A stretch of DNA of 64,000 nucleotides, from NCBI RefSeq assembly GCF_000179915.2, contig NC_014963.1, forward strand, positions 310,001 through 374,000, written 5' to 3'. Below are positions 1-64,000 of the stretch, piece by piece. A program made the position numbers and the translations under genes. The notes under the pieces were generated by a model. It saw only the letters and a program-made list of their open reading frames with translations. It searched no databases and had not been told where the DNA came from. The DNA is from Terriglobus saanensis SP1PR4 (lineage in GTDB: Bacteria > Acidobacteriota > Terriglobia > Terriglobales > Acidobacteriaceae). How positions within the stretch are numbered: the stretch's first letter is position 1; the number at the start of each line of letters is the position of its first letter.

Positions 1-168
1 ACGAGGCCCATCGTTCTCATCGCAGGGCCCTCGTTGGAGGTCTGTGACGATGCGGATTACATCCTGGAGTTCTACACTCCGGAGGCCTTGCTCGAACTCA
101 TCCGCAAGATCTGCCCTGCGGACGCCTCCGCGATTGCGGCGCGCACCCTCGAGCTGGAAAACCTGTAG
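1..168 (+). CDS. 3' end of a receiver-like (response-regulator fold) protein, partial
   Basis: The window opens inside a reading frame that ends with TAG at 166-168. The 55 visible residues look like the last part of a CheY-type receiver domain: a beta-strand near PIVLIAG, then ADYILEFYTPEALLELI, which resembles the last strand and final helix of receiver domains. The usual Lys-Pro after the last strand is replaced by Glu-Phe-Tyr, so the domain may be degenerate. The stop codon directly abuts the stop codon of the convergent ligA gene. The N-terminus lies outside the window, so the full domain layout is unknown. Confidence 0.55.
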   Translation, partial: TRPIVLIAGPSLEVCDDADYILEFYTPEALLELIRKICPADASAIAARTLELENL

Positions 169-3380
<3,212 letters not shown>

Positions 3381-3422
3381 TTCCTTGACCCGGCCCTTTT
3401 CGACGCCGACAATCAGAGATAC

Positions 3423-3986
3423 ATGGTCGCCTACCTCGTTCTCGTCCTTGCAGCGCTCAGCCGCTGCCTCCCTCACTGGATGCATACCGCCAGCTACGGC
3501 TTCACGGCAGTCGGCGCGGGGATGCTCTTCTTCGGTTCACGGCTGCAGGCCCGCAGCCGCTGGCAGGCGATTGTGGCCGTGCTCGCCATGGCCGCGACGG
3601 ACTACTACCTCACGGTCTATGTCTACAGCTTTCCCTTTGCGATCTCCTCTTACGTGTTTACCTGGGTCTGGTACGCCGCCTTGGTGCTCTTCGCGTCGGC
3701 GTTTCTAGGGAGCAAGCGCACTGCCGTCCGCGTAACCGCAGCGGCACTCTTCTCGGCAACTGGATTCTTTGTCTGGAATAACGGCGCGGTCTGGCTCGGT
3801 AGTCATATGTATCCGCACACGCTCGCGGGTCTGGAAGCCTGCTACGCCATGGGTCTGCCGTTCTACCGCAACGACCTCGCCTGCACGCTTCTGCTCTCCG
3901 GCGCTCTCTTCGGCCTTCCTGTGCTGGTACGGGAGATGAGCGAGATGCTCCATCGCATCGGCAGCAACGGCTCCCGACCCGCCTGA
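3423..3986 (+). CDS. Small integral membrane protein, resembles DUF6580
   Basis: The 187 residues are largely hydrophobic with about five predicted membrane helices. The opening (LVLVLAALSRCLPH), a middle PFAISSYVFTWVWY and the late EACYAMGLPFYRNDL resemble DUF6580, a family of small membrane proteins sometimes called putative transporters. That family placement is from memory of sequence character and is moderate. It lies 42 bases after the hydrolase-like gene on the same strand, so the two may be co-transcribed. No function can be assigned. Confidence 0.7.
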   Translation: MVAYLVLVLAALSRCLPHWMHTASYGFTAVGAGMLFFGSRLQARSRWQAIVAVLAMAATDYYLTVYVYSFPFAISSYVFTWVWYAALVLFASAFLGSKRTAVRVTAAALFSATGFFVWNNGAVWLGSHMYPHTLAGLEACYAMGLPFYRNDLACTLLLSGALFGLPVLVREMSEMLHRIGSNGSRPA

Positions 3987-4140
3987 ACGAAAAATATTCC
4001 GCTACTTAAATAATCGTGTGCGTGAGTACCGCATGACCCGGCTCTTCCTCAAGCGCCGGGTCAACTTCGTACGTCCTTCCCGTAAATCAAGTATCAGAAG
4101 TTATCCCGCGTGGGAATAAATAGAGAGCCTGCGGGGTTCT

Positions 4141-4198
4141 GTCTACGTTAGACAACTGAGGCTGCGAGGAAGATAACAGCCAGTCTTATACGACTGGC
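4141..4198. promoter_or_regulatory. Two short inverted repeats upstream of the secreted propeller gene
   Basis: The 254-base gap before the gene at 4241 holds two perfect inverted repeats. At 4141-4153 five-base arms GTCTA/TAGAC flank CGT. At 4179-4198 seven-base arms GCCAGTC/GACTGGC flank a six-base loop. They could be regulator binding sites or a 5'-leader hairpin. No regulator can be named. Confidence 0.4.
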
Positions 4199-4240
4199 GT
4201 TAACGACTTTGTGCGTCCAGATTTCATGCTGGAGCTACGA

Positions 4241-5905
4241 ATGATGATCAAAAAAATCGATGCGCTTTCCACGGTGGTGGAGCGTTTGCAACAGAAACTC
4301 TATAAGTTCGACCAGAAGAAGCTGCGGAACAAGCACGTTCTTTCTCTCTCTCTCGCCGCGCTCACTGCGGCTTCCTCTTTCGCTCAAACAAGTTCGTTTA
4401 CCCAGACCAATATCATCTCCTCTGATAGCTCCATCCCTGCGGCCAAGACCGACTCCCGACTGATCAATCCCTGGGGCCTTGCGATTGGGAAGGCATTCTG
4501 GATCGACTCCCCCGTCAGTGGTTTTTCTCTCGTCGTTGACCCGCAAGGAAACCCGCAACCACCCTTGGCCGTGGCCGTTCCCCCACCCGCATCAGCCGCA
4601 CCCGGCACCGCAGGACAGCCCACCGGTGTAGTCTTCAACGCCGATACCGCAAACTTCATCCTCCCGGTCAACAGCCAGTCCGCGGTGTTCCTCTTCGCCA
4701 CCCTCGGCGGCACCATCGCTGCATGGAACACGCCTCTCACGGCAGCCGTCACGGTAGCAGACAACTCTGCAGCCAAAGCCGTCTATACCGGTCTCGCCGT
4801 CGATGTAAACTCCACCGGATCGTTTCTGCTGGCTGCGAATCAGGCCAGCGGAGCCGTCGATGTATTTGATAGCAAATTCGCTCCGGCTCAACTCGCCGGT
4901 ACCTTTGCTGATCCCACATTGCCTACGGGATTTCATGCGTTCTCAGTGCATATCATCAATGGCCAGGTTTTCGTGGGTTATACCCAGATAGATCCTGCTA
5001 CAGGCAAGAGAGTGCTCGGCGCCGGCCTTGGCTTCGTCAATATCTTCGACCTCAACGGAAACTTTGTGAAGCGCGCGATCAGCAACGGAAATCTCAATGC
5101 TCCCTGGGGTATCGTTCTTGCCCCCTCTGGCTTCGGTAGCTTCAGTGGCGACCTGCTCGTCGGCAACTTCGGAGACGGTGTCATCAACGTCTACGATCCC
5201 ACCAACTTTACCCTGATCGGTCAGGTACAGGACTCCAAGGGAAATGTTCTCGTCAACTCCGGCCTCTGGGATCTCGTCTTCGGCGCTAAAGGCGTTGGCG
5301 ACCCCAATACCCTCTTCTTCGCAGCGGGCGTGAACGCTACCAAAGGCGGCCTCTTCGGTTCCATCGCCGTCGCCGCTCCGCCTGCAGGCAGCGGAGACTT
5401 CACTCTGGCCGCCGCTACACCGACCGTTTCGGTCACTGCGGGACAAAGCGCTACGGTGAGCCTCTCGCTTGCCGGAACGAACGGTTTCACCGGTGCGATC
5501 GCGCTTTCGTGCTCGGGTCTGCCGACAGGCGATAACTGCACCTTCAACCCTGCAAGCGTTACCCTCTCGGGAACCGCGGCAGCGACCGACGTGGTCACCA
5601 TCACCACCGCCCCCCATCAAGCGTCCATCGCAGCGCCGCACCGCAATGGAAAGAGTCCGTTCTCTGGAATCGCTCTGGCCTTTGCCGGTCCCCTCGGTAT
5701 GCTCGCGCTCGTCGGTCTTCGCCGCCGTTCCGCAAGTCTTCGTGGAGCTGTGCTCGTGATTGCAATGTCGTTCCTATCTTTCGGAATGATTGGTTGTGGC
5801 GATGATTCATCCCACCCTACAGCGCCAGTCACCACGCAAGTCATGATCAACGCCACTGCTGGCGGCACAACGCACAGCATCCCTGTTACGCTTACCGTCA
5901 ACTAA
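4241..5905 (+). CDS. Secreted TIGR03118-type beta-propeller protein with C-terminal membrane anchor
   Basis: I start at ATG 4241, where GGAG sits six bases upstream. The 554-residue product has a hydrophobic signal-like segment ending near SSFAQ. It then matches the TIGR03118 pattern (RLINPWGLAIG, TGVVFNADTANFILP, AAWNTPLTAAVTVADNS, NAPWGIVLAP, GDLLVGNFGDGVINVYDP), a predicted exported six-bladed propeller. After about residue 390 comes a Thr/Ser-rich Ig-like stretch, then a hydrophobic segment followed by LRRRSAS and a second one ending FGMIGCGDDS. That tail resembles a sorting or anchoring region seen in many acidobacterial secreted proteins. The biochemical role is unknown. A strong hairpin terminator follows. 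Confidence 0.8.
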   Translation: MMIKKIDALSTVVERLQQKLYKFDQKKLRNKHVLSLSLAALTAASSFAQTSSFTQTNIISSDSSIPAAKTDSRLINPWGLAIGKAFWIDSPVSGFSLVVDPQGNPQPPLAVAVPPPASAAPGTAGQPTGVVFNADTANFILPVNSQSAVFLFATLGGTIAAWNTPLTAAVTVADNSAAKAVYTGLAVDVNSTGSFLLAANQASGAVDVFDSKFAPAQLAGTFADPTLPTGFHAFSVHIINGQVFVGYTQIDPATGKRVLGAGLGFVNIFDLNGNFVKRAISNGNLNAPWGIVLAPSGFGSFSGDLLVGNFGDGVINVYDPTNFTLIGQVQDSKGNVLVNSGLWDLVFGAKGVGDPNTLFFAAGVNATKGGLFGSIAVAAPPAGSGDFTLAAATPTVSVTAGQSATVSLSLAGTNGFTGAIALSCSGLPTGDNCTFNPASVTLSGTAAATDVVTITTAPHQASIAAPHRNGKSPFSGIALAFAGPLGMLALVGLRRRSASLRGAVLVIAMSFLSFGMIGCGDDSSHPTAPVTTQVMINATAGGTTHSIPVTLTVN

Positions 5906-5921
5906 AAGTTGCTACGCCGAG

Positions 5922-5971
5922 ACAGCATCGTGCGATGGTCCGCAATTGAACCATTTCACGATGCTGTTTTG
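5922..5971 (+). terminator. Rho-independent terminator of the propeller gene
   Basis: Arms ACAGCATCGTG (5922-5932) and CACGATGCTGT (5957-5967) are perfectly complementary. An inner ATGGT/ACCAT pair extends the stem across a small internal mismatch. The distal arm runs into TTTT. It sits 17 bases after the stop codon. Confidence 0.8.
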
Positions 5972-5998
5972 TCTTAATGAGATTGCTTGTTCTACAGG

Positions 5999-6673
5999 CT
6001 AGAGCTTCGAAACTTCTACTGAGTCTTCCTCTACCGGAAACTCCGTCTCACTCCGCCCGGAAAACAGCTTCCGCATGATCCAGACCGTCAGCCCCACCAG
6101 TAGAACCCCCGCTACCGTCCACATCACCGCCGCATGTTCATGCAGGCCAAGGCGGAACTCCCGCAGGAGTGCCGGTCCAAACGTGAGGAAGAGGATCGAG
6201 CAGACCAGGAACTGGACCAGCTTTCCCAGAAAGATCGCTGTCGCAAACGGCAGCGGCTTCATCTCGAAGACGCCCGCTGCAAACTCAAAGAGCTTGATCG
6301 GTGTCGGCGGAGGCAACATCGCCGGGATCATGATCGCCAGGAACTCCTGCTTTTCGAACCGGTCGCGCATCCGCTCATACCGCTGGCGATTGATTCGCTT
6401 CAGTAGAAACAGCTCTCCACCCGCGCGACCTACAAAGTAGGGCACCAGGCTTCCGATACACGAAGCCAGCGCGGCGACCAGGCAGTACAGGACAAACCGT
6501 CCATGGTTTCCCTGCACATAGATCAGGACCGTGCCATCCATGGACGTAGGCAGAGGAATCAGCGCGGCATCCACGAAAGATAGTCCGGCCAGCCCCCAGA
6601 TACCTAGCGGCTTCATCGTCGCCATGATCACCAGGCTCGACTTTTTCAGAAATACGATCGGATGCAGTTTCAC
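5999..6673 (-). CDS. DedA/VTT-family inner membrane protein
   Basis: The 224-residue protein has about five hydrophobic segments and features of the VTT (SNARE-associated, DedA/YqaA) family: an early IPLPTSMDGTVLIYV, then GSLVPYFVGRAGGE, and a proline-rich membrane hairpin PAMLPPPTPIKLFEFAAGVF. Family members are thought to act as lipid flippases or proton-dependent transporters that support envelope integrity; the exact substrate is not predictable. The gene lies only 20 bases after the mogA-type gene on the same strand, so the pair is probably one operon. Confidence 0.82.
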   Translation of the reverse strand: MKLHPIVFLKKSSLVIMATMKPLGIWGLAGLSFVDAALIPLPTSMDGTVLIYVQGNHGRFVLYCLVAALASCIGSLVPYFVGRAGGELFLLKRINRQRYERMRDRFEKQEFLAIMIPAMLPPPTPIKLFEFAAGVFEMKPLPFATAIFLGKLVQFLVCSILFLTFGPALLREFRLGLHEHAAVMWTVAGVLLVGLTVWIMRKLFSGRSETEFPVEEDSVEVSKL

Positions 6674-6693
6674 TGGGAGCTTTTCACCGTAGC

Positions 6694-7278
6694 CTACGAT
6701 TCTAACGGCTCGGCATGCTCTGTTTTGCCCGCCAGAAGGTCAAGCGCATGGGGAACCAGCGGTAACACCGTCCGCAAGGACGCCACCGCGCCCGCCGGAT
6801 TTCCAGGCAAATTCAAAATCAGCGTTTGTTTGACTGTCCCACACACACCGCGCGAAAGCGCCGCCAACGGCGTCTGTTTTGCCCCGTCCAGCCGCATTAA
6901 TTCGCTCAGTCCGGGCACCATCCGCGTGCAGACCTCCATGGTCGCCTCGGGGGTAACGTCGCGCGGGGCCAAACCGGTCCCGCCAGTGGTTACCACTAGG
7001 CTGGCGCTCTTTGCGGAGGCACGCAGTGCCGCCGCGATCGTCGGGATCTCGTCCGGAACGACCACCGTGCATACCACGGTAAAGCCGGATTCGGTCAGCA
7101 AACGGGCCAGAAGGGGGCCGCTTCCGTCCACACGTGTGCCCTGAAAGCACCCATCGGAGACCGTAATCACTGCTGCCGTTCGTAGAAGAGGCTCACCCAC
7201 CGCATGATTGTACGGTTCTGGGACATGAAAATGAGAGAATGAAGAGACGCTGCTCCGTAGCGAAACCCTTGCACTCAT
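6694..7278 (-). CDS. MogA/MoaB-family molybdenum cofactor biosynthesis protein
   Basis: MogA and MoaB bind molybdopterin; MogA adenylylates it before molybdate insertion. The product shows AAVITVSDGC, the phosphate-binding VVTTGGTGLAPRDVTPEA, and LILNLPGNPAGAVASL, all hallmark motifs of the fold. I start at ATG 7278 (194 residues). An upstream in-frame ATG at 7308 would overlap the divergent gene at 7301 and adds residues with no family similarity. The roughly 25 residues before the core are also unusual for MogA. No other molybdenum cofactor genes are visible. MogA and MoaB cannot be told apart here. Confidence 0.85.
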   Translation of the reverse strand: MSARVSLRSSVSSFSHFHVPEPYNHAVGEPLLRTAAVITVSDGCFQGTRVDGSGPLLARLLTESGFTVVCTVVVPDEIPTIAAALRASAKSASLVVTTGGTGLAPRDVTPEATMEVCTRMVPGLSELMRLDGAKQTPLAALSRGVCGTVKQTLILNLPGNPAGAVASLRTVLPLVPHALDLLAGKTEHAEPLES

Positions 7279-7300
7279 TTCAGAGTCTTTAACTTCATAG

Positions 7301-8326
7301 ATGTCCATACTGCAAACGCCATCCGAGCGCGATCCCAAGAAGCCCGAAGTTCCTCTTCCCTCGCGCTACAGCGATTTGGAGCACCATGAACTGATCTATC
7401 TGCTCGACGAGGTGGATGATGAGCGTGCACGCGCCCGTTTCCGCGAGTCCGTCTACATCTCCTTTATCGTCTGGCTGCTCCTGCTCGGCCTCATCGTCTA
7501 TGGTCCCGTATATCTCTGGCATACGCCGCGCCTTCTGGCGGTCACACCGGACGAAAAACACCACCCCAGCATGACGTACCTCGATATTCCCAAGGATCTC
7601 GCGCGCAGGACGCCGCCACCACGGCCGACGCCGAACGTCTCCGAGCGCAGCCAGCAGTCGCAGAGCCCGACGCCTTCGCCCGCTCCGGCCATGCCGAAAC
7701 AGGGACGTCCCTCACCTCCCGCACAGCAGCCGACGCCGACACCCGCTCCCCAGCAACAGGCTGCTCCACAGCAGCAGGCGCCGCAACCCCAACAGCCGCA
7801 GCGTTCCTCTCCTGTCCAATCTCGTCAGGCGCCCCTTGTGGACAGCCCCACCCCCGCGCCCACCAAGCCCAGCTTCGCCACGGGCGGAAGCGCAGGTTCC
7901 CAGATCGCACAGGCTACGCGCGGCGCGCGGGGTGGTGGAGACTCCGGCAACTACGGCAACGGTCCACAGCGCTCCGGCGGCGCAGCCATGGGTACGCAGA
8001 TCCTTTCGGACATGCAGGGCGTCGACTTCAGCAAGTACCTTGCCCGCCTTCTGGCGGATGTAAAACGCAACTGGCTTCCGCTCATCCCGGAAGAGTGCCG
8101 CCCTCCGCTCAGCAAACAGGGCATCACCGGCGTCCGCTTCACCATCGCCAAAGACGGCAGCATCAGTGGCATGAATCTCGACTATTCCACGCATGACGAC
8201 GCCATCAACCGCGCTGGTTGGGGATCGATCAAAGCGCTGGGATCCGCGCAGCCTCTTCCGCCGGAGTTCCACGGGCCTAACCTCGAACTCCGCATCGAGT
8301 TCCGTATCAACAAGGACCCTCAGTAG
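7301..8326 (+). CDS. TonB-like energy transducer protein
   Basis: The 341-residue protein has a cytoplasmic N-terminus, one membrane helix (about residues 52-68, FIVWLLLLGLIVYGPVYLW), a long Pro/Gln-rich periplasmic stretch (about residues 100-195) and a C-terminal domain with GVRFTIAKDGSISGMNLDY, the typical TonB C-terminal strand pattern. TonB proteins pass energy from ExbB/ExbD to outer-membrane receptors. No exbB or exbD is in the window, so its partner is unknown. A one-base gap separates it from the next small gene, and miaA follows, suggesting one transcript. Confidence 0.78.
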   Translation: MSILQTPSERDPKKPEVPLPSRYSDLEHHELIYLLDEVDDERARARFRESVYISFIVWLLLLGLIVYGPVYLWHTPRLLAVTPDEKHHPSMTYLDIPKDLARRTPPPRPTPNVSERSQQSQSPTPSPAPAMPKQGRPSPPAQQPTPTPAPQQQAAPQQQAPQPQQPQRSSPVQSRQAPLVDSPTPAPTKPSFATGGSAGSQIAQATRGARGGGDSGNYGNGPQRSGGAAMGTQILSDMQGVDFSKYLARLLADVKRNWLPLIPEECRPPLSKQGITGVRFTIAKDGSISGMNLDYSTHDDAINRAGWGSIKALGSAQPLPPEFHGPNLELRIEFRINKDPQ

Positions 8327-8327
8327 C

Positions 8328-8483
8328 ATGGGGACGCCGCGTGAAGGCGCAGAACGCATACGCCAGGAACGCACGCGCCAGGTCCGTGGACTTCTCATTC
8401 TGCTCGCATTCATTCTTCTGGGGACGGTCCTGCACGTTGGTGTCCGCAACGTCTTCCTCCCCGGCTGGTGGAGAGTCCGGTGA
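8328..8483 (+). CDS. Small single-pass membrane protein between tonB-like gene and miaA
   Basis: The ATG starts one base after the stop of the TonB-like gene, and the frame ends with TGA overlapping the GTG start of miaA. The 51-residue product has a basic N-terminus (REGAERIRQERTRQVR) and one hydrophobic helix (GLLILLAFILLGTVLHVGV). I do not recognise the family. Tight packing on both sides and a membrane-protein composition favour a real gene that is translationally coupled to its neighbours. Confidence 0.6.
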   Translation: MGTPREGAERIRQERTRQVRGLLILLAFILLGTVLHVGVRNVFLPGWWRVR

Positions 8484-9400
8484 GCGATCCCCTCCTTCTA
8501 GCCATCGTTGGCCCCACCGGAAGCGGTAAAACTGCCCTCTCGCTGGCCCTGGCTGAAGAACTGAACGGCGAAATCGTCTCCTGCGACTCCGTCTCCATCT
8601 ATCGCGGTATGGAGATCGGTTCCGCCAAACCCACTGCAGCGGAACGCGCACGCATCCCGCACCACATGCTCGACGTCGCCGACCCCAGCGAGGCTTACAC
8701 CGCAGGCGACTACAGCCGCGCCGGACGCGAGGTCCTCGCCGACCTCCACTCACGGGGCAAAACTCCCATCGTTGCCGGAGGTACGGGTCTTTACCTGCGC
8801 GCTCTGCTCGATGGCCTCAGCCCCGTTCCGCCGCGCGACGAAGAGCTGCGCAAACGTCTTCGCCATTCCGTCCAGCGTCATGGCGATGCGCATCTCCACA
8901 GCCTGCTCAGCCGCATCGACCCGAAGGCGGCGGCACGCATCCATGCGAACGATCAGTCGAAGCTCCTCCGCGCCGTTGAAATCTCTCTGCTCGAACGCCG
9001 CCCCCTCAGCGCACAGTTCCACGCCGCCCCTCCGGAGCCGCTCAAAGAATTTCGCATCGTGAAAATTGGTCTTACGCCGCCCCGCGCCATCCTGTACCAG
9101 CGCCTCGACACGCGCGCGGCGGAGATGTTCACGAACGGCCTCGTAGAAGAGACGCGCTCTCTAATTGCCCGTTATGGGAAGGACTGCCGCGCCCTCACCT
9201 CGCTCGGCTACACCCAGGCTGTTGCAGAAATCAACGGCACATTGACGCACGAGCAGGCCGTTGCTTCCGCCCAGCAGGGCCACCGTAACTACGCCAAGCG
9301 GCAACTCACCTGGTTCCGGGCGGAGCCTGATATCCACTGGATCGAAGACTTCGGTGCACCGTCGCTGAAGCGGGCGGCGGAAATCATCCAGTCCCTATGA
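8480..9400 (+). CDS. miaA: tRNA dimethylallyltransferase MiaA
   Basis: MiaA adds a dimethylallyl group to N6 of A37 in tRNAs reading UNN codons. The protein has the P-loop GPTGSGKTALS, then CDSVSIYRGMEIGSAKP, HHMLDV, GGTGLYLRALL and the C-terminal LGYTQA segment. I start at GTG 8480, which overlaps the preceding TGA in a GTGA arrangement and has GGAG six bases upstream; GTG 8468 is an alternative that adds four residues. The length of about 306 residues is normal. It is last in the run starting at 7301. Confidence 0.95.
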   Translation: MSDPLLLAIVGPTGSGKTALSLALAEELNGEIVSCDSVSIYRGMEIGSAKPTAAERARIPHHMLDVADPSEAYTAGDYSRAGREVLADLHSRGKTPIVAGGTGLYLRALLDGLSPVPPRDEELRKRLRHSVQRHGDAHLHSLLSRIDPKAAARIHANDQSKLLRAVEISLLERRPLSAQFHAAPPEPLKEFRIVKIGLTPPRAILYQRLDTRAAEMFTNGLVEETRSLIARYGKDCRALTSLGYTQAVAEINGTLTHEQAVASAQQGHRNYAKRQLTWFRAEPDIHWIEDFGAPSLKRAAEIIQSL

Positions 9401-9464
9401 TGGACGAGACGAATTACAGGACCGCCACTTCCTGAACTGGCGGTCGCAGCGTTACGATAGCGAA

Positions 9465-9641
9465 ATGGCATCCAGCGAAATTATTTTCGAAGTCGTCGAC
9501 AGTCTGGACGGAGGCTTCGAGGCGCGCGCGCTGCAGGCCGCCATTTTCACTCAGGCAGAAACTATGGCCGAGCTTCGTGAAGCCGTCCGCGATGCCGTTC
9601 GCTGCCACTTCGAGGAAGAGAACGCGCCTGCACATGGATGA
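9465..9641 (+). CDS. Orphan HicB-like antitoxin-fold protein with disrupted C-terminus
   Basis: The 58-residue product begins MASSEIIFEVVDSLDGGFEARAL and continues IFTQAETMAELREAVRDAVRCHF, a good match to short HicB-like proteins. Family members usually end with a tail like RLHxVRDEVL. Here the frame stops after NAPAHG, while the +1 frame reads RLHMDDVVLGF to a stop at 9660. That suggests a small deletion or frameshift removed the native end. No HicA toxin gene is adjacent. It may be a decaying solitary antitoxin or a functional shortened form. Confidence 0.5.
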   Translation: MASSEIIFEVVDSLDGGFEARALQAAIFTQAETMAELREAVRDAVRCHFEEENAPAHG

Positions 9642-9681
9642 CGTAGTACTTGGATTCTGAAGCTAATCCATCTTCTGATTT

Positions 9682-9798
9682 GTCATCCCGTAGCGAAGCG
9701 AAGGGATCTGCTGTTGTTTTTGATTCCCATTGAAATCCATTTGTGCGCTCCGCGCGACCCCACCCTTTCGCAAAGGGCGCGAAAGAATGGGGCACAGG
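9682..9798. repeat. Dispersed palindromic repeat, copy 1 (modules A2 + A1)
   Basis: It begins with the A2 module (GTCATCCCGTAGCGAAGCG then AAGGGATCTGC) and ends with the A1 hairpin, whose arms are CCCCACCCTTTCGC and GCGAAAGAATGGGG, followed by GCAC. The GTGCCCC end (minus strand) faces the stop of the lipoprotein gene at 9848. Related copies lie at 13294, 22564, 30901, 41521, 42421 and 60021. Confidence 0.85.
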
Positions 9799-9847
9799 TT
9801 AAACAAAGAGGGGCAGCTTTCAAGCTGCCCTTTCGCATCGCAGAAGA

Positions 9848-10786
9848 TTATTCAGGAACAACACTCAAACCTTCGGTCAGACGAAACCGCACAATCGACT
9901 CCGCAGGGATATCGATATCGCGATTGCCCGTCGTTCCGGCAATCAAGGTTCCTGCACCGCCACCAGCCAGACCGCCGACCAGAAGGCCAACGCCGCCCGT
10001 AGCGATTCCGCCGATCAACATGCCCACACCGGCGCCGCCGCCGATCCATGCGGCAGAGCGCTTGCCCTTACCCTTCTTCGTGCGGGTCAGATGGCCCGTC
10101 GAAAGAGGATAGCGGTGGCCGTCGAAGGTCATCGAGGTCAGACGCAGGGAAAGGATCGAAGAACCCTTGAAGTGTCCACGTTTGTGCGCCGCGCTCACCA
10201 CACCGGCTACCGGCGTTCCACGTGGAACAATCAGGCGGCCATCGTCGCCCGTGATGCCTTCCGCCAGTGTGCCATCGAAGGGATCGCCCGCCATCGCTGT
10301 CTTCACGCTGATGTGCTGGTTCACACGGATCGCCAGAGTCGTTCCCTCGGCAATGTGGACATCCAGGGGACGAATCACGGCTGCGCCGCCCGCGACTGGC
10401 TGACCTTGTACCGGCGCGCCTGCAGCCGGTGCATTGGCCGCTGTCGTTGGAGCGGGTGCCGGAGCGGCGCCTGCATTAAAGTCCGTTCCTCCTGGAAGTG
10501 TGGAGGGATTCGCGCCTGCTGGTGTGGTCGTGGTGACGACCGAAGCTTCCTTCTGTCCTGGTGCGGGAGGACGCACAATGCTCGTAATTGTGTTGCCGCT
10601 GCGGTCGACGGAGACCACCTGCTGAGGCTGGCCGGTGGCAATCGCCTGCTGCTTCGCGGCGTCTACCGCTTTATCCTGCTTCGACTGGCAACCGCTCAGC
10701 ACCAGCATGGAAAGAACCAGCATGCCGGCCGCGGTCGAGATGCGGTGGCGCAAAGGAACTGCGGAAAGTCTGTTTTGTGTAGGCAT
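9848..10786 (-). CDS. Predicted lipoprotein with glycine-zipper-like C-terminal region
   Basis: The 312-residue protein has a signal peptide with a lipobox (LVLSGC, Cys about 33), then a Thr/Ala/Pro-rich linker (about residues 60-135). A folded region follows around DVHIAEGTTLAIRVNQHISVK and PRGTPVAGVVSAAHK. Near the end is a Gly-rich hydrophobic stretch (GGGAGVGMLIGGIATGGVG and GGLAGGGAGTLIAG) that resembles glycine-zipper segments. It is probably attached to the inner or outer membrane. The central region resembles acidobacterial proteins of unknown function. It follows pyrC on the same strand after 138 bases. Confidence 0.7.
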   Translation of the reverse strand: MPTQNRLSAVPLRHRISTAAGMLVLSMLVLSGCQSKQDKAVDAAKQQAIATGQPQQVVSVDRSGNTITSIVRPPAPGQKEASVVTTTTPAGANPSTLPGGTDFNAGAAPAPAPTTAANAPAAGAPVQGQPVAGGAAVIRPLDVHIAEGTTLAIRVNQHISVKTAMAGDPFDGTLAEGITGDDGRLIVPRGTPVAGVVSAAHKRGHFKGSSILSLRLTSMTFDGHRYPLSTGHLTRTKKGKGKRSAAWIGGGAGVGMLIGGIATGGVGLLVGGLAGGGAGTLIAGTTGNRDIDIPAESIVRFRLTEGLSVVPE

Positions 10787-10924
10787 CGTTCGTCCTCAAT
10801 CTGTCCGGCGTTCCCGGCGTGTAAATCCTGTATCCACACGCTGTGATGCACGCCGCATCGCGACAAGCTGCTTAGGCCTTCGCGAAAATGTCGCATTACG
10901 GCAGGGTTGCCGCAGACCGAACAT

Positions 10925-12250
10925 TTATTTCGCGCTGTAAACAACTCTGCCGGAAGCGATCGTCCAAAGGATCTGCCCCTGCATCGCGTGATCGTGGAAT
11001 GGCGTGTTCTTCGACATGGAAAGCGACCGCTCCGCGTCAAAAGCCCACACTTTTCCAGCATCGAAGACGCAGACGTCCGCGGATGCGCCCTTTTTCAACG
11101 TGCCTAAGCCCGTCAAACTAAAGACGCTGGCAGGTCCGTTCGTCAGAAGAGCCAGCACCTTTTCCAGTGGCATACCGTATTGGCTGTGCAGAAGGCGCAG
11201 CGCCAAGCCGAGCGCTGTCTCCAGCCCGGTGATGCCATTCGGTGCACGTTCGAACTCCACGTTCTTTTCATGATGCGCATGCGGAGCGTGATCGGTCGCA
11301 ATCGCATCCACCGTTCCATCCAGTAGAGCGGCGATGCAGGCCTGCCGCTCGCTCTCCGGACGCAGCGGAGGATTCATCTTCGCCGAGGTGAAGACCGCCT
11401 CGTCCGTCAGCGCAAAATGATGCGGAGCCACCTCGCAGGTTACGTGCAATCCACGCTTCTTTGCCGCGCGGATTGCCTCCAAAGCCTTCAGCGTCGAGAC
11501 ATGCTGCACATGCAGATGCGGCCGCAGCTTCTCCTTGCGTTCAATCTCTTCCAGCAGACGAATATCGCGCTCCACGATTTGAGACTCTGCTTCAATCGTC
11601 ATCCCGCGCAGACCCAGACGAAACGAAACATCGCCCGCGTGCATACTGCATCCGCCGGTGAGGCGCGTGTCTTCCGCATGTTGCGAAACGGGCAAGCCCA
11701 GCTTCGCTGCAGCCACCAGGCAGGCGCGCATGATCTTGTCTTCCAGAATCGGCTTGCCATCGTCCGAGACGGCAATGGCTCCAGCCTTCTTGAGCGCGGC
11801 ATAGTCGGTCAGCTTTTCGCCCATACTTCCTACCGTCGCTGCAGGCACAGGAAGCAGCCGCACCGAAGCGCCGCGTTCCGGATCCTGCATCCATCGCGAC
11901 CACTCCGGCGTGTCGTTCACAGGAGTCGTATTCGGCATTGCGCACACGGTCGTAAATCCACCCGCGGCAGCAGCCATCGTGCCCGTGCGGATCGTCTCCT
12001 TGTGCGTCTGTCCCGGTTCGCGCAGATGCACATGCAGATCGATGAAGCCCGGTGCCACAACGCAGCCATCTGCTTCCAGGAATTCGGCGCGCACCTTCTT
12101 CGCAGCCGCATCCAGCTTGCCCGGCGCGGCTACTTCGGCAATCACTCCGCCATCCAGCAACACATCCGACAACGCATCTGCACTGCGGGACGGATCCACC
12201 ACACGCCCACCGCGAATCAGAATTGCACTGCTTGTCTTTGAACTGCTCAT
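10925..12250 (-). CDS. pyrC: Dihydroorotase PyrC
   Basis: Dihydroorotase closes the ring of carbamoyl-aspartate in pyrimidine synthesis. The 441-residue product has the metal-binding HVHLREPGQ (about residues 73-81), PNTTPV, the metal-ligand segments LPVSQHAED and LHVQHVST, and the catalytic ATDHAPHAHHEK, so all expected zinc ligands appear present. It is the type I (PyrC/allantoinase-like) form. Its ATG overlaps the stop of pyrB by four bases (ATGA), so translation is probably coupled and PyrB and PyrC may form a complex, as in other bacteria with this arrangement. Confidence 0.96.
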   Translation of the reverse strand: MSSSKTSSAILIRGGRVVDPSRSADALSDVLLDGGVIAEVAAPGKLDAAAKKVRAEFLEADGCVVAPGFIDLHVHLREPGQTHKETIRTGTMAAAAGGFTTVCAMPNTTPVNDTPEWSRWMQDPERGASVRLLPVPAATVGSMGEKLTDYAALKKAGAIAVSDDGKPILEDKIMRACLVAAAKLGLPVSQHAEDTRLTGGCSMHAGDVSFRLGLRGMTIEAESQIVERDIRLLEEIERKEKLRPHLHVQHVSTLKALEAIRAAKKRGLHVTCEVAPHHFALTDEAVFTSAKMNPPLRPESERQACIAALLDGTVDAIATDHAPHAHHEKNVEFERAPNGITGLETALGLALRLLHSQYGMPLEKVLALLTNGPASVFSLTGLGTLKKGASADVCVFDAGKVWAFDAERSLSMSKNTPFHDHAMQGQILWTIASGRVVYSAK

Positions 12251-13233
12251 CGTTGCCCCGCCTTCAACGCTCTTACCAGCAACGCCATTCGCACGTAGAG
12301 CCCATGCGTCACCTGCTCTTCAATCGCGCTCTGTGCACCATCCGCTACGGCGGAGTCGATCTCCATCCCGCGCACCATTGGCCCCGGATGCATCACGAGT
12401 GCCTTCGGCGCAAACTTCTGCAAACGCTCTGCGTTCAACTGATACTTTGCGACATACTCAGCCACATTCAATTCCATCCCCGCCAGCCGCTCGCGCTGTA
12501 CCCGCAACATCATCGCGACTGTCGCGCGCTGCAGGGCCGCATCGAAGTCCCGCTCAATCTCCACGCCCTCGCCGAGCGTCAGTGCCTGCTCGGGCAGCAA
12601 CTCAGTCGGTCCACAGAGGACGACCTTTGCGCCGAGCCGTGGCAGAAGCATCGCATTGCTGCGCGCTACGCGCGAGTGCAGAATGTCTCCGGTAATCACC
12701 ACGGTCACGCCACGTAGCAGCTTCTCGTCGACGCGCTTCTTCTTCAGGCCCAGCCGCGCGATCATCGTGCGCAGGTCGAGCAGCGCCTGTGAAGGATGCT
12801 CATGCATCCCGTCCCCTGCATTCAAAACGGGCAGATCGGTAGACCGCGCCAGGACCCACGGTGCGCCCGAAAAATTCGAGCGCAGAATGATGCACTCCGC
12901 GCCCAGCGCCCGCAGCGTTACGCCGGTATCGTGCAGGCTCTCGCCCTTTTCAATCGAAGAACTCTTATCGCTCACCAGCGTCGTGATCGCGCCCAGGCTC
13001 TTCGCCGCCAGCTCGAACGAAGTCCGCGTGCGCGTGCTGCTCTCATAAAACAGGAGAGCCACCTTGCGACCTTCAAGCCGCTTCGTGCGTTTGGTATGCT
13101 TCTCGTCCTCGAGCACATCCGCCAACTTCAGAATCGAAACCACATCCTTGATCTCCAGCTCTTCCACAGAGAGCAAAGACCCCGCAGCCACCCGCTGCTC
13201 CATCTTCGTCGTACTCTTCATTCGCATTGCCAT
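12247..13233 (-). CDS. pyrB: Aspartate carbamoyltransferase catalytic subunit PyrB
   Basis: PyrB joins carbamoyl phosphate to aspartate, the committed step of pyrimidine synthesis. The 328-residue protein has the carbamoyl-phosphate loop STRTRTSFE (about residues 66-74), the SSSIEKGESL loop, HPSQALLDL and VMHPGPMVRG. Length is normal for the class that works without PyrI; no pyrI is nearby. It is the first gene of a pyrB-pyrC unit. The gap to the upstream repeat copy is about 60 bases, which leaves little room for a PyrR-type attenuator leader. Confidence 0.96.
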   Translation of the reverse strand: MAMRMKSTTKMEQRVAAGSLLSVEELEIKDVVSILKLADVLEDEKHTKRTKRLEGRKVALLFYESSTRTRTSFELAAKSLGAITTLVSDKSSSIEKGESLHDTGVTLRALGAECIILRSNFSGAPWVLARSTDLPVLNAGDGMHEHPSQALLDLRTMIARLGLKKKRVDEKLLRGVTVVITGDILHSRVARSNAMLLPRLGAKVVLCGPTELLPEQALTLGEGVEIERDFDAALQRATVAMMLRVQRERLAGMELNVAEYVAKYQLNAERLQKFAPKALVMHPGPMVRGMEIDSAVADGAQSAIEEQVTHGLYVRMALLVRALKAGQR

Positions 13234-13293
13234 TGGTCTCGCACGATGTTATCAGCGTGGGTCTTCGAATGACCGATTTGGATTTCTTACTTT

Positions 13294-13450
13294 GTCATCC
13301 CGTAGCGTAGCGGAGGGATCTGCTTTGGTTTTTCTGACAAATCAGGTTTGTGCGCTCCGCGCGACCCCACCCTGTCCCACCCCAGCGAACAAAAAGCCGT
13401 TCGCCGGGGGCCCCGGTTTCGCCAAAAGCCGCGAAAGAATGGGGCACAGG
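13294..13450. repeat. Dispersed palindromic repeat, copy 2, with nested 44-base insertion
   Basis: It starts GTCATCCCGTAGCG with AGGGATCTGC (A2), continues GTGCGCTCCGCGCGACCCCA and ends GCGAAAGAATGGGGCACAGG (A1). Between CCCCACCCT and TTCGCC of the hairpin lies an extra segment of about 44 bases (roughly 13373-13416). The segment contains its own small palindromes (CGAAC...GTTCG and CCGGGGGCCCCGG). It lies between divergent pyrB and the esterase gene. Confidence 0.82.
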
Positions 13451-13514
13451 GCGCAACGAATCAACCCTCTTGCCACAACCGAAACAATCCGCAATCATGG
13501 CCTCGGAGAAAAAC

Positions 13515-15035
13515 ATGCGTTCTTCGCGTTACCTGATTGCCCTGGTTCTCTCTTCCGCCGCCCTCACCTACGCAGAACCCCGCCTTCCTAGCGTCCTCTC
13601 CGACCACGCCGTTCTACAGCGCGACCGTCCCGTCCGCATCTGGGGATGGGCCACGCCGCAGGAGAAGATCACGGTCAAGTTCCACGATCAGACCCGCACC
13701 GCGAACGCCGACGCTCTCGGCGAATGGCAGGTTTTTCTTCTCCCCGAACACGCCGGTGGCCCCTTCACGCTCTCTGTCACGAGCGACCAATCCGGTACAC
13801 CCATCGAGCGCAAAGACATCCTCCTCGGCGACGTCTGGATCGCCTCCGGCCAGTCCAACATGGAGATGCCGCTCAAAGGCTTCGGCAGTGGCACTCCTAT
13901 CAAGGACAGCGAAAAGGAGATCGCCGCCGCCAATCATCCGCGCATCCGCCTTCTCCTGCAAAAAAAAGCGACTTCTACCGTTCCGCTGACAGACTCCGCC
14001 GATACGTGGACAGAGTGCACCCCGGACACCGCCGCCAACTTCTCCGCTGTCGCCTACTTTTTTGGTCGCGAGATCTCCGAGAAGGAAAACGTCCCCATCG
14101 GGCTCATCGACACCACCTGGGGAGGAACGCCCGCTCACGCCTGGATCTCGCTCGAAGGCATCGCAGCTGCTAACCTCACCTCGGTCGCGAATGACGCAGC
14201 CGTCATTGCTCGCGATCAGGGCATCGCCGACCGCCTCCGCGCCGACTATGCCCGCCAAGCCGACGCTGCTAAGGCCGCAGGCCAACCCGTTCCCGCGCAC
14301 CCGCCCATTCCCAACGACCACGCCGGTTCCTGGACGCCGGGAACCCTCTACAACGCCATGATTGCGCCTTACATCCGCTACACCATCAAGGGAGCCATCT
14401 GGTACCAGGGCGAAACCGACACCGCACCGGCGCGCGCGCCTTACTACTCCCGCGTCTTTTCCACGCTCATCAAGGACTGGCGCGCGCAGTGGGCGCAGGG
14501 TGATTTCCCGTTCTTCTACGTGCAGATCTCCAGCTACACTGCGGATAACGACGGCTGGGGACGCGTCCGCGACGCCCAGCGCCGTACCCTCGCTCTCGTT
14601 AACACCGGACAAGCGGTCACCCTGGACGTCGGTCTGGAGAAGAATATTCATCCACCGGACAAACAGACCGTCGGAGCACGTCTGGCAGCCAATGCCCTGG
14701 CCACGGTTTACGGGAAAAAGATGGAGTACAGCTCGCCCGAGTTCCTTCAAGCCACCACAGAACCCGGAGCCATGCGCGTCTGGTTTACCCACGGGGAAGG
14801 CCTCACGACGAAAGGCCAAGCCCTTGGCGGCTTTGAAGTTGCAGGCGACGACCACAAGTTCGTCTCAGTCACTGCCACTCTTGAGAAGGTCGCGGGAACA
14901 GAGACCATCGTCCTCACCGCGCCCAGCATCGCCATGCCGAAGTACGCCCGCTACGCCTGGACCGGATTCGTAACGAGCTTCGTCTACAACGCGGCAGGAT
15001 TCCCGCTAGGAACTTTCACCTCAGAGTCGATGTAG
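13515..15035 (+). CDS. Sialate O-acetylesterase-type SGNH esterase, secreted
   Basis: Start ATG 13515 has GGAG six bases upstream; ATG 13497 is a poorer alternative. The 506-residue product begins with a signal peptide (MRSSRYLIALVLSSAALTYA) and matches the sialate O-acetylesterase family: nucleophile block SGQSNMEMPLKG, oxyanion block IWYQGETDT, and a late block NIHPPDKQ carrying the catalytic histidine. An N-terminal beta-sandwich region (LPSVLSDHAVLQRD) is typical. Such enzymes remove acetyl groups from sugars or polysaccharides; the true substrate in a soil bacterium is probably plant or microbial acetylated glycan. Confidence 0.88.
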   Translation: MRSSRYLIALVLSSAALTYAEPRLPSVLSDHAVLQRDRPVRIWGWATPQEKITVKFHDQTRTANADALGEWQVFLLPEHAGGPFTLSVTSDQSGTPIERKDILLGDVWIASGQSNMEMPLKGFGSGTPIKDSEKEIAAANHPRIRLLLQKKATSTVPLTDSADTWTECTPDTAANFSAVAYFFGREISEKENVPIGLIDTTWGGTPAHAWISLEGIAAANLTSVANDAAVIARDQGIADRLRADYARQADAAKAAGQPVPAHPPIPNDHAGSWTPGTLYNAMIAPYIRYTIKGAIWYQGETDTAPARAPYYSRVFSTLIKDWRAQWAQGDFPFFYVQISSYTADNDGWGRVRDAQRRTLALVNTGQAVTLDVGLEKNIHPPDKQTVGARLAANALATVYGKKMEYSSPEFLQATTEPGAMRVWFTHGEGLTTKGQALGGFEVAGDDHKFVSVTATLEKVAGTETIVLTAPSIAMPKYARYAWTGFVTSFVYNAAGFPLGTFTSESM

Positions 15036-15067
15036 AACAACCAGACTTTAAAGACCCGCTACACACT

Positions 15068-15222
15068 GGGTGCCCCGTACATCGCGCTTTTGCGATGTGC
15101 GGGAGGGATGGTTGTCCCGTTTGGATTTGAGGAGGAGTGGAAGATCTAAAGCGGTTCGCGCCTTCGCGCGAATACCCACTCATCGCGATAAAGCTGCGAT
15201 GAATGGTGCACCCGGTTCTGGG
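15068..15222. repeat. Dispersed palindromic repeat, module B
   Basis: The first part is GGGTGCCCCGTACATCGCG followed by TTTTGCGATGTGCGGGAGGG. After a variable centre comes AAAGCGGTTCGCGCC and GCGCGAATACCCA, ending in GGTGCACCCGGTTCTGGGT. The same blocks occur in reverse complement at 22687-22815, and a short form at 60104-60140. It lies between convergent genes: the esterase and pyrR. Confidence 0.78.
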
Positions 15223-15232
15223 TCTTATAAAG

Positions 15233-15802
15233 CTACTCCGGCAACTCCATCAATAACACCTGTTCTTCACCATCGATCTCGCGCAACTTCACCTCGATCA
15301 CTTCACGCGAACTTGTCGGCACATGCCGCCCCACAAACTGCGCCTCGATTGGCAGTTCGCGATGTCCGCGATCAATCAGCACCAGCAGCTGCACGCTGCG
15401 CGGCCGCCCATGGTCAAACAGAGCATCCAGGGCCGCGCGAATTGTCCGTCCCGTGTAAAGAACGTCATCCATCAGGATCACGTCGCGTCCCTCGATATCG
15501 AAGCCAATCGCGCCATTCGTCACCACGGGACGCTTGTCCTTGGTGCTCAGATCGTCCCGGTAAAAGCTGATATCCAGAACGCCTGTCTCCACGGGGGTCT
15601 TCTCAATGGTCGAAATCATCTTGGCGATACGCTCGGCCAGAGGAAAGCCGCGCCGCTTGATCCCGATCAGGCCGAGGTTCTGTGAGCCTTCGTTCTTCTC
15701 CACAATCTGATGCGCCAAACGCACCAGGGTGCGATCGATCTCAGAGGCCGACATCAAGCGGCCCTTCTCACGTAACTGCTTGTTTGCTTCGACGTTGCTC
15801 AT
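15233..15802 (-). CDS. pyrR: Bifunctional PyrR: pyrimidine regulator / uracil phosphoribosyltransferase
   Basis: PyrR senses UMP and PRPP and, in many bacteria, attenuates pyr operons; it also has uracil phosphoribosyltransferase activity. The 189-residue protein contains the PRPP-binding loop VILMDDVLYTGRTIRAALD, plus LGLIGIKRRGFPLAERIA and LLVLIDRGHRELPI. Start ATG 15802 has AGGA about five bases upstream and fits the family length; the frame stays open upstream but without similarity. It is 2 kb from pyrB-pyrC, in the same orientation but interrupted by the divergent esterase gene. Its regulatory target here is not visible. Confidence 0.93.
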   Translation of the reverse strand: MSNVEANKQLREKGRLMSASEIDRTLVRLAHQIVEKNEGSQNLGLIGIKRRGFPLAERIAKMISTIEKTPVETGVLDISFYRDDLSTKDKRPVVTNGAIGFDIEGRDVILMDDVLYTGRTIRAALDALFDHGRPRSVQLLVLIDRGHRELPIEAQFVGRHVPTSSREVIEVKLREIDGEEQVLLMELPE

Positions 15803-15939
15803 CTGTCCTGCCTTGGCAAAAATAGAAAATCCGCTCCACATGACGCAGTGCGCTGATGATACGGACACAATCGCCCGTCTGCAACGCCGACCGCTAGGGC
15901 ATGTGTCTTGACGAAGCCCATCGCATCCAAGCGATGGAT

Positions 15940-16626
15940 CTACTTTGGCTTCCGCGTCAGCGCAGATCCGGCCAGGGCTCCTGCGGCGGCGGAAAACCCG
16001 ACCGTCAGCAGGGACATCATGCCCGTTTCGAGGATCAGGAACCACGCGCGGAACTCTGGCTGCTTCCAAAGAGCTTCCATCGGCGGGGTCACGGTTCCTT
16101 GTGCACGCGCGTGGTCGATCGCCTGCTCCAGCACGGCGGTCAACTCGCTGTCCGCCGCGAGGGAATGAAACTTGTAGCGCAGCAAAAAACCAGAAGCGGC
16201 AATCGCAAAGACCACCGCCGCGGAAACCAGAATGCCCGTCATGGCACCGACACGCGCTCCCAGACCAGCGCGCATGGCCGTCCCGGAGCGTCCACGCCGG
16301 TAAATCGTTACGGCTACGGCGGGTGCCGCCAGCACCCAGAGGGTCTCCGCGCCATTGAGGACGGGGAATTTGGTCGTCGCGGCCTGAAGTCCTCCCGCCA
16401 CTACGGCCACGGCCACGGCACACCGTAGGGCAAAGGACCAATCCACCCCTAAATCCTTGCCTGAAGCCTTTGCCTCGGCGACTACGGATTCTTCGTTCGC
16501 AGGCCCACTCTGGGCCGCGCCTTCGGCCACGCGCAACTGTGCCATGCCGCACACTGCACAAAAAGCTGCGGGACTGCCGTCAACCTCTGGCAGCCCCGCT
16601 CCACATCTCTGACATCTCTCATTCAT
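15940..16626 (-). CDS. Zinc-ribbon membrane protein of unknown function
   Basis: The 228-residue protein starts with a four-cysteine zinc-ribbon (CQRCGAGLPEV then FCAVCGMAQ), an acidic/Ala-rich linker, and then about four hydrophobic segments (around CAVAVAVVAGGLQAA, LWVLAAPAVAVTIY, GAMTGILVSAAVVFAIAA and MMSLLTVGFSAAAGALAGSA). I cannot name a family with confidence; zinc-ribbon plus membrane-helix proteins of this type are common in Acidobacteriota. It is upstream of pyrR on the same strand with a 137-base gap. Confidence 0.65.
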   Translation of the reverse strand: MNERCQRCGAGLPEVDGSPAAFCAVCGMAQLRVAEGAAQSGPANEESVVAEAKASGKDLGVDWSFALRCAVAVAVVAGGLQAATTKFPVLNGAETLWVLAAPAVAVTIYRRGRSGTAMRAGLGARVGAMTGILVSAAVVFAIAASGFLLRYKFHSLAADSELTAVLEQAIDHARAQGTVTPPMEALWKQPEFRAWFLILETGMMSLLTVGFSAAAGALAGSALTRKPK

Positions 16627-16716
16627 TCACTTTTGAAACTACGCCACACCGCAACCGACCGCAAACTTTGAGAGGTGAGCCCCGTCTGCGCGCTCTTCCC
16701 ATGAGATTCTTAAGAG

Positions 16717-18087
16717 ATGGCGTCTCATGATTCGCGAACGTCGCGTTCTTTACGCCTCCTGTCACTAGGCCGTCTCCTGGCCGTGTCAGTTGCGCTCCTC
16801 TCTCCGGCGCTGTCGGCGAAGGGCCAGATCTCCTTCACCTCGGCCATCGATCTCTCGCTGCGGAACAGTCCTCGCGTCAAAGTTGCCGAAGACGATGTCC
16901 GGAAGGCGCAGGCCGTGTTGTTGGAGACGAAGTCCGTCTTTATTCCCAGCATTGTTGCGGGCGGCGGAGCTGGCGCTTCGTCGGGCATTACGCTGAACGT
17001 TCCCACGATCTTTACGATCAACGCCCAATCGCTCGTCTTCAATTCTTCGCAAAGGGACTACATCCGCGCTGCGCGTTCGGGCCTGGAAGCCGCGACCTTG
17101 GCCCTGACCAACGTGCGGGAGCAGATTGCAGAAGACGCCGCCGTCAGCTACCTGTCTCTCGATCGGACCCAGAAGCGCGAAGGAGCGATGGCGGACGAAT
17201 ACAGGTTCGCCGTCCGTCTGGTCGCGATCGTGCAGGAGCGTTTCGACGCAGGCCTGGACACGGACCGCGAACTGAAGAAGGCCCGCCGCACCCTCGTGCA
17301 GATCAGGCTGCTCCAGCTTCAGTTGGAAGACGAAAAGGCTTCCCTGCGCGACCACCTGGCAAGACTCACAGGTCTGCCCGGCAGCAATCTGGAAACGGTG
17401 CCGGAGAGCGTGCCTTCGAGCGCGGCCTTTCGGGCTCCGGAAAAAGCGAGCGCCGATGCTTACCGAGATACGCCCGAGGTCCTGTCCGCGCAGGCGAACG
17501 CGCGTGCCAAGTGGCAGACGGCCTTCGGCGATTCACGTTACACGTGGAGGCCGCAGATCACGTTTGACGCGCAGTATGGACGCATCAGCCCTATCAATAA
17601 CGTTTCCACGTATTACAACCTGAACGGCAATTACAACACCCTGGCCGCCGGGATTCAGATCCAGCTTCCCTTTCTGGATAGAACCAGAAGGGCCAAAGGG
17701 CGCGAAGCGATGGCCGACGCCCAGCACGCCGCACATGAACTGGATTTTCTCCGCGATCAGCAAGGGGAGTCCCGGCTCAAAGTGAGCCACAATGTTGCGG
17801 AGTTGGAAGCCAAGGTCGAGCTCGCCGAGCTGGACGCGGGCATCGCACAGGACGACCTCAACGCCATGTCGGTTCAGGTCAAGGCAGACGGTGGAAACTC
17901 GGCGCCGCCAATGACCCCGAAGGACGAGCAGAACGTCCACATCCAGGAACGGCAACGCTTCATCGACTCGCTCGATGCCAAACTCCAGCTACAGGAGGCG
18001 GAGATCTCTCTGCTTCGTCAGACTACTGGGCTGAACGAGTGGCTTCGGTCGCTTGTGGTTACCACTGTGGCGCCAGTCCCGCGTTAA
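16717..18087 (+). CDS. TolC-family outer membrane efflux-like protein
   Basis: The 456-residue protein has a signal peptide (residues about 20-37, ending ALSAKGQ) and two repeats of long helical segments typical of TolC: FTSAIDLSLRNSPRVKVAEDDVRKAQ and AQANARAKWQTAFGDSRYTWRPQITFDAQYG. A coiled-coil-rich region sits near residues 170-225 and another near 320-440. TolC proteins form trimeric channels for efflux or secretion. No membrane fusion protein or inner-membrane pump is adjacent, so it is an orphan. A leading MASHDSR may not be the true start. Confidence 0.78.
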   Translation: MASHDSRTSRSLRLLSLGRLLAVSVALLSPALSAKGQISFTSAIDLSLRNSPRVKVAEDDVRKAQAVLLETKSVFIPSIVAGGGAGASSGITLNVPTIFTINAQSLVFNSSQRDYIRAARSGLEAATLALTNVREQIAEDAAVSYLSLDRTQKREGAMADEYRFAVRLVAIVQERFDAGLDTDRELKKARRTLVQIRLLQLQLEDEKASLRDHLARLTGLPGSNLETVPESVPSSAAFRAPEKASADAYRDTPEVLSAQANARAKWQTAFGDSRYTWRPQITFDAQYGRISPINNVSTYYNLNGNYNTLAAGIQIQLPFLDRTRRAKGREAMADAQHAAHELDFLRDQQGESRLKVSHNVAELEAKVELAELDAGIAQDDLNAMSVQVKADGGNSAPPMTPKDEQNVHIQERQRFIDSLDAKLQLQEAEISLLRQTTGLNEWLRSLVVTTVAPVPR

Positions 18088-18115
18088 GCGAGACCGGTGC
18101 CGGTTAAGCTTTCAG

Positions 18116-18742
18116 TTAGTCGTTGTCCGACTTCATCTCTCCCGGAAGATCCAGAGAGACCAGCGTGATCTCCGTATGGCCGTTCTTCTCCTCGACGGCA
18201 GCGATGTGCTGCCGTCGCTTGGACCCGGCCTTCAGCGATAGGCCGTCCGAGTGGCTTGAGCCATGGATCGGCTTGTGCTTGTCTCTATCTTTGTCCTTAT
18301 CCTTGTCGTCGCAGGTCAGCCCCTGGCCTGTTTCAGTCGGGGTACCGATCGGCCTGTCGTTCTGGCACTCGATCACTGTTCCGTACTGCGCCAGGTCGTT
18401 GCGATAAAAAGACAGCACCCTGTCCGGCGCATCGGTCGTGGAGAATTTGGCCGTCTGGACCTTCAGATGGAAGTTCCCGAAGTGCATGTCGACGTTTGCC
18501 CGGTCGTCGTCCTTGTCTTTGTCCTCTAAGGCAGTGGACCCCGGGTACTCCGTGATGCCCAGGCCTCTGGTGGAGGCGGCTTTGTTGGTCTTGATGCTCA
18601 TGCCGCCCAGAGGCGTGGCGAAGTCTACATCCTTGCCGTCTTTTCCCTTGTTGGCTTCGATGCGGCAACCGCTTACCGTCAGACAGACCAATGCGACAGA
18701 CAACATGGTGACTGCTCTCAATGCATCCTTCATCTTCATCAC
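18116..18742 (-). CDS. Predicted lipoprotein with Lys/Asp-rich segments
   Basis: The 208-residue product has a signal peptide and lipobox (LTVSGC, Cys about 26). Its middle region (MHFGNFHLKVQTAKFSTTDA then VLSFYRNDLAQYG) resembles proteins that occur as acidobacterial secreted or lipoprotein orphans. Two tracts of alternating Lys and Asp are striking (EDKDKDDDR and DDKDKDKDRDKHK). The function is unknown. Alternative ATG starts lie at codons 2 and 4. It converges with the TolC-like gene 28 bases away. Confidence 0.65.
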   Translation of the reverse strand: MMKMKDALRAVTMLSVALVCLTVSGCRIEANKGKDGKDVDFATPLGGMSIKTNKAASTRGLGITEYPGSTALEDKDKDDDRANVDMHFGNFHLKVQTAKFSTTDAPDRVLSFYRNDLAQYGTVIECQNDRPIGTPTETGQGLTCDDKDKDKDRDKHKPIHGSSHSDGLSLKAGSKRRQHIAAVEEKNGHTEITLVSLDLPGEMKSDND

Positions 18743-18806
18743 CTCAAAAAGTCTTGCTCAACACCATACGTGGGTTTCTTCCGTGCAGTTCAATTGAAGT
18801 TTTTTC

Positions 18807-18836
18807 TTGACACGTGTGTGTTCAGAACTCCATATT
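18807..18836 (+). promoter_or_regulatory. Sigma-70 type promoter of the candidate small RNA
   Basis: A perfect TTGACA at 18807-18812 is followed 18 bases later by CATATT at 18831-18836. This would start transcription near 18843. No gene begins before the terminator at 18969-18997. Confidence 0.5.
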
Positions 18837-18842
18837 TTGTAT

Positions 18843-18997
18843 GAACGGGAAGGTAAGCACTACCTGTTGGGTTGGCGATGTGGATTCCGGGCTCCCTTGG
18901 GAGAGAGCCCAACGGAGGCGGCCAATCCTGCAGAAGCTCCTTTCCCGCTTTTACCTGTCCATTGAGCGAGGCCCCGCTGATCGCGGGGCCTTTTTTT
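18843..18997 (+). ncRNA. Candidate structured small RNA, about 155 nt
   Basis: The transcript predicted from the promoter at 18807 ends at the terminator at 18997. Its interior folds as a rod: CTG (18864) with CAG (18931), GGGTTGG (18869-18875) with CCAATCC (18922-18928), an asymmetric bubble of 13 and 11 bases, then GGGCTC (18889-18894) with GAGCCC (18905-18910). The rod with a central bubble recalls 6S RNA, but I cannot recognise conserved 6S or SRP RNA bases, so the class is open. A reading frame also crosses it but looks like noise. Confidence 0.45.
18969..18997 (+). terminator. Strong Rho-independent terminator of the candidate small RNA
   Basis: Nine-base arms AGGCCCCGC and GCGGGGCCT flank the loop TGATC and run into seven T residues (18991-18997). 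It lies before the MerR gene, so it ends a transcript that starts upstream. Confidence 0.9.
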
Positions 18998-19114
18998 CGG
19001 AGAGAGCTTGAGAAGAAACTAGATGGAGATGGAAATCGGGAAAATTACATCCAACCCATTCTTCGCAGGCTTATACTCGCAAGAATCGGGCCTTCTTTGG
19101 CCCCCTCCTTTCGC

Positions 19115-19606
19115 ATGACGCCCTCCTCTCCAATCCGGCAGATCGGCAAGTCGGAGATTCCTGACAAGCTGTACTTCCGTATCGGTGAGGTAGCTCGCCT
19201 CTGCGAGGTGCCTCCTTACGTTCTGCGTTTCTGGGAGAGCGAGTTTCCTCAGCTCAAACCCAATAAAGGCGGAACGGGGCAGCGTCTCTATCGACGCAAA
19301 GACGCGGAGATGGCGATGCGCATCAAGCGTCTCCTCTACGACGAGGGGTACACGATCCCTGGGGCGCGCCAGGTCTTCAAGTCCGAGGTCAAGCAGAAGG
19401 AGCCTGAACTCTTTCGCATGGAACCGAGCCAGGCTGTCCCGAAGACCGATCTCTCCAGCCTGCGCAAGAGCCTGCAGGAGATCGCCGATCTCCTCTCCCG
19501 TCCTTCACCCGGGACGGTAGGGCAATCGCGTCGTGCGCGAATTATTCCCTCTACACGACAAACCAAGGTAATGGATCGCAAACCAGAACTCCCGCCACTT
19601 TTCTAA
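19115..19606 (+). CDS. MerR-family transcriptional regulator
   Basis: The 163-residue protein has a clear MerR DNA-binding domain near its N-terminus: [15 protein letters not shown], then [44 protein letters not shown]. This winged helix type lacks visible effector cysteines and has a short C-terminal coil. A longer in-frame start upstream would run through the small-RNA region and has no family support, so I chose ATG 19115; no strong ribosome site is visible. The target genes are unknown. Confidence 0.87.
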
Positions 19607-19693
19607 CAAATTCCTTGCTGCCCGCAAACTCCAACGGTAGTCTGGAATCTGCTGTACTGGAGCGTTTTTTGCGAGCCTTGGAGAATAGCGCAC

Positions 19694-20155
19694 ATGGATG
19701 CCGTTGACCCCTCAACGTCTCGCCAGAACGGTTTTGGCGAAAAATCTTTGCTGGAGTCCGGCTTGGAGACGCCCACGACTCGCGGAGTTACACCTTCCTC
19801 CAAAAAGAATCGTCTGGGCCGTTGCGTCTCCTGCGGCTCCGAGCTGCGCCGTTCGCGTTTCCAGAAGGGTGACTTTCTTCGGCTGTTCCTGTTTCAGGTC
19901 CCTGCACGTTGCCGCCGATGCGGCGACCGGCAACATACCTTCTCTCCGATGGCTGTGTTGGCTGGAGAACCCTGGCGTCCGATGAAACGAGCGACTTCGG
20001 GAAGCGGACCGGAGCGGAAGAACTGGTCGCCTCCCTTAGCCTCCGGACGGATCAATATGCGCGAACGCAATGCGCCCATGGTTCCTCCCGAGCTTCTCCT
20101 GGACCAGAAGAAAAAACCTCCTGTCCGCGGCAGAGTCGACGGCTACATCTGGTAG
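19694..20155 (+). CDS. Conserved-looking protein with a four-cysteine zinc-binding motif
   Basis: The 153-residue protein is not recognised as a named family. Its middle contains RCVSCGSELRRSRF and, after a 20-residue hydrophobic spacer (DFLRLFLFQVPA), RCRRCGDRQ, which together look like a small zinc ribbon. The C-terminal half is basic and low-complexity. It lies nine bases before folP on the same strand, so they are likely co-transcribed. Confidence 0.5.
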   Translation: MDAVDPSTSRQNGFGEKSLLESGLETPTTRGVTPSSKKNRLGRCVSCGSELRRSRFQKGDFLRLFLFQVPARCRRCGDRQHTFSPMAVLAGEPWRPMKRATSGSGPERKNWSPPLASGRINMRERNAPMVPPELLLDQKKKPPVRGRVDGYIW

Positions 20156-20163
20156 TCGAACGA

Positions 20164-21045
20164 ATGTCCTTTCTGACGCATCCCCGGCCAGAGAAGGAGT
20201 GGCGCATCGGTTCGCGCACTCTCTTTCTGGGGAGCCGCACGCTCCTGATGGGCATCGTGAATCTCACCCCGGACTCCTTCTCGGACGGCGGCCAGTTTTC
20301 CACCACGCAAACCGCAATCGACCACGCCCTCCGTCTGCTGGACGAAGGCGCTGAGATCCTCGACCTCGGCGCGGAGTCGACGCGCCCCGGCGCAACGCTC
20401 GATCTCGCTGCTGAGGACGAGCAGCAGCGACTGGCTCCTGTACTCGAAGGCATTCTTCGCGCCCGGCCGGATTGCGTTCTCTCTGTGGACACCTTTCGCG
20501 CCTCCACCGCGCGTTTCGCCGTGGAGCGCGGTGCGCTTATCGTCAACGATGTCTCCGGTCTTACCTGGGATTGTGAGATGGCGCAGACGCTGGCGACACT
20601 CTCCTGTGGCGCTATCCTGATGCACACCCGTGGTCTTCCTTTGGAATGGAAGTCGCAGAAGCAGCTTGCGCCCACGGAGGTCATGCCTACGGTTACGGAT
20701 GGCCTGACCTCGATCCTTGCCAACGCGGAACAGGCAGATATCTCGCTGGATCGCATTGTGCTCGATCCGGGCTTTGGCTTCGGCAAACGCGCGGAAGAGA
20801 ACCTGACGCTCCTGGCCCACTTCGGCGAGCTTCACCGCTTTGGTCGGCCGCTCCTCGTGGGCCTGTCGCGCAAAGGCTTCCTTGCACCGCATCTCGCGCC
20901 GCGTGATCGTGTGCCCGCAACCGTCGCAGCTAACACCGCGGCCATTCTTGCCGGGGCGCATATCCTACGTGTGCATGACGTCGCCGCAGCGCGCCAGGCC
21001 TCTGATCTCGCGGACTCTCTTCTCGCCCAGACCATCGCGTTCTAG
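20164..21045 (+). CDS. folP: Dihydropteroate synthase FolP
   Basis: FolP condenses p-aminobenzoate with a pterin pyrophosphate in folate synthesis and is the target of sulfonamides. The 293-residue product has the family signatures GIVNLTPDSFSDGG, LGAESTRPGA, NDVSGL, DPGFGFGKRAEENL and GLSRKGFL. I start at ATG 20164, where similarity begins; a longer frame upstream overlaps the previous gene and has no family support. The gene is followed by rmuC after 41 bases. Confidence 0.95.
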   Translation: MSFLTHPRPEKEWRIGSRTLFLGSRTLLMGIVNLTPDSFSDGGQFSTTQTAIDHALRLLDEGAEILDLGAESTRPGATLDLAAEDEQQRLAPVLEGILRARPDCVLSVDTFRASTARFAVERGALIVNDVSGLTWDCEMAQTLATLSCGAILMHTRGLPLEWKSQKQLAPTEVMPTVTDGLTSILANAEQADISLDRIVLDPGFGFGKRAEENLTLLAHFGELHRFGRPLLVGLSRKGFLAPHLAPRDRVPATVAANTAAILAGAHILRVHDVAAARQASDLADSLLAQTIAF

Positions 21046-21086
21046 GCCAGCCTCGCGGTATTCTGCATGGAGAAGGAAATACGAAG

Positions 21087-22550
21087 ATGCTTCTCGTACT
21101 TATCGCGCTCGCAGCGCTGAATTTTATCGGTCTGATCGTCTTGCTCCTGCGTAAAACAGAAGCGCCGCCGCTCGACCCGCGTCTCGCGCAACTCCCCGAA
21201 GCCATTACCGATCTGCGCGCCCGCTCCGGCACAGTGGAAGACCATCTCCGCAGCAGCATCGCCGAGCTTCGCCGCGAACAGGCAGAAGCCGCACAGCACA
21301 CACGCGACGCGGCGTCGCGCTCCTTTGCTGAATTGCGTACGGAGATTCAGGCCTCCATCACTACGTTGGGCACCACGTTGACGGGTGGGCTTAACAGCTT
21401 TCGCACGGACAATGCTGCTTCGGCTGACCTTCTGCGCTCGGCAGTAGCAAAAGATCTCGATACGATCAGTCGAAACCTGACTGCATTCATCAACGACGCG
21501 AATAAACAGCAGATCGCAGCCCAAGATACGTTACACAATCGCCTCAACGACCTTGGCATTAATCAGACCACTCAATTAGAGAAGCTCAACCGCGACAACT
21601 CCGCCAAGCTGGAAGAAATGCGCCAGACCGTCGATGAAAAGTTGCATGCCACGCTGCAGACGCGCCTCACGGAGAGTTTTGGTCAGGTAGCTACACATCT
21701 TGGCGAAGTACAAAAAGGCCTCGGTGAGATGAAAGAACTTGCCACTGGAGTGAGTGATCTCAAGCGGGTCTTTTCCAATGTGAAATCGCGCGGAATCGTG
21801 GGCGAACTTTTGCTCGAACAACTTATCGGCGAACTCTTTACGCCTGAGCAATTTCAGAAAAATGCGAAGATCAAACAAGGCTCACAAGAGACAGTTGAAT
21901 TTGCGCTCAAAGTACCGATAGGTGAAGATCAAACAGCCCTTCTCGCTATTGACTCAAAATTCCCTCTCGGCGATTGGGAAAGATTAGAACTGGCGCGCGA
22001 AACAGCTAATCAGAGCGATATCGATTTGGCCGGTAAAGCTTTTGAGCGGTCGATCCGAAACGAGGGCCAGAAAATCTGCAGTAAATACATTGAAGAACCG
22101 ACGACACTCCCTTTCGCCATCATGTATTTGCCCACGGAAAATCTTTATGCAGAAGTTTTGCGTCGTCCGGGACTTATCTCCGATCTTCAACATAACTGCC
22201 AAGTCTCTGTTGTCGGTCCTAGCACCTTCATGCACATGATGGCGACTTTTCGCATGGGCTTCCGCACCATAGCAATACAGAAAAAAGGAGGCGAAGTCTG
22301 GAAAGTATTGAATGCTTCCAAGAGAGAGTTTGAAAAATTTGGCGTTCTGATGGAAAAAGTAAACGACCAAGTTGGCACGGTTCAGAACACCTTGGAAAAG
22401 ATACGCAGCAAGACGACTATGATTAATCGCGTCCTGAAAACGGTTGATCGTGAGGTCGCGTCAATGGGCCCTCAATCGGAGAGTAATCTCCTTGCCTTTG
22501 AAGAGATTGCTGGTGTAGCGCCTCTGCTTGCTGCGACGGAAGAAGAGTAA
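21087..22550 (+). CDS. rmuC: DNA recombination protein RmuC
   Basis: RmuC proteins limit DNA inversion and are predicted nuclease-related factors. The 487-residue protein has one N-terminal membrane helix (LLVLIALAALNFIGLIVLLL), a long coiled-coil region (about residues 45-200), and the RmuC core with ALLAIDSKFPLGDWERLE, YLPTENLYAEVLRR and NCQVSVVGPSTFMHMM. These are the conserved core motifs. The base composition in the second half is more AT-rich than neighbours. It lies 41 bases after folP. Confidence 0.92.
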   Translation: MLLVLIALAALNFIGLIVLLLRKTEAPPLDPRLAQLPEAITDLRARSGTVEDHLRSSIAELRREQAEAAQHTRDAASRSFAELRTEIQASITTLGTTLTGGLNSFRTDNAASADLLRSAVAKDLDTISRNLTAFINDANKQQIAAQDTLHNRLNDLGINQTTQLEKLNRDNSAKLEEMRQTVDEKLHATLQTRLTESFGQVATHLGEVQKGLGEMKELATGVSDLKRVFSNVKSRGIVGELLLEQLIGELFTPEQFQKNAKIKQGSQETVEFALKVPIGEDQTALLAIDSKFPLGDWERLELARETANQSDIDLAGKAFERSIRNEGQKICSKYIEEPTTLPFAIMYLPTENLYAEVLRRPGLISDLQHNCQVSVVGPSTFMHMMATFRMGFRTIAIQKKGGEVWKVLNASKREFEKFGVLMEKVNDQVGTVQNTLEKIRSKTTMINRVLKTVDREVASMGPQSESNLLAFEEIAGVAPLLAATEEE

Positions 22551-22563
22551 TAAAGAAGCACTT

Positions 22564-22675
22564 GTGCCCCATTCTTTCGCGGCTTTATCGCGAAAGGGTG
22601 GGGTCGCGCGGAGCGCACAAACAGGACTTGTCAGGACCAGCAAAAACAGATCCCTTCGCTACGCTATGGGATGAC
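22564..22675. repeat. Dispersed palindromic repeat, copy 3 (A1 + A2, reverse orientation)
   Basis: GTGCCCCATTCTTTCGCGG begins 13 bases after the rmuC stop and pairs with CGAAAGGGTGGGG. It continues CGCGCGGAGCGCACAAAC and ends with the A2 module AACAGATCCCTTCGCTACG to GGGATGAC at 22675. It is the reverse complement of the copies at 9682, 30901 and 41521. Confidence 0.85.
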
Positions 22676-22686
22676 AAAGTAAAAAC

Positions 22687-22815
22687 TGGGTATTCGCGTA
22701 AAGCGCGAACCGCTTTTACATTTTCGCTCGATATCAAATCTCAACAGAATAAGCATCCCTCCCACACATCGCAAAGAACGCGATGTATGGGGCACCCGGC
22801 ACCCGGTTTTGGGGT
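22687..22815. repeat. Dispersed palindromic repeat, module B (reverse orientation)
   Basis: ACTGGGTATTCGCG, then GCGCGAACCGC, a variable centre, then CATCCCTCCCACACATCGC, GCGATGTATGGGGCACCC and CCGGTTTTGGG. This is the reverse complement of the 15068-15222 element. It directly follows the A-type copy 3, forming a composite. Confidence 0.78.
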
Positions 22816-22849
22816 CCTCCTGAGGTTTGTTTAGAGTCAGAAGCCAGCT

Positions 22850-22876
22850 AGATCCCTTCGCTAAGCTACGGGATGA
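22850..22876. repeat. Fragment of module A2
   Basis: AGATCCCTTCGCTAAGC followed by TACGGGATGA matches the A2 block of other copies. It lacks the A1 hairpin. It lies just downstream of the stop of the diguanylate cyclase gene (minus strand, ends 22890). Confidence 0.65.
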
Positions 22877-22889
22877 AAAAGTGGTGTCG

Positions 22890-24206
22890 TCAAACTGCTT
22901 CGCTCAACTGCGGTTCCGCGAGCACAACGCCTTGGAAACGCTTGTGCTCATACATCCGCCGATCGGCGATGGCCTGGAGCTCCATCATGTTGGCGGTGTC
23001 GGCAGGGAAGAGGGCAAAGCCGACGGAAGCCTTTACCTCCACGAGACCATGGGTATTCAGCTGGATCGGTGTTACGAACGCGGTCATGATTTTGACCAGC
23101 AGATGCCGCGTCTGCTCCGCATCTAGGCTGTCCGTGACGATGATGCTGAACTCATCACCGCCCAGGCGCGCCACGGTATCGGTCGCACGCAGGGTCGACT
23201 GCAGGCGCGATGCAACCGCCTTTAGAATCTCATCGCCCGCCGGGTGGCCCAGCGTGTCGTTAATCTTTTTGAAACCGTTCAGGTCGATGGTGATCAAGGC
23301 CACCGGTTTTTGATTGCGCAGTGCCCGTTGGATCGACTGAAGCAGGCGGTCATCGAAGAGTCGCCGATTGGGCAGACCTGTCAGCACATCATGCAGTGCC
23401 AGGGTCTCGTTCATCTTCAGCTGCTCTTCCAGCAAGACTACAAGCATGCCGATGACGATGAGGAACTTCTGCATGTCCCACACGAGGTTCGAGAGTGTGG
23501 CGTAGATGCGGTTGGCTGCAGTTGAGGCTGCGGGATGGGTAAGAAATACGAGAGCCCACAAGGCAAATCCTGCAACCAGCATCCAGATCCCCAGACCGCG
23601 CACACGCTTGTTCTGATGAAAGGCGAAGGCGGTCATGGCATAAAGGAAGAAAAGCGATCCATAGGCCATGGAGCGAAAGTCGTGATGGTGTGCGGCGAAC
23701 CAGAGGGGGGCCCAGAAGACAACATGCACTGCGGCGTTCCAGACCCTCAGTTTCACGGCCATCACCAGGCCCAGGCCCAGCAGGCAGGACACGATGGCCA
23801 GCGCTTCGTAGAAAAACTGGTTCTTGACCTCGTAGCCGTATGCGGTCAGCAGGACAAGATACGGAAGGGAGTTGAGCACCATGTAGGCCACACGTCTCCG
23901 GGACTGCTGCCTGTCCGCCCCGGAGAAGAAAAAGCTCAAACCCGCCAGTGCGTAAAAATCCAGCATCGCGGCGTGCATCGTTCGGACCCAGGGGCCATGG
24001 GGCGTGTAGAAGGCGTGAGCGAAGATCTCCAGGAAGATGAAGAACAGCCCGGCCATCCAGCCATCCAGGCCTGCCTTGTTGTAGGTCCGTCGGAGCGCGA
24101 AAAGCAGCGCCGTCAGGGACGCCATCGCGATCAGATCCGGGAGAAGGAGTGGATTGAACACCATGAAAAGGATTCCCGCGAGGTCAGTTAGCCGTAGGTC
24201 CACCAC
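22890..24206 (-). CDS. Membrane-bound diguanylate cyclase (GGDEF)
   Basis: The protein makes cyclic-di-GMP from two GTP. It has about eight hydrophobic segments in the first 250 residues, then the GGDEF domain in the last 170. Motifs: LHDVLTGLPNRRLFDDRL, IDLNGFKKINDTLGHPAGDEIL, active site RLGGDEFSIIV and an inhibitory RATD site five residues before GGDEF. The intact site implies feedback control by its product. The N-terminal membrane sensor is not a family I can name. It is divergent from acpP. Confidence 0.88.
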   Translation of the reverse strand: MVDLRLTDLAGILFMVFNPLLLPDLIAMASLTALLFALRRTYNKAGLDGWMAGLFFIFLEIFAHAFYTPHGPWVRTMHAAMLDFYALAGLSFFFSGADRQQSRRRVAYMVLNSLPYLVLLTAYGYEVKNQFFYEALAIVSCLLGLGLVMAVKLRVWNAAVHVVFWAPLWFAAHHHDFRSMAYGSLFFLYAMTAFAFHQNKRVRGLGIWMLVAGFALWALVFLTHPAASTAANRIYATLSNLVWDMQKFLIVIGMLVVLLEEQLKMNETLALHDVLTGLPNRRLFDDRLLQSIQRALRNQKPVALITIDLNGFKKINDTLGHPAGDEILKAVASRLQSTLRATDTVARLGGDEFSIIVTDSLDAEQTRHLLVKIMTAFVTPIQLNTHGLVEVKASVGFALFPADTANMMELQAIADRRMYEHKRFQGVVLAEPQLSEAV

Positions 24207-24366
24207 GCATCACATGGTGGAAATGCGGGCCTGCTCGGTGCTCGTAGTAGATAGAGAAGCACGAGGAATTGTTTCCGAGAAGCGAAATCGACAATGAAAG
24301 CCAAAAATCCAGCCCTGTCAACAATTTCGCCGATTCCTTCTGAGGAAACTGTCTGGCCGCGTTTGC

Positions 24367-24395
24367 TTTACACTCTTGAGAGCGCTCAGTATCCT
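24367..24395 (+). promoter_or_regulatory. Promoter of acpP-fabF
   Basis: TTTACA (24367-24372), a 17-base spacer and TATCCT (24390-24395) fit a sigma-70 type promoter. The acpP ATG lies 62 bases downstream, with AGGAGA eight bases before it. Confidence 0.55.
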
Positions 24396-24403
24396 TACTG
24401 AGC
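24384..24403. promoter_or_regulatory. Operator-like palindrome overlapping the acpP -10 box
   Basis: Perfect eight-base arms GCTCAGTA and TACTGAGC are separated by TCCT. The -10 box TATCCT sits inside it, so a bound protein would block the promoter. Its position before fatty-acid synthesis genes suggests a FapR- or FabR-like control site, but no such regulator is in the window. Confidence 0.5.
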
Positions 24404-24457
24404 TTCACAGGTTCAGTACCACCACAATCAAGATTTACCCTCTAGGAGATTCGCTCT

Positions 24458-24697
24458 ATGGCAGCCGTTGATGAAAAGGTGAAGCAGATTATCGTGGAAC
24501 AGCTTCAGGTGGATGAAGCTGAAGTCACACCCAATGCCTCGTTCCAGGAAGACCTCGGCGCAGATTCACTCGATGTCGTCGAACTCGTGATGCAGTTCGA
24601 AGAAGCCTTCGATATCCAGATCCCCGATGAAGACGCCGAGAAGATCAAGACCGTCAAGGATGCCGTTGATTACATCGAAGCACATTCCAAGAAGTAA
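24458..24697 (+). CDS. acpP: Acyl carrier protein AcpP
   Basis: The 79-residue acidic protein carries the growing fatty acyl chain on a phosphopantetheine arm. The attachment serine is Ser37 in [11 protein letters not shown]. The length, four-helix pattern and very acidic charge are typical. AGGAGA lies eight bases before the ATG. fabF follows after 13 bases, the common acpP-fabF arrangement, under one promoter with a palindromic site. Confidence 0.97.
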
Positions 24698-24710
24698 GCA
24701 GGGCTAGATC

Positions 24711-25979
24711 GTGCAGGATTCGAAAACATTCGGCGGACGCCGCGTCGTCGTGACTGGCATTGGCATGCTTTGCGGTGTGGGTAATACCGCGCCCCAGGTG
24801 TGGGACGGCCTTCTTGCAGGAAAAAGCGGCATGGCTGAGATCACGCACTTCGATCTCACCGGCCACTCTGTTACCTTCGCAGCCGAGGTCAAAGGTTTCG
24901 ATGCGCACGACTTTGTGGAGAAGAAGGAGGCCCGGAAGATGGGCCGCTTCATCCACTTTGCTCTTGCCGCTGCGGACGAAGCCATGAAGCAGTCCGGCTT
25001 GGTCGTCACGCCGGACATCGCGGACAATGTTGGGGTCCACATCGGCTCCGGCATCGGCGGCTTCGACGTCATCGAGCGTGAGCACACCAACCTCATGTTG
25101 GGTGGTCCACGCAAAATCTCACCCTTCTTTATTCCCGCGGCGATCATCAACCTCGCAGCGGGCCACGTCTCCATTCGCTACGGCGCCAAGGGGCCCAACG
25201 AGGCTACGGCTACGGCCTGCACCTCGTCGGCACACTCCATCGGCGACGCCTTCCGTATCATCCAGCGCGGCGATGCCGACGTGATGATCGCAGGTGGAAC
25301 CGAGGCGACCATCACGCCTCTGGGCGTTGGCGGATTCGCCGCCATGCGTGCGCTCTCTACGCGCAACGACGATCCCACCCATGCCTGCCGACCCTTCGAT
25401 AAAGACCGCGACGGCTTCGTCGTCGGTGAAGGCGCAGGCATTCTGATCCTCGAAGATCTCGACTTCGCGAAGGCTCGTGGAGCGAAGATCCTCGCCGAGA
25501 TCATCGGCTACGGCCTGTCAGCGGATGCTTTCCACATGACCGGTATGGCTGCCGATGGTGAAGGCTGCTTCCGCGCCATGAAGCATGCTCTTCGCGTCGC
25601 GGACATCGCGCCTGACCAGATCGATTACGTCAACGCGCACGCCACGTCGACGCCATTGGGCGATGCCATGGAATCGAAGGCCATTGAAAATGTCTTCGGC
25701 GAACGTGCCTTGAACCATGAGCTACTCGTCTCTTCCACCAAGTCCATGACCGGCCATCTTCTCGGCGGCGCGGGTGGTCTGGAAGCGGGTATCACGATCA
25801 TGGCGATGCAGCAGCAGATCGTTCCCCCTACGATGAACATCGTGGAACTCGATCCGGCCTGCCGCCTGAACTACGTTCCCAACAAACCCCAGGACGCAAA
25901 GATCGATTACGCCCTGTCGAACTCCTTTGGCTTCGGTGGAACGAACGGCTCGCTCGTCTTCAAGCGCTGGACCGAGTAA
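24711..25979 (+). CDS. fabF: Beta-ketoacyl-ACP synthase II FabF
   Basis: FabF elongates acyl chains by condensing them with malonyl-ACP. The 422-residue product has the active-site Cys170 in ATACTSSAHSIGDAFRII, the first catalytic histidine in NAHATSTPLGD and the second in KSMTGHLLGGAG, all intact, plus the C-terminal SNSFGFGGTNGSL. Translation starts at GTG 24711, just after acpP. A perfect 17-base hairpin follows the stop codon. Confidence 0.96.
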   Translation: MQDSKTFGGRRVVVTGIGMLCGVGNTAPQVWDGLLAGKSGMAEITHFDLTGHSVTFAAEVKGFDAHDFVEKKEARKMGRFIHFALAAADEAMKQSGLVVTPDIADNVGVHIGSGIGGFDVIEREHTNLMLGGPRKISPFFIPAAIINLAAGHVSIRYGAKGPNEATATACTSSAHSIGDAFRIIQRGDADVMIAGGTEATITPLGVGGFAAMRALSTRNDDPTHACRPFDKDRDGFVVGEGAGILILEDLDFAKARGAKILAEIIGYGLSADAFHMTGMAADGEGCFRAMKHALRVADIAPDQIDYVNAHATSTPLGDAMESKAIENVFGERALNHELLVSSTKSMTGHLLGGAGGLEAGITIMAMQQQIVPPTMNIVELDPACRLNYVPNKPQDAKIDYALSNSFGFGGTNGSLVFKRWTE

Positions 25980-25996
25980 GTCTTTCTAAACTCTTA

Positions 25997-26036
25997 TAGA
26001 AATGCCCATGTCCGATTCAGGACATGGGCATTTCTA
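25997..26036. terminator. Perfect hairpin between convergent fabF and MATE genes
   Basis: A 17-base perfect inverted repeat (TAGAAATGCCCATGTCC, loop GATTCA, then its complement) lies 17 bases after the fabF stop. The distal arm includes the stop codon of the minus-strand MATE gene (26034-26036). Neither strand has a long T-run, so it may be a bidirectional terminator or a 3'-end stabilising hairpin. Confidence 0.6.
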
Positions 26037-27380
26037 TGCTGTCACGATGGCGGTGGAGCGCCTTCGCCAATAAATAAACAAGACAATCGAGATCAGGATC
26101 AGAGCCGTGGTCAGGCCGGTCCAGACGCCGAAGACGCCCCAGTGGGCCCAGAAGCACAGGGCTACACCCATAGGGATTCCCACCACCCAATAGCCGAAGA
26201 GGTTCGCCAGCATAGGCACCCGTGTTAGCCCCAGGCCGCGTAGCGCGCCCGTGGCTACGATCTGCACACCGTCAAAGACGGCGAAGGCAGCCGCCAGTGC
26301 AAACAGGGGAACACCCACAGCCATCACCGCCGGATCGTGCGTGTAGAGCGCGATCAATGGTCGCGGCATGACGAGGAACACTACGGCAATCACGATCATG
26401 AACGCGACGCCCAGACCCATGGACATCCATCCTGCGCGGCGTGCACGCTCCGGATCGCCCGCGCCCACAGCATGCCCTACGGCGATCGCCGCCGCGGCAC
26501 TGATGCCGAGCGGCACCATGTACGCCAGCGCTGCGGAGTTCAGCGCGATCTGGTGTGCCGAGAGAGCTACGGGCGAGATTGTTCCCGCGATTACCGTCGC
26601 CAAGGAGAACGCTCCCACCTCCATCAGCAACTGGCACGCCGTCGGCACGCCCAGACGCAGCAGCTCTCGGATCTCGCGCCCTACCGGTCTTGCCCAGCGC
26701 GCAAAAAGCGGATGCCCGCGCTTGCGCTCATAGTTCCATGCAAAACCGAAGAGCGTGACCGCCATCATGATTCTCGATAGAACGGTGGAGAGCGCCGATC
26801 CCGTCACGCCCAGCGCGGGAAACCCCAGCTTGCCGTTGATCAGGACCCAGTTTCCGCCCCAGTTCATCAGGTTCGCGCCGACGAACGTGAGCGTGATCAC
26901 GCGCACCTGCCCCACCGACTGCAGATAACGCCGCGCCGCCACATAGAGCAGAAGCGGCAGCGTTCCCCAGAGCAGCACCCGCAGATAACTCGTCGCCGGA
27001 GCCACCATCACGGCGGCCACGCCGAGATGAGGGAAAAGCAGACTGACGCCCGCCAGAAGGAGCATCATCGGCACGGTCACAGCTGCGGCAATGTAGACGC
27101 CCTGCGCCAGCCAGCGATGGCATGCGTCGTAATCCTTACGCCCGAAGGCATGCGAGACCACGGTATCCATGCCCAGAAGCAGGCCGAGGGCAAAGAGCGA
27201 GGGGGCGTAGTAGGCGGCGTTTCCAAGTGCAACCGCACCGATGGCGACCGGCCCCAGGCGTCCGACCATGATCACGTCGACCACGCCCTGCAACATCCAG
27301 CCCAGTTCCGCCAGCACCACGGGCAGAGCAAGGCGTATGAGAGAGCCTAACTCCCCTCTCCATGGGTTTTGTGAAGGCAT
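26034..27380 (-). CDS. MATE-family multidrug efflux transporter
   Basis: The 448-residue protein has about 12 membrane helices in two related halves. Hallmarks are LALPVVLAELGWMLQGVVDVIMVGRLG and GVTGSALSTVLSR in the first half, and VPTACQLLMEVGAFSLATVIAG and SAHQIAL in the second. MATE proteins exchange cationic drugs for sodium ions or protons. It is NorM-like in layout; the substrate is not predictable. Its last codon lies inside the hairpin shared with fabF. Confidence 0.9.
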   Translation of the reverse strand: MPSQNPWRGELGSLIRLALPVVLAELGWMLQGVVDVIMVGRLGPVAIGAVALGNAAYYAPSLFALGLLLGMDTVVSHAFGRKDYDACHRWLAQGVYIAAAVTVPMMLLLAGVSLLFPHLGVAAVMVAPATSYLRVLLWGTLPLLLYVAARRYLQSVGQVRVITLTFVGANLMNWGGNWVLINGKLGFPALGVTGSALSTVLSRIMMAVTLFGFAWNYERKRGHPLFARWARPVGREIRELLRLGVPTACQLLMEVGAFSLATVIAGTISPVALSAHQIALNSAALAYMVPLGISAAAAIAVGHAVGAGDPERARRAGWMSMGLGVAFMIVIAVVFLVMPRPLIALYTHDPAVMAVGVPLFALAAAFAVFDGVQIVATGALRGLGLTRVPMLANLFGYWVVGIPMGVALCFWAHWGVFGVWTGLTTALILISIVLFIYWRRRSTAIVTA

Positions 27381-27414
27381 CCAACCAGTTTACTGCGGCT
27401 GCCCATTGGGAGTG

Positions 27415-28143
27415 TTACATTGCTGCCAATCCGACACGTACCAGCACAAACAGCAGCCACGCGCCGAAGACGAGCATTATGCCGGACTTCACCTTGGTTC
27501 TCGAAACGATCGCTCCGCCAAGACCGACCAGGAACAGCATCCACAACGTGAAGACATCGAAGGAACCGAGAAAGACCTTCAGCCAGTGCGCGCTCTCCGG
27601 CCCAAGATAGAAGCCGGGGTTGGTCCCCACGGGATCTTGAATGTCGAAGTTGTCGTTATTGCTAGACCAGAGGACGGCGATCATGAGCACTGTTTTGATG
27701 ATTCCGGTCAGCGACGCAAAGACAAAGACGGCAAACATGCCTCCGTACGTTCCCTTGCCGCCGAGGATGAAGTTGAAGCCCAGCCACAGCAGCAGGGAAA
27801 AGATCGCCGTTGTCGCAAGAAAGATAAGAGGCCAGGCGCCGAAGCTCGCTTTGAACATGGATACCGTAAACGTCTTGCCCGCCGCCATCTGCTCCGGAGA
27901 CATCTGCTGTCCCGTCGCTTCCGCACGCTGCTGCAGTGCATGTTCCGCCAGCGCGGAAAAGCCCACCTTCTTCACGACCGCGCCCGTAAACAAATAGCTG
28001 AAGAGTGCGACGATCAGAAACGGTAGCCACCAGCTGCTGCTGCGACGAACATCCAAAAAGGTCTTAGAGGGTGCAACAAAGGTGTTGATAACTCGTTCGA
28101 TCTGCGTCAACGGTGGCTGTTCCAGCTCCAGCACTTCATCCAT
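27415..28143 (-). CDS. YIP1-family membrane protein
   Basis: The 242-residue protein has four to five hydrophobic segments (near FLIVALFSYLFTGAVV, WPLIFLATTAIFSLLLWLG, MFAVFVFASLTGIIKTVLMI, WMLFLVGLGGAIVS and VFGAWLLFVLVRVGL). Together with the N-terminal FVAPSKTFLDVRRSSSWWLPF stretch this fits the YIP1 domain family. The bacterial role is unknown. It lies 34 bases upstream of the MATE gene on the same strand, so they may be co-transcribed. Confidence 0.75.
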   Translation of the reverse strand: MDEVLELEQPPLTQIERVINTFVAPSKTFLDVRRSSSWWLPFLIVALFSYLFTGAVVKKVGFSALAEHALQQRAEATGQQMSPEQMAAGKTFTVSMFKASFGAWPLIFLATTAIFSLLLWLGFNFILGGKGTYGGMFAVFVFASLTGIIKTVLMIAVLWSSNNDNFDIQDPVGTNPGFYLGPESAHWLKVFLGSFDVFTLWMLFLVGLGGAIVSRTKVKSGIMLVFGAWLLFVLVRVGLAAM

Positions 28144-28211
28144 GCTCTCGACCTCGAGTGGGTTGGGGATCGAAGCGATTTTAGAGCCAGTTTTGCCTTT
28201 TGCGAAAATTT

Positions 28212-29693
28212 TTATCGAATTGAGGACGCAATCAGGCGTCCCGTGCTGCGCGATCTCTTTATGGGAATCTCACGTCTTGGTGCGGCCATCGGCATATACC
28301 GCCGATAGACGCTGATGTGGAAGCACGCCTGCTGAAACTCTTCCTCCACATCGATCTTGCCCTGCTGTACCAGAGGCAGGAGATACCCGCGCATCCATGC
28401 GATCTCCGTCATGCTCATGCCGTGCTTGGCCAGATCGATCGCTTGTCCCGTCAGATGCGGAGAGGCCGTGTCTCCCGTGGGCGGCGCGGCATTGCCGTTC
28501 ACCCGCATGAGCTGCCGCTGAAAATCGACGGTGCGCACGGCTGAGTTGACCTGAATCGATTCATGAAAACGGGCGAAGTGCGCACGACCCAGGTCCGAGA
28601 GGAAGCGCACCGTCCACGGACGCGCGTAGCGTCGGTTTGCCGGCAGACGCTCATCCACCTGAACGCCGAAACCTACCGGCAGAGCAGCCAGAAGCTTCGC
28701 TTTGCGCATGCTGTTGAGCTGGTCGTCATCTTCAATGCGGTCCAGGCCGTCCTGGGTCGCCATGACATTTTGATGGACCAGAATCTCATGCGACCCCTTC
28801 ATCGGCGCAGGCACAATGAGTCTGCCATTGCGGCGAAGCAGGGCGGGCATCGTCTTCGGCCCATAGCTGACGGAGGCATCGTTGGCGTCAGAGTCCGCCG
28901 CATCCTGATCGTCCGCGTCTTCTTTAGGCAATGCCTTCTTGCCAAATTCTTTCGTTGTGAGGGAAGCAGCCGTCTGCGGGTCGATCACCGCCTTGCGCCC
29001 GCGCGTGTTTGCAACCACCGTTGCCGCGACGGAGGCGGGCTTCTTCGCGGCTGGTGGAGCAGGCAGGTCGAGCTTTTGCGTAGGAGACCTGGCTACGACG
29101 GCGGCTTCGGCCTTCGTTACGGGATCTGCTTTCGTTACAGATTCTGTCTTGGAGACCTCGACGTCATTGGTCACGCCTTCTTCCTCTGGCATCGAGATGC
29201 CAGTCAGGGCGGAACGCGGTTTCGTCGCTGGCTCCGGTTGAGGCTCGGGCGCTTTAGACTGCGCATCCGCAGCCGCATCGAAATCCGCTGCGGTCGCTTT
29301 ACGTGGAGCTTTGCTCTTTGCAGATACGGCGGGCGTTTTCTTTGCAGCGGGCTTGCTTGCCGGGGCCCCGTTTGTCGGCGCATGATGTTGACGGATCCAT
29401 GCGTGGACGGAATCTTCCGTCTTGGGGGACTCCGCTTTTACCGTGGGGTCCATACGCTCGCTCTGCATCCTGTCGGCGTTGGCGGCAGCAATCTCACCCG
29501 CGCGCTGGATCTCTTCGGAGGAGGTCTGACGCCGGACGGGTGCGCGCCTTGCAGGTACAGATTTAGCAGCTACAGCTTTGGTGTGCGCAGATTTAGAAGG
29601 CACGGGCTTGCGCTTCGTTGCGCCCTGGGCAGCGAGTGCGAAAAACACGAGGATTGTAGCGCCAGCGCGGCGCCCACACCATTCAAGAGCCAT
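28212..29693 (-). CDS. Exported DUF5715-like protein with M15 peptidase-like C-terminal domain
   Basis: The 493-residue protein has a signal peptide (LVFFALAAQG), a low-complexity Ala/Lys/Pro linker over about 260 residues, and a folded C-terminal domain. The last part has SAVRTVDFQRQL, SPHLTGQAIDLAKHG and CFHISVYRRY, which carry the H, D and H ligands in the order seen in VanY/DacA-type M15 peptidases. It could cleave a peptidoglycan peptide bond. The placement as DUF5715 is moderate; peptidase activity is inferred only. Confidence 0.7.
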   Translation of the reverse strand: MALEWCGRRAGATILVFFALAAQGATKRKPVPSKSAHTKAVAAKSVPARRAPVRRQTSSEEIQRAGEIAAANADRMQSERMDPTVKAESPKTEDSVHAWIRQHHAPTNGAPASKPAAKKTPAVSAKSKAPRKATAADFDAAADAQSKAPEPQPEPATKPRSALTGISMPEEEGVTNDVEVSKTESVTKADPVTKAEAAVVARSPTQKLDLPAPPAAKKPASVAATVVANTRGRKAVIDPQTAASLTTKEFGKKALPKEDADDQDAADSDANDASVSYGPKTMPALLRRNGRLIVPAPMKGSHEILVHQNVMATQDGLDRIEDDDQLNSMRKAKLLAALPVGFGVQVDERLPANRRYARPWTVRFLSDLGRAHFARFHESIQVNSAVRTVDFQRQLMRVNGNAAPPTGDTASPHLTGQAIDLAKHGMSMTEIAWMRGYLLPLVQQGKIDVEEEFQQACFHISVYRRYMPMAAPRREIPIKRSRSTGRLIASSIR

Positions 29694-29797
29694 GGCAGAC
29701 GGGCCGCGGAGTTCGGCAGAGCAACTTCGACTCTAGTGAGCCGTTGCCGCCCATGTAAGTAACCAGGTCGGTTCCGTATACTCTTTCGACAACACCC

Positions 29798-30226
29798 ATG
29801 ATTTGGCCGGTTCCCTCAAAGCGCTCTTTTTCTCTAACAAAACCTCTCCTTTTCGCGGGACTCTGCTTATTTCTTGGGGGATGCCGCCCGGAGCCTCCCA
29901 AACTGACCTCAGACCCAAAACAGAACTTTTATCTCCAACACGTGGGGCCGGTCCTGAAAGAGAACTGCTACCGCTGCCACGCGGGGATGAATCGCAAAGG
30001 TGGTTTCCGGATGGATTCGCGCAGCACGCTTTTGGCTGGGGGCAAGGACGGCATCGCCGTGGTGCCGGGAGATCCCGAAAAGAGCCGTATATTGCACGTC
30101 GTCCGTCGCGAGAACGCCTGGGGCAAACCCATGCCACCGGACGGGCCTTTGACCGAGGGCGAGATCGCCGCGATCGAACAGTGGATCCGGGAGGGAGCGG
30201 TGATGCCCGAGGCCGAGCGCCGTTAA
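29798..30226 (+). CDS. c-type cytochrome lipoprotein, single heme
   Basis: The 142-residue product has a signal peptide and lipobox (LFLGGC), one heme-binding CYRCH motif, and a distal MPPDGPLTEGEIAAIEQWI segment carrying the probable axial methionine. The GGFRMDSRSTLLAGG stretch resembles the planctomycete-type PSCyt1 cytochrome domain. It is probably a periplasmic electron carrier or redox sensor. It is divergent from the DUF5715-like gene and convergent with the HD gene; no electron-transport partner is nearby. Confidence 0.78.
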   Translation: MIWPVPSKRSFSLTKPLLFAGLCLFLGGCRPEPPKLTSDPKQNFYLQHVGPVLKENCYRCHAGMNRKGGFRMDSRSTLLAGGKDGIAVVPGDPEKSRILHVVRRENAWGKPMPPDGPLTEGEIAAIEQWIREGAVMPEAERR

Positions 30227-30234
30227 AGTTCGCC

Positions 30235-30828
30235 CTAGAGTTCTCCCCTCGCCTCTTCCTGAAGCTCCATCAGGAAGTGCTGCAGCACCGCGATACGAGA
30301 CGCAGCGAGTTCGCGCGTGCGGTCTAGCGTGATCTTCGCTGGAAGTGTATCGAGCGCGTGAGTGAGGGAGGCAACGGCTTCGGCGAAGGTATGGAAGCGC
30401 GTATCGCGGCCCACCTTGCAGACCGTGCGCAAGATGCCAACAGAGCCAAGCTGCTCAAGAATATCCGCGTCGCGCAAAACTGCTGCCTCATGCGATTGCG
30501 GCGTGTTGTGTGGCTGGTGGTTTGCAATGCATTCGACCACGGCGGGGATTTTTTCTACCGGAAAGCCCAGGCGCGTGAGGATCTCAGGCGTCACCCGCAC
30601 CGCATAAGCCGCCGAGTCCCACTTTTCCAGCTCGGCTTTCTCCGCAGGACGGTGGCCGAGGAAGACTCCGAGGTCATGCAACCAGACGGAAGCGAAGAGG
30701 ATATCTGTGTCCGCGTCGGGATCGATGAGCTGGGTCAGAGCGTAGAGACGCGGCTGATGCGAAAACTTCTCAATGGGCAGGGCTTCGATTCGAATGTAAG
30801 AGATGAGCTCTTCGCGCCAGGGTGCCAT
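30235..30828 (-). CDS. HD-domain phosphohydrolase-like protein
   Basis: The 197-residue protein has the features of the HD superfamily: an early histidine (FSHQPRLYALTQLI), the HD pair in WLHDLGVFLGH, downstream NHQPHNTP and RDADILEQLG. HD proteins are metal-dependent phosphohydrolases that act on nucleotides or signalling molecules. The substrate is not predictable; it lacks an HD-GYP signature. It ends nine bases from the convergent cytochrome gene. Confidence 0.82.
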   Translation of the reverse strand: MAPWREELISYIRIEALPIEKFSHQPRLYALTQLIDPDADTDILFASVWLHDLGVFLGHRPAEKAELEKWDSAAYAVRVTPEILTRLGFPVEKIPAVVECIANHQPHNTPQSHEAAVLRDADILEQLGSVGILRTVCKVGRDTRFHTFAEAVASLTHALDTLPAKITLDRTRELAASRIAVLQHFLMELQEEARGEL

Positions 30829-30900
30829 GTAAGGACTTTAGAGGACGAGATCACGGTAGTCGAGGGTGGAAGGTTGTGAATGAACACCCACCACACCTTT

Positions 30901-31011
30901 GTCATTCCGTAGCGAAGCGAAGGGATCTGCTTTTCACTTCCCCGAAAATCCGTTTGTGCGCTCCGCGCGACCCCACCCTTTCGCCAAAGGCCGCGAAAGA
31001 ATGGGGCACAG
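30901..31011. repeat. Dispersed palindromic repeat, copy 4 (A2 + A1)
   Basis: GTCATTCCGTAGCGAAGCG and AAGGGATCTGC (A2), then GTGCGCTCCGCGCGACCCCA and GCGAAAGAATGGGGCACAG (A1). The GTGCCCC end (minus strand) lies three bases from the stop of the RES toxin gene at 31015. Confidence 0.85.
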
Positions 31012-31014
31012 AAG

Positions 31015-31467
31015 TTAGAGGGTAAGATAACGGGGATCGAGCGCGAAGGGCTCAGGCTTGTTGAAGCGGATTTTGTGGAAGTCCGGATGGGCTGGGTTAA
31101 GGACGAAGTTATCTTCAAGCTTGTTCACTGCGATGCTGGGTACGCGGAGGATGGCGGTGCGGGCGGACTTGACCCATAGATCTCCGAATGCGCGAGAAGC
31201 GGGATCGTCCAGCCACTTTGAGGTTTCCACCATTACCGTTGCGGGAACGGTAATGCTTGTAAGGGAGCGCGGAGGTAGCTTGCGTCCGCCAGCGTGGATG
31301 AGTGTTTCAAGAAGAGCAAGGCTGATATGTTCCGCGGCATAAACCACTCGGGTTCCCTGCGAGTGCCAGCGTCCAGGGGCACGCATGGCTCCCGTGGAGT
31401 CCGACGCAGCGAAGGCCGAAGAGTGCATGCGGTAGATGGTGAACTCTGCAGCTTTTGCCGAGGCCAT
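31015..31467 (-). CDS. RES-domain toxin (NAD+ phosphorylase type)
   Basis: RES toxins deplete NAD+. The 150-residue protein has the family signature: IYRMHS, then GRWHSQGTRVVYAAEHISLALLE and the C-terminal NPAHPDFHKIRFNKPEPFALDPRYL. The R, E and S residues that name the family appear in the expected places. The ATG follows directly after the stop codon of the antitoxin gene with no gap. A palindromic repeat copy begins three bases after its stop. Confidence 0.87.
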   Translation of the reverse strand: MASAKAAEFTIYRMHSSAFAASDSTGAMRAPGRWHSQGTRVVYAAEHISLALLETLIHAGGRKLPPRSLTSITVPATVMVETSKWLDDPASRAFGDLWVKSARTAILRVPSIAVNKLEDNFVLNPAHPDFHKIRFNKPEPFALDPRYLTL

Positions 31468-31884
31468 CTAGACCGCGAAGCCGTGCTCAAGGGCGATGAG
31501 GAGATCTTCGACAGCGCGTCCACCGGACTCTGTCTTCAGGAGGGAGTAAGGCGTAGCTCCGCGTAGTTCGGGGTGCGGCGTGTTGAGCCAGTTCACGGCT
31601 GGCTCTTTCTCTCCCCAGACGGCCTCGGCGAGTGTGAGCACGCGCTGCAACCGAAGTGCAGACTGGCTGGCTGAGGGGGAGAGCGTAGCGCCGGAGCGCT
31701 TCCAAGAGGAGTCGGGGATGATCTCCGCGCGAAGACGTCCTGCGGGGATGGGCGAGCCCTGAGCCACTGCAGCGAAGAGGTGCGTGGCTTTCTTCTTGGA
31801 GACGGTGTCTTCCGCTCCGCGATGAATGGCGGGACGGCGGGTCTTTTCCGGAGCAATTTTGTGGACGACTGTGGCCTGGGCCAT
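31468..31884 (-). CDS. Xre/MbcA/ParS-type antitoxin partner of RES toxin
   Basis: The product (138 residues from ATG 31884, or 145 from ATG 31905) ends in a MbcA/ParS/Xre toxin-binding domain (DUF2384): LRLQRVLTLAEAVWG, EPAVNWLNTPHPELRGATPYSLL and RAVEDLLIALEHG. I prefer 31884, which has AAGGA eight bases upstream and lies 20 bases past a TATAAT box (31904-31909, minus strand). The basic N-terminus lacks a clear helix-turn-helix. It precedes its toxin and probably shields its active site. Confidence 0.82.
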   Translation of the reverse strand: MAQATVVHKIAPEKTRRPAIHRGAEDTVSKKKATHLFAAVAQGSPIPAGRLRAEIIPDSSWKRSGATLSPSASQSALRLQRVLTLAEAVWGEKEPAVNWLNTPHPELRGATPYSLLKTESGGRAVEDLLIALEHGFAV

Positions 31885-31946
31885 GACGATTTTCCTTGGG
31901 TTCATTATAACCCTTGCTGCGGGTCCATCTGGCGGTGCGTTTCGGT

Positions 31947-32783
31947 CTACTTTGAGACTTCAAGTTCCGCATTCAGGTGGACGCTCGAGCCGGATAAATT
32001 CATGGATTTGCTCCAGTCTTGGTAGCCCTTCTTCTTCACGGTGATCGTGTGCTGTCCCTGAGCGACAGAAAGGCTGGATGGTGTGTTGCCCATGAAGTTG
32101 CCGTCCACCTCTATGTCGGCTCCGGGGGAAGAGGAGTCGACCACGAGGGTCGCGGATTGAATGCCGTCGACCGATGGTGAGCCCGGTGTCGCAGGAGTGA
32201 AGGAGGCGAGGTTTAACTTCATATCCCCCTGTACGAACGCGGTAATATCGGTGCCTTTTGGGATCGTGATGTCCTTGCCATGCATAAAGAGAAAAAGCGG
32301 AGCTGCCGGGAAGAAAACAATGGAAGTGGCGACCATGGCGCCGGTCATCGCGCCAACGTGTCCTCCACCTTTGGTGTCCTTCACCGCACGGAGCTGGACC
32401 TTCTCCCCATCGGTCAGACGCATGCTGTCAACATTGACGTCGAGTTTTCCGCCGCGTCCCATGCGCTTCTTCGGCTCTGCCGTGGTCACGGTGGCGAGGG
32501 CCTGCGATCCCTTGGGGGCTATGGTGATTCCTTGCACCACAACATCTTCAGTCACTTCAAAGGGAACTTGTTGGCCCACGTGAGCGTCGGCAGAGCTGAC
32601 TGTGTCCACTAGTCGCAGCTTGACGGCTGTGCCGTCCATCAGCGTATTGGGAAGAGGAACTCGCGATGGTTCCGGAGCCACTGAGGCCGCAGCTGGGGCT
32701 GCTGGAACAGCGGTTTGTTGTGCGGAAGCGGGGTTCGCGAAGATAAGCGTGCCGATCAGAGACAAGGCAATACAAGTCTGCAT
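31947..32783 (-). CDS. Exported PEGA-domain protein
   Basis: The 278-residue protein has a signal peptide ending NPASA, a Pro/Ala-rich linker, a beta-rich domain (residues about 45-170), one hydrophobic helix (FFPAAPLFLFM) and a C-terminal PEGA domain: PGADIEVDGNFMGNTPSSLSVAQGQHTITVKKKGYQDW. PEGA domains often occur at the surface and bind peptidoglycan or glycans. The function is unknown. It lies 63 bases upstream of the RES/Xre pair on the same strand. Confidence 0.75.
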   Translation of the reverse strand: MQTCIALSLIGTLIFANPASAQQTAVPAAPAAASVAPEPSRVPLPNTLMDGTAVKLRLVDTVSSADAHVGQQVPFEVTEDVVVQGITIAPKGSQALATVTTAEPKKRMGRGGKLDVNVDSMRLTDGEKVQLRAVKDTKGGGHVGAMTGAMVATSIVFFPAAPLFLFMHGKDITIPKGTDITAFVQGDMKLNLASFTPATPGSPSVDGIQSATLVVDSSSPGADIEVDGNFMGNTPSSLSVAQGQHTITVKKKGYQDWSKSMNLSGSSVHLNAELEVSK

Positions 32784-33048
32784 TTGAGGAATCCTGATTG
32801 TTCGGAGTGATGCAACAGTACGGGAGAGTGCAATTGAGCAGGAAGCAAAGGAAATACTTTCATGCGGAGTAAGAGATTCCGCAATGGGGCCCGATAGTCA
32901 GAGTGATGTCGCTTCGGAGTTTAGCTGGCATTTCTGGGTTGTTGGTCGATCTTATTGGATGCTGGCTATGCCAGGTCCTTCAATCGTTCGATAAAGAATG
33001 CGCCGAGCCCAGATTGGGAATCTATGTGGCACGTACAGTGAAGACGAT

Positions 33049-33489
33049 CTATGGGCGGAAGAGTTCGTGCCAGCTCGCATCCAGGGTGAGCCAGCGAGCT
33101 GTGCGGAACCAGCTGGTCTCCCATTCGGGCAGGTGCAGGAGGCCGTGGCCTCGGTCGCAGGTTTCTTCAATGCCGTTCCATGCAAGGAAGCTGCGCGAGG
33201 GCGGCCCGATACGCGCGGAGCTGAGCAGAGAGCGCATGCACTCGGGGCAGCGCGATTTCTGATCGAGCAGCACCCAGTTGAGCGCGGGGATGTTCATCGC
33301 GAGACCGCAGATCAGGACGAGCCAGTCCGTGCGGACGCCGATGTGGGCGACGAAGGGGCGCGTAAACTCCACCGAAAGGAGGAAGCTCGTGAGGAGGGCG
33401 AGCACCATCTTGCTGACGAGGAAGAGCCAGCGCGTGATGCGCGCTTTGCGTGACTGCTCCTGGCAGCTGAAGGCCTCGTAGTCGCCCAT
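33049..33489 (-). CDS. Small membrane protein with a cysteine/histidine zinc-binding motif
   Basis: The 146-residue protein has two membrane segments (about residues 22-45 and 55-72) and then RCPECMRSLL with CDRGHGLLHLPEWE, a plausible zinc-binding CxxC...CxxGH motif. I do not recognise a named family. The same strand has nothing immediately upstream; the plus strand holds a short frame at 33531. Confidence 0.6.
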   Translation of the reverse strand: MGDYEAFSCQEQSRKARITRWLFLVSKMVLALLTSFLLSVEFTRPFVAHIGVRTDWLVLICGLAMNIPALNWVLLDQKSRCPECMRSLLSSARIGPPSRSFLAWNGIEETCDRGHGLLHLPEWETSWFRTARWLTLDASWHELFRP

Positions 33490-33530
33490 GTGCGAAGCGC
33501 GCGTAACAAAGGCGGCTTATCAACTGGAAG

Positions 33531-33695
33531 ATGTGCGCCGAGGCCTGGCCGCTGACACTGGTCTGGCTGGGAATGGCCGCGGCGGGTATGCGCCTGGGTC
33601 TGCACCACGCGCGGAGATCGCCGGTGTACCCGCCGGATGAGGCGTTTGGGGATGAGACAGACAACTATGTTCAGACGCTGGGGATCGGCGCTTGA
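33531..33695 (+). CDS. Possible small single-pass membrane protein
   Basis: In the 303-base gap between 33490 and 33792 there is a 54-residue frame with an N-terminal hydrophobic helix (WPLTLVWLGMAAAGMRLGL) and a C-terminal YPPDEAFGDETDNYVQTLG tail. Codon usage looks like the neighbours. Its ribosome binding site is weak. It may be a real small protein, or chance. Confidence 0.35.
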   Translation: MCAEAWPLTLVWLGMAAAGMRLGLHHARRSPVYPPDEAFGDETDNYVQTLGIGA

Positions 33696-33792
33696 TTTGA
33701 GGCGTGTCTTTCTGCCGTGACCGCGTTTTGCATCACAACTTGCATCACATAGGGACGCGGTGCACTTCCGCGTCCTTTTGGAGAGATGCTTG

Positions 33793-34545
33793 ATGCGTTG
33801 GTTGTGGGTGTTCTGCCTATGGGGTGCCGAGGTGGCGATGGCTGAGCCGTTGCCGGTGCGGCATGTGCAGGGCTCCATGCAGAAGACCCTTGTGGTGCGG
33901 TCGGAAACAGGGGCGGTGATTGCGCAGGGCGCTCTGCAGCAGGTAGCGCATGGGACGGATATGTCGCTTCACCTGGTCTACACGTTTCGAGACGGATCGG
34001 TCGATGACGAGAGCACGGAGTTCTCGCAGCGCGGAGTCTTTCGTCTGGTGCGGGACCGGCACGTGCAGAAAGGATCGTATTTCTTCCGACCGATCGATGT
34101 TTCGGAAGAGATGGCTACGGGAATCGTGACGATTCGGGACAAGGACGGAAGGGCGGAGACGATCCATTCCCAGCTTCCGGAGGATCTGGCGAACGGGCTG
34201 CTCGGGACGCTTCTTTTGAATGCGAAGGAAGGTGGGCCGGCCTTCCGTGTGAGTTATCTGGCTCCTGTGCGCAAGGGGCGTCTGGTGAAGCTGGCGATGA
34301 CTTCCGATGGGGCTGGGGATTTTCGCATGGCGGGGATGAAGAAGACGGCCCACATCTTTCGCGTCAAGGCAGAGCTGGGCGGGATCACCTCGATGGTCGC
34401 TTCCGCTGCCGGGATGCGGCCAGCGGATACGCGGGTTTGGATCGTCGAAGGCGACTCGCCCGAGTTGGTCAGGATCCAGGGGCAGATGTATGTCGGTGGA
34501 CCCTTGGTGAGTATTGAGTTGGCTGGAACGACTTTTAGTCCCTAA
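33793..34545 (+). CDS. Exported protein of unknown function
   Basis: Start ATG 33793 has GGAGAG seven bases upstream; an in-frame ATG lies 33 bases earlier. The 250-residue protein has a signal peptide (MRWLWVFCLWGAEVAMAEP). The mature part is beta-rich with no motif I recognise (VVRSETGAVIAQGALQQVAHG and GRAETIHSQLPEDLANGLLG). No partner gene is obvious; the histidine kinase gene begins 64 bases later. Confidence 0.65.
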   Translation: MRWLWVFCLWGAEVAMAEPLPVRHVQGSMQKTLVVRSETGAVIAQGALQQVAHGTDMSLHLVYTFRDGSVDDESTEFSQRGVFRLVRDRHVQKGSYFFRPIDVSEEMATGIVTIRDKDGRAETIHSQLPEDLANGLLGTLLLNAKEGGPAFRVSYLAPVRKGRLVKLAMTSDGAGDFRMAGMKKTAHIFRVKAELGGITSMVASAAGMRPADTRVWIVEGDSPELVRIQGQMYVGGPLVSIELAGTTFSP

Positions 34546-34609
34546 GGAAAAGAAGTAGATGTTGGTGCAGTTTGTGGCGCGGTGGGGCAAGACGAGATAG
34601 GTTGAAGAG

Positions 34610-36082
34610 ATGGCAGCGGCGAATGGCATGACCGTATACAAGGACACCATGGCAACGAAGGTAAACCGGGCGCTCGTCCCTGCGGTTCTAATTGGCGCGA
34701 TCCTGTTTGTCGCGGGGAATGCCTGGATGGCCTTGCGATCGGTGCGGGCGTTGCAGATGAGTCAGGGCTGGGTCGACCATACGTGGCAGGTCATCAGCCA
34801 TGTGGAGCGGATCATGAGTTCCGCTAAGGATGCCGAAACGGGAAGCCGTGGGTATCTGCTGACTGGAGATGACAGGTATCTGGAGCCTTATCTCAAGGCT
34901 CAGAGAGAGCTTCCGGTTGAGATAGATAACTTTCAGCGCCTCACCACAGACAATCCCGGTCAAAAGGAGCACGCGCAGGAGATGCGTGCCGTTTTGGAGC
35001 AGAGGCTTTCTCTTCTCGCGCAGGGCAACGATCTAAGGAAAACGGGTGCGGACTTCGTCACCCTGCGCGCGATGGTATTGACCGGAACAGGCAAGGCCGA
35101 GATGGACCATCTGCGGCAGATTGCGGATGAGATGGAGGCAGAGGAGCGCAGTCTGCTCTCTGAGCGGGTGCGCGAGGCCGAAGCAGCCGCAAAACGGGCG
35201 CGCTACACCCTGGCACTTGCCAGTGGACTCGATCTTTTGTTGATCGTCTTCATGTTCCGCTACTTTGCGCGGGAGCGAGATCTCCGCGTATCCGCGGAGC
35301 TGACGGCCGAAAAGCTGGCGATCTCTCGTGTGGAGGTGGAGCGCAAGGCGGCGGAGATCCTGGCCCTGAATGAGCTTTTGGAGGCTCGCGTGAAGGAGAG
35401 AACGGCGGAGCTGGAAGCAACGAACCGCGAGCTGGAGGCGTTCAGCTACTCCGTTTCGCACGATCTGCGCGCGCCTCTGCGAACGATTGACGGCTTCAGT
35501 CTGGCCCTGGAAGAGGACTACGGCGAAGTCGTGGGCGCGGAAGGCAAGGACTATATCAAGCGCGTGCGCACGGGTGTCCAGCGGATGGGGGGCCTGATCG
35601 ACGCTCTGTTGCAGCTGTCGCGGATTACCCGCGCCGACATTGAGCGCGAAGCGGTAGATGTGACGGCGCTGGCGGAGAATGTGGCTTCGCAGGTGGTCGA
35701 TGGAAGTCCCGAACAGCGAATCGAGTTTGTGATCGAACAAGGGCTGCAGGCCGAGGCTGATGCGAAGCTCTTCCGTGTGGCGCTGGAGAATCTTTTTGGC
35801 AATGCCGCGAAGTTCAGCTCCAAAAAGACGGAGTCGAAGATCGAGTTTGGATGGGATTCTGAGCAGAAGGCGTGGTTCGTCCGCGACAACGGTGCGGGCT
35901 TTGATATGCACTATAAAGACAAGCTGTTCGGGGCCTTCAACCGGCTGCACGGCGACAAGGACTTCAAAGGATCCGGAATTGGCCTGGCGACGGTAGCGAG
36001 GGTAGTCAGGCGGCACCATGGCCGAATCTGGGCCGACAGTGTGGTCGAGAGTGGAGCAACCTTCTGGTTTACGCTAGGATAA
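34610..36082 (+). CDS. CHASE3-domain membrane sensor histidine kinase
   Basis: The 490-residue protein has an N-terminal membrane helix, a CHASE3-type extracellular domain (with ETGSRGYLLTGDDRYLEPY, about residues 85-105), a second helix (LDLLLIVFMFRYFARERD), a coiled coil and a kinase core. H-box FSYSVSHDLRAPLRTIDGF carries the phospho-accepting His; N-box LENLFGNAAKFS and G-boxes VRDNGAGFDM and GSGIGLATV follow. The layout is bacteriophytochrome-like in its kinase core. The ATG at 34649, with AAGGA upstream, is another possible start. A receiver gene follows after five bases. Confidence 0.88.
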   Translation: MAAANGMTVYKDTMATKVNRALVPAVLIGAILFVAGNAWMALRSVRALQMSQGWVDHTWQVISHVERIMSSAKDAETGSRGYLLTGDDRYLEPYLKAQRELPVEIDNFQRLTTDNPGQKEHAQEMRAVLEQRLSLLAQGNDLRKTGADFVTLRAMVLTGTGKAEMDHLRQIADEMEAEERSLLSERVREAEAAAKRARYTLALASGLDLLLIVFMFRYFARERDLRVSAELTAEKLAISRVEVERKAAEILALNELLEARVKERTAELEATNRELEAFSYSVSHDLRAPLRTIDGFSLALEEDYGEVVGAEGKDYIKRVRTGVQRMGGLIDALLQLSRITRADIEREAVDVTALAENVASQVVDGSPEQRIEFVIEQGLQAEADAKLFRVALENLFGNAAKFSSKKTESKIEFGWDSEQKAWFVRDNGAGFDMHYKDKLFGAFNRLHGDKDFKGSGIGLATVARVVRRHHGRIWADSVVESGATFWFTLG

Positions 36083-36087
36083 CTGGA

Positions 36088-36510
36088 ATGACGGACACAA
36101 CGAAATTGATCCTTCTTGTAGAAGACGATCCGGACCACGAGGCGTTGACGATCCGCGCCCTGAAGAAATCCAACATGGCCAACGACGTGCGCGTCGCCCG
36201 TGATGGCGAAGAAGCCATCAATCTGCTCATCGGCCCGGATGCGATCAAGCCGCAGGTGATTCTGCTGGATCTGAAGCTGCCCAAGCTCGACGGCCTGGAA
36301 GTTCTGAAGCGGATTCGCGAAAACGATACGACGCGGACGCTTCCCGTAGTGGTTCTAACGTCCTCCGATGAAGAGCGGGATGTAGTGCGCAGCTATCAAC
36401 TGGGCGTGAACAGCTACATTCGCAAACCAGTCAACTTCAACGACTTTGCGGAGGCGACCCGCCAGCTGGGAATGTATTGGCTGGTTCTGAACGAATGTCC
36501 GCCGGCCTAG
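36088..36510 (+). CDS. Rcp1-like single-domain response regulator
   Basis: The 140-residue protein is a lone receiver: LLVEDDPDHEALTIRALKK carries the acidic residues, ILLDLKLPKLDGLEVLKRI the phospho-acceptor Asp, VVVLTSS the conserved Thr and SYIRKPVNFNDF the Lys. It has no output domain, like Rcp1, the partner of phytochrome-like kinases. It begins five bases after the CHASE3 kinase and overlaps the next gene by 16 bases, so the three form one operon and probably one phosphotransfer pathway. Confidence 0.92.
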   Translation: MTDTTKLILLVEDDPDHEALTIRALKKSNMANDVRVARDGEEAINLLIGPDAIKPQVILLDLKLPKLDGLEVLKRIRENDTTRTLPVVVLTSSDEERDVVRSYQLGVNSYIRKPVNFNDFAEATRQLGMYWLVLNECPPA

Positions 36511-38021
36511 ATTCTCCGCATCTGAAGGTCCTTCTGGTGGAAGACAATCCAGACGATGCTGCCCTGTTGGAGCGGCATTTGCGGAGGAATGGTTTTTTGC
36601 CCGATATGACTCGGGTTGAGACCGCTTCCGCGATGCAGGCCTCGCTGAATACTTCCCTCCCTGACATTGTCCTTGGTGACTACAACCTCCCGAACTTCAG
36701 CGGACCCGAGGCGTTGCGGTTGCTGAAAATCTCCGGACTGGATATCCCCTTCATCATGCTCTCGGGCGCGGTCTCGGAACAGACCGCAGTGGATTCCATG
36801 CGGGCCGGAGCGCAGGATTACGTCTCCAAGCAGAACCTGACGCGTCTGGTTCCGGCGGTCGAACGTGAGCTGAAGGAGGCCAGCGGTCGGCGCAACAAGC
36901 TTGCCGCCGAAGTCGCTCTGCGGGCCAGTGAAGCGCGTTTCCACCATCTTGTGGATGCGATGCCGATGGGGCTTCTGCTCAACGACGGCAAAGGCAGAAT
37001 CTCTTATGCAAACCAGGCCATTGCACGACTGCTCGGCCGGTCGGTAGAGGATCTTACCTCCGGCAATGTAGTGGTGGACAGTGTGTGTGCGGATATCCTG
37101 CCTGCTCAGATGGCCTGTACTGTCGATGGCATTTCGAATGCCGCGCCCTTCGAGTCGGTCTGTCAGACGGAGAATGGAACTACGATCGACGCACTCATTG
37201 GCGTGACCCTGCTAAATCCCGAGGCAAGCTCGGAGACCTGGCAGTTTGCGGCTTTTGTCGCCGACCTGTCGCTCCAGAAGAAGAGCCAGGAAGCGCTGCG
37301 GCAGACCGAGAAGCTGGCCGTAGCTGGCCGGTTTGCGGCTTCCATCGCCCATGAAATTAACAATCCGCTGGAGGCGATCACGAACTGCCTCTATCTGGTG
37401 ATGCAGACAGACCTCCCGGACGATGCGCGTGGCTACGTCGACCTGGCGCAGCAGGAGCTGGACCGCGTCTCGCAGATCACGGTGCAGACGCTGCGGTTCT
37501 TCCGCGGCTCTACAAGGCAGGGCGCGACCGACCTGCGCGAGTTGATCGACACGGTAGTGACCTTGCTGGAGTCGCGTCTGCAGAGAGCGCAGATCGAGGT
37601 GGTGCGGGAGTTTCGCACGCAAGCCAGCGTCGTGGCGCAGGGCGGAGAGATCCGGCAGGTGGTCGCGAATCTCGTAGGCAATGCCATGGATGCCATGACG
37701 AAGGGCGGACGTCTGATTCTTCGGACCGCCGATGGTGTCAACCGGACGACGGGCGAGCGGGGCGTTGTGCTCACCGTGGCGGACGGCGGTTCCGGTATGG
37801 ACCAATTCACACTCGACCGGATCTTTGAGCCGTTTTTTTCAACCAAAGGGATTACGGGCACCGGCCTGGGGCTATGGATCTCGCAGGAGATTGTGGCCAA
37901 GCACAGTGGCACGATGCGTGTGCGCAGCAAGCCGGGCGCGGGTACGGTGTTCCGTTTGTTTCTCCCTGCGCTGGGTGTCGTGGCTGGTTCTGAGTCTAAG
38001 CCTCGGACAGAGATCCGCTAA
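36495..38021 (+). CDS. Hybrid receiver-PAS-histidine kinase
   Basis: Start ATG 36495 lies inside the preceding gene. The 508-residue protein has an N-terminal receiver (LLVEDNPDDAALLERHLRR, VLGDYNLPNFSGPEALRLL, QDYVSKQNLT), a PAS domain (about residues 140-250), and a kinase core: FAASIAHEINNPLEAITNCL (His box), VVANLVGNAMDAM, VADGGSGM and FFSTKGITGTGLGLWIS. It has no membrane segment. It can thus accept a phosphate from the CHASE3 kinase and also autophosphorylate. No DNA-binding output appears in the operon, so downstream targets are elsewhere. Confidence 0.9.
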   Translation: MSAGLDSPHLKVLLVEDNPDDAALLERHLRRNGFLPDMTRVETASAMQASLNTSLPDIVLGDYNLPNFSGPEALRLLKISGLDIPFIMLSGAVSEQTAVDSMRAGAQDYVSKQNLTRLVPAVERELKEASGRRNKLAAEVALRASEARFHHLVDAMPMGLLLNDGKGRISYANQAIARLLGRSVEDLTSGNVVVDSVCADILPAQMACTVDGISNAAPFESVCQTENGTTIDALIGVTLLNPEASSETWQFAAFVADLSLQKKSQEALRQTEKLAVAGRFAASIAHEINNPLEAITNCLYLVMQTDLPDDARGYVDLAQQELDRVSQITVQTLRFFRGSTRQGATDLRELIDTVVTLLESRLQRAQIEVVREFRTQASVVAQGGEIRQVVANLVGNAMDAMTKGGRLILRTADGVNRTTGERGVVLTVADGGSGMDQFTLDRIFEPFFSTKGITGTGLGLWISQEIVAKHSGTMRVRSKPGAGTVFRLFLPALGVVAGSESKPRTEIR

Positions 38022-38049
38022 TGTAAATTGCCTGACGCTGTAGACCACG

Positions 38050-38979
38050 CTATCGCTGTTCCTGCATCGGCGGTGGAGGAGTCGCTCCGGCGGCATTGAG
38101 CGCGTTGTCAACCATCTCGAAGACGAAGGAGATCGGCACGGCTCCATCGATCTTCATCCCATTGATAAAGAAGGTCGGAGTCCTGTAGACCCCCAGCTTT
38201 TTTCCCGAATCGATATTTGCATTCTCAAGCGTTGTGTCCTGTTTCTTAATGCACGCTCTAAGAGCCGACTCATCCACATGGAAGAGATGACCTTCGTTGA
38301 TTACCACGGTATCGAGTTCCTCTTCCGCTTTGGCGAGTAAGTGTTCGGCGCCGCCATACTCCCCTGCGTGAGCATGGATCTGATCCACGGCTGCCCAGTA
38401 GCCTTGTGCGTTCTCCGCTCCTAAACAATCCACATCCACCGCTGCGTGCATGGCCCATAGGTGGCCTTCGAGGGGAAAGCTGCGATACGCGATCCGCACC
38501 TGATTCTTGTATCGATCCATCAACGCCGGAAATAACGCTGCATGGAGGCGCGCACAATAAGGACATTCGAGGTCGTCATAACTGACGATCACCACCGGAG
38601 CATCCAATGGCCCGCCCCGAGCCGGGCGATCTTCCGTAGAAAGCTTCAGCTTCGGGTCCACGGCAATGTCGTATGTCATGAACTGTGCCACGCGCGTGCC
38701 ATCGTTAGACACCAGCAAAGGAATGTCTCCCTTGTCGGTGCTCAGGCTGCTACTGAAGTGCGCCTGAATGCGGTCGTAGCCGGGAACTTCGCTCGCGCTT
38801 CGTGGCCCGAAGCTGATGCTCGAAGCGGGCGGAAACTCCATTTTGGAGCGGAGCATCGACTCGATACGGTGCGCGAGCTCAGGAGAAATATTCGGTGCGG
38901 CACTCTGTCCGTGGGATGAACCAAGGGATAGAAGAGTCAGGGCGAAGAGGATCGAAGATCTCGCTGTGCGGTGAAGCAT
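38050..38979 (-). CDS. Exported DsbA-like thioredoxin-fold protein
   Basis: The 309-residue protein has a signal peptide, an N-terminal region of about 120 residues with no family I can name, and a C-terminal DsbA/thioredoxin domain with the active-site CPYC in DDLECPYCARLHAAL and the cis-proline loop RTPTFFINGMKIDGAVP. It probably acts as a periplasmic thiol oxidase or isomerase. The last residues are Pro-rich. It converges with the hybrid kinase operon. Confidence 0.85.
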   Translation of the reverse strand: MLHRTARSSILFALTLLSLGSSHGQSAAPNISPELAHRIESMLRSKMEFPPASSISFGPRSASEVPGYDRIQAHFSSSLSTDKGDIPLLVSNDGTRVAQFMTYDIAVDPKLKLSTEDRPARGGPLDAPVVIVSYDDLECPYCARLHAALFPALMDRYKNQVRIAYRSFPLEGHLWAMHAAVDVDCLGAENAQGYWAAVDQIHAHAGEYGGAEHLLAKAEEELDTVVINEGHLFHVDESALRACIKKQDTTLENANIDSGKKLGVYRTPTFFINGMKIDGAVPISFVFEMVDNALNAAGATPPPPMQEQR

Positions 38980-39021
38980 GGCGACATTATTTCAAGCCCG
39001 AAGCCATGTGGGTCTTGATCT

Positions 39022-39840
39022 CTATGGTTGCTCGTCGGGTTTGAAGCGGACCGAAACGGGAATCGCAATACCGTGCTCGATGCGGTACCGCGCCTCGACC
39101 ATCCCAAGACCACCGCAGGCATGGCACTTCGGATCTCCTTCTTGAACCCAACTCTTCAGTTCAGCCTTTTCCGGGTGGAGCGCCCAGCAATTGGGAGTGT
39201 AGCCGCTGTTTTTTGGAATGACGCGATAAATTGCTTGCGCTAGTGGAGAGAAATCCACCAGGTGCACACCCGCTTTGTCGAACCACCAGTAGCCGTCGTC
39301 GCAACCTCCGCCATTTCCGGAATCTCGATCGTATGTTCCCAGAATGGCATTGGGCCCAACACCATAGATTGCAGCGTCTTTCAGTGGTGGATTGGTACCG
39401 TATTCCGACTGCAGCCTGTAGATTTCTTCGTACTCGTTCCCGGTTTTAACTAACAGGCTCTTCCATTGCGTGGGAGGGATGTCGGTGCTTTTCCAACCTA
39501 AAGAAACGAGGCGAGGACCGGGTTCGATTGTGGTCATGATCTGTACGATCCGGTGCCCGGAGATTGATCCGAGATACGTGACCTTTTGCTGGATACGATA
39601 GTCTCCCGAGGTAACGATGTGTCCGTCCGGTGCCGTTCTACTGAGCATCAGGTCGCCACTTGCATCCAGCCGGAGCGGGTTCTGTGTCCACCATGAGAGC
39701 GGATGTGGAACGGGCGTATCCGGCGTTCCGCCTTTTGCTGTGTAAACCTGGCGCGGTACCTGCCCAGAAAGAAACGCTGTAGCCACGGTAAGCAACACCG
39801 TGGCTACAAGGCGAGATAAAGATAAAGTGGCTGGCAGCAC
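39022..39840 (-). CDS. Exported protein of unknown function with a CxxC motif
   Basis: The 272-residue protein has an N-terminal hydrophobic signal segment (LVATVLLTVATAFLSG). A run rich in Gly, Cys and Asp (NGGGCDDGYWWFD) lies in the middle, and a KCHACGGLGMVEARY segment, similar to a DnaJ-type zinc motif, lies near the end. I do not recognise the family. It is 42 bases from the DsbA-like gene on the same strand, so a redox-related role is conceivable but unproven. Confidence 0.55.
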   Translation of the reverse strand: MLPATLSLSRLVATVLLTVATAFLSGQVPRQVYTAKGGTPDTPVPHPLSWWTQNPLRLDASGDLMLSRTAPDGHIVTSGDYRIQQKVTYLGSISGHRIVQIMTTIEPGPRLVSLGWKSTDIPPTQWKSLLVKTGNEYEEIYRLQSEYGTNPPLKDAAIYGVGPNAILGTYDRDSGNGGGCDDGYWWFDKAGVHLVDFSPLAQAIYRVIPKNSGYTPNCWALHPEKAELKSWVQEGDPKCHACGGLGMVEARYRIEHGIAIPVSVRFKPDEQP

Positions 39841-39864
39841 GTGGCACCCTGCTCCTGCACACCT

Positions 39865-40638
39865 TTATACATATTCTTTTCTTTCTGTCTCTTCCTTTGT
39901 TTTAGCGATGTAGTGTCGTTTGGAATAAGCAAGCGCAGCGGCTTCCTTCAGAAGCTCGGCGACCTCTTCCGGTTTGTTCAGCATTAGTTCATGACCGGAG
40001 TCGATCGTTCGGGTGACCCAGGTCGGATCGGCACTGGCCCGATCGTAGAATCCGCGGAACCCGTTCGGCTCCCAACCGGTGGCCAGGGCATAGATCTTTG
40101 TCTTAATCTTGTCCTGGTTTCCTCGCAGGCGGATGGCTTCAGTCTGCGAGGCGATAGGGTGGGGTGTACTCATCCGGTCGACCCAGGCGCGGTCCTGCAG
40201 ATTCGTCTGAATGAATTCCGTGGAGATCGGAGGAAGGCTGAAACCGCCGGATTGGCCAGCATTCTTGATATTGGCCAACTGCATCGCCTCCGGATTGAGC
40301 GTGAAGATGGAGTCGCCATTCTGCGGTAAGAAGGCGTCCAGATAAACCAGCGCATCGATCCGTTCGCTGATCTGGTTGGCTACGCCTGTGATCACCATGC
40401 CGCTGTAAGAAGCGCCGCAGAGGATGACTTCGCTGAGTTCTTCAAAGCGAATAAGACTGACGATGTCCTGAATATGCGTGGAGAGGTTGATCCCGGCGTG
40501 CAGTAAATGACTGCGATCCGCCAAGCCAGTCAGGGTTGGAGTGTAGACCTCGTGTCCCGCATCCCGGAGCTGGCGAGCTACGCGCTTCCAGGTCCAACCT
40601 CCACGCCATGCTGCGTGCACTAAAACAAAATTTGCCAT
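39865..40638 (-). CDS. Alpha/beta hydrolase (EstC/salicylate-esterase type), paralog 1
   Basis: The 257-residue protein has the alpha/beta hydrolase fold: ANFVLVHAAWRGGWTWKRV, nucleophile elbow GASYSG, and a C-terminal catalytic His in IDSGHELML. The THIQDIVSLI stretch is typical of EstC and plant methylesterase-like hydrolases. It is very similar to the next gene upstream (40704-41420) and is likely a tandem duplicate. Its C-terminus (ALAYSKRHYIAKTKEE) extends past the paralog's. The substrate is unknown. Confidence 0.85.
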   Translation of the reverse strand: MANFVLVHAAWRGGWTWKRVARQLRDAGHEVYTPTLTGLADRSHLLHAGINLSTHIQDIVSLIRFEELSEVILCGASYSGMVITGVANQISERIDALVYLDAFLPQNGDSIFTLNPEAMQLANIKNAGQSGGFSLPPISTEFIQTNLQDRAWVDRMSTPHPIASQTEAIRLRGNQDKIKTKIYALATGWEPNGFRGFYDRASADPTWVTRTIDSGHELMLNKPEEVAELLKEAAALAYSKRHYIAKTKEETERKEYV

Positions 40639-40703
40639 GCGCTTCCTTCTATCAATAAGAACCGCAGGCTGATGCTTTTATTCCGTTTGTACGGTTCGCC
40701 TCG

Positions 40704-41420
40704 TTACCTTGACCGTACAAGAACAGCGGCTTCCTTGAGAAGTGCGACTACCTCTTCCGGCTTTTCCTGTGCGATGTCATGTCCACAGTCGATAGCTCTC
40801 GGGATCCATGCGGGATCATTCTTTACCTGATCGTAGAACTTGCCTAAGCCCAGCTGGTCGCTCGTGGACATGAGATAGATCTTTGTCTTGATTTTGTTCT
40901 GGTTTCCCTTCAGACGGATTGCTTCCGTGAAGGTGGCAAGCGACTGTGGTGAACCATGATCCACCGGCGAAGGATCTCTTCCATCCGCCGGAATTGTGTC
41001 AGGCGTGAGGGGCGAAATGGAATAACCGCCGTGGAGCGCTGCGTTATTTATGACGGCCACCCGTAAAGCTTCTGGAGCCAGAGCAAATCCGGACTCGCCG
41101 TCCTGCGGTACGATGCCTTCGAGATAGACCAGGGCCGCGATCCGCTCGCTGATCCGATCCGCCACTCCGGTAATCACCATTCCGCCATACGAGGCGCCGC
41201 AGAGCACCACTTCGTTGAGGTCTTCATACTGAATGAGGCTGACGATGTCCTGAATATGGGTGGAGAGATTGACGCCGGCATGAGAGAGGTGACTGCGGTC
41301 TCCCAGGCCCGTTAAGGACGGAGCATAGACCTCGTGTCCTTCTGCGCGAAGCCGGCGAACGATTCGCCTCCAGATCAAACTTCCACGCCATCCGCCGTGA
41401 ACCAAAACAAAGTTCGCCAT
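40704..41420 (-). CDS. Alpha/beta hydrolase (EstC type), paralog 2
   Basis: The 238-residue protein has the same start and motifs as its neighbour (ANFVLVHGGWRG, GASYGG, DCGHDIAQEKPEEVVALLKEA). Only the middle cap region differs strongly. The two genes are 65 bases apart on one strand, so a duplication and divergence within one operon is likely. The cap difference suggests different substrates. Confidence 0.85.
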   Translation of the reverse strand: MANFVLVHGGWRGSLIWRRIVRRLRAEGHEVYAPSLTGLGDRSHLSHAGVNLSTHIQDIVSLIQYEDLNEVVLCGASYGGMVITGVADRISERIAALVYLEGIVPQDGESGFALAPEALRVAVINNAALHGGYSISPLTPDTIPADGRDPSPVDHGSPQSLATFTEAIRLKGNQNKIKTKIYLMSTSDQLGLGKFYDQVKNDPAWIPRAIDCGHDIAQEKPEEVVALLKEAAVLVRSR

Positions 41421-41520
41421 ACGCCTCGCCTTTCAAAGAACTCTTGGGAGAGTTCCTTTTGGTAAGACATTCCTGGCTGGGTATTATTCCATCGGTGCAC
41501 GGGTGGGCGTAGCTTCTTTT

Positions 41521-41656
41521 GTCATCCGCAGCGTAGCGAAGGGATCTGCTTTTATCAGGAACGTCGCCCCAAAGTGAACTTACTCGGAGATCAGGTTTGT
41601 GCGCTCCGCGCGACCCCACCCTTTCGCGATAAAGCCGCGAAAGAATGGGGCACGGG
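41521..41656. repeat. Dispersed palindromic repeat, copy 5 (A2 + A1)
   Basis: GTCATCCGCAGCGTAGCG with AAGGGATCTGC (A2), a longer centre of about 40 bases, then GTGCGCTCCGCGCGACCCCA and GCGAAAGAATGGGGCACGGG (A1). The GTGCCCC end lies two bases from the stop of the ThuA-like gene (41659). Confidence 0.85.
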
Positions 41657-41658
41657 AC

Positions 41659-42522
41659 CTACTGCTTCTTCATATTTCCAAGCCAGAGCAGCCCATCTTC
41701 GAAGATGTGGTTCTGGGTCTCGTTGGTGAAGATCTTGTCGCCGTGGCCCATATTGACGTAGAGCATCCTGTACTTCGTGTTGGTCCAGACGACGGGCATG
41801 TCTCCGGAGAGGAGACGGTCTTTGAAGCCGAGCGGATAGTTGGCGGGATCGAAGCTGATGAGCACCTTGACGTTCGCGTTCGCGCGGGCGCTGGGCTTCC
41901 AGACGTACCACTCGTTCGAAGGCGCGAGGAATGTGGCAGGGAGGCGGTGGGTCACGGGATGATCTCGGACATCGACGATGAGCTGCGCGGGGAGCGGTGG
42001 CCAGTTGTTGGCGTTGAAGACCGCGCCTCCGAAGAAATCCACGAACCAGCGCCACTTGGTATCCCTGTCGTTGTAGCCCGAAACATGCGATCCCAGCCAC
42101 CCGCCGCCATGGTTCATATAGCTTTCAAAGGCCGTGCGCTGCGCGTCGGTGTGGGGCTGGTCGTTGAGCCAGAGAACGACATCGACGTGAGCGAGGGTCT
42201 CGGGGTTGAGTTCCTTCCAGTCCGTGGTCGCACGGAAGTCGAAGTGATCGCGGGCGGCCGCTTCGGTGTAGAAGGCGATGGCCTGCCGAGCGAAATCGGA
42301 GTGATCGGTTTCGCCGCCGGTGGTCCAGAAGGCTAAGGCGTGGAAGGTGGGTTGTTGGGCGGTGGCTGTGACGGTAAAGAGAGCGAGCACAAGGGCGACA
42401 AACCAAAGCCCACGTATTGCCCGATCGCTCTTCGAGCGAAAGATGCGCTTGGCGCATGCCCCCATTCTTTCGCGATAAGGCTGCGAAAGAATGGGGCACG
42501 AGTTCAAGTTGTTCTTCCTCAT
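41659..42522 (-). CDS. Exported ThuA-domain protein; N-terminus contains a repeat element
   Basis: From ATG 42522, which overlaps the TGA of the upstream ThuA gene (ATGA), the product has 287 residues. Residues about 8-34 are encoded by a palindromic repeat (42421-42499). The hydrophobic core GLWFVALVLALFTVTATAQ follows, then a ThuA domain (TTGGETDHSDFARQAI, GGGWLGSHVSGYNDRD, PVVWTNTKYRMLYVNMGHG). ThuA domains are glutamine-amidotransferase-like folds of unclear sugar-related function. ATG 42465, inside the repeat, is the other possible start; no start lies between repeat and core. Confidence 0.75.
   Translation of the reverse strand: MRKNNLNSCPILSQPYRERMGACAKRIFRSKSDRAIRGLWFVALVLALFTVTATAQQPTFHALAFWTTGGETDHSDFARQAIAFYTEAAARDHFDFRATTDWKELNPETLAHVDVVLWLNDQPHTDAQRTAFESYMNHGGGWLGSHVSGYNDRDTKWRWFVDFFGGAVFNANNWPPLPAQLIVDVRDHPVTHRLPATFLAPSNEWYVWKPSARANANVKVLISFDPANYPLGFKDRLLSGDMPVVWTNTKYRMLYVNMGHGDKIFTNETQNHIFEDGLLWLGNMKKQ
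42421..42499. repeat. Dispersed palindromic repeat, copy 6 (A1 + C), inside a coding region
   Basis: On the minus strand GTGCCCCATTCTTTCGCAG and CGAAAGAATGGGG form the A1 hairpin. Then come two small hairpins (ATGCGCCAAGCGCAT and TCGCTCGAAGAGCGA), module C, also seen at 60141-60175. The element lies in the 5' part of the ThuA-like gene and 20 bases after the stop of the neighbouring ThuA gene. Confidence 0.8.
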
Positions 42523-43289
42523 TTGCCTGCTGCCCAGTAGATCGCGTTGTGAAAGAGCTTTTCTACATTGGGGTTCTGCAGCAGCTCGCCATGATGGCCA
42601 AACTGGAAATAGACGTTGCGGGCCTTGTAGTGCGTATTGGTCCAGATGACGGGATGGTCGCCCATCTTGACGGTGCGTGCGGGCGTGTAGCTGTCTTCGT
42701 CTACGTTGGCGAGTACATGCACGCTGGGACGCGGGGACTGGTCGTAGGTGTACCACTCATCGTTTTCTACCACGAAGGATTTAGGCAGGCCGCGCATCAC
42801 GGGATGGGTGGCGTCTTCGATGCGGACCGTGCCGGTGGCGAAGTCCGGAATGTAGCTCTTGAAGACGATGTTGCCCATGAACTCGTGGAAGAACGGCGAC
42901 ATCTCAAAGCCATCGAACTTGCCAAGAAGTGAGGCGTGATGGAAGCCGATCCAGCCGATCGTTCCTTGCTCCATTGTCTTTTTGAAGGCTGCTTCCGCAG
43001 TGGGAGTCCAGCGATAGGGTGGATAGTTGAGCTGGATGAAGACCTTGTGCTCAGCGAGGTAAGCATCGTTGATGGGATCGGTTGTGCGGATGTAGTCGAC
43101 GGCGAAACCCTCCGCGGCGCCGGTCTTTTCAAGCCATGCGATGGCGGCATCCACGAAGCCCTGGTGCAGGCCCTGTCCGGGTTCGGCTAGCGCAATCACG
43201 CGAAACTTGATCGGCTTCGTTTGTGCCGGAAGGCTGAAGGCGGTGACGAGTGCGAGGAGCGCAAGGGTACTTCGGAGCAGCTTCGACAT
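42519..43289 (-). CDS. Exported ThuA-domain protein
   Basis: I start at ATG 43289, with AGGA seven bases upstream and a good signal peptide (STLALLALVTAFSLPAQ). The 256-residue product has the ThuA fold: ALAEPGQGLHQGFVDAAIAWL, TIGWIGFHHASLLGKFDG, PVMRGLPKSFVVENDEWYTY and HPVIWTNTHYKARNVYFQFGHH. It is a paralog of the next gene. The two overlap by four bases and are probably co-expressed. The role is unknown; ThuA relatives often occur with sugar-uptake or dehydrogenase genes. Confidence 0.82.
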   Translation of the reverse strand: MSKLLRSTLALLALVTAFSLPAQTKPIKFRVIALAEPGQGLHQGFVDAAIAWLEKTGAAEGFAVDYIRTTDPINDAYLAEHKVFIQLNYPPYRWTPTAEAAFKKTMEQGTIGWIGFHHASLLGKFDGFEMSPFFHEFMGNIVFKSYIPDFATGTVRIEDATHPVMRGLPKSFVVENDEWYTYDQSPRPSVHVLANVDEDSYTPARTVKMGDHPVIWTNTHYKARNVYFQFGHHGELLQNPNVEKLFHNAIYWAAGK

Positions 43290-43402
43290 CGTGGAATTCC
43301 TCTGATGAGGGGAATGGTAAGGGAAGAGATGCTTCATGGCAAAAGAGAAGTATGGCAATTGTCCTGTCTTCATAAGGCGGAGCAGTGATAGCGTGGGTGT
43401 CC

Positions 43403-44476
43403 ATGAGAGATCGTTCGATTTGGATTCTGGTGGGGATGGGCTTGTTCCTGTGTGCTGCGCGAGGGCAGGAATCGGGCATGCAGTCAGGAACATTGCTTGC
43501 GGACCACGGCATCGCCTTTAACCGGGCAACAGGCAAGGTCTACGCCGTCGACCAGGAGCACGGCGCGGTGATGGTGATCGATGGCAGAACTGGCGTTGCG
43601 AAGCGTGTGACGGTCGGCACACATCCCGTCTGTGTAGCGGTCAATGCCGCGACTGGGCGAGTGTATGTGGCCAACGGCGGCAACGGCAACGTGAGCGTGC
43701 TGGATGGAGCGACCGACCAGGTGGTTGCCACGGTAAAGACCGACCGGCGTCCGTATTACGTGGGCGTCAACGAGGCGACGAACAAGGCGTTCGTGTCGAA
43801 CACCTTCAGCAGTGTGATGACGATCATCGACGGAGCGACGAACACCTCCAGGCAGCTTCCTGTGGGGTCGGGCGATGCGCTGATTGTCGATGGGAAGTCG
43901 GACAAGATCTATCTACTGGGTTATGAAGACCCGAACCTGCGCGTCATCGACGGCACCACCGGAGCGACAACACGGGAGCCCGTGGGCAGCGTACACGCCT
44001 GGGCTCCTGCAATCGATTCGGAGCGGCGTGTGTTGTATGTCACGCGATCTGGCACAGCTGACATTCTGGCGCTGGGCATGGACACGCACGAACACAAGGT
44101 GATCAAGGTGGGTAATATTCCGAGTGCCGTAGCGGTCGATGCGGCGACGCATCGTGTCTACGTGGCCAATTACGCGGACGACACCGTGAGCGTGATCGAC
44201 GGTGGACGCGTGATCGCAACGTTGAAGGTCGGCAGAAGTCCGCAGAGTATAGCGGTAGACGCGAAGCGGAGGCGCATCTATGTGGCGAACTTCCACGGCG
44301 ATAGTGTGACGGTGATCGATAGCGCGAACAATCGCGTGCTGGCGACGAAGCCTGCCGGAAGGAATCCATACGCGGTGGTGGTGGATGAGGCTGCGGGTAC
44401 GGTCTTTGTGGGGAACATGACGCGGCCCTCGTCCGAGGGCGCATCGGTGTTTACAAAGGTGGAATTGGGGCGTTGA
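43403..44476 (+). CDS. Exported YncE-like beta-propeller protein
   Basis: From ATG 43403 the product has a signal peptide (SIWILVGMGLFLCAARGQ) and a series of about seven blade repeats with signatures such as KVYAVDQEHGAVMVIDG, RVYVANGGNGNVSVLDG and RVYVANYADDTVSVIDG. These match the YVTN/YncE repeat family. It may bind DNA, peptide or surface ligands; no ligand can be assigned. GTG 43385 is an alternative start. Its 3' end overlaps the convergent GGDEF-EAL gene by 26 bases. Confidence 0.82.
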   Translation: MRDRSIWILVGMGLFLCAARGQESGMQSGTLLADHGIAFNRATGKVYAVDQEHGAVMVIDGRTGVAKRVTVGTHPVCVAVNAATGRVYVANGGNGNVSVLDGATDQVVATVKTDRRPYYVGVNEATNKAFVSNTFSSVMTIIDGATNTSRQLPVGSGDALIVDGKSDKIYLLGYEDPNLRVIDGTTGATTREPVGSVHAWAPAIDSERRVLYVTRSGTADILALGMDTHEHKVIKVGNIPSAVAVDAATHRVYVANYADDTVSVIDGGRVIATLKVGRSPQSIAVDAKRRRIYVANFHGDSVTVIDSANNRVLATKPAGRNPYAVVVDEAAGTVFVGNMTRPSSEGASVFTKVELGR

Positions 44477-46931
44477 GCAAAGGCTCCTCGCGCGACAGCA
44501 GGGGATCTTCCGCAAGTACGAGGTCTCCTGAGGCAACACGCGCGGAGAACTCCGCGGCACTCAATGGCCGGCTCAGAAGGAAGCCCTGCAGCTTGTGGCG
44601 GTCCAGATCGAGCAAAAGTTCGATCTGCTCTTCGGTTTCTACGCCTTCCGCAACGACGTCGAGATCGAGATGTTTCGCAATCTGGGAGATGGCCTGCACG
44701 ATGCCAAGAGCGCCTGTGTGTCCAGGCAGCTTGTGGATGAAGGAGCGGTCGATCTTCACTGTGGCGATAGGAAGTTCTGTGAGGCGCTCAAGCGAGGAGT
44801 AGCCGGTGCCGAAGTCATCGATGGAGAAGCGCACGCCCGAGGCGGCGAGGAGGTTCATTCCTTGCACGATGTCGGAGAAGTCCCGCAGGATGGTCGTCTC
44901 CGTGAGTTCGAGATGGAGGAGTTGAGGCGGAAGGTCGAATCGATTCAGGGTCGCGAGGACCTGGTCGGCATAGCCCGTCTGAAACATCTGGTGGCAGGAG
45001 ACGTTGACGGCGAATTCAACGCATCCCGTCCCGTCGCGACGCCACGCTGCAATCTGCTCGCATGCCCTTTCGAGCACGAGTAAACCCAGCGGAACGATGA
45101 GCCCCGTCTCTTCCGCAATGGGGATGAACTGCGTCGGCCCGATTCCATCTGCCTGCAATGGAGCGATCCGCACCAGTGCTTCGACGCAGCAGATACGACG
45201 GGCTGAGTCGAAGATGGGCTGATACACCACCTGGATCGATTTTTCGTGGATGGCCTGGCGAAGAGAAGCTTCGATCTTTTCGGTCTCATCCACCTCCGCG
45301 CGCAGGCCTTCGGAAGAGAAGACTGCGCGGTTACGTCCGAGACGCTTGGCCTGGTAGAGGGCCTTGTCCGACTGCTTGCGGATCTCTTCGAGCGTGTCTC
45401 CATCTTCAGGAAAGAGAGCGACGCCGATGCTGATGGAGGTCTTGATCTCGTGTGCGGGAAGCTTGATCGGATGGAGGAAGATGTCGAGCAGGATGGAGGC
45501 AAACTTCCGCGCGCCGATCTCGGACCGAATACCGCCGACGATGAGCGTGAACTCTTCTCCGCCGGTGCGGGCAAGCGTATCGGCCTCACGAACACGTGAT
45601 TTGAGTCGCTGGGCAATCGCCATCAGTACCTCGTCGCCCACTGGGTGACCAAAGGTGTCGTTGACCTGTTTGAAGTGATCGACGTCGATGGTGAAGAGGG
45701 CGACGAGGTCTTTTTCGCGTCGCGCACGCAGGAGAGCCTGTTGTGCGCGGTCTTCGAGAAGAAGCCGATTCGGAAGTCCCGTCAGCGGGTCGTGCTGGGC
45801 GTTGTGAACAAGGCTGCGATTGAGCTCTTCACGCTCCGTGATGTCCATCGTGAGGACGAAACGGGCGGGCTTGCCGAGGAAGGTGACGTGGTGCGCCGTA
45901 ATCTCGACCTCAAAGAGGGAACCGTTTTTGCGGCGATGTTGCCAGACGTTCTTATTCAGAAGCTGAGGGTCGTGAAGCTCTGCAGCGAGCTTCTTTCGCT
46001 CCCTCTCCGGCCGGATATCGAAGATGGTCATGGAGAGAAACTCTTCGCGGGTATAACCGTAGTTTTGAACGGCGGCATCGTTGACCGAGAGAAAGCGGTT
46101 GGTCACGGAGTCGAAGATCCACATCGGATGCGGGTTATTTTCGTAGAGAAGCCGATACTCCTCGCTCAGTTCCTTGAGGGCTGCGGTGTCCTGTTCGATC
46201 ACTTTGAGAATCATGCCAAATCCGACGAGGTAGCGGGGGATATTCCATATCTGCCAGGTGGTCAGGAGAAGGGCAGTATGGCCCGTGAAGAAGCACAGGA
46301 CGGAGTAGCAACCGGCCCAGAGCAGGAAGCCCACACTGCCGATCCATCGGCCTGCCTGGGCCTTTGCGGGAAGCGCAAAGAAGAGAAGGCCGCAGGCCGC
46401 GAACATTTGCAGCGGGATACATTCGTAGCGCTCGTCGACGGAACCCTTAAACCCGAGGTTCAGGAGAAGCGTGACCGGTAGAGACGAGAGGGCGATGGCC
46501 AGCCAGAAGAGACCGGAACGCGGGCGCTGGCGAAGCCTCGTCGTTGCCAGCAGGGCGATGGCCTGGAGAAGAGCCAGAGACCAGAGGTTGCTGATGTTGT
46601 GGGAAGCCAGGGAAGCCTGTGTGACGGCAAAGGCCGGGATGCCCAGAAGTCCGGCATAGAGGGCGGAGATCTTCCACGAAGTCTCCTCGGGAAGAAAGGA
46701 AATCAGGAAGGCCAATCCGGTCAGTATGAGGGTATCGAGACGAATCGCCTCTTGAATCTTTCCGTTTTGCAGAATAGCGAACGAAAGTTGCCACATCGCA
46801 ATGCTTAAAAGAAAGCATGTCCAGCCAACAAGCCAGAAACGAAAACGTCGCTCCATCCTTTTCGCCTGCAGAACTGCAAAGAAAAGCGTCAGAAGCGGAA
46901 GCAAAACGAGATCGAATAGAGTTCCGCGCAC
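44451..46931 (-). CDS. Membrane PAS-GGDEF-EAL protein (cyclic-di-GMP synthesis and breakdown)
   Basis: The 826-residue protein has eight or so N-terminal membrane helices (residues 1-245), a PAS domain (about 262-380), GGDEF (about 385-545) and EAL (about 560-805). GGDEF is intact: RTGGEEFTLIV with an RxxD I-site (READ). The EAL domain has EALVR, NVSCHQM, ELTETTI, DDFGTGYSS, KIDRSF and VAEGVETEEQ, so the phosphodiesterase residues appear complete. Whether it makes or degrades cyclic-di-GMP in vivo is undecided. No neighbouring signalling gene is co-oriented. Confidence 0.92.
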   Translation of the reverse strand: MRGTLFDLVLLPLLTLFFAVLQAKRMERRFRFWLVGWTCFLLSIAMWQLSFAILQNGKIQEAIRLDTLILTGLAFLISFLPEETSWKISALYAGLLGIPAFAVTQASLASHNISNLWSLALLQAIALLATTRLRQRPRSGLFWLAIALSSLPVTLLLNLGFKGSVDERYECIPLQMFAACGLLFFALPAKAQAGRWIGSVGFLLWAGCYSVLCFFTGHTALLLTTWQIWNIPRYLVGFGMILKVIEQDTAALKELSEEYRLLYENNPHPMWIFDSVTNRFLSVNDAAVQNYGYTREEFLSMTIFDIRPERERKKLAAELHDPQLLNKNVWQHRRKNGSLFEVEITAHHVTFLGKPARFVLTMDITEREELNRSLVHNAQHDPLTGLPNRLLLEDRAQQALLRARREKDLVALFTIDVDHFKQVNDTFGHPVGDEVLMAIAQRLKSRVREADTLARTGGEEFTLIVGGIRSEIGARKFASILLDIFLHPIKLPAHEIKTSISIGVALFPEDGDTLEEIRKQSDKALYQAKRLGRNRAVFSSEGLRAEVDETEKIEASLRQAIHEKSIQVVYQPIFDSARRICCVEALVRIAPLQADGIGPTQFIPIAEETGLIVPLGLLVLERACEQIAAWRRDGTGCVEFAVNVSCHQMFQTGYADQVLATLNRFDLPPQLLHLELTETTILRDFSDIVQGMNLLAASGVRFSIDDFGTGYSSLERLTELPIATVKIDRSFIHKLPGHTGALGIVQAISQIAKHLDLDVVAEGVETEEQIELLLDLDRHKLQGFLLSRPLSAAEFSARVASGDLVLAEDPLLSREEPLLNAPIPPL

Positions 46932-47053
46932 TCTACCATCCTTCCAAGGAAGTTTCGTTATAGCAGAGAGTTAGAGCAGGAACGGCCTGATAGAAGGCGC
47001 TTTCAAGACCTTCGTAAGGTTACTCATCGAATTTTGGGAAGGAAATTCGATGA

Positions 47054-47130
47054 TGGTCGGGGCGGAGAGATTCGAACTCCCGACCCTCTGCTCCCAAAGC
47101 AGATGCGCTACCAGGCTGCGCTACGCCCCG
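47054..47130 (-). tRNA. tRNA-Pro (anticodon TGG)
   Basis: The minus-strand sequence folds as a cloverleaf: acceptor CGGGGCG/CGCCCCG, anticodon stem TCTGC/GCAGA with loop TTTGGGA and anticodon TGG, and T-arm with GTTCGAATC. The CCA end is encoded. Length is 77 bases. Confidence 0.95.
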
Positions 47131-47172
47131 ACCTTTCTATTTTAGCAAGTTAGCGGGTGAGCGGTATTGGTA

Positions 47173-47700
47173 TTAGTGATGTGCGCCAAGAGCAAAGAGT
47201 TTGCCCGCAATGTAGGCCAGCAGAAGCAGCGGGATCGCAAGAAGCGTGAGCATGCCGAGCATGAGAAGCATAAGAAAGCCCCAGTCCCGGGATTTCTGCT
47301 TCCGGATTTCGGTGACGGGGGCCTCGGTGGTGCGCTGGAGCAGAGCAAAGTTGCGGCGGTTGGCTTTCCACGCAATGTCGAAGGCATCTCCGAGCACGGG
47401 GACGGACCCCACAATGGTTTCAATGGCCACGTTCGCCAGCATGCGGGCGAGGGTGATGTTCGGGACGCCGCGCATCCAGGCCGCGAGGATGATGATCCAC
47501 GAAGCCATTGCGCCGAGGATGTCCCCAATCCCCGGAACAAGGCCGATGATGCCGTCCAGACCGAAGCGGATATTGGTGCCGGGAATCCGAAGAAAATCGT
47601 CGAGGATATGCGAGAGATAGTCGAGATTCTCGTCGCTAAAGAGCGATGCCCCCCGCTGCGTGCGGGGGGAGAGGATCTCGGGTTTTTGTGTGGGAGGCAT
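47173..47700 (-). CDS. DUF4112 membrane protein
   Basis: The 175-residue protein matches the DUF4112 pattern: [23 protein letters not shown] near residues 40-60, [21 protein letters not shown] near 97-117, and a C-terminal hydrophobic helix ([23 protein letters not shown]). Such proteins are small inner-membrane proteins of unknown role. It lies 42 bases from tRNA-Pro in the same direction. Confidence 0.82.
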
Positions 47701-47749
47701 GAAGTCTGCTATTTCAGATGCGGTTTTCGTCGAGATCTATGGTCGCAGG

Positions 47750-48988
47750 TCAGATTTTGAGGAAGATCCGTTTGCGGTAGAGCGGGTAGACGATCAGCCA
47801 GCAGACGGCGACGAAGGTGAGCGAGTAGATCAGCGACGACAGGCCAGTGCTGGAGATGGTGTGGTTGAGCATCTGGATATAAGGGCGCTTGATGTTGACG
47901 CCAGGGGCGACGTGGATCGCACTCAGAAGGCTGTCGCCCACTTCGGAGACCATGTAGGCCGCGATCGCATTGGTGCCGAAGACGAGCGCCGGTTTGTAAA
48001 TCGTGGGATGCGTCGGGTCGTCGGCGCGGTCGTTCTTCCTGCGGCCAAATCGATGGATATCGATGAGATAGATGAAGAGCGCGAGCAGAAGAAGGCTCCA
48101 GCCACCGGCCCAGAGGGAGAAAGAGCTGGTCCAGAGCTTCTTGTTGATAGGAAAGGCGAGGTGCCAAGCGCCACCGAGGATGAGGAAGCTGATGCCCGCG
48201 TATTCGATGCCTTTGGCTTTCTGCATCGTGGAGCGCGAGGTGCGGAGCCAGATCCCGGCAAGGATACCGAAGAGAGCAGTCGCCACGGCGGGAATGGTGG
48301 AAAGCAGGCCTTCGGGATCGCGGGTCTTTTCGTAGAGATGCGACGCGCTGAAGATGTGGCGGTCGATGTAGGCGACCAGATTGCCATCGGGATCGTTGAT
48401 CGGTATCTCGTGCGTCGGCGTACCGAAGCCCGGGATGGGGATGAAGCGCATCAACGCCCAGTAGCCGACGAGGCATGCCGCGGCTGCGGCGGCAAGGATA
48501 AAGGCGCGCTGCTTCAGGTCGCGCACCAGAAGGTAGAGGCTGCCGACGATGAAGTAGCAGACCGCAATGCGCGGAAGCACACCGTAGACGCGCAGTGTCT
48601 GGAGATGAAAGAAAGGCGCGTTGTTGACGATCAGGCCAAAGAGAAAGAGCACTGCGGACCGCTGCAGAGTGTGCAGGAAGATGGTGGACTTGGCGACTCC
48701 GCGCGCGAGACGGGCTTCGGTGGAGAGCACAGTAGACAGACCGACAAGGAGCAGGAAGGTTGGAAAGACGAGGTCGGTGGGCGTGAAACCGTTCCACTTG
48801 GCATGCTGCAAAGGAAAGAAAGCGCCTTCGCCCGTCTGGTTATTGACCAGGATCATGAAGCCGATGGTGACGCCGCGCAGGACATCGAGCGAGAGCAGGC
48901 GCGCGGGTTTATGCGTCGTGCGCGCGGCGGAGTCGGTACGAATGACGTCGGTGTCGATGGTCCGGGAGATCGTGGGATCGTTGGTCAT
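47750..48988 (-). CDS. HGSNAT/DUF5009-like multi-pass acyltransferase-type membrane protein
   Basis: The 412-residue protein has about ten membrane helices and shows LSLDVLRGVTIGFMILVNN, WNGFTPTDLVFPTFLLLVGLS and RSAVLFLFGLIVNNAPFF, the pattern of the heparan-alpha-glucosaminide N-acetyltransferase-like family in bacteria (HGSNAT/DUF5009). The family transfers acyl groups to sugar amines across the membrane in eukaryotes; bacterial substrates are unknown. It is next to the DUF4112 gene on the same strand, but the two look unrelated. Confidence 0.8.
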   Translation of the reverse strand: MTNDPTISRTIDTDVIRTDSAARTTHKPARLLSLDVLRGVTIGFMILVNNQTGEGAFFPLQHAKWNGFTPTDLVFPTFLLLVGLSTVLSTEARLARGVAKSTIFLHTLQRSAVLFLFGLIVNNAPFFHLQTLRVYGVLPRIAVCYFIVGSLYLLVRDLKQRAFILAAAAAACLVGYWALMRFIPIPGFGTPTHEIPINDPDGNLVAYIDRHIFSASHLYEKTRDPEGLLSTIPAVATALFGILAGIWLRTSRSTMQKAKGIEYAGISFLILGGAWHLAFPINKKLWTSSFSLWAGGWSLLLLALFIYLIDIHRFGRRKNDRADDPTHPTIYKPALVFGTNAIAAYMVSEVGDSLLSAIHVAPGVNIKRPYIQMLNHTISSTGLSSLIYSLTFVAVCWLIVYPLYRKRIFLKI

Positions 48989-49227
48989 GGGTCTCGCTTG
49001 TGCCAGAGATAGGAGTGGTTTTGGTTCTGAATTTCAGCTATCGCCGAAGCATATCAGTCGAAAGTGAGATTGTTTCCGTATAGGACGGGGATAGGACCTG
49101 CTTTTATTACGGCTGGGTGTCCGGAAAAGTCTCCCGGAAGTGCAGGCAGGCCTTCCACTGCGCGTCCGAAGCAGAGAATCGGAACGGAAAGGCCACCGGC
49201 GCATCCTGTTATAATCGATCGTGGTAC

Positions 49228-49304
49228 GGCGGCTATAGTTCAGGGGTTAGAACGCGGGTCTGTGGTTCCCGATGTCGAGGGTTCAAATCCCTCTAGCCGC
49301 CCCA
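49228..49304 (+). tRNA. tRNA-His (anticodon GTG)
   Basis: A cloverleaf can be drawn with the extra G at -1 typical of tRNA-His (49228), acceptor GCGGCTA/TAGCCGC, loop CTGTGGT with anticodon GTG, T-arm GTTCAAATC and an encoded CCA. The fifth pair of the anticodon stem is a T-T mismatch. Length is 77 bases. Confidence 0.93.
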
Positions 49305-49341
49305 ATTTTTCTCCTCCCCGCCCGGTGGGCAAAGGCTCCTC

Positions 49342-50094
49342 TTGCAGATAAAGAAGACAGAGCAGAGTGCGGGTGGTTTGTATGTGGGTACGTCCGGGTG
49401 GGCGTACGCAAGCTGGAAGCCGGAGTTTTATCCCAAGGCTGTCCCGGCAAAGAAATTCCTGGAACACTATGCGACGCGGCTGAACTCCTGCGAGGTGAAC
49501 TACACCTTTCGGGCGCTCCCGTCTGCGACGCAACTGGAAAACTGGCTGGCGGCTGTGGGCGCGCCAGAGTTCCGCTTTTCCTTCAAAGCCCCGCAGGGAA
49601 TCACGCACTTCAAGCGATTGAAGGACTGCGGCGAAGTGCTGGAGGCGTTTCTATCTTCACTGGAGCCGGTGCGACAGGCAGGCAAGATCGGTTGCGTCCT
49701 CTTCCAGCTGCCACCGAACTTCAAAAGCGATGTCGAACGGCTGCGCGATTTCTTAAGCCTGCCTGCTATGAAGCGAGCGGGCCAGATTGCCTTTGAGTTC
49801 CGCAACGCCTCGTGGTTCTGCGATGAGGTCTATGCGGTGTTGCAGGAGTATGGCGTAGCTGTCTGCATCGCAGAGAGTGATGACCTTGAGACGCCGGAGA
49901 GCTTCACCGCTCCGTTCAGTTGCTATCGGCTGCGGATGGCGGGTGGATACGCGGACGCTGCGGTAACGGCATTTGCGGAGAGGTTCGCTGCGCTGAGCAA
50001 AAAGCGCGAGGTCTACGTCTACTTCAAACATGAGGATGAGCCCACAGGCCCGCTCGCCGCAGAGCAGATGCTGATTGAGGCGCGCGCGCTTTGA
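49342..50094 (+). CDS. DUF72 (YecE-like) family protein
   Basis: The 250-residue protein has GTSGWAYASWKPEFYPKA at the start and the conserved FLEHYATRLNSCEVNYTF, FSFKAPQGITH, LFQLPPNFK, FEFRNASW and YVYFKHEDEP, all family motifs. DUF72 proteins have a TIM-barrel fold and no proven function. It starts at TTG 49342; other starts are weak. The following YheT-like gene overlaps it by four bases. Confidence 0.87.
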   Translation: MQIKKTEQSAGGLYVGTSGWAYASWKPEFYPKAVPAKKFLEHYATRLNSCEVNYTFRALPSATQLENWLAAVGAPEFRFSFKAPQGITHFKRLKDCGEVLEAFLSSLEPVRQAGKIGCVLFQLPPNFKSDVERLRDFLSLPAMKRAGQIAFEFRNASWFCDEVYAVLQEYGVAVCIAESDDLETPESFTAPFSCYRLRMAGGYADAAVTAFAERFAALSKKREVYVYFKHEDEPTGPLAAEQMLIEARAL

Positions 50095-51131
50095 CCTCAG
50101 CCCTGATACAGGAGTTCGAGCCTCGGTGGTGGTTGCGGAACGGACACCTCCAAACCATCGTCGGAAACTTCCTTCCACGCAAAAGCCGTCTGGCCGCGCC
50201 GGTGACGGAATTCGTGGATGTGCCTCTGCCTCCCGAGATGCGCGAGAGGCACGGAAGCGATGCGCTTATTGCAAGCAGGATTGTCTGTCACTGTCACTGG
50301 CAGCCGGAAGAAGTGCGTGCCGAACGAATGACGGTCGTGCTGGTGCATGGCCTGGAGGGCTCCTCGCATTCGCAGTACGTGGTGGGCAATGCGAACAAGC
50401 TTTGGGACGCAGGCTGCAACGTGGTGCGGATGAACATGCGCAACTGCGGTTGGACGGACGCTCTGAGCGGCACGCTCTATCACTCGGGTTTGAGCTGCGA
50501 TGTCCTCGCGGTGCTGGAATGGCTGATCGCGCACGGCATGCGGAAGATCGCGCTTGCGGGCTATTCGATGGGCGGCAATATGGTGCTGAAAGCCGCAGGG
50601 GAACTGGGCGCAAAGGCCCCTGCGGAGTTGAAGGCGGTGGTCGCGGTGTCTCCGCCGATGGACCTGCGCGAGAGCGCCGATGCGCTGGGACTGAAACAGA
50701 ATTGGCTCTATGAACGTCGATTCATCAAAGCGCTGAAAACAAGATACCGACGGAAGCGGGCCCTGTTTCCCGCGGTGTTTCTGCCGATGAAGATGGAGAG
50801 GGTGAAGTCGATCCGTGATTTCGATGAATTCGTGACGGGGCCTCAGTGCGGTTTTACAGGGGCGAACGACTACTATGCGCGTTCAGGCGCCGCGCTGGTC
50901 GCGAACCGAATCGCCATGCCGACGTTGGTGCTGCACGCATGGGACGACCCGTTCATCCGGCTGACTGCAGCCACGCGCGCGAAATTGCTGGCGAATGAGT
51001 GGATCACGCTGGTGGAACCACAGCACGGCGGCCACTGCGCGTTTCTGGCCGAGCCTGCGGAAGGCTACGATGGGTATTGGGCGGAGCATCTGCTTCGAGA
51101 GTTCGTCATGGAGCGTATGGATGCTGAGTGA
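50091..51131 (+). CDS. YheT-like alpha/beta hydrolase
   Basis: The 346-residue protein has the YheT layout: RNGHLQTIVGNFLPR, VLVHGLEGSSHSQYV, nucleophile elbow GYSMGGNM, HAWDDPFI with the acid and HGGHCAF with the catalytic His. It is a predicted carboxylesterase-type hydrolase, substrate unknown. It uses a TTG start overlapping the DUF72 stop (TTGA). The next gene's ATG lies 11 bases before its stop, so the three are probably one operon. Confidence 0.87.
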   Translation: MTSALIQEFEPRWWLRNGHLQTIVGNFLPRKSRLAAPVTEFVDVPLPPEMRERHGSDALIASRIVCHCHWQPEEVRAERMTVVLVHGLEGSSHSQYVVGNANKLWDAGCNVVRMNMRNCGWTDALSGTLYHSGLSCDVLAVLEWLIAHGMRKIALAGYSMGGNMVLKAAGELGAKAPAELKAVVAVSPPMDLRESADALGLKQNWLYERRFIKALKTRYRRKRALFPAVFLPMKMERVKSIRDFDEFVTGPQCGFTGANDYYARSGAALVANRIAMPTLVLHAWDDPFIRLTAATRAKLLANEWITLVEPQHGGHCAFLAEPAEGYDGYWAEHLLREFVMERMDAE

Positions 51132-51711
51132 GTGGAGCGCGGAATGTACAGCAGACGATCCGTGGATCGAAGTGCCTTGGCAGAGCGAAGATGGAGCACT
51201 GCGCTGGGTGGACCTGCGCGCCGATCCGGATGCGCTCGATGAGATTCACGAGGCAGACGAGCATCCCGCGTTATTGGCGGCCCTGCGAACGCTGAACGCG
51301 ACACGGTCGCCCGTCTTCACTACGAAGTGCGATGCGTGGGCGATGGAAGAGGAAGAACTCGCCGCCGCGCGTTTCGACCTCATGCTGGACGACGAAGTCG
51401 CCCAGGCGGGGATGGTGAGCTACATCGACCTGCTGTGGAGAGAACGCGGCATCTTCGCCTCCCGCCACCGCGCGGAACAGATGATGCACCGGATGGAACG
51501 CCTTTCCCGCGATCTGCCCGCCTCGCTGGCCAAGGTAGAGTTCGTCCTGCGCCCCGCCGTGATTGACCTGGACGGAGTACAGGAGGGCTACGGCGTCACC
51601 GTATACGTGAAGGGCTGCGGCGTAGACCGGTACGAGGCAGAGCAGCGCTGGGGCACGGGTCTCCGCGAGGTAGCCCGCATGATGCGCGGCGTGGACCCAA
51701 CTTCGAAGTAG
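51121..51711 (+). CDS. Protein of unknown function, last gene of the DUF72 operon
   Basis: The 196-residue product starts at ATG 51121, overlapping the YheT-like gene by 11 bases. It is acidic and soluble (VDLRADPDALDEIHEADEH, FDLMLDDEVAQAGMVSYID) with a C-terminal beta-strand-rich part (VEFVLRPAVIDLDGVQEGY). I cannot name a family. Convergent with the membrane protein gene at 51722. Confidence 0.6.
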   Translation: MLSEWSAECTADDPWIEVPWQSEDGALRWVDLRADPDALDEIHEADEHPALLAALRTLNATRSPVFTTKCDAWAMEEEELAAARFDLMLDDEVAQAGMVSYIDLLWRERGIFASRHRAEQMMHRMERLSRDLPASLAKVEFVLRPAVIDLDGVQEGYGVTVYVKGCGVDRYEAEQRWGTGLREVARMMRGVDPTSK

Positions 51712-51721
51712 CTCTGCCGCC

Positions 51722-52993
51722 TCACTTTTTCGATGGAAGATGGAAGGCTGGCCAGCCTGTGGGCGAAGGCTTGAGCGGTGTTGCAGGATCTCGCTCCCAT
51801 CGCAGCACCTGCTGTCGCCACGGCTCTCCCTGATAGGCGGACTTCGTTCGCAATGGAAGCAGAAGGTAGTCGACCGCACCCGAAAAAAACGCAAGGGCAA
51901 GCAGGACACGGGCAGTCGTTCGCCGCCACGTGGCTGTGATGGCAAATGCGGCGGCAACGATGGCCAGTTCTATGAGGACATTGGGTGTGAAGGCGTAACG
52001 CTCCCCTCCGCCTGGACCGACATGATTGAGTCCGCCATCCAGCGCTAATGAGGACTCCAGGAGAGCAAGCCATAAGGCAGTCAGTAAAAGAAGCTGGGCC
52101 GTGCGCTGCCGACGTAGGAGATAAAGAAGCCCGCCGACCCCGACAATCACGGCAAACCAAGTCGCAAGCAATGTGGCCGTGCTGAAGTGAAAGCGATTCA
52201 ACAGCACCAAGTAAATGACCTTAGCTACGAGGCGGTTCAGGAAGAGAAAAACGAACTGCTTGTTGAAGAGAACCGGACCGATCGTGAGCGGGTTGAAGTG
52301 GACGATGCGGTTCGCCGTGGTCGTTGTCAGAGCGGTGCCGACCTGCAAGAGAGCGCCAACGCAGACAACGACGGCCTGCACCATCTCGTCTCGCCGCCGC
52401 CGCACCAGGGAGCGCAGGACAAAAAACGGCGCAAGCAGCGTGGTGAGAGGACCGCTCAGGACAGCTACGGCAAGTCCGAGATTGCGAGGAATCCGCAGAC
52501 GAGAAGCGTTGGAGAGCAGGATGACGGCGGCGAAGATGCCGAAGTAAAACTCACTGTTGATGAGGTTGAGCCACGGCTCGATGCAGGGCGGCGTAAGCAG
52601 GAGTGCAAGGACTCCTGCGGTCTTCGCGGCCCGCGTTACAAGGAATTCAGCCTGGTAGATGAAATAACCCGTCACAAGGAGAAGCAGAACGGCTGACCAG
52701 GTGAAGAGAAGCGCCACCATCGTGAGCGGGACGCCATGGACTGCGACCGCCGCGAAGAAGTTATCCCAGATGGAAAAGTACCCAAACTGCGGCGCGAGCA
52801 GGACGGTGAAGAACGGTACATTCCACGAATGGATAAGAAAGACGGAGGACTCTTCCGCCCAGACGCGCCCATGGATCAGGATGGGCGGACACCGCAGAAA
52901 GGCTCCCGCAAAGAGCAAAAGCAGGGCGAACCATAGACCCATGGGACGAGAAGAGATGCGACGTTCTGAGTTCAGGTGGGTCGATTGAGCCAT
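51722..52993 (-). CDS. Multi-pass membrane protein, possibly glycosyltransferase-like
   Basis: The 423-residue protein has about ten membrane helices. The early acidic motif WAEESSVFLIHSW and the general layout recall GT-C glycosyltransferase-like or O-antigen-type membrane enzymes, but I see no decisive motif. Some arginine-rich loops (RSLVRRRRDE, RRQRTAQ) lie between helices. The tRNA-Arg gene follows about 90 bases from its start on the plus strand. Confidence 0.6.
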   Translation of the reverse strand: MAQSTHLNSERRISSRPMGLWFALLLLFAGAFLRCPPILIHGRVWAEESSVFLIHSWNVPFFTVLLAPQFGYFSIWDNFFAAVAVHGVPLTMVALLFTWSAVLLLLVTGYFIYQAEFLVTRAAKTAGVLALLLTPPCIEPWLNLINSEFYFGIFAAVILLSNASRLRIPRNLGLAVAVLSGPLTTLLAPFFVLRSLVRRRRDEMVQAVVVCVGALLQVGTALTTTTANRIVHFNPLTIGPVLFNKQFVFLFLNRLVAKVIYLVLLNRFHFSTATLLATWFAVIVGVGGLLYLLRRQRTAQLLLLTALWLALLESSLALDGGLNHVGPGGGERYAFTPNVLIELAIVAAAFAITATWRRTTARVLLALAFFSGAVDYLLLPLRTKSAYQGEPWRQQVLRWERDPATPLKPSPTGWPAFHLPSKK

Positions 52994-53084
52994 CCGGAAA
53001 GTATATGGATCTGACTCGACCTCCGCGGCGCTGCAATCGTTGTCTATTCAAGTTTTGTCTTGTGCGAAGTAGAATGACCACAGT

Positions 53085-53161
53085 GGACGAGTAGCTCAGC
53101 TGGATAGAGCATCTGCCTTCTAAGCAGAGGGTCGCAGGTTCGAGTCCTGCCTCGCCCACCA
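53085..53161 (+). tRNA. tRNA-Arg (anticodon TCT)
   Basis: A cloverleaf folds with D-arm GCTC/GAGC, anticodon stem TCTGC/GCAGA with loop CTTCTAA (anticodon TCT), T-arm GCAGG/CCTGC and encoded CCA. The acceptor arms GGACGAG and CTCGCCC pair except for an A-C mismatch at position 3-70. Length 77 bases. Confidence 0.92.
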
Positions 53162-53188
53162 TAAAATCAAAGCTTCTTCAGCCTTTGC

Positions 53189-54709
53189 TTAATTCGCGCG
53201 AGCTTTCGCGTGCCCATGAAACGCTTCCCAAATTTGCTGCAAAAACAACGCAGCGACAACCGCAGCCATAGCCTGCGTCTCAAATCGAAACCGCATATTC
53301 TCCCCAGTCTCCACGAGATTGGTCACGACGAAGACCCAGACAATCGTCCATCCCAGCAGAATCGTCATAACGCGGCGATCAGGGCTCGTCTTCCAGAAAG
53401 ACCATTTTGCGACGGATGCTAACGCGGTCATCGCCAGCAGAAAAAGCACAATCCCGCCCAGGCAGAGCCGCTGGAAGAGCTGCATCGTAGTTGAGTGGTC
53501 TTTCGGAGCGGCCTGATCGGCGGGGCGGTAGTCGCTGCGGAAGTCGGGAGGTAGGCCGAAGAGATTGCAGCAGACTCGATCGAGCGTATGGGTGACTTTC
53601 GCCAGGCGACGGTACTGTCCCGCAGCTTCGTTCTGCGAGATCAGGAAGTAGCGCGAGGTCGGCTCAAAGTAGAGCCGGATGCTCGCGATGGCGTCCGTGG
53701 ACAGCGGCTGCGGGTAGTGCCGCAGGAGAAAGCTGACGTCCTTCGCCTGTGCTTCGTGCATACGCAGCAACGCGAGGGAGTTCCAGTTCGCCGCGCCTCC
53801 GACCGACTTCGTCAGGCTGTCCAGCTCAGGCACGCCGCGCTCCTGAGCGCGCCAACGTGTCTTCAGCCACTCGGTCTCTTTTTCTGCACCTTCAGCTTCC
53901 GAGTAGGTGAAGGTCGGGAGCTTTCCCTCCGCTGCCCACTTCGCCACGGCGGGATCTTCAGCCTTCCAGTGCTTCGCCACACTGTAGGGGAGCCATGTGC
54001 TGGTGGCGAAGTGATGGAAGAGCACGAGGTTTTTCAACGGCCATAAGAGCGAAAGCCCAATGAAGACGAGCGAGGTCAGCGCGGTGCGCCGGCGCGCCTC
54101 CGGGATAAACCACCAGAGCAGGGCACACAGCACGGCAAGCCAGATCCATTGATAGGTCGCGCGAACGAGCGTGAGGGCAAGGCCTAGACCCAGGGCAGCG
54201 CAGAGCCATCTCCGCGTCCGCAACTGCACGTAGCAGGTCAGCGCAAAAGCGAGCAGGCAGAGCATCCCATAGACCAGCTGTGTATACAGAGCGTCGAACT
54301 CGTACAGAATCGCCGATGGATTCAGCATCAGGATGAGCGCGATGGCAAAGCCGATCAGCGGCTTAAGCCTGAGTCGAACCAGGGTGGAATAGACCGCCAG
54401 CGCAGCGGCCAAACCGAGCAGGATCTGACCGCCGAGAAGAACCCAGCCGATCGCATCGGGCGCCGTCTTCAGAGCCAGACCGATCAGGGCGTTATAAAGA
54501 GGAGGCTGGCCGTGAAGATGCAACAGGCCTCGCAGAAGATGGTGGTGGAGCACGTCAAAATCCAGTACCTGCCAAAACCAGACCAGCTCGATAGCGGAGT
54601 AGCGAAGGCCAGCCGCCAGGGCAAGGCCTCGGCTGAGCAGAAAGATGGCCGTCAGTAGCGCCGGATAAAGGTAGCGTGATTTCCCGGTGAGGGGCGATCG
54701 AACAGTCAT
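53189..54709 (-). CDS. GT-C-type membrane glycosyltransferase-like protein
   Basis: The 506-residue protein has about nine membrane helices in the first 330 residues and a soluble part before the last helices. FWQVLDFDVLHHHLLRGLLHLHGQ shows the early Asp in the first loop and His-rich segment typical of dolichyl-phosphomannose-type (GT39-like) transferases. It may add sugars to lipids or proteins at the outer face of the membrane. The acceptor is unknown. It is the second such protein next to a tRNA here. Confidence 0.65.
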   Translation of the reverse strand: MTVRSPLTGKSRYLYPALLTAIFLLSRGLALAAGLRYSAIELVWFWQVLDFDVLHHHLLRGLLHLHGQPPLYNALIGLALKTAPDAIGWVLLGGQILLGLAAALAVYSTLVRLRLKPLIGFAIALILMLNPSAILYEFDALYTQLVYGMLCLLAFALTCYVQLRTRRWLCAALGLGLALTLVRATYQWIWLAVLCALLWWFIPEARRRTALTSLVFIGLSLLWPLKNLVLFHHFATSTWLPYSVAKHWKAEDPAVAKWAAEGKLPTFTYSEAEGAEKETEWLKTRWRAQERGVPELDSLTKSVGGAANWNSLALLRMHEAQAKDVSFLLRHYPQPLSTDAIASIRLYFEPTSRYFLISQNEAAGQYRRLAKVTHTLDRVCCNLFGLPPDFRSDYRPADQAAPKDHSTTMQLFQRLCLGGIVLFLLAMTALASVAKWSFWKTSPDRRVMTILLGWTIVWVFVVTNLVETGENMRFRFETQAMAAVVAALFLQQIWEAFHGHAKARAN

Positions 54710-54736
54710 CCCTCTATTCTGGGTGATCTTCGACCT

Positions 54737-56458
54737 TTAGTGTTCCTTTTTCAGGAACAATGCCGGCGCATGCGAAGCAACGACCGTCCGATTGCGTCCG
54801 GACTGTTTGGCATCGTAGAGCGCATGGTCAGCCATGCGAAGCAGTTCGTCCACACTGCTTGCGGGATAGGGGAACATGGCCAATCCGATCGACAAGGAGA
54901 TGTGGCCCAGCGGCTGCCCTTTAAATTGGATCCTGAGAGCACTGATTTGCTCGCGAATTTTCTCCGCGCGCTGCAAGGCCATCTCCGCCGTGATTTCGGG
55001 AAAAATGATGACGAACTCTTCTCCTCCGTAACGACAGACGATGTCTTCCGTACGAACGGACTGCAGGAAGCAGGCGCCTACTTCGCGAAGCACGACGTCT
55101 CCAGCTTCGTGACCGAAGGTGTCGTTAAAGTCCTTGAAGTGATCTACGTCCAGGAGCAGGACGGCCAGGGAAGAGCCGCGTCTTGTAGCGCGGTGCAGTT
55201 CGCGTTCCAAAGCCACTTCCATAAAGCGGCGGTTGAAAAGACCGGTGAGGACATCGCGAATCGACTGGCTCTCCAGCTTGGCGCGCAGATTGAGCGCGGC
55301 GATCGTCATCGAAGCCAGCTCGACCATCTCCTCGATGAGGACCAGACGATCGCAGGCCAACTGGGCAATCTCTTCCGTCGGAAATTCGAGATACGTAAAG
55401 CCGATAGTCTCGCCCTGCGCGGCGAGAGGGATGCAGAGGTAGTTCTCCGGAGGTACGCCCGCAAAGTGGCTGCAGTGAATCTCGGATTCGCCGGGTTTGC
55501 GCCAACGGGACCTTCCCGTGCGAAGACCGCAGCACGTCTCCAGGGCAAATCCATCGGAAAGAGAGTTCGGTTCACCCCACGTGGTCATGATCTCCATCAA
55601 GGTGCGGGAGTTGTTGAGGATCACGGTGGCCCCTCGACTGCCTGGCACCAGTTCGTGGAGATGCCTTCCCGTACATTTTTGGGCCTCGAGGGAGGTGACA
55701 CAGAGCTGAAGTTCGTCACGGGAGGATTTGAGGAAAACAGAATCAGCGCCGTGGCGTTTGAGCTTTTCGACGGTACCTTCCAGCCGGTCATTTGCGATTG
55801 AAATCTGTGTTTCAAAGGCTCGGCGGCGCAGAGCGTCCCGGATCAGGAATGCAAACAGAACAACGATCACGACCAGCGACGAACCAAGAAAGAAGATACC
55901 CAGAACCAGGCTGCGTGTCGTGGCTTTCTGGGTATCGTCGGCACGCTGTGTCAGAAGTCCGTGCTCCTCGTCTTGAATGACCGTAATTGCGCTACGGCTT
56001 TCGCGAAGTTCACGGTCGGGGATCTCTCTCGATGTCTTTGCAGCGTCGAGGGCGTGAGCTAGGCCGTCGATTTTAACATCCAGGTCCTTCGCATGCTGGG
56101 TCTGCGAGGGGTTGTCTCGGACGAGCGTCTCTAAGTTATCGACACCCACCCGCATGGCTGCGGTAGTTGACTGGGCATTGCTGAGATGCCTGTCATCTCC
56201 GGTCGCTCTATAGAGTTGCATCGAAGCACTGACGCGGTCCAGCCTTTGCCCCTGGTTTTGGAGCAGTGTAAGAACACTGTGGGAGTGCTCAAGCCAAACT
56301 CGCGCATCGGCCATATGCTGATTATTCGCATACCCCACCGTGGCCACCGCACAGGTAAAGGCGATCGCGCCGAATGCGGAGAGCACCAACAGAGGAACGA
56401 CCCGGCCCACCCGCATCGGAGCGCGCAATACTTGATCCATCGAAAGCTTATCCGACAC
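54737..56458 (-). CDS. CHASE3-GAF-like diguanylate cyclase
   Basis: The 573-residue protein has a first membrane helix (residues about 18-44), a CHASE3-like sensing region with repeated helices, a second helix (LVLGIFFLGSSLVVIVVLFAFL), a GAF-like domain (about 240-390), and a GGDEF domain. The active site is RYGGEEFVIIFP with an RTED I-site. It synthesises cyclic-di-GMP under feedback control. Its sensor domain resembles the CHASE3 kinase at 34610. Together with the other two GGDEF proteins it shows a cyclic-di-GMP-rich region. Confidence 0.9.
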   Translation of the reverse strand: MSDKLSMDQVLRAPMRVGRVVPLLVLSAFGAIAFTCAVATVGYANNQHMADARVWLEHSHSVLTLLQNQGQRLDRVSASMQLYRATGDDRHLSNAQSTTAAMRVGVDNLETLVRDNPSQTQHAKDLDVKIDGLAHALDAAKTSREIPDRELRESRSAITVIQDEEHGLLTQRADDTQKATTRSLVLGIFFLGSSLVVIVVLFAFLIRDALRRRAFETQISIANDRLEGTVEKLKRHGADSVFLKSSRDELQLCVTSLEAQKCTGRHLHELVPGSRGATVILNNSRTLMEIMTTWGEPNSLSDGFALETCCGLRTGRSRWRKPGESEIHCSHFAGVPPENYLCIPLAAQGETIGFTYLEFPTEEIAQLACDRLVLIEEMVELASMTIAALNLRAKLESQSIRDVLTGLFNRRFMEVALERELHRATRRGSSLAVLLLDVDHFKDFNDTFGHEAGDVVLREVGACFLQSVRTEDIVCRYGGEEFVIIFPEITAEMALQRAEKIREQISALRIQFKGQPLGHISLSIGLAMFPYPASSVDELLRMADHALYDAKQSGRNRTVVASHAPALFLKKEH

Positions 56459-56676
56459 CTAAACGCCTCTCGCATTAGAGTACGAAGCCAAATGCAGGGC
56501 GGTTTTAGTGAAAGTTGCTTTCTTCGGGGTAATGCTACCCAACGGACATACCCTCGCAAGCTCCACCAGTTGGGCGGGGCTTGGTTCCGAATATTTTGAG
56601 GAGATCGAGTTCTTGATCACAGGCGCTCGTTTTGTGAGTAGGTGAATCGTAACCACCTTACGGCTAGAAACTCTGT

Positions 56677-56706
56677 TTCTCAATGGCACCTTTGTGCCAT
56701 TGAGAA
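56677..56706. terminator. Tight 13-base-pair hairpin downstream of the MFS gene
   Basis: Perfect arms TTCTCAATGGCAC and GTGCCATTGAGAA flank a four-base loop CTTT. It lies 32 bases past the stop of the minus-strand MFS gene. The T-run after the stem is poor, so it may be a Rho-assisted terminator or a transcript-stabilising hairpin. Confidence 0.5.
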
Positions 56707-56738
56707 TGGAGGTTTGCCCGCTGCCTGCGCTTTGGTGC

Positions 56739-58001
56739 TTACCCTTCGAGGACGAAATCCCGGCTGTGATCGGTGGGATGCAGGGGCTTGTATTTCGTGC
56801 GGTCCCCCGTGAGGTGGCGGAGAAGGGCCAAAGCAAGCAGTCCAAGCGCCAGGGTGCAGACGCCGTTCCACTTGTAGTGCTCCCACGCAAGCGTAGAGAG
56901 CGTGGAGCCCATAGCGCCGCCGGTGAAGTAGACCACCATGTAGACCGTGTTGATCCGGCTGCGCGCCTCGGGCAGAAGCGAGAAGATGCGTGTCTGATTC
57001 GCGATCTGGACGCACTGCATGCCGATATCGAGCAAAATCACGCAGACCGCCATGAAGATGAGGTGGAGCGTGAAGGGAGTACGGAAGCTTTCGTTCAACC
57101 AGAGGCCTGTGTAGGCGGTCGCAAAAACGATCAGGCCGCCCGTAAGCACCCAACGCGGTCCGTGACTGTCGGACTGCCTCCCTGCAAACGAGGCCACGAG
57201 TGCGCCAGCCGTACCCACCAGACCGAACGTACCGGCAACGCCTGCGCCCAGACCGTGTGTGCCGAGAAGGAAGGCAAGCGTGTTCCAGAAGCAGGAGAAC
57301 GCGGCAAAGACAAGGCCGCCCATGACGGCCGCTTCCCGCAGGAGCGGTTCCCTGCGAACCACCGCATACAGGCTGCGCATCGCGTCGGAGTAGCTCAGCT
57401 TGCGCTTCGGGGGAAGGCTGGGCATGTAACGCCGCATCGCCGGAACGAAGGCTGCGTTGATGATGGCGGCGAGGAAGAAGACAGTCCTCCATCCAGCAAA
57501 GTGAAAGAAGTGATGTGAGAGATCATTGAGCCATCCGGCAAAGGTGCGTGCGAGGAGAACTCCTAGAAGAAGACCGCTCATCACGATCCCGATGGCGCGT
57601 CCACGCATGTGCTTCGGCGCAATGTCCGGAGCGATGGGAAGGGCAATGTGTGTGACCGAAGCGAGCGCACCAGCAATGGCGGAGGCAGCAATGAGCAGAG
57701 GCAACGTAGGCGCAAGGGAGACGAGCAGCAGAGCCACCGAGACGGCTCCGTACAGCTTCATCATCAGGCCGCGCCGTTCGGCGATGTCGCCCATGGGAAC
57801 GAAGCAGAGAAGTCCGATGGCGTAGCCCACCTGTGTGGCGACGGCCACGAGACCGGCCTTGCCTTCGCTCACATGGAAGGTGCGGCCCATCTCGAGCAGA
57901 AGTGGTTGGTTGTAATAGATGGTGGAGACGCCGACACCGCAGGCGAGACCGAGAAAAGGTAGCTGCGCTTTGTTGGAGGGCGGACTTTTGGGAGAGGGCA
58001 T
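56739..58001 (-). CDS. MFS-family transporter (DHA-like)
   Basis: From ATG 58001 the product has 420 residues and about 12 membrane helices. The motif VGYAIGLLCFVPMGDIAERRGLMM matches the MFS loop 2-3 signature (GDxxxRR). The layout resembles the drug:H+ antiporter type YnfM-like branch. The substrate is unknown. The first 16 codons of the longest frame lack support, so ATG 58001 is chosen. It is divergent from the TPR gene at 58079. Confidence 0.85.
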   Translation of the reverse strand: MPSPKSPPSNKAQLPFLGLACGVGVSTIYYNQPLLLEMGRTFHVSEGKAGLVAVATQVGYAIGLLCFVPMGDIAERRGLMMKLYGAVSVALLLVSLAPTLPLLIAASAIAGALASVTHIALPIAPDIAPKHMRGRAIGIVMSGLLLGVLLARTFAGWLNDLSHHFFHFAGWRTVFFLAAIINAAFVPAMRRYMPSLPPKRKLSYSDAMRSLYAVVRREPLLREAAVMGGLVFAAFSCFWNTLAFLLGTHGLGAGVAGTFGLVGTAGALVASFAGRQSDSHGPRWVLTGGLIVFATAYTGLWLNESFRTPFTLHLIFMAVCVILLDIGMQCVQIANQTRIFSLLPEARSRINTVYMVVYFTGGAMGSTLSTLAWEHYKWNGVCTLALGLLALALLRHLTGDRTKYKPLHPTDHSRDFVLEG

Positions 58002-58078
58002 GGCTCTCTTTAGTTTACCGACCCCATACCGAATCCGTGTTTGGCGCATTCCGACGTCGCTCAGATATCATCGCGATC

Positions 58079-59866
58079 ATGCGCTTTCTTTCCAAATATT
58101 GGTCGTCGGCCCTGATCGTTGCGGTGTTGAGTTCCTTCTCTCAGGCGCAGATGACGTGGCACGATATGGGCGCTGCGACCGCCCCGACGCCTCCAGAGAA
58201 GCTGCCGCCGCCGCTGCGGATGACTGGGATAGGCAACGGACATATCGCGATTACGACCTCCAATCCCGAGGCGCAGATCTGGTTTGACCAGGGCCTGAAT
58301 CTCCAGCACGACTTCTGGGACTATGAAGCCTCAAAGGCGTTTGAGCAGGCCATACGCCTCGACCCGAACTGTGCCATGTGCTGGTGGGGGTTGGCGCAGG
58401 CGATCGACTTTCGCGGCAAAGAGTCAGACACCCTGGTGGCGGAGGAGCTTGCGCACGCAAAGAAGTGGAAGTCACACGTGACGCCTGCGGAGAAGCTCTA
58501 CATCGAAGCATCGCTCGCCCAGCAGAAAGACGACAAGAAAGAGTCGAAGAAGAAGACAGATCCGAAGGTGCATCACGACTCCGCAGAGACGAAGAAGCTG
58601 CGCAAATTAGTGGCGCTTTATCCCGCTTCGGATCAGGCTTCCATCCAGACAAGGATCTTTCTGGCTGGTTCTTTGCGCGATGGCTTTACCCATGGCGAAC
58701 CGAATGCGGGAACAGCGGAGGCGCAGAGAATTTTGGCGCAGTTGATCCTGGAGTATCCCAACGACACCGCTTCGCTGCACTACTGGATCCACGTAATCGA
58801 GCCGGGAAATCATCCGGAGCTGGCGCGCGATGCGGCCGTGCGCCTGGGCGCGATGGTGCCGACAAGCGGACACATGGTGCACATGCCCGGACATATCTTC
58901 TACCTGCTGGGCGACTACAACCGCGCACAGGTCTCCTTCGCTGCTTCGACTGCGGTAGATGAGGCGTACATGCGCGCGCAGAACGTCTCGCCCGATGATG
59001 ACTGGAACTACGTCCACAACCTGATGTACTCCATTGCGGACCTGCTGGAGGCGGGACGCTTTGCGGAGGCGGACGCGCTGGCATTGAAGACAGCACCTGC
59101 GCATGGCACTCGTCCAACGACACTCTATGTTGGATCCCCGCGCGATGGCATCTCGCGACTCGATCCCGCTCTACCTTCGGCCCTGCGTTCCGCGAACTGG
59201 ACCGTGGCAAAGACGCTGCTGGAGAAGAGCACGGCGCCCACGATGTTTCCAAACCTGGGTGTGCTGCGCGAAGGCCTTCTGCAGTATGCGAAGGGTATGC
59301 AGGCATTGGAGACCAAGGACCTGGCTTTGGCAAAGTCCGCTTCGACCGAGATGGAACGCGCTGTGAAGACGAGCGTCGGGGACAAGTCGGCTCACCCCAT
59401 GGGGGCCATGCCGGGCATGAAGAACGACCCGCGCGATGCCATGCTCTCTCCGATTCATAGCTATCTTTCGATTGCAGCGCTGGAGCTCTCTGGTGGCGTT
59501 GCGATGGAAGACGGTCGCGCTGCGGATGCCGATCGTGACTTTAAAAAAGCAGTAGAGATGGAAGCGGCACTCTCGTACCGCGAGCCTCCCACCTACCTTC
59601 GACCAGCTGCGGAGACGCAGGCCGATTCGTTGATGCGGGCGGGTCGATTTGCCGATGCGCGTGCAGCGTTGGAAGTCGTTGCGAAGAAGCGTCCCGAGTC
59701 TGGATTTGCTCTCTACGGCATTGCGCGCGCGGACGAAGCCACAGGGAATGCGGAGACAAATGCGTCCTATGCCAGGTTTCTAAAGGCCTGGTCGCAAGCG
59801 GATACAGGCCTCCCTCAGATGGTGCATGCACGAGCCTGGATGGAGAAACACGCAGCAGGGATTTGA
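58079..59866 (+). CDS. Exported TPR-repeat protein of unknown function
   Basis: From ATG 58079 the product has 595 residues with a signal peptide (SALIVAVLSSFSQAQ) and several TPR-like helical pairs, for example DYEASKAFEQAIRLDPNCAM and later ALELSGGVAMEDGRA. Conserved-looking elements are IWFDQGLNLQHDFW, HYWIHVIEPGNHPE and HMVHMPGHIFYLLGDY, where several histidines might bind a metal. A family with this character is common in soil bacteria; I cannot name its function. The frame stays open upstream of the ATG without similarity. Confidence 0.72.
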   Translation: MRFLSKYWSSALIVAVLSSFSQAQMTWHDMGAATAPTPPEKLPPPLRMTGIGNGHIAITTSNPEAQIWFDQGLNLQHDFWDYEASKAFEQAIRLDPNCAMCWWGLAQAIDFRGKESDTLVAEELAHAKKWKSHVTPAEKLYIEASLAQQKDDKKESKKKTDPKVHHDSAETKKLRKLVALYPASDQASIQTRIFLAGSLRDGFTHGEPNAGTAEAQRILAQLILEYPNDTASLHYWIHVIEPGNHPELARDAAVRLGAMVPTSGHMVHMPGHIFYLLGDYNRAQVSFAASTAVDEAYMRAQNVSPDDDWNYVHNLMYSIADLLEAGRFAEADALALKTAPAHGTRPTTLYVGSPRDGISRLDPALPSALRSANWTVAKTLLEKSTAPTMFPNLGVLREGLLQYAKGMQALETKDLALAKSASTEMERAVKTSVGDKSAHPMGAMPGMKNDPRDAMLSPIHSYLSIAALELSGGVAMEDGRAADADRDFKKAVEMEAALSYREPPTYLRPAAETQADSLMRAGRFADARAALEVVAKKRPESGFALYGIARADEATGNAETNASYARFLKAWSQADTGLPQMVHARAWMEKHAAGI

Positions 59867-60020
59867 GATTGTTTGTGCTGTACCGTGCGTTGTTTCGTTC
59901 TGTACACTGGGGACGGGTTCGATTGTGTCCCCGACCCACCCCCGGGTGACTGCGAATCCTGCGCTCCCGTAGAGCTTGCTCTGCGGGAGCGCCTAATCAG
60001 CAAAATACCTTTCGACTGCC

Positions 60021-60175
60021 GTGCCCCATTCTTTCGCAGCTTCATCGCGAAAGGGTGGGGTCACGCAGAGCGCACAAACCAGATCCCTCAGGAAGCCCCA
60101 ACCGGGTGCCCCATACATCGCGTACTTTGCGATGTGTGGGTATGCGCAAAGCGCATCGTTCGCTCAAAGAGCGAC
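60021..60175. repeat. Composite palindromic repeat, copy 7 (A1 + B + C)
   Basis: GTGCCCCATTCTTTCGCAGC and CGCGAAAGGGTGGGG (A1) are followed by GGGTGCCCCATACATCGCG and TTTGCGATGTGTGGG (short B, 60104-60140) and ATGCGCAAAGCGCAT with TCGCTCAAAGAGCGA (C, 60141-60175). All three modules are present. It lies between convergent genes, 155 bases past the TPR gene stop and 31 bases from the plsX stop. Confidence 0.8.
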
Positions 60176-60205
60176 CCCAGCGAAAGCAAGACAGCGGAGG
60201 GACCT

Positions 60206-61288
60206 TTAAGCGGCAGGCGGAATAAGTCCGTTGTCGTCCCGGAAGGGATCTGCTTTTACCTCATTGAACGGAGGGAGCGGACCCGGATCTCTCGGTTTAA
60301 GCGCAGCTTCGATGTGGCGGCTGACATCGGCCTGGGCAAACTGAACGGCGACGCGAATGGCATTCATAATCGCGCGCTCGTTCGAAGATCCGTGGCCGAT
60401 GATGCATGCACCCTGAACGCCGAGCAGCGGAGCTCCGCCATACTCGGAGTAATCGAGACGGCGCTTGAAGTCCTTGAAGGCGCGACGCGAAAGCAATGCA
60501 CCGACCTGCGAGGTGATCGTTGCCTTGAGCGCCTGCCGCAGTTCGTCGGAGATAAGCTTCGCCAGACCTTCGATCGTCTTGATCGTGACGTTGCCCACAA
60601 AGCCGTCGCAGACGACGACATCCACATTGTTCTGAAAGAGATCGCGGCCTTCGACGTTGCCGATGAAGTTGATAGGCAGCTCACGCAGCAAGGGAAGAGT
60701 CTCCTTCGTCATGGCGTTGCCCTTAGAGTCTTCTTCGCCGATGGAGAGCAGGCCGACGCGGGGCTTGGCGATGCCGAGCACGCTCCGCGCGTAAATCTGT
60801 CCCATCAGGGCGAACTGAACGAGGTTCTGCGGATCGGAGTCGACGTTTGCTCCCACGTCCAGAAGGACGCAGGGCGTTCCAGCGCCGGTAGGCAGGATCG
60901 TGGCAAGGGCAGGACGGTCGACGCCATTCAGAGCGCCGAGCACCATCTTGGCCGTAGCCATGGCCGCGCCGGTGTTGCCGGCAGTCACAAAGCCGCGGGC
61001 CTTTCCTTCGCGCACGAGCTTGAGCCCGACGCGCATGGAAGAGTCTTTTTTGGAACGGACAGAGCTTGCGGCCTTGTCGTCCATGCTGATCCACTCGCTG
61101 GCGTGGACGATTTCAATGGGCAGGTTCTCGCCCTTGAGGTGAGCTCGCAGCGCGGGACGGATTTTATCTTCCGGACCCACGAGGTGGATACGGACGGGCA
61201 GATGACGGCAAGCCAAAATGGCCCCACGGAGCTCAGGCTCGGGGGCCTTATCGGATCCCATCGCGTCAAGAACGATGTCGACAAGCAT
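60206..61288 (-). CDS. plsX: Phosphate acyltransferase PlsX
   Basis: PlsX makes acyl-phosphate from acyl-ACP for membrane phospholipid synthesis. The 360-residue product has the family start DIVLDAMGSDKAPEPE, TAGNTGAAMATAK, LDVGANVDSDPQNLVQF, FIGNVEGRDLFQNNVDVVVCDGF and APLLGVQGACIIGHGSSN. The last residues, VKADPFRDDNGLIPPAA, are partly encoded by an A2-type repeat module (60233-60256). It is third in the order yceD-rpmF-plsX, the common bacterial arrangement. Confidence 0.95.
   Translation of the reverse strand: MLVDIVLDAMGSDKAPEPELRGAILACRHLPVRIHLVGPEDKIRPALRAHLKGENLPIEIVHASEWISMDDKAASSVRSKKDSSMRVGLKLVREGKARGFVTAGNTGAAMATAKMVLGALNGVDRPALATILPTGAGTPCVLLDVGANVDSDPQNLVQFALMGQIYARSVLGIAKPRVGLLSIGEEDSKGNAMTKETLPLLRELPINFIGNVEGRDLFQNNVDVVVCDGFVGNVTIKTIEGLAKLISDELRQALKATITSQVGALLSRRAFKDFKRRLDYSEYGGAPLLGVQGACIIGHGSSNERAIMNAIRVAVQFAQADVSRHIEAALKPRDPGPLPPFNEVKADPFRDDNGLIPPAA
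60233..60256. repeat. Short A2 repeat module inside the 3' end of plsX
   Basis: GTCGTCCCGGAAGGGATCTG, then CTTT, matches the ends of the A2 module of other copies (GTCATCCCG...AAGGGATCTGCTTT), with the internal palindrome missing. It encodes residues KADPFRDD near the PlsX C-terminus. Confidence 0.6.
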
Positions 61289-61319
61289 CAGGCGGGTGAT
61301 GTCCCTTGAAATACGATGG

Positions 61320-61505
61320 TTAGCTGGCTTGCTTCACTTCGATGACGGCGCGTCCCTTGTACTCGCCGCATTTGGGGCAGGCGTGATGGGGAAGCTTAAA
61401 CTCATCGCAGTTAGTGCAGCGGGAGACACCCGTGGGGGTAAGAAAGTCGTGCGAACGGCGCTTGGCCGTACGCTGCTTCGAATGGCGACGCTTGGGATTA
61501 GGCAT
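61320..61505 (-). CDS. rpmF: Ribosomal protein L32 RpmF
   Basis: The 61-residue basic protein is a typical L32: MPNPKRRHSKQRTAKRRSHD and the four-cysteine zinc motif CTNC...CPKCG. I chose ATG 61505; a longer frame from 61577 lacks family support. It lies between yceD and plsX, the classical arrangement, and 31 bases upstream of plsX. Confidence 0.95.
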   Translation of the reverse strand: MPNPKRRHSKQRTAKRRSHDFLTPTGVSRCTNCDEFKLPHHACPKCGEYKGRAVIEVKQAS

Positions 61506-61631
61506 CGTGTGTTTCCTTTCAACAAACCAACCCTGACCCTTCACGCAATCTGCGTGTGAGGAGCAGAGTTCATCCATCAGAAAAATTTTGTATTGCCCTT
61601 GGTACGCTGCGGAGAGTTCAAGCCACGCAGA

Positions 61632-62195
61632 TCAATTCTGTTTTGACTTTATCGCACCTGCAAGACCGGCCAGCGCACTCCATCGCGGATCCGCCGGGGC
61701 GGCTTCGCAGTTGCATTCTGTTTCATTCCGGTTCTGGCCGCAGTGCGGGCAAAGTCCCTTGCAGCCTGGCTTACAGAGAGAGCGATCCGGAAGGGAGAGA
61801 AGCACCTGCTCCCGAACGACGTCTTCCAGCACAAGTCCGCTCTGTTCATAATACCCGATTTCTGTCTCGGCCTCACTAATTGCTCGTTCGCCGGATCTCG
61901 CATCGACACCGGTCGGCCGAAAAATCAGGTCGAAATCGCCGGAGACGTCCTGCTCTCCGGGCTCCAGACAGCGTGCGCAGAGGAGTTCAAAGCGTCCGGA
62001 GAACTTGGCGCGGAGACGAATATCTTCAATGATTTCTTTGGGGCCGCCGTGCTCTTCCAGAATCTCGGCGGTGCCGGTCAGGTTGAGTGGGCTGATCTGA
62101 CGTATGTCTTCGGCGTACGTGATGGCGTCCGGAAGGATGGAGACGTCCAGGTCGAGCGGGTCAGGACGGAGGTCGATTGGTTTAATGATCGTCAT
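61632..62195 (-). CDS. yceD: YceD/DUF177 family protein
   Basis: The 187-residue protein has the DUF177 pattern: ARCLEPGEQDVSGDFDLIF and the C-terminal zinc-like cysteine cluster CKPGCKGLCPHCGQNRNETECNC. YceD is linked to 23S rRNA accumulation in bacteria and plastids. It is first in the yceD-rpmF-plsX order. A 126-base gap separates it from rpmF. Confidence 0.9.
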   Translation of the reverse strand: MTIIKPIDLRPDPLDLDVSILPDAITYAEDIRQISPLNLTGTAEILEEHGGPKEIIEDIRLRAKFSGRFELLCARCLEPGEQDVSGDFDLIFRPTGVDARSGERAISEAETEIGYYEQSGLVLEDVVREQVLLSLPDRSLCKPGCKGLCPHCGQNRNETECNCEAAPADPRWSALAGLAGAIKSKQN

Positions 62196-62339
62196 GGTGC
62201 CCTCCTGTCCTCATTATCGCAGGATGCGGCCTGGGAGCGGAGAAAAGAGACGGGATCCAAAGAATCCTATGGATTTTGGTAGGCGGAAAGCTAAAGTGTT
62301 CGGATTTGCGGAGTTTCCGTCCGATCAATTTTTGGTTTA

Positions 62340-62598
62340 GTGCTTATAAAACATGCATTTACGGTTTGGTTCGGGAAATGCTTTAGGTATAAGCGTTGAG
62401 CAGTAGCGTAAAAGCGCATTGCATCATGATCTGCAAAGGCTGCAGGAACGAATCGGGTCCATAGATGTCTCGATCGCCCGGCTGGCGCAAGGGTTTCGCA
62501 TGACGAAACCGAAAATATTCAGGAGGCCAGTGGCTGGCCATTGGCAAGAGAAGTGCGGAGCAGAAAGGCCATCGCGGGCGCGGTGGCCTTTCTGTTTT
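62340..62598 (+). ncRNA. Structured non-coding stretch ending in a terminator; possible small RNA
   Basis: No convincing gene is present. A weak promoter (TTGGTT, 16-base spacer, TATAAG ending near 62396) is followed by several short hairpins: CTGCA/TGCAG near 62438, GGTTTCG/CGAAACC near 62490-62510 and GGCCAG/CTGGCC near 62524. The stretch ends with a clear terminator (62561-62598). This could be a small RNA of about 200 bases; its class is unknown. Confidence 0.35.
62561..62598 (+). terminator. Rho-independent terminator
   Basis: Eleven-base arms CAGAAAGGCCA and TGGCCTTTCTG flank a GC-rich 12-base loop, followed by TTTT. It ends the stretch upstream of a second predicted promoter at 62655. 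Confidence 0.8.
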
Positions 62599-62654
62599 AA
62601 GCTTGACGCTGCTGCATGGTGGCCTATCTCCGGAACCGTATCCAAACTCGGAAC

Positions 62655-62683
62655 TTGCGAAATGCTAGGGTGAGTGCTAGTAT
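62655..62683 (+). promoter_or_regulatory. Promoter with a long leader for the gene at 63024
   Basis: TTGCGA (62655-62660), a 17-base spacer and TAGTAT (62678-62683) fit a sigma-70 promoter. The next gene starts about 335 bases later, leaving a long leader with hairpins CCCA/TGGG near 62712 and GTCGC/GCGAC near 62777. No known riboswitch motif is recognised. Confidence 0.45.
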
Positions 62684-63023
62684 CACGATTGCTGGATCGC
62701 GCGGTTGTAGCCCATGTACCTGGGACTTCTCAGACGGGCTCACCAGAACGCCAGATCTTGCACGGGTACAAAGTGGGTCGCGATGGGCGACACCTTGACG
62801 ATGCGACCGATCATAGAAGACACCCGGTGGGACTTCTGAAATTGATCCTCGCCGAACCTATGTTTTTCTTTAGTAGTGTTCTTTTTGAGTAGAACTTGAT
62901 CATCGTTTCTTCCGACCTTCACATTCCGGCTTAGCGTGCTTTGACGTTCTGCATCCGCAGGGCGGCAGCGTGTGGTTGTGTGTGTGCGGCGATTCGAAAG
63001 TACGAAGTAACCAGGAAGTGGCA

Positions 63024-64000
63024 ATGAGTTCAGAAGCGAATCTCCCCGAGGCTCCCATGCCGCAGGGACCCCCTCCTCCGGTGCAAGCCGGGATAGAGAA
63101 TGGTGGCGAATCTGGCCAGCCAGGTGCAGCTAACAAGAACCGCCGCCGCCGCCGCAAGCGGAAGAAGCCCGGCGTAGGCGAAGCTGGCGCCACGGGAAGT
63201 GGCGAAGCGGTAGGCAGCCTATCTGCTTCTGGCGATGGCGAGGCCGGAGCAAGTTCGAACGGTGCCGCAAACGGCGCGTCGAACGGAGCTTCCAATGGGA
63301 CCCCCGTGCAAGCCGCAGGCCAACCCAATGGACAGCAGCGCACCCAGAACAACGGTCAGGCCCAGGGTCAGAGCAACGGACAGGGAAAGCGTTGGAAGAA
63401 GAAATTTCGCCGTGCAGGTGAAGGCAGTGGTGGCGGTGAGAACCGTCCTCCTCGACCGGAGCCGGGCAACAGCATCCACGCGGGCGGTCAGGGACAGCGC
63501 CGCGGACGCAGTGGCAGCAATGGCGGGAAGCAGCAGCGCGGACCGCGCAGCTTCGTCGGTCCCATGGATCACAGCTACCGCGAGGCGAATGGCAACTTTG
63601 CCGAATCACCCCGTTCGACGATCGAAGTGCACGGCAACGTGCGCCGCGGCGGCGGACAGCAGCACTACAACCAGCATCGCGAAGATCGCATGCCTGCGGA
63701 GTTGCTGACCAACTACCGTCCCGTCGCGATTCCGGAAGATGCACCGACGCACATCTATTTCTTTGTCGATGACCTCTTCGTCACGGCGAAGGTGACCGAA
63801 GCCGCAAAGAATCAGGGCGTCAAGGTCGCCTTCATCAAGGCGGACAAGGACATCGTCGCCCAACTGGTCGACATGGAAGAAAAAGACCATCCGGCGTTGA
63901 TTGTGGTGGACCTGAACAACGCCAACGCCAAGCCCCTGACGCTGATCCCGAAGTTGAAGGCCAAGCTGAAGAAGGGTACTTCCATCATCGGTTTCCTCTC
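63024..64000 (+). CDS. Basic, disordered protein with receiver-like C-terminal domain (partial)
   Basis: Start ATG 63024 has AGGAAG five bases upstream; the frame is open to the window end (325 codons seen). Residues 1-180 or so are low-complexity: Pro-rich, an arginine/lysine cluster (RRRRRKRKK near residue 40), and Gly/Asn/Gln-rich stretches. From about residue 245 it resembles a receiver fold: IYFFVDDLFVTAKVTEAA with the acidic pair, VKVAFIKADK, ALIVVDLNNANAKPL with a likely phospho-acceptor Asp, and SIIGFL. The basic region may bind nucleic acid. The end of the domain is cut by the window. Confidence 0.7.
   Translation, partial: MSSEANLPEAPMPQGPPPPVQAGIENGGESGQPGAANKNRRRRRKRKKPGVGEAGATGSGEAVGSLSASGDGEAGASSNGAANGASNGASNGTPVQAAGQPNGQQRTQNNGQAQGQSNGQGKRWKKKFRRAGEGSGGGENRPPRPEPGNSIHAGGQGQRRGRSGSNGGKQQRGPRSFVGPMDHSYREANGNFAESPRSTIEVHGNVRRGGGQQHYNQHREDRMPAELLTNYRPVAIPEDAPTHIYFFVDDLFVTAKVTEAAKNQGVKVAFIKADKDIVAQLVDMEEKDHPALIVVDLNNANAKPLTLIPKLKAKLKKGTSIIGFL

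Follow-up and report, generated by a model that had tools for sequence, protein, structure and literature searches.

Has a mobile palindromic repeat become part of the signal peptide of a ThuA-family protein in the soil bacterium Terriglobus saanensis SP1PR4, and from which codon would such a repeat be translated? The question arises from two ThuA-family genes arranged head to tail on the minus strand of the window, i.e. the whole 64,000-nucleotide stretch analysed here, which corresponds to positions 310001-374000 of the single 5,095,226-bp contig of this strain. The features of the locus, in window coordinates, are the following.

42519-43493, minus strand: gene 1, the adjacent ThuA paralog (Pfam ThuA, E 1.3e-41)
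42519-42522, minus strand: ATGA overlap of the gene 2 start with the gene 1 stop, the putative ancestral start (start/stop overlap in 11/11 syntenic orthologs)
41659-42522, minus strand: gene 2, ThuA-family protein with a predicted signal peptide, 287 aa counted from the ATG at 42522; the signal-peptide region holds the repeat
42500-42522, minus strand: pre-repeat segment MRKNNLN, the first codons of which align to MMKNN of the close relative
42460-42499, minus strand: REP family 1 part, GTG plus a 14-bp hairpin with a 9-nt loop (89 full hairpins genome-wide, control 0)
42463-42465, minus strand: in-frame ATG, codon 20, within the repeat, an alternative start (read directly)
42423-42459, minus strand: tail of another composite repeat, which folds as a pair of small hairpins and is fused to the family 1 hairpin (29 copies at ≤3 mismatches, control 0)
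42415-42417, minus strand: ATA, codon 36, after the repeat, a near-cognate start candidate (ATA makes up 41 of 15,130 codons)
42355-42411, minus strand: hydrophobic core and likely cleavage region GLWFVALVLALFTVTATAQ (best 12-residue hydropathy 2.65)
41614-41653, minus strand: second REP family 1 copy, directly after the gene 2 stop, the usual REP position near a 3' end

The repeat of gene 2 and its family

Gene 2 matches Pfam ThuA over residues 63-280 (E 7.6e-38), and its frame has the highest coding score of the six (30.1 vs. 10.9). Codons 1-8 are ATG AGG AAG AAC AAC TTG AAC TCG, the ATG at 42522 overlapping the TGA of gene 1; this overlap, and the passage of the frame through a dispersed palindromic repeat into the hydrophobic core, had both been noticed in the original prediction and were read directly here. 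From the ATGA start, the frame crosses the repeat at 42423-42499, leaves it into GLWFVALVLALFTVTATAQQ and enters the core GLWFVALVLALFTVTATAQ. The repeat starts with GTG at 42499 and ends at GATC, at 42423, and its stem is a perfect 14 nt, with arms at 42460-42473 and 42483-42496. An extent of 42421-42499 had been proposed earlier, of which the 42499 end stands, whereas the other end moves to 42423, a boundary taken from the other copies of the tail (20 of the 29 were read); the repeat thus measures 77 nt and not 79. It encodes 26 residues of gene 2, seven of them basic and two acidic. By arithmetic only, the removal of exactly 77 or 79 nt breaks the frame, so that the allele preceding an insertion is not readable from the sequence.

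Folded as single-stranded DNA, positions 42421-42499 gave a z of -7.05. No Rfam family matched in 42300-42700 at E up to 0.1, which rules out a known structured RNA, and a chance palindrome is ruled out by the number of copies in the genome and by the reversed control. The hairpin CCCCnnnCTTTCGC-loop-GCGAAAGnnnGGGG is present in 89 full copies in the genome vs. none for the reversed control pattern, and single-arm matches amount to 161/163 in the genome vs. 14/16 in the control. With the same pattern, at least one full hairpin was found in 9 of the 19 genus genomes, T. saanensis included. According to a home-made gene model, 112 of 116 places with REP copies lie outside predicted genes, with a median distance of 18 nt to the nearest 3' end (96 places). 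A Y1_Tnp match at genome positions 399402-399680 is located between inverted REP copies (37 nt, 97%), the arrangement by which a REP and its RAYT are recognised. The repeat belongs to the RAYT-associated REPs. As for the GTAG or CGTC tag, neither was found at the stem base; by eye, the listed copies mostly have GTG directly before CCCC.

Two side observations concern the transposase genes. In the REP-flanked Y1 gene (L144:1314-1909), the C-terminal YIHHNP motif and the HUH motif are not in the same frame. A second Y1 transposase gene (L145:1259-1924), flanked by perfect inverted repeats of 35 nt that belong to another REP family, has its HVH and YLHRNPV motifs in one frame.

Of the 20 tail copies read (out of 29), 18 are immediately preceded by a different hairpin, which comes in two types, and one lacks it, the remaining one being the window copy with its family 1 hairpin. 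The window element is therefore a chimera of the family 1 hairpin and the tail of another repeat, and this comparison rules out an element built from one REP family only. Most simply, the chimera would have arisen through internal deletion of a cluster whose units adjoin elsewhere in the genome.

An open frame through the repeat is by itself weak evidence of coding use, because 298 of 342 sense frames of the REP (87%) are open, as are 265 of 342 antisense frames (114 places).

Concerning the transcript, an mRNA hairpin can form 22 nt after the gene 1 stop, and with the REP at 41614-41653 after the gene 2 stop, both ThuA genes are closely followed by a REP. Intercistronic REPs are known to affect the transcript of the upstream gene, and by analogy an added effect of the hairpin on the gene 1 transcript is possible.

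Comparison with orthologs and a close relative

Two sets of genomes were searched for orthologs, T. saanensis itself being counted in both: of 200 from the family, 26 had a match, and of 19 from the genus, three. Twenty-nine loci were examined, of which 15, without gene 1 in the fetched flank, were left out; the other 14 comprise the window, two records of the close relative (L061 and L141, identical at the site) and the 11 orthologs counted. In all 11, the start codon of gene 2, as inferred from codon positions and not from annotation, overlaps the stop of gene 1, in ten of them as ATGA or GTGA; the eleventh has TTG at this position and an ATG three bases on. Several orthologs have further in-frame starts, 19 nt before or 8-53 nt after the gene 1 stop. 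Measured from the gene 1 stop to a reference codon close to the cleavage site, the distance is 12.7 to 24.7 codons in the orthologs, vs. 50.7 in T. saanensis. With three mismatches allowed, no REP arm was found in the stop-to-reference stretch of the 11 orthologs; one single-arm match (≤3 mismatches) was found in L037, in the end of gene 1 and before the gene 2 start. The original prediction had named orthologs with the same flanks but no repeat as confirmation of an insertion; an overlap start, a short signal-peptide region and no REP arm were found in 11 of 11 cases.

Since the overlap start is found in 11/11 orthologs, together with shorter distances and no REP arm, the original start was most likely the ATGA at 42522, and the 26-38 additional codons most likely represent the insertion. 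The comparison thus supports an insertion of the repeat into the n-region of the predicted gene 2 signal peptide, and this insertion is well supported at the DNA level, use of the repeat at the protein level being putative.

The metagenome-assembled genome nzgw68 is the only close relative found, with 92% protein identity. It keeps the ATGA and the KNN codons, followed at the same place by the family 1 tail and a third repeat, and has ATGs of its own just before the core. In this gene (L061:1310-1470), a 1-nt frame offset occurs in the signal region, before the mature part, on a contig labelled with a coverage of 2.4. Different content at the same place would most simply be explained by a single ancestral insertion that each lineage trimmed in its own way, two separate insertions at one site in T. 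saanensis and nzgw68 being the alternative.

Between the two species, the mature part of gene 2 has a dN of 0.048, a dS of 0.66 and a dN/dS of 0.073, a ratio that averages the whole divergence and in which a very recent decay would stay invisible. Averaged over the time since the split of the two species, the gene 2 protein is strongly constrained.

Candidate parallel cases in the genome

The genome was screened for frames that run from the hairpin into a hydrophobic stretch with no start codon in between, at 114 places taken as sense REP copies, of which at least one (994431) looks spurious. Eight frames passed the hydropathy filter, and only the window gene and the genes at L148 and L011 were best of six by coding score; three of eight filtered frames rule out a wide genome pattern. 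In a screen on start distance, the first start was at least 25 codons away in 44 of 109 open frames. Four frames were marked best, namely L011, L148, 1590105 minus and 3881676 plus, the last two being rejected as parallels, as each has a Met at the judged start of the protein. The same filter applied to other nearby repeats (42, 28, 24 and 72 places) gave three lines, i.e. the window gene, L148 and one unlikely-looking frame.

From their predicted frames, an alginate-lyase-like gene (L148) and a BNR-like gene (L011) thus look alike in having putative REP-encoded n-regions. The former (L148:1251-2552; genome 307408-308709, just outside the window; PF05426, E 1.6e-39) reads MTKKRC-APFFCGFIAKEWG-LLALSVAVTAIAAP, with the core directly after the REP and no ATA there, and with the next start 58 codons past the hairpin. 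Seven more distant orthologs were compared: in six of them an in-frame ATG occurs shortly upstream of the core, L254 has a longer N-terminus, and none of the seven has a REP arm. In the nzgw68 counterpart, the contig begins inside the REP, in the same frame, and 20 codons separate the loop from the mature part in both species, so that the in-frame REP of this gene seems to be common to both. The dN/dS of this gene vs. nzgw68 is 0.062. The match to the nzgw68 gene is spread over two frames, with the break near residue 250, and neither this gene nor ThuA gene 2 is intact in that draft genome. As a separate observation, the nearest upstream ATG of the T. saanensis alginate-lyase-like gene is supplied by another dispersed repeat.

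The BNR-like gene (L011:3-1613; genome 176811-178421) codes for a large protein with Pfam BNR scores below the cut-off. It reads MAKEWG-RAERTNIFRWRFATALLILTTLLPAQS, the next start lying 56 codons past the hairpin; its nearest in-frame ATG before the core is in the REP loop, and an ATA is found just before the core. The N-termini of its orthologs are too diverged to fix an ancestral start, and no match was found in nzgw68.

The orientation of the repeat relative to the gene is identical in the window gene, L148 and L011. According to PMC3570800, 43.1% of the T. saanensis genes are annotated with signal peptides, and the prediction of export for all three genes is not significant (0.43 cubed, about 0.08) and suggestive only.

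Elsewhere in the genome (L207:1-1782; genome 4284499-4286280), a REP at 4285976 is seemingly in frame just after a signal peptide. This frame, without a Pfam match, reads GTG-KKLYPTLALCTTLLIPQLSVSQS, with the REP at the start of the mature protein.

Translation of the repeat and its meaning

The N-terminus of gene 2 fits a Sec signal peptide as judged from sequence features only, with a basic n-region (net +8), a hydrophobic core (hydropathy 2.65) and an end, TATAQQ, with small residues before a putative cleavage site. The standard starts in the stretch up to the core are the ATG of codon 1, the TTG of codon 6 and the ATG of codon 20, and all three place repeat residues in the precursor. That no start codon lies between the repeat and the core, as predicted earlier, was borne out for ATG, GTG and TTG, the next one being the GTG of codon 45, within the core; this rules out that a normal start downstream of the repeat was missed in annotation. 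The further claim that repeat residues are included under any start choice stands for ATG, GTG and TTG, but fails for the ATA of codon 36, from which an ordinary signal peptide without repeat residues would result.

Concerning the Shine-Dalgarno match, the ancestral ATG has a value of -3.7, unremarkable vs. a median of -3.3 for 300 random places, and its n-region of 38 residues is long. The TTG of codon 6 has a better match (-5.6), and the repeat is included from this start too. We infer that the ancestral coupled ATG is most likely the start of gene 2.

It is probable, in our judgement, that a RAYT-type REP cluster was inserted in the gene 2 signal peptide and is now translated, from the ancestral start, as n-region. 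The cluster would have entered gene 2 of the translationally coupled ThuA pair just after the first signal-peptide codons, most simply in an ancestor shared with nzgw68, and would then have been trimmed differently per lineage. In T. saanensis, the trimmed chimeric element would lie in frame, giving from the ATGA start a precursor with about 26 repeat-encoded residues, which, being net positive, would help to make up a long n-region in front of the hydrophobic core. Everything encoded by the repeat would be cut off by signal peptidase, and the mature protein would stay the same. A signal-peptide n-region needs little beyond positive charge. Since REP frames are usually open, an insertion of frame-fitting length would be read through, and it would be tolerated because the n-region is flexible as long as it is positive and because the repeat part is removed by cleavage.

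Initiation inside the repeat, at the ATG of codon 20 in the 3' arm, is rather unlikely. The repeat would then supply both the start and a 19-residue n-region, MGACAKRIFRSKSDRAIRG, with fewer repeat residues in the precursor; such an n-region, with a charge of +5, would be more ordinary, the in-frame ATG is present, and L011, too, has the closest in-frame ATG upstream of its core within a REP. This ATG, however, sits in the 14-bp stem and has a poor Shine-Dalgarno match (-1.2), and the ancestral coupled start is intact.

We give a lower probability, and regard as quite unlikely, that the repeat is an untranslated leader, with initiation at the ATA of codon 36 yielding MRGLWFVALVLALFTVTATAQ and the upstream open frame being incidental. 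ATA is a rare codon (41 of 15,130, counted in the long ORFs of the window) found at the expected start position both here and in L011, and the home-made gene model puts the window copy outside the gene, its coding signal running through the REP in L148 and not in the window gene or L011. Against an ATA start, AUA is a very poor start codon in known bacteria, the orthologs have start codons at the gene 1 overlap, and the alginate-lyase-like gene has its core directly after the REP and no ATA. PMC3733652, which reports REPs within ORFs of many genomes, some of them N-terminal, warns that many of the N-terminal ones may be extragenic, which favours the ATA start; unlike this expectation, the ortholog comparison made here supports coding use.

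That gene 2 is decaying, having lost efficient initiation or export through the insertion, is very improbable, given a dN/dS of 0.073 over a dS of 0.66 and an intact 287-codon frame, even though the nzgw68 copy has a 1-nt frame offset in its signal region and no standard start codon follows the repeat in T. saanensis.

With respect to known systems, translation from the ancestral start would have its closest likeness in the palindromic mobile repeats found in frame within Rickettsia protein-coding genes (PMC10969869, PMC3733652). This likeness, already drawn in the original prediction, holds for the way of working and not for the element, a REP whose copies enclose a Y1 transposase gene. The reading frame of gene 2 does appear to carry its repeat in frame in a conserved gene under selection, as in Rickettsia palindromic elements; these are nevertheless set apart by their description as elements of about 150 bp in unrelated metabolic genes, vs. 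a 77-nt REP chimera in the signal peptide of an acidobacterium. The high copy number of a short hairpin, its location mostly near 3' ends and the inverted copies around a Y1 gene resemble the REP/RAYT systems of PMC3733652, the main text of which mentions T. saanensis once, for a transposase; unlike the REP superfamilies described there, the present family has no GTAG or CGTC tag at the stem base. A precedent for a mobile element in a signal peptide is the Yersinia RU-2 in YPO1552, a MITE of 168 bp located at the beginning of a putative protein of 144 aa (PMC2759123); unlike RU-2, the REP would here lengthen the n-region, the hydrophobic core not being derived from the repeat. Among the matches listed in our literature search, no title or abstract opening describes the case reported here.

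As a whole, these observations suggest that a mobile repeat can be taken up into an export tag at little cost. A broader proposal, which we offer tentatively and hold to be possible but somewhat doubtful, is that n-regions are a recurrent safe landing site, where REPs enter coding sequence and even donate starts, several exported proteins of one bacterium having tags encoded by mobile elements, some of them common to more than one species; such landings would be safe because almost any basic stop-free sequence is tolerated and then cut off after export. In the REP literature, N-terminal REPs are treated with caution as possible artefacts of annotation; the ortholog starts bring independent evidence to bear on this point, and with three such genes in a cultured strain the coding use of REPs can be tested directly. 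If true, the finding would point to a site at which selfish hairpin repeats can invade bacterial coding sequence cheaply, and to a way in which they remodel export signals.
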